DNA of 31,034 bases from a virus, in IMG/VR virus record IMGVR_UViG_3300017772_000068, positions 1-31,034 of that record; one strand, 5' to 3'. This document shows positions 1 to 31,034 of this stretch, in pieces (the first letter of the stretch is position 1; each line of letters starts with the position of its first letter). A program made the translations under genes and the position numbers. Under the pieces are notes generated by a model. It did not search any database, was not told where the DNA came from, and saw only the letters and a program-made list of their open reading frames with translations.

Positions 1-279
1 GGCAGTTAAATAAGTGTCTGACCCAGGGTGAGTAGACTTAAGTTCGATCGTCTGTAAGGCATTCTTCTTATACCTATTAACTAGGGCTGCAAGAGTGGAT
101 TTACCTTCAGTAATAGTCATCCATCCGGCTACACATTTCGTAACGACTCTATAGTCATATTCCACATCCCATTTAAAGCCATATTCGCTTGTATGGAATT
201 TGTGCATTTTACCATTAATGTTTTGTTCGATTGAGTAAACTGTTTCCCCGCTAAATCCTTCGTGTTCTTTAATATACAT
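1..279 (-). CDS. Unknown protein, 5' part only (runs off left edge)
   Basis: On the minus strand an ATG at 279-277 opens a frame that stays open for 93 codons to the first base of the window, so the gene is truncated by the window edge. The protein begins MYIKEHEGFSG and is a mixed charged, soluble-looking sequence with no signal peptide or membrane segment; I do not recognise a family. It is the only minus-strand gene seen, so 280-395 is a divergent promoter region separating it from the tail block. The start is chosen because it is the first ATG after the A/T-rich intergenic sequence. An upstream A/T-rich stretch without Shine-Dalgarno sequence fits the other genes here. Confidence 0.72.
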   Translation of the reverse strand, partial: MYIKEHEGFSGETVYSIEQNINGKMHKFHTSEYGFKWDVEYDYRVVTKCVAGWMTITEGKSTLAALVNRYKKNALQTIELKSTHPGSDTYLTA

Positions 280-395
280 AGTTATTGTTTGTTTTTAATT
301 ACAGTACTAATATACGAAAAATAATTGACATAAAAAAATCTAGAGGCACTTATTTTGCCTAAAATGGCAAAGTTTTTTGTAGATACATATAATAA
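280..395. promoter_or_regulatory. Divergent intergenic region with promoter-like elements
   Basis: No gene is supported here. On the plus strand TTGACA lies at 325-330 and a TATTTTG stretch at 351-357, a loose match to either a sigma70-type or a Bacteroidota-type promoter, with non-ideal spacing. ACATATAATA at 385-394 resembles the A/T-rich element found before several later genes. A 25-codon ORF (364-441) is present but has no supporting feature. The region must drive the minus-strand gene ending at 279 and probably the plus-strand block, but the exact promoters cannot be fixed by eye. Confidence 0.35.
344..379 (+). promoter_or_regulatory. Two mutually exclusive short hairpins and a T-tract
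   Basis: AGGCA (344-348) can pair with TGCCT (356-360), while TTTGCC (354-359) can instead pair with GGCAAA (366-371). The second hairpin is followed by GTTTTTTG (372-379), a terminator-like layout on the plus strand. The two stems share the GCC bases, so only one can form at a time. Stems are only 5-6 bp, so chance is a real alternative in such A/T-rich DNA. Confidence 0.22.
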
Positions 396-572
396 CAATC
401 AAATCCTAACATTATCCTTAAAAGATTCATCTTTCTGTTAGTATTTTACCTCTTTGCAGCTCAGATTGCAGAAGATAATAAACCCGAGCGCATTAATATT
501 TCAATTATCAAAAGACCTACTATAGCAGAGGTTATTAATAATGAAAGTTCAAAAAAGTTTTTAAGAGATTCC
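396..572 (+). other. In-frame upstream extension of the HExxH gene with signal-peptide-like segment
   Basis: The frame of the gene at 573-911 stays open back to a stop at 393-395. It encodes a Lys-Arg pair followed by a hydrophobic run (FIFLLVFYLF) and AAQIA at about 420-470, which looks like a signal peptide or membrane anchor, then a hydrophilic stretch leading straight into the peptidase-like domain. No ATG, GTG or TTG occurs in frame before 573. The possible initiators are ATT at 411, ATC at 414 or CTG at 435; a frameshift near the ATG at 364 is the other explanation. The promoter-like ACATATAATA at 385-394 would fit a start near 411. Confidence 0.45.
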
Positions 573-911
573 TTGTTACGAAATCCACCTCTTATATCAC
601 CGGTGATTAAAACAGAAATGGCTCCATTAGATTTTAGGATTATTGGACTAACTACAGAAATATTACCTAACATTTATCTAATTCAATTAAATAGTAGATA
701 TACGTTAGAGAGATTAGAGAGAACATTCTTTCATGAACTCGTACATGTTTATCAATTTGAAAAGGGTTTATTAAAAGAAGGATTTGGCCTAGTTACATGG
801 AGAGGTCAAATATCTACATGGGACCAACCATGGGGAGATAGACCTTGGGAACAACACGCTGAAGAATTAACACATAAGTTATTTATACCCAGGGCTGAGA
901 TTTGTAAATAG
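573..911 (+). CDS. Small HExxH metallopeptidase-like protein
   Basis: The protein carries HELVH at residues 54-58 (numbered from the TTG at 573), the zinc-binding HExxH motif of gluzincin-type metallopeptidases. About 35 residues later PWEQHAEE (91-98) offers a glutamate as third zinc ligand, a spacing seen in small phage and bacterial peptidase-like domains. The substrate is unknown. The annotated start is a TTG, the only conventional start in frame, but the true gene probably begins farther upstream and would then carry an N-terminal signal or anchor segment, placing the enzyme in the envelope or outside. It ends 14 bp before another HExxH protein. At 112 residues from the TTG it is short for a full peptidase. 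Activity is inferred from motif only. Confidence 0.6.
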   Translation: MLRNPPLISPVIKTEMAPLDFRIIGLTTEILPNIYLIQLNSRYTLERLERTFFHELVHVYQFEKGLLKEGFGLVTWRGQISTWDQPWGDRPWEQHAEELTHKLFIPRAEICK

Positions 912-920
912 AATATATAA
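911..920 (+). promoter_or_regulatory. GATATATA-like element (candidate late promoter)
   Basis: GAATATATAA overlaps the stop codon of the preceding gene and ends 5 bp before the ATG at 926. It belongs to a set of similar A/T-rich elements in the intergenic gaps of this window. If it is a -10-type box the transcript would be nearly leaderless. Confidence 0.3.
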
Positions 921-925
921 ATTAT

Positions 926-1294
926 ATGAAAACACCTATTATTAAATATAATGATAAATTTTTAGACCGCATAGGTCTATTTATGAGGATCGGCGGTATT
1001 ACCCTTTGGCCGTATGTTATCTTAAGAGAGATTTACAATTCGACTCCACCGTGGAGAAGAAAGGCGGCTAGGATAATTAACCACGAGACTATTCATATTA
1101 AACAACAAGAAGAGATGCTAATTATACCATTTTATATTTGGTATGTAACTGAGTGGTTTATTAAACTATTCTTTTATGGTAAAAAAGCCTACTATAACAT
1201 CTCGTTTGAAAGAGAGGCTTACGATAATGATGATAACTTAAGCTACCTAAGTGGTAGAAAACATTACGCATGGATAAAACGCGTACTTAAGTAG
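926..1294 (+). CDS. HExxH protein of a Bacteroidota-type family, putative metallopeptidase
   Basis: HETIH lies at residues 53-57 and is followed by KQQEEMLIIPFYIWY and later NISFEREAYDND (about 91-102), whose glutamates could be the third zinc ligand. From memory this layout is common in short uncharacterised Bacteroidota proteins, so the gene looks host-derived. The stretch around residues 66-84 and a shorter one near 22-33 are hydrophobic and aromatic, suggesting membrane association. The substrate is unknown. It sits between the other HExxH gene and the S1-domain gene. The ATG at 926 follows the A/T element at 911-920. The length of 122 residues seems normal for this type. Peptidase activity is an inference from the motif. 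Confidence 0.62.
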   Translation: MKTPIIKYNDKFLDRIGLFMRIGGITLWPYVILREIYNSTPPWRRKAARIINHETIHIKQQEEMLIIPFYIWYVTEWFIKLFFYGKKAYYNISFEREAYDNDDNLSYLSGRKHYAWIKRVLK

Positions 1295-1304
1295 ATATAT
1301 AATA
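1294..1304 (+). promoter_or_regulatory. GATATATA element (candidate late promoter)
   Basis: GATATATAATA begins on the last base of the preceding stop codon and lies about 25 bp before the ATG of the S1-domain gene at 1329. It matches the elements at 2630, 16337 and 30464. Confidence 0.38.
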
Positions 1305-1328
1305 TGTTACACTGTTAATCTAAAATAA

Positions 1329-2609
1329 ATGTCAGATAAAAAAAGACGCAGAATTTCTGCAACCCAAGAAACAAGCACAGTTGAATTAGTTGAAACTATT
1401 CAAAGACCCACAGAAGAAATTAAAGAAGTAAAAGAGGAAACTCAAGATCCCCACGCACAGTTCTACGATGAGAGCGGCGAGTTCTTATGGGACGCATACG
1501 AAGCTACGTGTGTTACTAAAACCAGAAAACCAAATCCACATATTAAGACTAGACATGGTGATAAGGTATATTCAAGAGAACCTTATGCACAAGAGCTATA
1601 TGATATTTTAGTTGAAAATAGACCTGAAATTAAACCAAGTTTAAATATTGGAGAAATCCATACAGGTAATATCTATGCAGTAGACCAAGAATGGATTACT
1701 GTTGATATAGGATATAGAGAGTCTGTATATGTAAAGGCTTCAAAAGAATCTGAAGAAGTTAGAATGATGTTGCCTGGTGAAGAGACAGCGGTCTTAATTA
1801 CAGAAACAAAGGGTACATTAACTGGATCTATTACAGGTGGAGTGAAACATAAAACTTTCATGGACCTAAGAGCTGGTATCGAAGAGGGTAATACTGCCTG
1901 GATCGGTAAGGTTAAAAATATGATTGAGAATGGTGGTTATATTGTAAGAGTACAAGGTATAGATTGCTTTATGCCAGGTTCACTTGCAGGTATTAATAAA
2001 CTATCTGACTTTAGTTCTATTGTCGGTGAAGAAATTTATGTAGTACCAGTTAGTTTCTCTCCAGATAGAGGTACAATTGTAGTATCACATAGAAAATATT
2101 TACAAGCTTTAATTCCACAGGCTATTAATAACTTAAAAGAAAATATACAAGAACCTAAAGAAGGTAACGTAACAGGAACTGCAAAATATGGGGTCTTTGT
2201 TGAGTTTGATAAATGTTTAACTGGAATGATTCATAATAATGAATTAAATGAAGATACTTTAGTTAGATTTAAGAATAGAGATATTAAACCAGGAGAGCCA
2301 ATTAACTTCTTTGTAAAAGATATTATTAGTAATAACAAAATTACCTTAACTCAAAAAGAGGGGACTGCTGTTAATCCATGGATTAATATTTCATCAAGAT
2401 ACCAAATACCTTCTATTGTTGCTGCAAAAGTAAAGACTAAAAAGGATTATGGCATATTTGTAAATATTGAAGAGGGCGTAACTGGTTTATTACATGTAAG
2501 CGAGCTTCCAGATAATAAACTTGAAGAATATATGATAGGTGATTCTTTAGATGTACAAATTACTAGAATTGATGAATCGTCTATGAAGGTATTTTTAAAA
2601 TTACCCTAA
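1329..2609 (+). CDS. Phage S1-domain RNA-binding protein (ribosomal protein bS1-like)
   Basis: After a charged, probably disordered N-terminus (1-45) and a linker domain, four consecutive S1/OB-fold RNA-binding repeats can be read at about residues 107-175, 187-256, 276-343 and 359-426. The last two are the most canonical, with GTAKYGVFVEF...GMIH and KTKKDYGIFVNI...TGLLHVSEL, the usual signature of S1 repeats; the first two are more divergent, as are the ribosome-docking domains of bacterial bS1. The likely role is binding mRNA or the 30S subunit to favour phage messages, since genes in this window have almost no Shine-Dalgarno sequences. It is shorter than cellular bS1, which usually has 4-6 repeats. 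Other S1 proteins such as an RNase partner are possible. It is preceded by an A/T promoter-like element. Confidence 0.82.
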   Translation: MSDKKRRRISATQETSTVELVETIQRPTEEIKEVKEETQDPHAQFYDESGEFLWDAYEATCVTKTRKPNPHIKTRHGDKVYSREPYAQELYDILVENRPEIKPSLNIGEIHTGNIYAVDQEWITVDIGYRESVYVKASKESEEVRMMLPGEETAVLITETKGTLTGSITGGVKHKTFMDLRAGIEEGNTAWIGKVKNMIENGGYIVRVQGIDCFMPGSLAGINKLSDFSSIVGEEIYVVPVSFSPDRGTIVVSHRKYLQALIPQAINNLKENIQEPKEGNVTGTAKYGVFVEFDKCLTGMIHNNELNEDTLVRFKNRDIKPGEPINFFVKDIISNNKITLTQKEGTAVNPWINISSRYQIPSIVAAKVKTKKDYGIFVNIEEGVTGLLHVSELPDNKLEEYMIGDSLDVQITRIDESSMKVFLKLP

Positions 2610-2629
2610 TAACTATCCCAACAGAGTTT

Positions 2630-2640
2630 GATATATATTC
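2630..2640 (+). promoter_or_regulatory. GATATATA element (candidate late promoter)
   Basis: GATATATATTC lies in the 54-bp gap before the ATG at 2664, leaving about 23 bp to the start. It has the same core as the elements at 1294, 16337 and 30464. Confidence 0.38.
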
Positions 2641-2663
2641 AAAAGTAATATCATACTCTTAAC

Positions 2664-3974
2664 ATGCAAAAACTAAACGTATCTTCGGATAGGCAATCTA
2701 TTCTAAACGCTAGCCAGATTGGAATTGAGTTTGAGTTTTATTCTAATCTAGAATTAGAGGAAACACAAAAATCTATATCTGAGTTAGTAAATAGAAAGAT
2801 TAAGTTAGAAGATAAAGCACATTCTGATTTCCAGCCAAGCGCTGATGTCTTTAAGATGGAACCTGATATGTCAGGTGGTAAAGGCTTAATTGAACTCGTA
2901 ACGGGTCCTATGCCTTATAGAAATGCTAGAATTGTAATTCAAAAAATGTTAAGATGGATTGAAAAGAATGGTTATACAAATGACCGAGCTTCAATCCACC
3001 TTAATATGTCATTTAACCCTGATTATTTAGTAGATAAAAATATGGTTCAACACATGTCTGTGTTGAAATTTATTCTAGAGTTTGATGAGGCTAGAGTATA
3101 CAAGTATTTCCCAAATAGAGAAGATTCTACTTATGCAAAGTCTATTAAATGGATTATGCCTAAACATGAAGCTTTTTACTATAACGAAAATCTAATTAGT
3201 TCAGATAACTTTACTTTTGCTAATACTAAATATTATGGTATTAACTTTGAAAAGGCACAGAAGAACTATTTAGAGTTTAGATATTTAGGTGGTAAGGATT
3301 ATGAGAAAAGAACAGATGATATTCTACATCTTGCAGATGGATTTATCATGTCTGTCTTTAAATCTTGTTTTAATCCTAAATTTACTCCTGAGAATAAAAT
3401 CGAACTTAAGCGTATCTTAGAGAAGAATAAACCTCTAATGGAAATGCTAAAAGATTACAAAGCAGTAAATAAATATTGGAAGAAGATAAATATATTAGTG
3501 GACTTAACAGACAACGAGCAAGTAATCGAAGTACAATGGAACAGATTTAAACATAAAGTTCTAGCGTTACTCGCACACGGTGGTATGGAAGAGGGTATTA
3601 TTAACTACGATTCCGACTACGGTATGGTACAAGTTAAAGGTGGTAAATTTAAAACTGCATACTTGTTAGATGGCTTTGAGTTTATAGATTGCGAGCTATC
3701 AGGCAACATCGAAAATAGTGCTATTTATGGTGGTATTGTTGATGGTGCACAGATAATAAGATCACAACTCTATAAAGGTTGTGAGGTAAAGGATTCAAAA
3801 GTTGAGTCTTCTTATGTACATGGTAGTTGTCAATTAACAAATTGTTTTGTCTTTGGAAGAGATGGTATTTTCAAAGGTAGAATGATTGGAGGTATTTTCA
3901 GAGAGGGTGGTATTGGTCCACATGCTAGATTTGATGATACTGAAATAGTGGTAAGCACAAAAATAAATAGTTAA
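2664..3974 (+). CDS. Amidoligase-like (COOH-NH2 ligase) protein with C-terminal beta-solenoid-like domain
   Basis: The N-terminal part resembles the predicted amidoligase family (ATP-dependent carboxylate-amine ligases of the glutamine-synthetase-like fold). GIEFEF at residues 20-25 matches the first-strand acidic motif, MEPDMSGGKGLIELVTGP (65-82) the D-x-S...E-(L/F)-V-(T/S)-P motif, RASIHLNMSF (108-117) the conserved histidine strand, and NYLEFRYLGG (201-210) a late E-x-R motif. Such enzymes form amide bonds on peptides or proteins; the substrate here is unknown. From about residue 325 to the end the sequence changes to short hydrophobic/Cys/Gly-containing rungs (FIDCEL, NSAIYGGIV, GCEVKDSKVE, SCQLTNCFVFG), which looks like a small beta-solenoid. 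It ends one base before the next start (TTAAAATG), so it is coupled to the baseplate genes. The family call is by motif only. Confidence 0.66.
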   Translation: MQKLNVSSDRQSILNASQIGIEFEFYSNLELEETQKSISELVNRKIKLEDKAHSDFQPSADVFKMEPDMSGGKGLIELVTGPMPYRNARIVIQKMLRWIEKNGYTNDRASIHLNMSFNPDYLVDKNMVQHMSVLKFILEFDEARVYKYFPNREDSTYAKSIKWIMPKHEAFYYNENLISSDNFTFANTKYYGINFEKAQKNYLEFRYLGGKDYEKRTDDILHLADGFIMSVFKSCFNPKFTPENKIELKRILEKNKPLMEMLKDYKAVNKYWKKINILVDLTDNEQVIEVQWNRFKHKVLALLAHGGMEEGIINYDSDYGMVQVKGGKFKTAYLLDGFEFIDCELSGNIENSAIYGGIVDGAQIIRSQLYKGCEVKDSKVESSYVHGSCQLTNCFVFGRDGIFKGRMIGGIFREGGIGPHARFDDTEIVVSTKINS

Positions 3975-3975
3975 A

Positions 3976-4818
3976 ATGAGTGAAATAAGATCAGGTAACG
4001 AAACTAACTTAAGCACCGAAAGATCATTCGGCGATAGTTGTTTAAACGCATTCCTTCAAGAATTGGGTGACGACATGACTGGTGCATGTATGGTTCCTGT
4101 TAACCTACCTCAAAGAGAAATTATTAATATAGTTAAAAGAGCTAAGAAATGGTTCTATAAAAACTATGAAGATGCTGTTAGAGAGAACTATTATCATGTT
4201 CCAGCAGAAGTATTTGCTTCTACGTATTTTAAAAACCACAGGTCTTTAAATTTACCTAATGCAAGCGTGGATGGTTCAGGTGCAGTATTTTCTGTATTTG
4301 GTGTCCATGATACTGGTTCTGGTTTTAATTCTACTGGAGGTGGATTAGATGTAAGATTTCAAAGCGGTGGAGACTTCGCTTTAGAAAGAATGTTATTTAG
4401 AGGAATGTATGAGGGTGCTGGAGCTGCGGAAGCTGCAGAAGAATTACAATACTATGTATTAAATCAATCTTTAGCTGATTTGTCTAGACAGATTATGGAA
4501 AATCCTATTTCATTTCAATACTCAAGATTAACTGGTGAGTTAAAGATCTTAGGTGATACGCCTAAGAAGGATGTAATTCTACATGTATACGAAACTCTAC
4601 CAGATTGTGCTATTTATGAAGATGAAATATTTTTTAGATATTGTTCTGCTAAAATAAAGCAGTCTTTAGGTGCCAAACTTGGTATCTTTAAATTTGCATT
4701 ACCTGGTAATGTAGAATTTGATTATGACGCAATAAAAGACATGGGAGACACCGAATTAGAGTCGATTATTGAAGAAATTAAGGGTGACGAAGGTGTGGAC
4801 TGGATGTTCCACTCATAA
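3976..4818 (+). CDS. Conserved-looking phage virion protein upstream of gp25, role unknown
   Basis: This 280-residue acidic protein has REIINIVKRAKKWFYKNYED (about 47-66) and FSVFGV (about 109-114). Its C-terminal half carries ILHVYETLPDCAIYED, then FFRYCSAKIKQSLGAKLGIF and a LPGNVEFDYDAIK segment. The order of a Y-rich strand, a helix ending in K-x-x-x-G and an L-P-G-N-V-x-F-D loop is one I associate with virion proteins of large myophages near baseplate or neck genes, but I cannot assign it to a named T4 protein. The context, immediately upstream of gp25- and gp6-like genes, suggests a baseplate or tail-terminator component. A candidate A/T promoter element separates it from gp25. Confidence 0.6.
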   Translation: MSEIRSGNETNLSTERSFGDSCLNAFLQELGDDMTGACMVPVNLPQREIINIVKRAKKWFYKNYEDAVRENYYHVPAEVFASTYFKNHRSLNLPNASVDGSGAVFSVFGVHDTGSGFNSTGGGLDVRFQSGGDFALERMLFRGMYEGAGAAEAAEELQYYVLNQSLADLSRQIMENPISFQYSRLTGELKILGDTPKKDVILHVYETLPDCAIYEDEIFFRYCSAKIKQSLGAKLGIFKFALPGNVEFDYDAIKDMGDTELESIIEEIKGDEGVDWMFHS

Positions 4819-4828
4819 TGAGCCGAAT

Positions 4829-4838
4829 ACATATATAA
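4829..4838 (+). promoter_or_regulatory. A/T element immediately before the gp25-like start
   Basis: ACATATATAA directly abuts the ATG at 4839 and resembles the GATATATA set. With no space for a leader, it would either give a leaderless transcript or act as an unstructured translation-initiation region. Confidence 0.28.
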
Positions 4839-5195
4839 ATGGATTTTTACATTAAACATATAGGTGACCCTAACTATCAAACAACTGTTGTACAAAACAA
4901 CGGTGAGATAGAGCAGTTATTGACACAGATCGAGAATACTCTTTTTACTAGAAAGAATGATGTATTAGGTGAACCTGATTTTGGATGTAATTTAGAAGAT
5001 TTGGTGTATAGTTTAAACCAAAATGAATTCCAAATTAGAAACGAGATTGAAAAACAACTATCTAATTACGTACCCCTTTCTAGAAAATACGATACGTCAG
5101 TAGATGTTAAGTTTTTTAAAGGTGAAGTTAGAGATATTTGTTATGTAGACATTACTGTAAATAATGAGTACACAATCCAAGTAAATTTAAGATAA
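4839..5195 (+). CDS. Baseplate wedge subunit, gp25/gpW family
   Basis: The 118-residue protein has the length and signature of the T4 gp25 / P2 gpW wedge family: a helix followed by LFTRKNDVLGEPDFGCNLED (about 35-54), with the conserved L-x-T...G-E-x-x-F-G-x-x-L pattern, then two C-terminal strands. In contractile tails this protein joins the gp6/gp7-type proteins to the sheath-proximal part of the wedge. It is directly followed, 7 bp downstream, by the gp6-like gene, the order also found in P2 (W then J). The start is the first ATG, abutting an A/T-rich element. Confidence 0.88.
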   Translation: MDFYIKHIGDPNYQTTVVQNNGEIEQLLTQIENTLFTRKNDVLGEPDFGCNLEDLVYSLNQNEFQIRNEIEKQLSNYVPLSRKYDTSVDVKFFKGEVRDICYVDITVNNEYTIQVNLR

Positions 5196-5202
5196 ATAAC
5201 TA

Positions 5203-7032
5203 ATGGCAGAATTAAAATTTTTAAGTACACTAAGAACCAGCGCTAACCAAATTAAGGTTGATGCTCGTACTTACATTGCAAGAGTGTATAATCGTGCAAA
5301 CACTCTATTTACAGAGGCTTCACCATTTGCTCAGATTGTAAATGTAATGGCAGAGCTTGGTGAACTAATTATGTTCTATGTAGAAGATGCTACAGTAGAA
5401 CAAAACATTTATACTGCTCAGCAACCAGAGTCTATATATGGTCTATCAAGATTAACTGGCCATGATGCAACTAGAGGTTTTGCTGCAACTGGCGAGATTG
5501 AATTTAGATGGAAAGTAGGTGCAGATCTTGGTAAGATTGCAGGTACTGGTTTAAATATTGATGCTAGATCAGAACTATCATGTGAATTAAATAGTTTAAA
5601 ATACACTATATTAAGTCAACAAGAAAAGTTTAGATTGGAAAAATCTAATAAACTTAAAGTTAAGTGTGCTATTATTCAGGGTCAGTTTGAACAACAAACA
5701 TTTACTGGAACTGGAGAGCCAATGCAATCTTACAATATAAAAATTAATGGGTTAACAGATCATTCAAAAGTTACAGTTGCTATTAACGGAGAGCAATGGA
5801 CTAAACATGAGTCCATGTATGACTTATTAAACGAAGAAAAAGGCTATATACTTAAAACAGGTATTTCAGGCGGGTTAGATGTTTACTTTGGTACTGGTAA
5901 TTTTGGTGCAATTCCACCAGCTGGATCTGATATTCAAATTGAATATGTAAAACACAAAGGTGCTTTAGGTAATATTGACGATGGTCAAGATATTATTTTT
6001 CAATGGTTATCAGATGGTGTAGATTCTAATGGCGATGATTTTGACTTAAATGAATACCTAGAGGTTAATGTAACTTCTTCACCTAAAATGGGCGCAGACA
6101 AAGAGTCGACTGAATTTACTAAGTTAATGGCACCTCTCGCTTCCAAATCTTACGTCTTAGCAACTCCAGACAATTACGAGTATTTCTTATCAAGATATGG
6201 TATGTTCTCGTATGTGGATGCTTACAATACCACATCGGATCAGTATTTAGATGATGATAATGTTATTTATATTTTTGCTGTACCAGATATAAAAAGAAAA
6301 CTATTAGCAAGTCAAGACTATTTCTCTATTCCACAGAATGAAATGTTCTTTGACCAAAACGAATATGACAAAATGTCACAAGTAATTCAAGATAGTGGCC
6401 AACAAATGGTTACTACTGAAGTGGTATTTGTTAAACCTCAAATTAGAAAATATAGCTTAGATATTAATATTAGATATTTTGAGGGCTATACGAAACAAGA
6501 AATCTTTAGCGAAGTTAGAGCTAGAGTAAGTGACTACTTATTGAATATTACAAGAAGAGATAAATTGCCTAAATCTGATATTGTGTATATTCTAGAAGAA
6601 ATTGATGGTATTGATGCAGTAAATGTGAGATTCATCTCGGAAACAGAAGAGACAGCTAGACGTCTAGGTTACTATGAGTCTAAAACTGTATCTGTTGTTC
6701 CACAAGAACCTGTAGTTTTAGAAGATATTGGTAACGGCAAACAAAAATATATTTTCTTTAAGCGCATTGAGGAAGTTAAGACCGTGGATGTAGATGCTAC
6801 TACCCAAATTCCTTATACAGTTGCAGGCTTAGACGAATGGGGTGACATCATCATGGAGAAAGAAGAAGTCGCTGTCTTTAGAGGCGGATGGCAAGACCGA
6901 GATGGTGACCCTATTATTGACGACGCCCGTATTAATGCTGAAGCTGCACTTAGTGTGAATTTTGATGAAACGCCGGTACCTAGAACAATATACACTAGAG
7001 TACAGGCTGGAAATAGAAAAGCCTTGAAATAA
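5203..7032 (+). CDS. Baseplate wedge protein, gp6 / baseplate J-like family
   Basis: The 609-residue protein starts with the helical N-terminal region typical of T4 gp6 relatives (FLSTLRTSANQIKVDARTYI, then an acidic helix ending near residue 70). A central insertion of beta-type sequence and a C-terminal J-like half follow, with KPQIRKYSLDINIRYFEGYT and a RRDKLPKSDIVYILEEIDGI segment at about 410-470, where J-like proteins have the strand and helix of the (gp6)2-gp7 core bundle. Its job is to form the inter-wedge ring that controls sheath contraction. It is close to the 660 residues of T4 gp6. It lies 7 bp after the gp25-like gene and overlaps the next start by one base (TAATG), implying translational coupling. 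Confidence 0.85.
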   Translation: MAELKFLSTLRTSANQIKVDARTYIARVYNRANTLFTEASPFAQIVNVMAELGELIMFYVEDATVEQNIYTAQQPESIYGLSRLTGHDATRGFAATGEIEFRWKVGADLGKIAGTGLNIDARSELSCELNSLKYTILSQQEKFRLEKSNKLKVKCAIIQGQFEQQTFTGTGEPMQSYNIKINGLTDHSKVTVAINGEQWTKHESMYDLLNEEKGYILKTGISGGLDVYFGTGNFGAIPPAGSDIQIEYVKHKGALGNIDDGQDIIFQWLSDGVDSNGDDFDLNEYLEVNVTSSPKMGADKESTEFTKLMAPLASKSYVLATPDNYEYFLSRYGMFSYVDAYNTTSDQYLDDDNVIYIFAVPDIKRKLLASQDYFSIPQNEMFFDQNEYDKMSQVIQDSGQQMVTTEVVFVKPQIRKYSLDINIRYFEGYTKQEIFSEVRARVSDYLLNITRRDKLPKSDIVYILEEIDGIDAVNVRFISETEETARRLGYYESKTVSVVPQEPVVLEDIGNGKQKYIFFKRIEEVKTVDVDATTQIPYTVAGLDEWGDIIMEKEEVAVFRGGWQDRDGDPIIDDARINAEAALSVNFDETPVPRTIYTRVQAGNRKALK

Positions 7033-7307
7033 TGTTATTTAGAGACCTATTAGTTTACAAGCGTAAAAGGCTGTATAAAGTGGCCAAGCACAGAAGAGAC
7101 GATCTTAAGAATACCAAGTACGACTATAAGTCTGGTCAAAGAGGTCTAATCGGTAGACAAGTTTCCCCTCATATTCAAAGAAACCAAACGATTAGAGAGT
7201 TTTTACTCTTTATCAACGATTATATGGTAGCTCTTTTAGATCAAGTAAGATATTTAAAGAACTATAAAAACTTTACAGTACAAAAAGACGACGAGACAAC
7301 TAGATAA
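7032..7307 (+). CDS. Small basic protein between gp6-like and gp7-like genes
   Basis: This 91-residue protein is rich in Lys, Arg and Tyr (LLVYKRKRLYKVAKHRRDD at about 6-24) and ends in a probable helix (QTIREFLLFINDYMVALLDQ, about 53-72). The family is not recognised. The ATG overlaps the stop of the gp6-like gene and the next gene starts two bases after its stop, so it is certainly part of the wedge operon and is likely a minor wedge or assembly component. It is much shorter than T4 gp53 and no LysM motif is visible, so I do not call it gp53. Confidence 0.6.
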   Translation: MLFRDLLVYKRKRLYKVAKHRRDDLKNTKYDYKSGQRGLIGRQVSPHIQRNQTIREFLLFINDYMVALLDQVRYLKNYKNFTVQKDDETTR

Positions 7308-7309
7308 CT

Positions 7310-10105
7310 ATGTGGAATAATTTAAGATTCTTTAATGGTACTACTTCTGAATTACAGTTGGTACAGAACGCAGCAGGTGTTTGGACTGGTAAGGTCTATC
7401 TACCTGAAGTATCTGCAAATCTGTATGAAACTGTCAATTTATTTGTATTAGAAGAGGTTTTAAAAGAAGGGCAAACTTTAATCAATAAGCCAATCTCACC
7501 AAATGGTATAATAACAAAATTTGACTTTAGCTGGAAGGCTTTAGAAAAAGATCAGTCGAAAGACGTTATTATGTATGGTATGAGAATGGATGGTGGTAAG
7601 GCCTATGTAAAGGAGCTTAAATCCCAATCATTAGACTTAGCAGACTATTCAACGATAACATCACAGGATGGTGATTATCTAAAGATCGTTCGTGACCATG
7701 AGAATATTGCACTACAGATTAATATCGCAATCTCTTCACAGAACGAAGGTATTCATAAGAGAGTATTGCAAGTTAAAGCCGGAACAACACTAATAGCTGA
7801 GATTGAATTCTACGGTGAAGTAGAAGCAGAGGATGAAAGACTAAAAGTTTTATTAGGTAACTTAGGTGCTTCTTTAGAAGACGAAGACTTTATGATATTT
7901 AAGTCGCATGACATTTCTGAAATGCATCCAGACTATCAACTCCTAAACCAAAAGAGAAAGGAGTTACTATTAGAACTAAATAATATTAAACCATTCGTTG
8001 GTACATATAAGGCTATTCTAAATGCTATCGACTTCTTTGGTTACGATAAGATTACACTAAAAGAGTATTGGATTAATGTAGATAAAGACTCGAAGACTTT
8101 CGGTAAGTTACATGCAATCCCAGTACCTAACTCATCTGTAAGAGGTGAGATGACTAGAAAACTACTTAAGTTTAAAATGCCTTCTGCTACTCAGAAGAAA
8201 ACTAGTAGATTCTCTCTAGTTTACAGATTAAATGAGCCTAATGGTACATTCGATCAGTGGGATTTTGCTAATGTAGATGAAGTATTTGATTATACTCCAG
8301 AAGAAGTCCTAATTAAATTATACGGTTTAAAGAATAGATTACAACGAGATTTTTTACCCCTCGAAGCTAAAATCGTAGACATCACAGGGGAAGGCGACTA
8401 TTTCACTAACAAGAACTTAAATATCTGGAAGATTCAAAATCCAATTGGATTCTTTTCTGAAGGACATAGAGTAAAGTTTGATGTATTCCCTAAAGATAGA
8501 GACTTATTTATTGAAGATACATCAATGGTATTAAAGTCACATCTAGATCAGAATGATTTAACTAATAACTATAGTACTTTCTTAAATCTGCCAATTGGAG
8601 ACGAAGATACTGTCTCTAAAGAGCAGAGAACTGAGTTAAAAACTATTTACGAGAAATTTTATGATAGCTACCATGATAGAGATATGAACTCATGGAATCA
8701 AAATTTTGGTCAGACTAAAGTACCTATTGGATGTCCTGTAATTCTAGACTCTTCTGAATCTTGGGATGATATTTGGGATGAAGCTCAATTTGTATGGGAT
8801 GATGCTGTTGATGCGAATGCAAATCTAAAAGTAAATTGGAACAACTGGTATAAAAGATGGGTTTACGAGATTGAATGGATTATTGATGGTCCTAATGGAT
8901 TCCATCAAGAATATAGAGGCCCAGTTGATTATGTAGATACTAACGATATAGTTCAGGGTGACTATAAAAGATTAGCGCTTAATCTGCCGTATGTCGGTTC
9001 ATATACTGTAGAGTTAAGATTATATGATTTATTTGGACACATGTCTTACTATAAGAAATCTGATTTATTCGATGTTAAACTAAAAGAGATTGAATTATAT
9101 GGCATCTACTCTTGGTTAGAAACTGATAAGAAAGATAATATAGCGCCATGGAATAATAAAGTATTAGATTGGAATCATTCTGGTGGTTATTGGGATTTCC
9201 CACAAGATAATACAAATAAAGTAGATGATTCAATTGCTACTTTCTACCTAACATTAGATAGAGCTAATTATCTAAAAGACGCTACAGATCAGGGTGTAAG
9301 ATTCTCAACGGTGAGAAGATTCATTGACATCTACTCAGATACTGGTTACTCGGAGACTACTGGACCATACCAATGGGACGAGTGTTCTTTTAGATGGAAA
9401 GATACAGTACATAACTGGTGGAACAATATGAGAGTAGGACCGGATTTAAGTTCTTCTTTTAAAATAGATTGGATTCAACAGGGAGATCAACTATCTATTA
9501 CACATAAAAACCCTATAACTAATGAGGTTGTAACTGGGACTCATGTGGTTATGTCATCAACACCAACTAGTGTAAATGATGTAGACTCATGGAAGGCAAT
9601 AGCAAATGAATTAGAGGCTAGCCAAAACCCTATTATTTCTAAATTTAATTACAATGCTATTTTTAAGGATATGGACAGCGATGATGATATTGATACACAA
9701 GATCAATTTCAATTTATTTTATGCTCTGGGCAAGAATATTCTAAAACATACGATTTTGAAAGCGTAAGCATTAGAGGTAGTGTAAATTCAGAGGTAAGTG
9801 GTGAAGTTCACGCTGTAACATATAACCCATCATGGGATAATTTAAAAGTATTTAAAAATTGGGCAGAAGTTGAAAGATCTACCCATGTCACTATATCAAC
9901 CGACATTTCTAAGTTCCCGGGCGCAAGAAACCCGAAATGGACGATTACTAATATAAGTAACCCAAATGTGAATGATATATACTATAATAATATGTGGCTC
10001 ACGTACATTTTCCAGGAGCAGGGTGATTACTCGATACAACTGGAAGCGGAGGACACGTATGGAAATAAGAACGTTGTACAACGCAACATGTTAAAAGTAA
10101 AATAA
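7310..10105 (+). CDS. Large baseplate wedge protein, gp7 / tail protein I-like candidate
   Basis: The 931-residue protein occupies the position of gp7 (T4) or gpI (P2), directly downstream of the gp25 and gp6 homologues, and its size is close to T4 gp7 (about 1030 residues). At about residues 206-254 a helical segment (LLNQKRKELLLELNNIKPFV, then a NAIDFFGYDKITLKEYW stretch) resembles the tail-protein-I type helix-strand unit. The C-terminal half is rich in Trp, with repeated W-x(3-5)-W-D/W-N-N-W patterns around 480-520 and 690-710. It has two PKD/Ig-like strand pairs with Y-x-V/I-x-L...D-x-x-G, one near residue 560 and one at the very end. The gp7 role is inferred mainly from synteny; the Ig-like half may be surface exposed. 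The element at 9974 lies within its 3' end. Confidence 0.62.
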   Translation: MWNNLRFFNGTTSELQLVQNAAGVWTGKVYLPEVSANLYETVNLFVLEEVLKEGQTLINKPISPNGIITKFDFSWKALEKDQSKDVIMYGMRMDGGKAYVKELKSQSLDLADYSTITSQDGDYLKIVRDHENIALQINIAISSQNEGIHKRVLQVKAGTTLIAEIEFYGEVEAEDERLKVLLGNLGASLEDEDFMIFKSHDISEMHPDYQLLNQKRKELLLELNNIKPFVGTYKAILNAIDFFGYDKITLKEYWINVDKDSKTFGKLHAIPVPNSSVRGEMTRKLLKFKMPSATQKKTSRFSLVYRLNEPNGTFDQWDFANVDEVFDYTPEEVLIKLYGLKNRLQRDFLPLEAKIVDITGEGDYFTNKNLNIWKIQNPIGFFSEGHRVKFDVFPKDRDLFIEDTSMVLKSHLDQNDLTNNYSTFLNLPIGDEDTVSKEQRTELKTIYEKFYDSYHDRDMNSWNQNFGQTKVPIGCPVILDSSESWDDIWDEAQFVWDDAVDANANLKVNWNNWYKRWVYEIEWIIDGPNGFHQEYRGPVDYVDTNDIVQGDYKRLALNLPYVGSYTVELRLYDLFGHMSYYKKSDLFDVKLKEIELYGIYSWLETDKKDNIAPWNNKVLDWNHSGGYWDFPQDNTNKVDDSIATFYLTLDRANYLKDATDQGVRFSTVRRFIDIYSDTGYSETTGPYQWDECSFRWKDTVHNWWNNMRVGPDLSSSFKIDWIQQGDQLSITHKNPITNEVVTGTHVVMSSTPTSVNDVDSWKAIANELEASQNPIISKFNYNAIFKDMDSDDDIDTQDQFQFILCSGQEYSKTYDFESVSIRGSVNSEVSGEVHAVTYNPSWDNLKVFKNWAEVERSTHVTISTDISKFPGARNPKWTITNISNPNVNDIYYNNMWLTYIFQEQGDYSIQLEAEDTYGNKNVVQRNMLKVK
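9974..9984 (+). promoter_or_regulatory. Intragenic GATATATACTA element
   Basis: GATATATACTA occurs inside the 3' end of the 931-codon gene, about 130 bp before the fibre-like gene at 10113. It is identical over 11 bases to the element at 16337-16347 before the 2851-codon gene. It may be an internal late promoter for the fibre block or a chance match in coding sequence. Confidence 0.22.
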
Positions 10106-10112
10106 ACGAAAA

Positions 10113-10670
10113 ATGGCAAACATTACTGAAATTTTAGGTACAGACTCGGTTTCATCTTCAAGACCAGTTATTAATAGTAACTTCGAACTTCTAAACGACG
10201 AACTAGCTTCAGTTACAGGTCTATTAGACCCAACAACTGCAGTATTAGCCGGTTTAACAAATGCTACATCTCAAGAACTTAATGTGGTCAATGGATCTAC
10301 ATTATTTAGAGTAAGTACTGCGGGTGCATTAATTGGCACAGCAGCTACATTCTCTTCATCTGTGAGCTTTGGTGGTTCAATTGTTAAATCAGGTGTAAGT
10401 GGTTCTGCAAGTGCACCAGTAGCTGCCCCAACGACTATCGACAAGGGCACTTACTTTATGAATGGCAACTATGACATTCCAGCAGGTGTAGACGGACAAG
10501 AGGTTACCTTAATCAACAAGAGCGGTGGCGCTGCTACTGTAACATCATCTGGTACAGTTAATTTAGGAGCTGCTTCAATCTCTTTAGATGGCAATAACTC
10601 AACGATAACACTAAGATGTTTTGAAAACGTATGGTATGTAATTAGCGCACACGCTTGTACAATATCATAA
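10113..10670 (+). CDS. Short tail-fibre-like protein
   Basis: The 185-residue protein starts with NITEILGTDSVSSSRPVINS followed by NFELLNDEL, an I-x-E-I-L...I-N-x-N-F pattern repeated at the N-terminus of the 692-aa fibre at 24942. This suggests a common attachment segment. The rest is Gly/Ser/Thr/Ala-rich low-complexity beta sequence, ending in a typical fibre tip pattern with a VTLINKSGGAATVTSSGTVN stretch and a terminal NVWYVISAHACTIS. It is probably a short trimeric fibre or baseplate decoration. It lies 7 bp after the gp7-like gene, where P2 has its fibre gene H. Fibre identity is by composition and context. Confidence 0.62.
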   Translation: MANITEILGTDSVSSSRPVINSNFELLNDELASVTGLLDPTTAVLAGLTNATSQELNVVNGSTLFRVSTAGALIGTAATFSSSVSFGGSIVKSGVSGSASAPVAAPTTIDKGTYFMNGNYDIPAGVDGQEVTLINKSGGAATVTSSGTVNLGAASISLDGNNSTITLRCFENVWYVISAHACTIS

Positions 10671-10695
10671 TAATTAAATTAAACCGAAACTGTAG

Positions 10696-12636
10696 ATGGC
10701 AACACCATTAGTAAGAATACCACAACCGCAGGGCGGCACGATGTATGCTTTTGCTTCAGCAGCAAGAGATATTACTAGAGCATTTAATAGCGCTGACATC
10801 AATTTTGAGTTTAGTAAATTCGCTTTACTAGACTTACCTGATTTTACAGACTCTGTTAATGGTTCTAATACTATCGACTTTGAACTGAATTTAAAGGAGC
10901 AATCAGGTGCAGCGTATAACGCCAATATGCCTAATGTGGATTTCGCACAAACATTCCAAAATTATGCATTGAATTTAGAAGAGTTACTTCTAAAGGACGA
11001 TGACTATGACCCAATCTTACTGCAATCAGATTCAGAAAAGATTTTCTTTAAGTGGTTATCTTCATTAGGTGCAATTGATTTTAGACCAACGGACTCTAAT
11101 GAGTCTTCTACAGGAGCCTACTCAGAAAACGATAATGCGATCTTAGGTGGCTCGAACTACGATAAAGTAGTTAAGTACTTAGGTAGTATTGACGCAGAGA
11201 ACGACGTAGCATATCAAGGTAATACTTACCATGAAGTTTATATTAACGTGCCAACAGCGGTAGGTTATACACCTCTAGTTTTATTTAAACCAACAGACTA
11301 TAATACGTCTGCAACTAAACTTTATTTAGATGTAAATAATACTAATGTTGAGGGTAGAGAAGGGCAAACACACCCTGACCCAAATATCGACTTATTACCT
11401 ATAGTAGATGCTGGTTCAACGGCAAATACTGCAGCATATTATGATATTCAAACTAATGCTACAAACTCAGTTCAAATTGACTGGGACACGGTTTCTTATG
11501 AGCCAATTCAAAATAATCCAGATGTTGAATCACTATTGGATTACGCAAAAACTGGACAACAGTTTAGATTTAATGCTGTTTTAGTTTATTACGATTTATA
11601 TAGTTCTTCTATTCCTGCGAATAGAGCAACAAACCTATACGGTATCTTAATCTTAGATGATATTACAGATGCTTATGGTCCTGGATCTAAAATCCATGAA
11701 CAAATTAAGTTTAAGCCAAATGAAGTTACTGGTTTAAATGGTAACGCATACTCTTTAAAATTAAATCTTAAATTTAATTCATCGCTAGATAATGTAGGTG
11801 TTGAGACAAGTGTAAATGACTTTACTACTTTCTCAATGGATCTATTTATGGACACAACTACTGCGTTAGAGAATGCAACCGATCTACTATTACAAGCTAA
11901 TAATAGATATAGTAAAATTGTAGAAAGATTAGACTCTTTAGAGAATGTTATCCTAGGCACAGCACAAGCTGCTACACTTGAGGGTAGAATTAAAGAGTTA
12001 GAGGATGACTTTACAGCATCGTCTCTACAACTACAAGATTCAAATGCACTATTAAGCCTAATTAATAATGCACATACAAAAATTAATCAGCTAATTGATG
12101 GTACAATTCCAGTAGAGTTACAGTATAATACAGATGTAATCTTTGCAGGTAAAGGTACTAATGTTGATAAATCAATTGCTGGTAAAATTAAGGTTAATAA
12201 CTCTGTTGAAGGCTATGTAGTCAACGATGTATTCCAATGGGATATTGCATCTAGTGTGGTAAGCGGTAGCGTATTAGGAGGTACTAATCTATTTGATAAC
12301 TCAAACTCTAATATTAATGGTGTTTGGACTAAATTAAATTCTTATAGTAATAGATTAAGCTTAAAGAATAAATTAAGTGCCGATCCACTAAATGGGAACC
12401 TAAATATATATGTTGATGATTCAGTAACAGGTTGGACGAAAGGACAATCTTTTAAAATTGCATTTGATGCTATTGATGTAGATGGTAACAATATTAAAGT
12501 TTGGACAAACAAATCAGGCGGTTGGCAAAATATTGTAGATATTGACCCATCGCAATTACTAACGAATAAACCATACATTGAACTGGTATGTACAGATCCA
12601 GTTAACTTTGTATTTGAAGTAGATATTTTAAGATAA
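10696..12636 (+). CDS. Large phage structural protein (646 aa), baseplate/fibre region
   Basis: The 646-residue acidic protein has an N-terminal beta-rich part beginning MATPLVRIPQPQGGTMYAFA. A helical or coiled-coil stretch follows at about 395-470 (YSKIVERLDSLENVILG, then an EGRIKELEDDF helix). The C-terminal beta-sandwich of about 170 residues ends GQSFKIAFDAIDVDGNNIKV... and VNFVFEVDILR, which looks like a carbohydrate-binding or jelly-roll type fold. I do not recognise the family. The coiled coil followed by a beta-domain suggests an elongated, oligomeric tail component. It lies 25 bp after the short fibre gene and one base before the next large gene. A 'fibre' name would be a guess. Confidence 0.6.
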   Translation: MATPLVRIPQPQGGTMYAFASAARDITRAFNSADINFEFSKFALLDLPDFTDSVNGSNTIDFELNLKEQSGAAYNANMPNVDFAQTFQNYALNLEELLLKDDDYDPILLQSDSEKIFFKWLSSLGAIDFRPTDSNESSTGAYSENDNAILGGSNYDKVVKYLGSIDAENDVAYQGNTYHEVYINVPTAVGYTPLVLFKPTDYNTSATKLYLDVNNTNVEGREGQTHPDPNIDLLPIVDAGSTANTAAYYDIQTNATNSVQIDWDTVSYEPIQNNPDVESLLDYAKTGQQFRFNAVLVYYDLYSSSIPANRATNLYGILILDDITDAYGPGSKIHEQIKFKPNEVTGLNGNAYSLKLNLKFNSSLDNVGVETSVNDFTTFSMDLFMDTTTALENATDLLLQANNRYSKIVERLDSLENVILGTAQAATLEGRIKELEDDFTASSLQLQDSNALLSLINNAHTKINQLIDGTIPVELQYNTDVIFAGKGTNVDKSIAGKIKVNNSVEGYVVNDVFQWDIASSVVSGSVLGGTNLFDNSNSNINGVWTKLNSYSNRLSLKNKLSADPLNGNLNIYVDDSVTGWTKGQSFKIAFDAIDVDGNNIKVWTNKSGGWQNIVDIDPSQLLTNKPYIELVCTDPVNFVFEVDILR

Positions 12637-12637
12637 T

Positions 12638-15600
12638 ATGAACACTAACAACTCTATATCCAATTCTTTGAAGAAGCTGCTAGAGATTAATACTAATTCT
12701 CTAAAGACTTTTGAGCGTATTAATGAAGCAGTAACTACAAATGCTAAGGACATCCCGTTAGAGATACTAACTGACGAGGGTACTAAAATAGTATCAGTTC
12801 CTGGCTTTGGTTATATGAAAAAAGAGCTTGAGAGATTAGATAATAATCTAAAAGCATTAGCAGGTCTAAGTAAAGGTACAACTAAGGTTAAATTAGCCGA
12901 TGGTACTTTTCAAAATATAGTTACTACTTCGCTAAAGACTCCTGCAAACGATATTACTACTTTATCAAGACCAACTGCGTTTGAGTCTAAGCCTAACTAT
13001 TTTGCAGAGGATTTCTTAAACCCAATGTTAACCACATCAATTGATGTAAGTGGGCAGATTCCAAACGATACAGAAAGAGTCTTAGTAAAAAGAATTTTAT
13101 TTGATGGTACAAATCAAGTTGCAGTAGATTTCTTTAATGAAAATTATAGAAACCAGGATAGTATTGACTATCTAACTGCGATTAGAGATATTGTCAATAA
13201 CAACATTGCATATACACTTGACGAAGAGTTAAGAGATATGCCATATAGAACTACACAATATACTGGTAGATTTGATGTCTTATCAATTTCTAACTCTAAA
13301 AGAGAAGTTGTTGAGAATGGGGTAACGGTTAAACAGTCTATTAAACTTTATACTTTAGATAGCCTAACATATTCAGATAATACTAAAGACCTGGATGAGA
13401 CTGAATTACTACGCGTAGGAGATCAATTGATGGTCACTGGTGGTTCTAAAAACACAAGATATAAGATTAATAAGCTTGATGCTTCAACGCGTCAGGTTGA
13501 ATTAGAATTGCTAGAGGGCTATGAAGCTATTAAGATTGGTGCAGGTGGTTTATCTATTTACAAGGTAGAAGATAATAATTTATCAATTGAAGTGCCTGTT
13601 GGATTTGATGAGAGAATCTTAATGTTTGTAAAAGCAGTAGATCCGGAATCTAAGATATTAGCTGAAAGCTGGTCACCTGGTGCTGGATTCTATTCAAATG
13701 ATTTAGAAATTCTTCAAGAAGATGGTTCAATTATTTTATTAGCTGATTATTACAAAGAGAATGTAGCTGACTTTGGTAGACTTATTACGTCTATTAAAGA
13801 AGATAATATTCCTCCGGCGACGGTAGGTGTAACTCCTAATGCTCCAACTCTAGTAGCTGATAATTTTAAAGTAGTTCAGATTAATAAACACTTAACTGAA
13901 AATGATTCTGCTGATAAGATTAAAAAATTATCTGCTGATAAAGCTACAGTTGAAGAGGCTGTTAAGAAATTAGATGATACTATTTCTAAGAAGAGAACTG
14001 AAATTGCAACTAAAAAATACGCATCTCAAGTACAAAAAGATAAAGATAAATCTGAGTTAAACTCGCTGATCGAAGAGAGAACTTCTGAGGCTAAATTATA
14101 CAACTCGATTGTAACACAAATTCAGGCATTATCTTCTTCATCTAATGTAGCTAAGATTTCTCCTAAATATAGAATTAGAGGATTCTGGTCTGTACCTGCA
14201 CCAAAACAGGTTGCAGATACTTTAGATCAAAACGTTGTACAGTTTGTTGTACAATATAGATACTTATCAACTTCTGGTAAAGCCGCTGAGGTTGCACAAC
14301 TTAAATTTACAGAAGAAGATAGAGAAAAAGCAGCGGTATTCTCAAATTGGAATGAGGCTAAAACTAAAGTTAGAGATAGAGCTAAATCTATTGATAATGA
14401 TGGAAATATTGCTAGTAAGTTTACATGGCAAGATACTAGGATTGAAGATGGTCAAGAGATTAACTTTAATCAATTAGATATTGCTATTAATCAAGGTGAA
14501 TTAGTAGAGATTAGAGTTAAGTCAGTTTCTGAAGCTGGTTTCCCTGCTAATCCAATGTTATCTGATTGGTCAGAGCCAATTCAAGTTTCATTCCCGGAAG
14601 AAGAAATTGATACAACTGATGTTGCTGCTGTAGTTGAGGTTAATACTGCAGAACTTGCTAAAGTTCAAATTACAGAAGAATTAACTGCACAAGGTGTATT
14701 TACTCACGTTAGTGATGCATTTACTGCTAACGAAAACTATTACGCACACGTTGCAACTAATATAGCATCTGGATTTTTATCACCAGAGCAAAAGCCAATT
14801 TCAGTTTATGATAAAATTGCACAACTAGAAGCTCAAATAGCAGGTCTTAAATCTGAGGTTGAAGCAGAGGTTGGTGAATTGGTTGTTAAGATTGTTGACG
14901 AAGAAGGTACTGTTACTAATATTGCAAAAGACACTACAACACAGCTATTTGCTGGTTACTATGTGGATGAGGTTGCAGACTTAACAGTTAGAAAGGGACA
15001 TATTGTTACTAAGACGTTTAAACTACAATTAGAAAATAGTAAGGCTACTAAATTAGAATTAGTATCTAGACTAATCGGTGATAGAACAAAACCAGTATAT
15101 AGATCTTTTACGTCTAGTAATGATTTAGCTGCAAGTTCTAATAATTTTGGTATTGGATTAAACGATCAAAATGGTGCAGGAATTGATAATAAAGTAAATA
15201 GAGATAATTACTATCAAGAAGAAGGTAACTATGATTTAGTACCTATTCAGTATCAGAATGTAGGTTCAGGTTCTGGAGCAGGTTTATACGAAAAAACGTA
15301 TCAGGCTCCATATCAATCTGCTCAAAGAAGAGGTCAATTTGTTTATAGTAGATATATGGATGTGGCTAATCAAAACCCACATTATTTAACAGCTCCTTTA
15401 AGTAATATTTCCGGAGATCCTACAATTTCAGATTACGAATATGATTTAAGTACGTATACTGACGCAAGCAATACAGTACAGCCTTGGAATTCAACTGGAA
15501 GTTATAGTGATTCTGATTTTATTTGGGCTGGTGATTTCGATGACTATACTGGGAATTGGAATACTAATAAAATTAAAGTTACTTCTACATCAACAATTGG

Positions 15601-16315
15601 ATTAACTGCATATAACAATGGTTTATTCTTACATAAAGACCACCCGTTATTAGCAAATATATGGGATAGTGTTGAAAACAACGCCGCTAATTATGACTTA
15701 GAAAGTATTAAAAAATCTATGATTTTTTCAATGACTAAGTCGGCTACACAAGGTACTGGTTCTCAGTTGTTAAGTATTTTTGGTTATGATTTAACTACTA
15801 ATCAAATTAGTTCGAAACAACAAATGGCATACCATGATGGTAATGGTCTATGGGGAACGTCAGAATCTGATATAGCTAATGAAAGACCTCTTAAAATGTC
15901 GTTTGATGCTAGTGACCAATACCTATTAGGTGGACAATCATGTGGTGCATTCTTATTTGCATCGCCTGTTAATATTGACACACTAAAAGTAAGCGGTGAA
16001 ACCAAAAGATCTGGAAAATCAATTAAAGCTAAAAAAGATAATGAGTCTAATGCAGTTTCTGTAGATATTGTATTTCAATATAGAATGACTGATTACTTTG
16101 GTAATGATGAACAAATAGATACTGGTAGAGTTGGTGGTTTAGCTAGACTTGCTTTTAATAATTTAACATATACTAAGAAAATCGGTTTAGATATTTTTGA
16201 TAAGTATGGTGAACAATTCTCATTTGACTTAGAAGTATTTGCTAAATACGGTGCTAAAGGAAAGAACTTAAATTCTATTAAAGCTGCAAGATTACTTAGA
16301 CCAATATCTCAGTAA
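12638..16315 (+). CDS. Very large phage structural protein (1225 aa) with central coiled coil
   Basis: The N-terminus contains VPGFGYMKKELERLDNNLKA (about 54-73), followed by a module with FAEDFLNPMLTTSIDVSGQI (about 126-145) that I associate with large conserved myophage tail proteins. A long charged coiled coil spans about residues 425-490 (AVKKLDDTISKKRTEIATKK). It leads into a fibronectin-III-like domain at about 495-655, ending SDWSEPIQVSFP. The C-terminal 450 residues are beta-rich and finish with a short basic stretch. The role is unknown; the layout suggests an elongated baseplate appendage. It follows the 646-aa gene by one base, so both are probably made together, and it is the last gene before a 66-bp gap with promoter-like and hairpin elements. 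Confidence 0.6.
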   Translation: MNTNNSISNSLKKLLEINTNSLKTFERINEAVTTNAKDIPLEILTDEGTKIVSVPGFGYMKKELERLDNNLKALAGLSKGTTKVKLADGTFQNIVTTSLKTPANDITTLSRPTAFESKPNYFAEDFLNPMLTTSIDVSGQIPNDTERVLVKRILFDGTNQVAVDFFNENYRNQDSIDYLTAIRDIVNNNIAYTLDEELRDMPYRTTQYTGRFDVLSISNSKREVVENGVTVKQSIKLYTLDSLTYSDNTKDLDETELLRVGDQLMVTGGSKNTRYKINKLDASTRQVELELLEGYEAIKIGAGGLSIYKVEDNNLSIEVPVGFDERILMFVKAVDPESKILAESWSPGAGFYSNDLEILQEDGSIILLADYYKENVADFGRLITSIKEDNIPPATVGVTPNAPTLVADNFKVVQINKHLTENDSADKIKKLSADKATVEEAVKKLDDTISKKRTEIATKKYASQVQKDKDKSELNSLIEERTSEAKLYNSIVTQIQALSSSSNVAKISPKYRIRGFWSVPAPKQVADTLDQNVVQFVVQYRYLSTSGKAAEVAQLKFTEEDREKAAVFSNWNEAKTKVRDRAKSIDNDGNIASKFTWQDTRIEDGQEINFNQLDIAINQGELVEIRVKSVSEAGFPANPMLSDWSEPIQVSFPEEEIDTTDVAAVVEVNTAELAKVQITEELTAQGVFTHVSDAFTANENYYAHVATNIASGFLSPEQKPISVYDKIAQLEAQIAGLKSEVEAEVGELVVKIVDEEGTVTNIAKDTTTQLFAGYYVDEVADLTVRKGHIVTKTFKLQLENSKATKLELVSRLIGDRTKPVYRSFTSSNDLAASSNNFGIGLNDQNGAGIDNKVNRDNYYQEEGNYDLVPIQYQNVGSGSGAGLYEKTYQAPYQSAQRRGQFVYSRYMDVANQNPHYLTAPLSNISGDPTISDYEYDLSTYTDASNTVQPWNSTGSYSDSDFIWAGDFDDYTGNWNTNKIKVTSTSTIGLTAYNNGLFLHKDHPLLANIWDSVENNAANYDLESIKKSMIFSMTKSATQGTGSQLLSIFGYDLTTNQISSKQQMAYHDGNGLWGTSESDIANERPLKMSFDASDQYLLGGQSCGAFLFASPVNIDTLKVSGETKRSGKSIKAKKDNESNAVSVDIVFQYRMTDYFGNDEQIDTGRVGGLARLAFNNLTYTKKIGLDIFDKYGEQFSFDLEVFAKYGAKGKNLNSIKAARLLRPISQ

Positions 16316-16320
16316 TAAGT

Positions 16321-16340
16321 GGTATCTCAAAGTGAGGATA
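16321..16340 (+). other. Imperfect hairpin after the 1225-aa gene
   Basis: TATCTC (16323-16328) pairs with GAGGATA (16334-16340) with one bulged G and an AAAGT loop. There is no T-tract after it, so it is a weak terminator or processing-site candidate. It overlaps the promoter-like element that follows. Confidence 0.2.
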
Positions 16341-16345
16341 TATAC
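16337..16345 (+). promoter_or_regulatory. GATATATA element (candidate late promoter)
   Basis: GATATATAC lies 36 bp before the ATG of the 2851-codon gene, in one of the longer intergenic gaps of the tail block. It shares its core with the elements at 1294, 2630 and 30464. Confidence 0.4.
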
Positions 16346-16363
16346 TAGAGAAGGAATTCTCTA
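16346..16363 (+). promoter_or_regulatory. Perfect 7-bp hairpin with GGAA tetraloop in 5' leader
   Basis: TAGAGAA (16346-16352) and TTCTCTA (16357-16363) are perfect inverted repeats closed by GGAA, a GNRA-type tetraloop. It starts directly downstream of the GATATATA element, so it would sit at the extreme 5' end of the message for the 2851-codon gene. There is no following T-tract, which argues against a terminator. A 5' stabiliser or a protein-binding leader element is more likely. Confidence 0.4.
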
Positions 16364-16381
16364 AAATAGAATTAAAGTTAA

Positions 16382-19300
16382 ATGGCAAATATAAGTTTTA
16401 CACTTAATACTACTGGATTTTCTACTGCTGCCAGTGCGATAGCAAACTGGGGGACAGGAGGTACAATTACTGCTTGGGTTGATGACAGTGATAATACTGG
16501 TTATGTTACAACCGGTGATACTGTTTATCAGGTGAATGATAATAATCCGGATGCAGCTTCAGGTACTTTAAGTAGTGGATTTGCAGGGGGAATGGATTTC
16601 TATGCGTTCGAGCAGCCAAATGATAATAGTATTGTTGCCACACAAATATCTAATTCTGGTCTAATAAGTGCGTCAATAATAACGACTAGTACGACAACTG
16701 AGGAGCCTACAACTACAACTGAGGAGCCTACAACAACGACAACATTGCCAGAGTTTACATGTTCTGAAGCTAATGTATCAATACAAGCCGGTGCAGTCGG
16801 AGATACTGTTACAGCAGCTGTAGATGAGGGTGTAGTAGACAGTATTATACCTAGTACATATCAACTAGGTAGTACAACTTATGATGTTGATGTTATTGCA
16901 CCCGCTGGATATTTAAATTCCGGTGTTGCTATAGAATGCCAAGTTAGTGCGACAGGTACAACGACAACTTTAGCTCCAGCGATTGCTTGGAATAATGATG
17001 CCACATATAATGCTCCGGCCGCGGCATCTAGTACAACTAGGATTTTTACAATTACAAATAACTCAACTGCATTTAACTCGAGTAACATTGTGCCTAACCC
17101 TAGTACAGTTGATTGGATTTCAACTAATGTATCTTCAACTGTAACAGGTGGTAGTATTGAATTTAGTATTGATGCTAACCCAACCGCTAATGGTAGAAGT
17201 CAAGCTTTTACATTAGAACATCCAGAGGGCGGTGGTGTAACTTCTACAAGTTTATTAATTTCACAAACCGGTGGTAATAACCTTCCAGCAGCTCCTGATT
17301 TTAGTAGGACTATGATTAAGAATGGTACTCCAATAGCTTTAAATTTTGCTAGTGGTAGTGGTTGGTCAGTTGGCTCAGGGCAACAGAGTAATGTATCTGA
17401 TGCTGAAGATCAATTTGGTAACGGATTAACTATTGAAATAACTAGTGTGCCGCAAAATGGTAATATTCAGGATGCAAATGCACAGGGGTCAAATTTATCG
17501 ACAGGTGCTGTTTTAACTGGAAATCAGCCATCTATAATATATACGCCAAATACTGATTATACGGGTAATGATGCTTTTTCATATACTGCAATAGATAGTG
17601 ACGGTGGAACTGCAGTTGGAACTATTACAGTTACAGTTAACCCGCCACAAAATCAAGCCCCAGTTCCTGGAGATGCATTATATGAGATTAATGGATTTGG
17701 TATTAATAATATATCAACACAACAAGATCTTGCTTCAGCTGGTTCAACAGATGATAATGATGCGCCAGCTCTTTTAACATATACTTTATGTGATGCTACA
17801 GGTAATACATTAACTGAAGCACAAGTTGCAGCAAGTCTAACGAACGGTGATTTTGTAGTTAACGCAAATGTAGGTGCTTTTACGTTTACTTATACAAAAA
17901 AGAGTGGTCTTAATTTAACACCTAATAATAGTGATCTAGAAGAGGATTTTTATTACAAGGTAACAGATACAGATGGTGAAGAATCAACCGGTGTGGGTAC
18001 AATTACATTAAGAACTTTAGCACCTGGTAATAATCCTCCAACATTTGCAAACCCTTCATTTAATTCTACTTTGGATCAATGGAGTAGTACTGGTGGTACA
18101 GCATCTGCTTCTGACTCTAATACTGGAGATCAATTAACATGGAGTATCGTATCAGGGCCAACTTCTTCGAGTGGCATTACTAACCCAGGTTCTTTAGATT
18201 TAGACAATACAACTGGTGCTTGGACGTATGAAGCTAACTATAATATAACACAGCCTGATCAAATTACATTTGTAATACAGGTTTATGATGGGTATGTGAA
18301 TGCGTCTACCCCATATACTGCAGTGATAACTGTTAATCCAACCGCGGCCATTGCAATAAAGTATTCTGCATTTGTAACAAACTCGGACGAAGCTTGTTCA
18401 GCAACTAGAAGTAATACTGGTTATTTAGATGCATCTGAACAGAATACTAGCATAGCTGATTTAGCGCCAGGAGATCGAATTTATTTAGATGCAGCTTTTG
18501 CAACGCCGATTAGTGCTTCTAACCCAGCTACTAGATGGTTATCGGTTTCGGCTACTAGTGGTGGTGATGCTAAAGCTATACAGTTTGATACATTTGGTTA
18601 TGATAAAATAGAAACTATTGTAGAATGTCAAGTTAGTTTAGGGAATGCATGGGAAATAACTGTTAACTTTGATGAAGATGTAAATGATTTATGTGCAGGC
18701 ACTTATGAGTACGGAGGCCAAACTGTTTGGCAAAACGTAATAGATGCTACAAATCCAAGTAATCAGCCAGTCTTATTAAGCCAAGTTATTGCAGCAGGAG
18801 GACAGATATTTACTGATGAAGTTATAGCTAATACATATCTTAGTAATTCTGCGCCTGCTGAGTTTACAGCATTAACAGGTTACTATAATGATAGTGTTTC
18901 AGCCGATGCTGACAAATACTTTGAATTTCAACAAGGTGCTTGGGTAGAAGGAAGTGATGGATATGCACAAGATTGCCCAGAAAGAATAAAATACCAAACA
19001 TACGATGTTAGTGTTTACTATAATACAGTAGATCCTATTAGAATTGATAATGTTTGTTTAGCTGATGATAGTGATTTAGTTCTTACAAAACTTTATTTTA
19101 GAGCTAATCAAGAAGATGGAGTAGGGTCTTTATCTGAATTGGCTAAATTACAATACATATTACAACATAATATAGTACCTTTTACTTCATTAGAGGCTGC
19201 GAACCAAGTTGATTATGGTTTATCATGGCCAAGTACTACGTTCTTAGCTAGTAAGGTTAATGTTGATAGTTTTAATAATGCGACTTACTCATTAGACGCA

Positions 19301-22300
19301 GATAGGCGATTTGCTGTTTGGGAAAACTATAACTCAAGTGGTTATACTGGTAACTATGTATGGAAGGGTGTAGTTGGAAACGATACAGATTTATTACAAG
19401 GTAGTACTGGTAATGCTAGCACCGAAGATACTAATATAATTTTAGGTACATGTAGTACTCAGTTTGAAAGACCTGTAGGTTCTTCTACATTTGAAGTAGG
19501 TCAGTCGATTGCTTCTAGAGAAAATGTATTTTATGCATTTTTATCATGTGTTGCGAGATTCCAAGATGGATCTCCTTATTGGAATTTATATGTCATAGAT
19601 GGTTTACATAAAGATACTGATAATGGTAGTTCTTATATAAAAGAATTGCACGAGGTTATTGGTGATAGAGGAATAATAAATGGTCCTACTGTATTAGAGT
19701 GTATGTCAATGCAGCATAAAATTGTTGCTGTTAATATTGATGATGCTCAAGATATATTAGATAATATAACAGAATATAATAATGATTCTATTAGAACTGT
19801 TCAAGTTAACCCAGTTGATTTAGGGCTATCCTCTGCGGCTGTAATTAATTATGGATATACTGATTGTGAAGGTTGTTTGATGCAAACAGAGTTGCCCCAA
19901 ACATACACATTGGCGACTGTTGATGATGCTGATATTATTAACAAATCAATTCCTAATTTTAACCTAGAAAAGAATTATAGTTTAGATGATATTTCTAAAC
20001 CACTATTAAGAACAAACCCTAAATTATCAACTAACGCGAAGTTAGTAGTTAATAGTAATGGTAAAATGTATATTGAGTCAATAGAGGCTACAAAAGAATT
20101 AGCATCAGTTGAATATAAAAAATGGGCAGTTAATAAAGATGGAGAGTGGTCATACGATCTACAAAGATTCTTTAAAAATACTAAAACACCTGCAGACCAA
20201 ATATACAAAATAAAAGAGTCTTACTCAAACTTTGCAGTACAAGATACTTTTGAAAATCAAATAGAAGAGGATTACCATTACGGTACAGTCTATAACTATT
20301 CTAAGATACATGATGAAGACTTTAGAATGATGGCTCCTATTTGGTTAGATAAAACAATACCTAACAAATTTGTAATCTTTAGAGTAAAAGATCCTATTGG
20401 TACTTTAGACTTTGATACACAATCTAATTTAGATAATATAAAAGAGATTTTAAAGAATAGTGAAATTGTAAAAACATTTGATTTATCTAGAGATTCTGAA
20501 TTAGGTACATATATTAGAAACCATATACAATCTGAGTCATTCCCTAAAACTCCAATTACAATGAACTTTGATAAATTACAAAGGTCTTCATTTAATGGTA
20601 TTGATTTAGAAAATGGAGGGTTTACTTCTAAAGGAGAGTATTTAGATAGCGATTTTATTAGTCAAGATTCTACGTTAATCGATGCTAATGAGTTAATTAC
20701 AAGTGGGTTCCAAAGAAATAAATTAGCATGTGCAAATTTAATTAACCTAGAGTTCCTATTTAATGATGACGCTGCTACTGATTATTCTGTTAGTAGATAT
20801 TTTGGTTTATATGTAAATGATATTGATTCAGGTTACGGTACATTAGATTCTGCAAATACAGGAAGACTTAAGTTTAAAAATGTTAATTCATATATTAATA
20901 GCGAAAATTCATCTGCTATTCCACCATATAAATTAATATCTGAAACTCCTACATTAGGGTACGCGGCAACATCTGATAAATTCTATAAAATATCTCCAAA
21001 GACAGTATATAACCCTAGTAACCTAGAGTTAAATGTTGAAGATTCTAGAAATTCAATTGCTTCAGAAATTAAATTAGCTGAAACTGGAAATTCAATCGAT
21101 ATAAAGGTTGATGGAAAACCAGGTAGTGACTTTGTAAAGGTAAGCATCTTAGAGAACCCTGCTGTAAACGATGGGTTTGCAATATTCCCTTCAAAAGAAC
21201 AGACATATAGACTTAAGTTTACTAGGCTAATTCCACAGCAATCATTAGGACAAGAGGATTGGAAATTTACAATAGTTAATCCTACTGATGGGCAATTGTT
21301 AGAGTTTGGACCTATTTATATTGATGGACAGGGTATACAAGGTGTTGCTACTTATATTCAAAATAGAATTGGAGAGGAAGACCAATTTACTGGAGCAAAG
21401 GTATATCCAGAACTTTACAATAATTTAAACATTGAGGTAGAGTCAGATAGATCTATTATATTGTCAGAAAAAAGAGCTACATTAAAACCATTACAGCCTG
21501 ATTTTATTCCATGGCAATCAAATGGTGTTAATAATTCTATTGTTAGAATTGAAGAGCTGCAAGTACCTTATGATATTGATAATAATACATTCTTTGCGTT
21601 AGATATACCAGCAGGTCAATTTGGTGGAGTTAATTTCTCTAACCAAGGAACCATACCTCAAGTTACAAGTGCAATAGTAAAATCTATTAATTCTATAGAT
21701 AATGGGTTTACAGCACTATCATACGATGGAGCTGACCACTTCTATATTAAAACAGATGTACAAGGTTATAGACTATTATCTGCCGGTATTGCAATCCCTA
21801 ATGCAAATGCTAATCAGTGGATTAGTGTTGATTCAAATAATTTAGATGTAAATAATTTACTTAGATTAGATATTAATGATTGTGATAGCCCAGAGAACTG
21901 TAATACAATTAATAATAGTTCAATTTATTATTTTAATGGCGGTAATTCAACTGGCAAGTCAATATTAGTAACATTAGATTCTGCTAGTGATATTAATGTA
22001 AATGATTATATTAATACAAAATCTAGAGGGATCTATAATAAAGTTATTGATATTGTAGATGATATTGAAAGATTACCTTTACAATATAAGAAAATTGTAT
22101 TGGAAAAACCTAATACGATTGAGGCTGGTGAAATTAAAACCTATGCAGATAATCTAGTTAAAGTAGGTTTATTTTCTGCGTTTGATATTCATGATATGAA
22201 TTTTGATTTTTATGATACTTCAAACTCAGACCTAAAAGAGTTAGTTTACGAGACGCCTGCTAATATAGCATACGAGCCGGAACAAGATGATTCAAATGAC

Positions 22301-24937
22301 ATATACCCATTTGGTAGTAAAGAGAATACAGAATACACGTTAAATCCAGTTGATTATTTTAGCGGATTAAGTGATATTTTATTAGAAGAACAAGCAGATG
22401 AGTTTAATGAAAATCAAATTACTAGTGAGTTTGATAGATTACAAGAAAACTATTTAAAAGAATATGCTATCAATTCAAGAGTAGTTCCTTCTATTAATAA
22501 ATGGGTTTTAAAAGATAGCTTAACTGTTAGAGAACAACCATACTACCTAAACGCTAATGAGGCTTTCGGTAGATCTAATTTTGCACCTGATTTATCTGCC
22601 GATGGTAGAAATAGATTAGGTATGACACATGAATGGTTTTACATTAATAATTTACCAGCTTATTTTAAGAATAACGCAGGTAGTGATGCTAATCCTGTAT
22701 ATAGGCTAAATGATTCTTTTAGTTATATTAACTTTATGGATAACTTTGAGATTACTCCTGCTATATTTAAAGATACTAATTATGATTATTTTGATAGATT
22801 CTTTGTAACAGAAGGATTCGAGACAAAGGGCAATAATAACTATAAGACTTTTGTAAAAACATCTAGACAGAAAAAGTATACTAGAGTTGAAGGTGGTAAT
22901 AATACTGCATTTGCAAGTACTATATTTAAAGGTTTAAAATTTATATTTAAAGGTAGAAAAGAGTTTACTGCCTCTAATCCAGTAGATTTTATTAAGTCTT
23001 CTGAATTTAATGGATATAGATTTAGTATTTTACTAAATGTAAAAACAGCACAAGAATCAAATGGTATCGACTATGAAGTGATACAAAATAAAAAGTTTAA
23101 ATTTGCTGTCTTTATGATTTCATTAAGTCTAGATGATTTATGGTCAGATGGTACTTTAAACAGAAAATTATTATATGAATTAAACCATTCATTAGTTTGG
23201 AAAGCAGAAAACCTAACATTTGAATATTCAGATATTAAAATCGATGGAGCTCTTAACTTACGAGATGCTAATTTTACAGACCCAAGTGCTTCTAATTATT
23301 TAGAGGTAAATGGATTCCAACATACCGATGGTTCAATGCCTCAATTTTTAGAGCAAATTAATAAGGATGATGATTCTAAGTTTGGTAACTTAATAGTTAA
23401 GATAGAATCACCATTCGGTGAGATGTTCTTAAGATTAAATATCGCAAGGTTAGATGGACAAGATACTTTAGTATTAACACAACCACCTAAAGATATTTCA
23501 GATGGTGATAATGGTGACGGGTTAGATTCAAATGGTGTTCCACTAACACCAAATGCAAATTTACAAAATATACCTGCGTATTTACAATCAACTGCAGAAT
23601 ATACTTATGAAAAGGGAGGTATAAATGCATATAAATCTATTTTAGATGCATTATCCGCTAGAGATGTAGCGACAATGTTATTAAGAGAACCTAACAATAT
23701 AGTATTTACAACCGTAAATAACGATGGCCAAGTTTTAAATAACCAGTTTGTTATCAATTTAGAAGATGGTACTGAAATTGTAAAAGACTCTAAAGTACAA
23801 ACTATTCCTGATACGGATAAGCCAGAATCTTTTAAACTGTTTTCAGGTAATATTGGTTATGATTTAACAGATGGTTTCACCTACTATCCATTCCTAGTTA
23901 GACAAAATGGTGGATATACAGTTGATACTAAACCTGTGGTTACTTTTACAGATGTATATAGCCACATGAAAACTAATACTTTACAGAGTACATCGGATTC
24001 TACAGAGATAATTTTAGAAGAACAAATGTATAAACACTCTCTAACAGATATAAATGAAATTAATCTTGCAAAAGATTACTATAAGAGATATAATAGATGT
24101 GGTGTTGCATTTAACTTAGGATTTATATACGACGGTGGTACTCATGATAATCAATGGGGTTATATTAAAAACCATTTCTATAGAAAGGTAAATGAATTTA
24201 ACGCCGCATCGGTAACTAAACTATCTACGTCTACAGATAAACTACCTCTTTACCCATTAATTGGTGAAGTTGCTATTGATAAAAAAGACGTACATGTGTT
24301 TAAATCTTCATGGGATAAAAACTATTATACTCGATCTTTATCCGGTGGAAATATTGAGCAGGTACCTGGTACATTTGAAACTAAAGAAGAGAAATCATAT
24401 TTGGCTTCAACTATTATGAAAGTAAAAGATAGCTATAATTTACTTAATTTTACTTCAGAGTATGTTGGGTCAGAAGAGGAACAAGACGTAATTTTATTAG
24501 ATAATACTAATACTACTGATTTAGTTATATTTGAAAATAAAAATAACATTATTGTAGATTTTTATATTACAGATACTATTAAAGATAAATTATCGTCGGA
24601 TGGAGTATTCAATGCAATTCAACAATATGTTGCAGTGGCTGATTCTGCTGAAGATAAAACCACTTTGGTTGATGATGCTCAACTTTATATTGAAGAAAAT
24701 TTGGTCAACCTATTTAGCCTAAATCAAATTAAGCTATTTACGCGTAGAATCAAAGGACAGTTTTCAGCTTTTGAAAATGCAACTACTATCGACGCATTAG
24801 ACGATGGTGGATATACACAAGATCAAAACTTTACTTTTAGGGCTCACGAACAAAAGCCCCTTAATTTTAGATTGATATATAATAAAAGATTAGGTTACTC
24901 TTATAGAATAAGACCTATGATAAAAATAACGTCATAA
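16382..24937 (+). CDS. Giant modular tail protein: adhesin-type N-terminal half fused to a phage structural core
   Basis: The protein has 2851 residues. Reading from the N-terminus there is a small domain (1-99) and a Thr-rich linker with TTEEP repeats (100-123). A ~65-residue module with a P-A-G-Y-x-N-S-G motif (about 125-190) and a second TTTTLAP linker follow. A BACON-like domain spans about 200-298 (DWISTNV...FSIDANP...LLISQTG). Three cadherin/Ig-like domains come next (about 300-420, 420-548, 548-652; YTPNTDYTGNDAFSYTAIDS is typical), then two Cys-containing modules (about 655-750 and 755-865) and an unrecognised domain (866-1185). From about 1190 the style changes to a long Asn/Asp/Tyr-rich region beginning LLRTNPKLSTNAKLVVNSNG and including WLDKTIPNKFVIFRV, which I associate with large myophage tail proteins. 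The N-terminal half probably binds host surface glycans; the rest likely anchors it to the virion. Confidence 0.7.
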   Translation: MANISFTLNTTGFSTAASAIANWGTGGTITAWVDDSDNTGYVTTGDTVYQVNDNNPDAASGTLSSGFAGGMDFYAFEQPNDNSIVATQISNSGLISASIITTSTTTEEPTTTTEEPTTTTTLPEFTCSEANVSIQAGAVGDTVTAAVDEGVVDSIIPSTYQLGSTTYDVDVIAPAGYLNSGVAIECQVSATGTTTTLAPAIAWNNDATYNAPAAASSTTRIFTITNNSTAFNSSNIVPNPSTVDWISTNVSSTVTGGSIEFSIDANPTANGRSQAFTLEHPEGGGVTSTSLLISQTGGNNLPAAPDFSRTMIKNGTPIALNFASGSGWSVGSGQQSNVSDAEDQFGNGLTIEITSVPQNGNIQDANAQGSNLSTGAVLTGNQPSIIYTPNTDYTGNDAFSYTAIDSDGGTAVGTITVTVNPPQNQAPVPGDALYEINGFGINNISTQQDLASAGSTDDNDAPALLTYTLCDATGNTLTEAQVAASLTNGDFVVNANVGAFTFTYTKKSGLNLTPNNSDLEEDFYYKVTDTDGEESTGVGTITLRTLAPGNNPPTFANPSFNSTLDQWSSTGGTASASDSNTGDQLTWSIVSGPTSSSGITNPGSLDLDNTTGAWTYEANYNITQPDQITFVIQVYDGYVNASTPYTAVITVNPTAAIAIKYSAFVTNSDEACSATRSNTGYLDASEQNTSIADLAPGDRIYLDAAFATPISASNPATRWLSVSATSGGDAKAIQFDTFGYDKIETIVECQVSLGNAWEITVNFDEDVNDLCAGTYEYGGQTVWQNVIDATNPSNQPVLLSQVIAAGGQIFTDEVIANTYLSNSAPAEFTALTGYYNDSVSADADKYFEFQQGAWVEGSDGYAQDCPERIKYQTYDVSVYYNTVDPIRIDNVCLADDSDLVLTKLYFRANQEDGVGSLSELAKLQYILQHNIVPFTSLEAANQVDYGLSWPSTTFLASKVNVDSFNNATYSLDADRRFAVWENYNSSGYTGNYVWKGVVGNDTDLLQGSTGNASTEDTNIILGTCSTQFERPVGSSTFEVGQSIASRENVFYAFLSCVARFQDGSPYWNLYVIDGLHKDTDNGSSYIKELHEVIGDRGIINGPTVLECMSMQHKIVAVNIDDAQDILDNITEYNNDSIRTVQVNPVDLGLSSAAVINYGYTDCEGCLMQTELPQTYTLATVDDADIINKSIPNFNLEKNYSLDDISKPLLRTNPKLSTNAKLVVNSNGKMYIESIEATKELASVEYKKWAVNKDGEWSYDLQRFFKNTKTPADQIYKIKESYSNFAVQDTFENQIEEDYHYGTVYNYSKIHDEDFRMMAPIWLDKTIPNKFVIFRVKDPIGTLDFDTQSNLDNIKEILKNSEIVKTFDLSRDSELGTYIRNHIQSESFPKTPITMNFDKLQRSSFNGIDLENGGFTSKGEYLDSDFISQDSTLIDANELITSGFQRNKLACANLINLEFLFNDDAATDYSVSRYFGLYVNDIDSGYGTLDSANTGRLKFKNVNSYINSENSSAIPPYKLISETPTLGYAATSDKFYKISPKTVYNPSNLELNVEDSRNSIASEIKLAETGNSIDIKVDGKPGSDFVKVSILENPAVNDGFAIFPSKEQTYRLKFTRLIPQQSLGQEDWKFTIVNPTDGQLLEFGPIYIDGQGIQGVATYIQNRIGEEDQFTGAKVYPELYNNLNIEVESDRSIILSEKRATLKPLQPDFIPWQSNGVNNSIVRIEELQVPYDIDNNTFFALDIPAGQFGGVNFSNQGTIPQVTSAIVKSINSIDNGFTALSYDGADHFYIKTDVQGYRLLSAGIAIPNANANQWISVDSNNLDVNNLLRLDINDCDSPENCNTINNSSIYYFNGGNSTGKSILVTLDSASDINVNDYINTKSRGIYNKVIDIVDDIERLPLQYKKIVLEKPNTIEAGEIKTYADNLVKVGLFSAFDIHDMNFDFYDTSNSDLKELVYETPANIAYEPEQDDSNDIYPFGSKENTEYTLNPVDYFSGLSDILLEEQADEFNENQITSEFDRLQENYLKEYAINSRVVPSINKWVLKDSLTVREQPYYLNANEAFGRSNFAPDLSADGRNRLGMTHEWFYINNLPAYFKNNAGSDANPVYRLNDSFSYINFMDNFEITPAIFKDTNYDYFDRFFVTEGFETKGNNNYKTFVKTSRQKKYTRVEGGNNTAFASTIFKGLKFIFKGRKEFTASNPVDFIKSSEFNGYRFSILLNVKTAQESNGIDYEVIQNKKFKFAVFMISLSLDDLWSDGTLNRKLLYELNHSLVWKAENLTFEYSDIKIDGALNLRDANFTDPSASNYLEVNGFQHTDGSMPQFLEQINKDDDSKFGNLIVKIESPFGEMFLRLNIARLDGQDTLVLTQPPKDISDGDNGDGLDSNGVPLTPNANLQNIPAYLQSTAEYTYEKGGINAYKSILDALSARDVATMLLREPNNIVFTTVNNDGQVLNNQFVINLEDGTEIVKDSKVQTIPDTDKPESFKLFSGNIGYDLTDGFTYYPFLVRQNGGYTVDTKPVVTFTDVYSHMKTNTLQSTSDSTEIILEEQMYKHSLTDINEINLAKDYYKRYNRCGVAFNLGFIYDGGTHDNQWGYIKNHFYRKVNEFNAASVTKLSTSTDKLPLYPLIGEVAIDKKDVHVFKSSWDKNYYTRSLSGGNIEQVPGTFETKEEKSYLASTIMKVKDSYNLLNFTSEYVGSEEEQDVILLDNTNTTDLVIFENKNNIIVDFYITDTIKDKLSSDGVFNAIQQYVAVADSAEDKTTLVDDAQLYIEENLVNLFSLNQIKLFTRRIKGQFSAFENATTIDALDDGGYTQDQNFTFRAHEQKPLNFRLIYNKRLGYSYRIRPMIKITS
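16694..16734 (+). repeat. Tandem 21-bp repeat encoding TTEEPTT linker
   Basis: ACAACTGAGGAGCCTACAAC occurs at 16694-16713 and again at 16715-16734, exact over 20 bases with a 21-bp period. It encodes a Thr/Glu/Pro linker between the first and second domains of the 2851-aa protein. Confidence 0.85.
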
Positions 24938-24941
24938 GAAG

Positions 24942-27020
24942 ATGGCCATTAATATACAAGAAATACTACACCCTAGTGATTCGGACGCTATTAAGTTTGA
25001 GAAGATAAACTATAACTTTGATCAAATTGTAGCGAATGGAGGAGGTCCTTCTGGTCAGAAGGGTTCCCAAGGTATACAAGGTACCAAGGGTAACACTGGT
25101 AGCAAGGGGCAAAAAGGTGATGTTGGGCCGCAAGGTTTAACAGGCGCTACAACTTCACCATGGCATGTTATTAATGTCAATCCTGACTCAGCTAATGAGA
25201 CTTATTCTATATTAAAGCCTAAAATTACAACTGATAATTTACACCCTACTATATTTTTAGGGGATCAGACGTTTAATGAAAATACACCAGCAGATGGTTG
25301 GACCACTTTAAGAGCTACATTAACTATTGGTAAACATGCACAGGGTGTACAAGGTGGTTTAGATTCTGATGAATATTTAAGACTATGGCACGGTGTTGAT
25401 AATAATGGTAAAAATGTATCTATTGATATATCTTCTAGTGATGAGGCAGATAACTCTGTTAAATATACTTTTGGAAAATCATTTGATTTAGATGCTGCAG
25501 TTAATGTAGAGTTTAATGCTGCTTTTGATAGATTTTCTATTGCAGATAACTCATCATTTAAAGTACCTGCAAATAATACATTATCTCCAGATACAGGTCT
25601 TATTAGATATAACTCTAGTACTAATGTATTCCAAGGTGGTATTTCTGACGGAACTAATATTACTTGGGTAGACTTCTGTATGGCTCCTTGTGGTCAAGGC
25701 GGTGGAGGTTATACTATTAACATCGAACCAGACGGAGATCTTTTAGTTAATCAATATGGTACTCCTTATACATCAATCGATCCAAGTATTGAATTAATGC
25801 CACCTACTGAAAGTTACGAGTATGATAATACTGGTAATGATTGGACTGGTGTACAAGTGACTACGACTCTAGCTCCGGCTACAACAACACAAGCTCCAAC
25901 TAATTATTCAATTAGCTTTGAAAATCCAAACGCACTTACAGGATTAAGTAATGCCGGAGGAGGTATAGAACTGTTTATCCAAACAGGTCCTACTGATGAC
26001 TTAATATTTAGTGCAAGTGATATTTATAGTAAACCTAGCTGGATTACTTTTGATTCATCTGATGCAGGTTCTATTGATATTACAGTAGCAGAGAACACAT
26101 TATATTCTGCTAGAGGTGGTAGCTTAGCTATTAAACACCCACAAGATTCTAATACGATAGGAACTATCTCTGTTTCACAGAACGCTGCTCCGCCTACAAC
26201 AACGCAAGCTCCGGCGACAACGACACAAGCTCCGGCGACAACGACACAAGCTCCTTTACCATCATACGGACCTAGTAATATTAACTTAAGTGTAGCTAAC
26301 GGTGTAGAAGGAGCGCAAGCAAATATGTCTTGGTCGGGTAACGGTAATATAGTTTCGTTCTCACCAACTGTATTAGGAGAAGGTAGTAATACATATACTT
26401 TAGTCGTTACAGTACCTAGTGGATATAGTAATGCTGGGCAACAAGTAAGTGATACTGACACTGCTGTCGGGGAAGAGCTCTATAAAATTACTTACAATCC
26501 TAATGGAGGTACTCTTGGTAGTGGGTCAACGGGAATCCCAGATCAAACAGGTACACACCCATTATCAGTAGCAGCTAATACAGCATACGTACGTGACGGT
26601 TATACATTTGATTCTTGGAATACTAGCCAATACACTACTGGTACAAATTATAGTGCTGGAGATCAACCACCGACATCAGTATATACTGGAATTGATGGAA
26701 TTTATGATAAATTAACTCTTTGGGCAAAATGGAATGTGGTTGCAACCACAACACAGGCTCCGGCGACAACGACACAAGCACCGCCGCTTTGCCAAGAATA
26801 TATTGTAACTAGTTCATACCAGAACGAGTGTAATTCGGTCACATGGCGTGAATGTGGCGGAACTGTACAAATGTCATCTCCAATTGGTACAGCTAACAGC
26901 AATTGTTTCTACGGAAATCCTTCATTAACAATATGCCATGAGGTTGATTTCGATACATTCCCGAACGGTCCAGAATGGAACTCAGGTAACGGTACTATAA
27001 CCCCTAACGGGAATTGTTAA
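24942..27020 (+). CDS. Collagen-like tail fibre with BACON- and InlB-type modules
   Basis: The 692-residue protein starts with NIQEILHPSDSDAIKFEKIN followed by YNF, the same I-x-E-I-L...I-N-x-N-F pattern as the fibre at 10113. A collagen-like run of about 11 Gly-X-Y triplets follows at residues 34-69 (GPSGQKGSQGIQGTKG...). A fibre body ends near residue 246 with the typical TGLIRYNSSTNVFQGG. Beyond it lie Thr-rich TTTQAP linkers separating a BACON-like domain (about 322-415, PSWITFDSSD...AIKHPQDS...ISVSQ), a module with P-S-G-Y-S-N-A-G (about 440-508), an InlB/Listeria-Bacteroides-type repeat (about 514-598, ITYNPNGGTLG...GYTFDSW...LWAKW) and a Cys-rich C-terminus. It is a likely receptor-binding fibre. 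It starts 4 bp after the giant tail gene. Confidence 0.78.
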   Translation: MAINIQEILHPSDSDAIKFEKINYNFDQIVANGGGPSGQKGSQGIQGTKGNTGSKGQKGDVGPQGLTGATTSPWHVINVNPDSANETYSILKPKITTDNLHPTIFLGDQTFNENTPADGWTTLRATLTIGKHAQGVQGGLDSDEYLRLWHGVDNNGKNVSIDISSSDEADNSVKYTFGKSFDLDAAVNVEFNAAFDRFSIADNSSFKVPANNTLSPDTGLIRYNSSTNVFQGGISDGTNITWVDFCMAPCGQGGGGYTINIEPDGDLLVNQYGTPYTSIDPSIELMPPTESYEYDNTGNDWTGVQVTTTLAPATTTQAPTNYSISFENPNALTGLSNAGGGIELFIQTGPTDDLIFSASDIYSKPSWITFDSSDAGSIDITVAENTLYSARGGSLAIKHPQDSNTIGTISVSQNAAPPTTTQAPATTTQAPATTTQAPLPSYGPSNINLSVANGVEGAQANMSWSGNGNIVSFSPTVLGEGSNTYTLVVTVPSGYSNAGQQVSDTDTAVGEELYKITYNPNGGTLGSGSTGIPDQTGTHPLSVAANTAYVRDGYTFDSWNTSQYTTGTNYSAGDQPPTSVYTGIDGIYDKLTLWAKWNVVATTTQAPATTTQAPPLCQEYIVTSSYQNECNSVTWRECGGTVQMSSPIGTANSNCFYGNPSLTICHEVDFDTFPNGPEWNSGNGTITPNGNC
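25038..25150 (+). repeat. Collagen-like Gly-X-Y coding repeat
   Basis: About eleven consecutive Gly-X-Y triplets, rich in Lys, Gln, Thr and Ser at X/Y positions, follow the N-terminal segment of the 692-aa fibre. They should form a trimeric collagen-like shaft, as known in many phage fibres. Confidence 0.85.
26196..26255 (+). repeat. Tandem 21-bp repeats encoding TTTQAPA linker
   Basis: Three units of 21, 21 and 18 bp encode TTTQAPA-TTTQAPA-TTTQAP; the second unit differs from the first by two synonymous changes. Similar linkers occur at about 25857-25905 and 26746-26784. The units are visibly richer in C and G (CTCCGGCG) than the surrounding sequence. Confidence 0.85.
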
Positions 27021-27030
27021 AAATTAAATT

Positions 27031-27837
27031 ATGAAAGACAAAATAAAAAATATACTCTCGAACAAGACTCTAGTGACATTTATCGCTGGAGCTCTTGTCG
27101 TTATGTTATTTCTTAGACAGTGTAATAGTATTGAGAATTTAAAACAAGATGTCAAGTTAGCACAAGAAGATGCTGGTAGACAACTTAATAATTTTAAAGC
27201 GGCTCAAGACTCTGTTACAATATTAAGGAATGATAATGGCGATCAGCTTGCTCAGATTAGATCGTATGAATTTGATTTATCAAATATGCAATCTAGTCAA
27301 GCTAAGTTAACGAAGAAGTATCAGAAAGCGTTAGCATTAAATAAAGATTTAAAAGAGGTTAACTCGTTAATCTCAGCTAACTTAGAAATTAAAGATAGTC
27401 TAAATGTAACTACTACAACTGAGACTATAGACACGACAACTACTAAGGTTACATTTTCATCTGCTGAAGATTTTGGCAATGGTAACTCTAGAGAATTAAC
27501 AGGGTTTTCTACCTTTAAATATGAATTTGAACAGTTTAAAGTATTAGAAACTAAATTTGAGTTAACACAAACTCTAAGCTTAATGGCAGCAATTGAGAAC
27601 GTAGATGGTGCTGATAGATTAAAATTATCTACAAGCTACCCTGGATTAGAAATTAAAGATATTGAAAATATTAATTTAGTAAATAGCAGATTAAATAGAC
27701 AAGACCAAAAGAAATCTAGATGGTTAGTTGGTTTTGGAGTTGGATATGGTATTAACTTAAATAACGATCAAGTAATTAGCACAGGGCCTTCAATAGGCGT
27801 GGGACTTTACTGGTCACCTAAATTTTTACAATTTTAA
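27031..27837 (+). CDS. Membrane-anchored coiled-coil protein with outer-membrane-like C-terminus (spanin-like candidate)
   Basis: The 268-residue protein has a short basic N-terminus and a transmembrane segment at about 13-28 (LVTFIAGALVVMLFL). A Cys at 31 follows but no proper lipobox. A coiled coil spans about 33-115 (SIENLKQDVKLAQEDAGRQL), then a TTTTETIDTTTT segment. The C-terminal strand pair WLVGFGVGYGINLNN / SIGVGLYWSPKFLQF alternates Gly/aromatic residues and ends in Phe, like outer-membrane beta-barrel termini. Bacteroidota phages often encode such inner-membrane coiled-coil proteins with GxGxGY-type ends, sometimes proposed as spanins. Envelope disruption at lysis, or an envelope-crossing tail cofactor, are both possible. 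It sits between fibre and tail genes with no endolysin or holin visible nearby. Confidence 0.58.
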   Translation: MKDKIKNILSNKTLVTFIAGALVVMLFLRQCNSIENLKQDVKLAQEDAGRQLNNFKAAQDSVTILRNDNGDQLAQIRSYEFDLSNMQSSQAKLTKKYQKALALNKDLKEVNSLISANLEIKDSLNVTTTTETIDTTTTKVTFSSAEDFGNGNSRELTGFSTFKYEFEQFKVLETKFELTQTLSLMAAIENVDGADRLKLSTSYPGLEIKDIENINLVNSRLNRQDQKKSRWLVGFGVGYGINLNNDQVISTGPSIGVGLYWSPKFLQF

Positions 27838-27840
27838 AAC

Positions 27841-29910
27841 ATGGCGCAATCATCCAGATATTTTAAGATAGACCAAGACATTTTACTTGAGTTTATCTAC
27901 CACGACCAAGGTAATCCTGAGCCATATCGTATAGAAGTAGACGATAATGGTAGTGAGGTGATGTTCTTAGACACAGTCCAGGGAGATCCTTTCAGTACTA
28001 GGCACTTAATTAATGAGTTAGGTTCTGCGGTAGTGAATTTTGATGTGACATCTATATCTGGTTATTTAGCTGTTGAGAATTTTGCAGCTAGAACTTTACT
28101 TCTACAAAATGGAAAGACATATAAGTTTGATTTAAGCGCTTTACCTAATCCAGCTGATTTTGCAATTAGCGGTGAATTGGGTATTTATTCATTCTCAGCA
28201 ATAACTAATATCGCAGAATATACCCCGAACCAAAATGGTACAGTAGAATATTCATACCCTGGTTTAATTGGTGGTAAAGCTATTGTTGATACTAGAGCTA
28301 ACCCTCTATTTGCTTCACCAGACGAAGCGACAGGTAATGATCTTAATCAGACTATTGGTAGATACCATGCTATTAACGCACCTGGCGGTGATAAAACTAA
28401 ATATGCATTACTGGGTTATGACTCTACTGGAGATTATGAAATGCATAATTTTATTAATAATGCAGTTGAATGGACTGGTTCTAGAGAAAATGATTTATTA
28501 AATTATCAGACTGAAGCAACTGCTAATATTAACTATATTCAATATGATACAGTTAGACTACACTTAAGATCTGGATTTAGTTTTGCAGCAAGAGGTTATG
28601 AAGGTTTTCTATTTGAGGTAACTACTGAAAGAAATACTGGTATTAAAAACTTTTTAACTCAACTAGTCTACTTAAATCAAAGTAACTATGAATTTTCAAA
28701 TCCTAAACCATTTGTTTTAGGTGAAGTACTTTGGTCTAAATATATTAATATTAAAATCCCATCATTAATCGGACAGAACCAGGAGTTCTTAGATAGATTT
28801 TATGGTGATGGTACTCTTAATACTAGTGATGTAAATCCACTTGCTAATTACGGTATTAATTTTAAATTACTAGATAAATTAGAAACTATAGCAGGTTTTG
28901 ATTATGTCTATACTGGAGAAGAGAATAAATTTACAGTTTCTAGAGAAGATGAGTATTCTGATTTTACCGTAGTGGTTGAAGATGCTGAAGATGGAGATTA
29001 CTTTAATATTTACGGAGAAAAAGATAATTCAATTTCCGGCTTTGAAAGTAATATATTAAATAGAATTCAAACCAGCTCAGATGATATTGTTGTAATATAC
29101 GACATTGAAGTATTTGAACAAGTGGGTACTTCTTTTATTAAAACATCAGATACTACATTTACACAATATGAAGACTTTAGTACACCTATCGTCTTTAGAC
29201 CTGTGATTAAAAATGCTAATGTTGCGGTTAACTTCTCGATCGATGTGACGATGAGAATTTACAATCAAACAGATAATACTCAAATTGTAAAGAAAGCAGC
29301 TTTAACAGTAAACTACCCGGCTAAATACGGTAAGAAATTATCTGCTCTTAAAATTGACAACCCAAATATATTGACGGAAGTTTACAACGTTTTACCTAGT
29401 TTAACTTCTAACAAAACGATCTCTGGTTTTATTACAGATAATTTACCAAGATCAACAAAGTACGTGCCTACATTTATTGAAAGACATAATGTAATTGCTT
29501 CTTCTGCTAAAGTAGAACTTACAGGTACAGGTAATAATGAGATGTTAAAAGAGGTTGAAGAGTTTGATACTTCTGATTTCGTTAACGAGGGAGATCTATC
29601 AATCACAATACCTCCTTTTTCTACATATATTAAATTTGTGATTGCAAAGAAAAGAGGTGATGATTTCGAATTAGTATCTTTTGAAAATGCTGAGTTAGTT
29701 ATTTTAACTTTTAATGACGGTAAATCTAAATTAAAGTTTAACCATGTCTATAATAAAGATATTGATATGGGTAAAGGTGAAGTCTTATTTAAGATTAACG
29801 AACAAAATGCAAATTCAATTAGAGGTATGCAAAACCGAGATTTCTATATTAGTTTAGATAACGGTGTTGATGAATCTATGGTTACTAAAGGTAAATTTAC
29901 TCTTGGATAA
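27841..29910 (+). CDS. Phage tail/baseplate structural protein, 689 aa, family not recognised
   Basis: The protein begins MAQSSRYFKIDQDILLEFIY and is almost entirely beta-type sequence rich in Asn, Asp and Tyr. No signal peptide or transmembrane segment is visible. A segment around 290-312 (LGEVLWSKYINIKIPSLIGQ) and an Ig-like stretch around 400-500 are visible, but no domain can be named. It starts 4 bp after the spanin-like gene and its stop overlaps the start of the tube-fold protein by one base (TAATGA), so the two are translationally coupled and probably assemble together. A baseplate hub or tube-capping partner is a reasonable guess from context only. Confidence 0.55.
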   Translation: MAQSSRYFKIDQDILLEFIYHDQGNPEPYRIEVDDNGSEVMFLDTVQGDPFSTRHLINELGSAVVNFDVTSISGYLAVENFAARTLLLQNGKTYKFDLSALPNPADFAISGELGIYSFSAITNIAEYTPNQNGTVEYSYPGLIGGKAIVDTRANPLFASPDEATGNDLNQTIGRYHAINAPGGDKTKYALLGYDSTGDYEMHNFINNAVEWTGSRENDLLNYQTEATANINYIQYDTVRLHLRSGFSFAARGYEGFLFEVTTERNTGIKNFLTQLVYLNQSNYEFSNPKPFVLGEVLWSKYINIKIPSLIGQNQEFLDRFYGDGTLNTSDVNPLANYGINFKLLDKLETIAGFDYVYTGEENKFTVSREDEYSDFTVVVEDAEDGDYFNIYGEKDNSISGFESNILNRIQTSSDDIVVIYDIEVFEQVGTSFIKTSDTTFTQYEDFSTPIVFRPVIKNANVAVNFSIDVTMRIYNQTDNTQIVKKAALTVNYPAKYGKKLSALKIDNPNILTEVYNVLPSLTSNKTISGFITDNLPRSTKYVPTFIERHNVIASSAKVELTGTGNNEMLKEVEEFDTSDFVNEGDLSITIPPFSTYIKFVIAKKRGDDFELVSFENAELVILTFNDGKSKLKFNHVYNKDIDMGKGEVLFKINEQNANSIRGMQNRDFYISLDNGVDESMVTKGKFTLG

Positions 29911-30461
29911 TGATTTTAAATAGTAGAAATAACGCATACGATTTTAGATTTCCTAGAAAGTTTATTCCAGAGGAAGTTGTAGATAAGTACAAAAAGTATT
30001 TAAACAGAATTCCAGGTGGACTGTTAGCAGAGCCAGTGGATTTTGTTAACTATTCTATACAAGGTGTTAATATTCCTGGTATTACGTTTGACCCAATTAC
30101 CCAAGCAGATAATGATGGTACAACTAGATACCATAGAGGTGCAGTCCCAATCCAAAATACAATAACAAGAGAATTTACAGTTACTTTCCAGTTATTAGAT
30201 GGTTTTATTAACTATTGGATTATGATGGACACTCTATTATACTATTATGCAAGAACTACTAAAGAGCCTTATATCGAACCATTTACTTTAAGGATTCTAG
30301 ATGCAGAAGGTAGTTCTGTTGCTTTTATGAAATTTGAAAAAATAATACTAAACTCTATTAACGAGTTAAATCTAAATATGGCAGAAAATGTAGCTGACTT
30401 TTCTACGTTTGAATGTACTTTTGTTTACAATAAGATGAGCCTAGATTTAGAAATAGATTAA
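29910..30461 (+). CDS. gp19-like tail-tube-fold protein (tube or tube-baseplate junction)
   Basis: The 183-residue protein shows the strand order of the T4 gp19 tube family. An N-terminal VNYSIQGVNIPGITFDP strand-loop is followed by TREFTVTFQLLDGFINYWIM (about 85-104), then EPFTLRILDAEG, FMKFEKIILNSINELNLNMA and a final ECTFVYN strand. The pattern 'alignment strand, F-x-V-x-F, L-x-I-x-D, I-x-L-N-x' matches gp19 and its relatives gp48/gp54. The length is close to gp19 (163 residues) and far shorter than gp48 or gp54, so a tube-like subunit or a single-domain junction protein fits best. It is coupled to the preceding 689-aa gene and followed by a promoter-like element. Confidence 0.62.
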   Translation: MILNSRNNAYDFRFPRKFIPEEVVDKYKKYLNRIPGGLLAEPVDFVNYSIQGVNIPGITFDPITQADNDGTTRYHRGAVPIQNTITREFTVTFQLLDGFINYWIMMDTLLYYYARTTKEPYIEPFTLRILDAEGSSVAFMKFEKIILNSINELNLNMAENVADFSTFECTFVYNKMSLDLEID

Positions 30462-30463
30462 AC

Positions 30464-30474
30464 GATATATACAT
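30464..30474 (+). promoter_or_regulatory. GATATATA element (candidate late promoter)
   Basis: GATATATACAT fills the 14-bp gap and ends one base before the ATG at 30476. It has the same core as 1294, 2630 and 16337. The minimal spacing would imply a nearly leaderless message. Confidence 0.32.
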
Positions 30475-30475
30475 T

Positions 30476-30847
30476 ATGAAAACATTTAATGATTACTTAG
30501 TTGAACAACAACTCACAGAAACTGATATGGCTCTATTAACAGAAGGCCTACAGTCTGAGTGGACTCCTGAATTAGAGGAAAAAGTTGACCAAGCTCTAGA
30601 AGAGTTTGTAAAACAATACTTAAATGAAGAGACTGGTGAATTTGATTTAGACAGATTAGAAGAAGATCTAGTTGAAGAAGGTCTTTTAGGTTCTATTATC
30701 GGTGGTTTAACTGGGTTTGCCTTAGGAAAATCTATCGGTAAAATGTTAGCTAAAGTACTAGGTATTCAAAAAGGTATATTCTACGATCTATTAACCTCCA
30801 GATTAGTCGGTGCCGCTCTTGGTGCTGCGATGGGTAAAAGATTCTAA
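30476..30847 (+). CDS. Putative internal head (prohead core-type) protein with glycine-zipper C-terminus
   Basis: The N-terminus MKTFNDYLVE resembles the capsid-targeting sequence of T4 internal proteins (MKTYQEFI-type). It is followed by three L-x-E sites (LVE 8-10, LTE 13-15, LTE 21-23), the specificity of the T4 gp21-type prohead protease. The middle (30-68) is very acidic and helical, as in scaffold or core proteins. The C-terminal part holds two glycine-zipper segments (GSIIGGLTGFALGKSIGKML at about 72-91 and LVGAALGAAMG at about 110-120), which commonly insert in membranes. The combination suggests a protein packaged in the head, processed, and possibly ejected into the host envelope. 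It could alternatively be a holin-like or plain membrane protein. Preceded by an A/T element. Confidence 0.6.
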   Translation: MKTFNDYLVEQQLTETDMALLTEGLQSEWTPELEEKVDQALEEFVKQYLNEETGEFDLDRLEEDLVEEGLLGSIIGGLTGFALGKSIGKMLAKVLGIQKGIFYDLLTSRLVGAALGAAMGKRF

Positions 30848-30848
30848 T

Positions 30849-31034
30849 TTGAATTTAGTTACTGTTGACTTCTCGCTTAATTCCCCTGGTATTTGTGTCT
30901 GGCAATCTGACACGAATGAATATCAATTTATCTCATATATTAAAGCTGGCTCTGGTACAAAGGCCGAGCAAAAACGTCAAGAAGAAATAAGTACTTTCTC
31001 TGATGTGACGCTAGTTCATCAACCCGATTGGAAA
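30849..31034 (+). CDS. RuvC-like resolvase / RNase H-fold nuclease, 5' part only
   Basis: A frame opens at a TTG (30849) one base after the preceding stop and runs to the window edge (62 codons). The first strand-turn-strand, NLVTVDFSLNSPGICVW, matches the start of RuvC/RNase H-fold proteins: hydrophobic strand, catalytic Asp, then S/T-x-x-G and a second strand. In phages these resolve branched DNA before packaging. There is no in-frame ATG nearby; a GTG at 30822, inside the preceding gene, is the alternative start. The gene is cut by the right edge, so the remaining catalytic residues cannot be checked. Confidence 0.55.
   Translation, partial: MNLVTVDFSLNSPGICVWQSDTNEYQFISYIKAGSGTKAEQKRQEEISTFSDVTLVHQPDWK

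Follow-up and report, generated by a model that had tools for sequence, protein, structure and literature searches.

The window, that is, the whole stretch of 31,034 nucleotides of viral DNA that was analysed, contains on its plus strand an ORF at 2664-3974 that is separated by 1 base from the next ORF, which begins at 3976. This ORF, the predicted parts of its product and the neighboring genes are as follows.

1329..2609, + strand, S1-domain RNA-binding protein (PF00575, 2.8e-27)
2664..3974, + strand, amidoligase of glutamine-synthetase (GS) fold with a C-terminal pentapeptide-repeat-like solenoid, as predicted (436 aa, ATG start)
2715..3578, + strand, predicted Amidoligase_2 / glutamine-synthetase-fold catalytic core with helical extension (residues 18-305)
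3594..3971, + strand, linker with conserved N314 and predicted beta-solenoid tail (residues 311-436)
3976..4818, + strand, T4 gp13-like neck protein (PHROG 211 'head-tail adaptor Ad2', 2.2e-9)
4839..5195, + strand, gp25-like baseplate wedge protein (E about 1e-4, which is below the Pfam cut-off; supported by synteny)
5203..7032, + strand, gp6 / Baseplate_J baseplate wedge protein (Pfam and PHROG matches)

The preliminary description had placed this gene one base from a virion-protein gene in a baseplate operon. The spacing and the virion gene stand, but the adjacent gene is not a baseplate gene because it codes for a T4 gp13-like neck protein, and the baseplate genes gp25 and gp6 come next. 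Besides its PHROG match, the product of 3976-4818 has a profile match (hmmsearch) to T4 gp13 at 1e-4 and a Foldseek match to the T4 portal-neck-tail complex at 2.2e-9, although the model used for the fold comparison is only moderately confident (pLDDT 64). The S1-domain protein sits inside this neck/baseplate cluster, and the T4 neck structures matched include Hfq, which raises the possibility that the RNA-binding protein is virion-associated. Elsewhere in the window, two small putative metalloprotease-like genes at 573-1294, present in only some relatives, have a weak M78/SprT-like match and a match to PHROG 15610 (protease), and a very long ORF of 2851 aa (16382-24937) lies between tail genes.

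Predicted catalytic core and C-terminal tail of the 436-aa protein

The protein is very probably an amidoligase. It matches the Pfam family Amidoligase_2 (PF12224) over residues 18-127 with an E of 4.1e-7 and 30.6 bits, exceeding the curated cut-off of 22 bits, and the four motifs that had been quoted for it are all present in the ORF, namely, GIEFEF (residues 20-25), EPDMSGGKG..ELVT (66-80), IHLNMSF (111-117), and LEFR (203-206). By mapping onto the GS superfamily these presumably represent the metal-ligand glutamates and histidine and the phosphate-binding arginine. E22, E24, E77, H112, K189, E204, R206, and N314 are identical in 91/91 distinct homologues, so that none of them has lost the presumed acidic ligand residues, and E66 and D68 are kept in 89/91; this invariance of the motif residues extends down to about 25% identity. 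The GxExE / EPD.S / EL.T / H.N.S / E.R motifs and the GS-type fold are shared with the phage amidoligases of Amidoligase_2 and the GS-like COOH-NH2 ligases, of which the phage members were reportedly predicted by Iyer et al. in 2009. The kind of enzyme is already known. PHROGs places the protein in family 33777 (function unknown), as it does 20 of 47 aligned relatives, one of the 47 matches phrog_2443 'amidoligase enzyme', and a search of NCBIfam with the window protein assigned no family.

Structure prediction of core and tail, which had been suggested as a check, gave an AlphaFold model of the 436-aa protein with a mean pLDDT of 90.2 and a pTM of 0.80 from an alignment of 49 sequences drawn from the window and the IMG/VR loci only. 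When this model was compared with the PDB by Foldseek, glutamine synthetases ranked first (E 8.6e-4, probability 0.99), but at about 10% identity and with TM-scores so low (about 0.27) that the fold match is one at the superfamily level. The predicted core is thus GS-like, glutamine synthetase being the best match among solved structures, and the substrates of glutamine synthetase, Glu and ammonia, are not indicated for the window protein. Against viral models the best match, over the full length, was UniProt A0A6J5PQ40 from an uncultured Caudovirales phage, an uncharacterised protein with the same two-part architecture (TM 0.84, 23% identity), and proteins named amidoligase enzyme, including that of Atu_ph07 (E 2.6e-10), came next. 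A chance motif match was rejected in view of the profile match and the GS-like fold. Values of dN/dS of 0.05-0.08 for the core and 0.08-0.13 for the tail indicate purifying selection on both parts; these values and the invariant motif residues led to the rejection of a catalytically dead remnant.

The C-terminal ~115 residues are confidently modelled as a beta-solenoid, as the preliminary description had surmised. In the AlphaFold model it consists of short strands at residues about 321-424, with a pLDDT of 87-97 by block except for the last block (67), and Foldseek against the PDB also returned chains of the SV2 luminal domain, which we take to be a pentapeptide-type beta-helix, over about 100 columns. 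A family profile searched against PDB sequences matched the tail to the pentapeptide-repeat proteins McbG-like, Qnr, and MfpA with E from 1e-4, and in one relative, L087, the tail matches Pentapeptide_4 at 5.6e-6, which is under the Pfam cut-off; the window tail alone had no pentapeptide match. A strict five-residue periodicity was not significant, since the hydrophobic period gave p 0.56 at 5.0 and a marginal, uncorrected p of 0.045 at 5.2. Compared to McbG-like, Qnr, and MfpA, the window tail is short and degenerate, with a spacing of 5-6 residues, and below Pfam cut-offs, and there is no reason to suppose that it binds gyrase. The sequence matches allow the more precise name pentapeptide-repeat-like for the tail. 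No description of an amidoligase-pentapeptide fusion was found in the literature searched, where one match mentions both terms separately, and the fusion to a solenoid, along with the neck/baseplate locus and the lack of a GATase_6 or GATase_2 match in the records searched, sets the window protein apart from other Amidoligase_2 phage amidoligases.

Distribution and gene neighborhood

In a tblastn search of annotated phages, six records from uncultured huge phages (462-735 kb) matched >90% of the protein at 31-39% identity; two of these records, LR756501 and LR756503, agree in length and match coordinates. Short matches came from two records of Agrobacterium phage Atu_ph07 and from Salicola phage SCTP-2. 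From scans of IMG/VR, 80 (of 96 relatives), 26, 5, and 6 further loci were taken, and a scan of GTDB gave one contig (L128), in a Bacteroidetes bin, where a protein of the same two-part design is encoded and the accompanying long ORFs look phage-like. The tail is present in 88 of the 91 distinct homologues (sequences over 400 aa), those of the 462-735 kb phages among them. The three that do not have it, Atu_ph07 gp196 and SCTP-2 gp124 and gp125, have long insertions in the core; to judge from these distant relatives, the core can in general do without a tail. Atu_ph07 gp196 has the same core as the window protein, scores above the PF12224 cut-off, and is encoded near a portal gene, whereas in SCTP-2 there are two tandem copies in which the EPD motif is eroded. 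The tandem SCTP-2 copies lie at L084:8924-12684, with a ClpP-like gene close by.

In the window lineage the gene order is fixed: tail/baseplate-hub genes, which include a Phage_base_V protein, are followed by the S1-domain gene, the amidoligase gene, and the gp13-like, gp25, and gp6 genes; some members carry an upstream insertion of two small genes. The S1-domain gene is the conserved upstream neighbor in the window, L082, and L122 lineages, and its family occurs in 83 of 123 loci. In the L085-L119 lineage, where the S1 gene family was not found next to it, the amidoligase gene mostly adjoins the tail genes u323 and u2161 in divergent orientation. Since the order differs there and tail genes still adjoin, the linkage survives rearrangement. 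A neck, tail, or baseplate family lies within the fetched flanks of 117/123 loci; these loci are contig fragments, many of them from close relatives, and therefore do not amount to 123 independent events.

Possible function and alternative explanations

Because the two-part enzyme recurs in the neck/baseplate setting of many giant phages, it probably modifies a protein during assembly. The linkage to neck and baseplate genes across distant phages favors a role in virion assembly and does not prove it, since gene linkage reflects co-inheritance and not physical interaction and most of the loci are close relatives. We tentatively propose, giving it slightly less than an even chance, that the gene belongs as a conserved component to the neck/baseplate module, is presumably expressed late, and codes for an active GS-fold amidoligase that is docked by its solenoid and modifies or cross-links a neck or tail/baseplate-hub protein during assembly. 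What the computations show is the family and fold of the enzyme, the intactness of its motif residues, the solenoid, the purifying selection, and the synteny with neck/baseplate genes. The ligase would use ATP to phosphorylate a carboxylate, either the side chain of Asp or Glu or a C-terminus, and the activated carboxylate would be joined to an amine, which could be an amino acid, a peptide, or a Lys side chain. Docking or oligomerisation through the surface of the pentapeptide-repeat-like solenoid may bring the core to the protein that it modifies, which would most likely belong to the neck or to the tail/baseplate hub. That the substrate is a virion protein at all we regard as possible rather than probable, and that the solenoid-positioned enzyme provides a neck or tail protein of these giant phages with an isopeptide or an added amino acid is more doubtful. 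We know of no tailed phage in which a post-translational modification step of this kind has been described.

Other phage amidoligases are reported in PMC10580990 alongside a glutamine amidotransferase. In the 14 records that carry the window-type gene, seven of which are fragments or of uncertain completeness, neither GATase_6 nor GATase_2 was found (0/14 for each), while the cellular controls were positive in 14/14 and 12/14, respectively; the search was for these two class II families. This negative result disfavors channelled ammonia as the donor and favors a free amine.

The main rival explanation, a serious one that we nevertheless consider unlikely, is that the enzyme acts on the host cell envelope by modifying some surface molecule or a precursor of peptidoglycan, for instance, for superinfection exclusion or lysis tuning, and that its gene merely lies among late genes. 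Lysis genes can be late too, and there is a weak spanin-like ORF in the window at 27031-27837. Moreover, the cell wall has been proposed as the target of other phage amidoligases, and an envelope role has been suggested for the phiEco32 enzyme (Iyer 2009, cited in PMC10580990). On the other hand, the N-terminus has no signal peptide apparent by eye, so that action on the envelope would need cytoplasmic precursors; the reported amidotransferase partner was not found in the 14 records searched; and neck/baseplate genes are the linked partners in divergent lineages. The same tight linkage to structural genes would suit a mainly structural role in which the fold is retained, the protein being an assembly chaperone or a part of the virion in which the solenoid caps neck or tail parts or joins them. 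A parallel exists in type VI secretion, a relative of phage tails, where pentapeptide-repeat domains of unknown function are found fused C-terminally to a spike chaperone (DUF2169; PMC11883445). This explanation is improbable, as all 91 sequences keep the key acidic residues, His, and Arg of the motifs, and invariance down to such low identity is hard to explain without catalysis.

Less probable still is a RimK-like modification of a host or phage translation protein, such as an S1- or S6-type ribosomal protein, tied to the adjacent S1-domain gene. The S1-domain protein is encoded upstream in the window lineage and in L082/L122, and a simple motif scan found a Shine-Dalgarno match at 0 of the 17 window gene starts (926-30476), so that S1-type recognition may matter; missing Shine-Dalgarno sequences and A/T-rich leaders, such as those of the window, are expected of Bacteroidota hosts. 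Beside the amidoligase genes of the L085-L119 lineage no S1 gene family was found, while the link to tail genes persists, and RimK is an ATP-grasp enzyme and so has another fold. If, as we propose, the target is a neck or tail/baseplate-hub protein, then the neck/baseplate locus and the conserved solenoid, in phages of up to 735 kb, leave a small number of virion proteins as candidate substrates, which makes the question testable by mass spectrometry; no substrate of a phage amidoligase turned up in the literature found.

N-terminal leaders and host hints in relatives

In L082 (LR756500) and L120, for example at L082:16265-20938, many otherwise unrelated ORFs have a common N-terminal leader such as MKYILEYEEFLLE, which resembles the capsid-targeting sequence of T4. 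The leader pattern, which was written after viewing these loci, two overlapping stretches of one phage, occurs in 16/49 of their ORFs and in 2/1020 ORFs of the marine relatives of the window; a T4-type leader of this kind is not seen on the window protein. The leaders of the SCTP-2 amidoligases are suggestive by eye and do not match the pattern. As to hosts, besides the relative in the Bacteroidetes bin, a protein of a 636 kb phage (L088:9751-10740) begins with a signal-peptide-like segment and ends in a stretch that by eye resembles a type IX secretion sorting domain, which suggests a Bacteroidota host.
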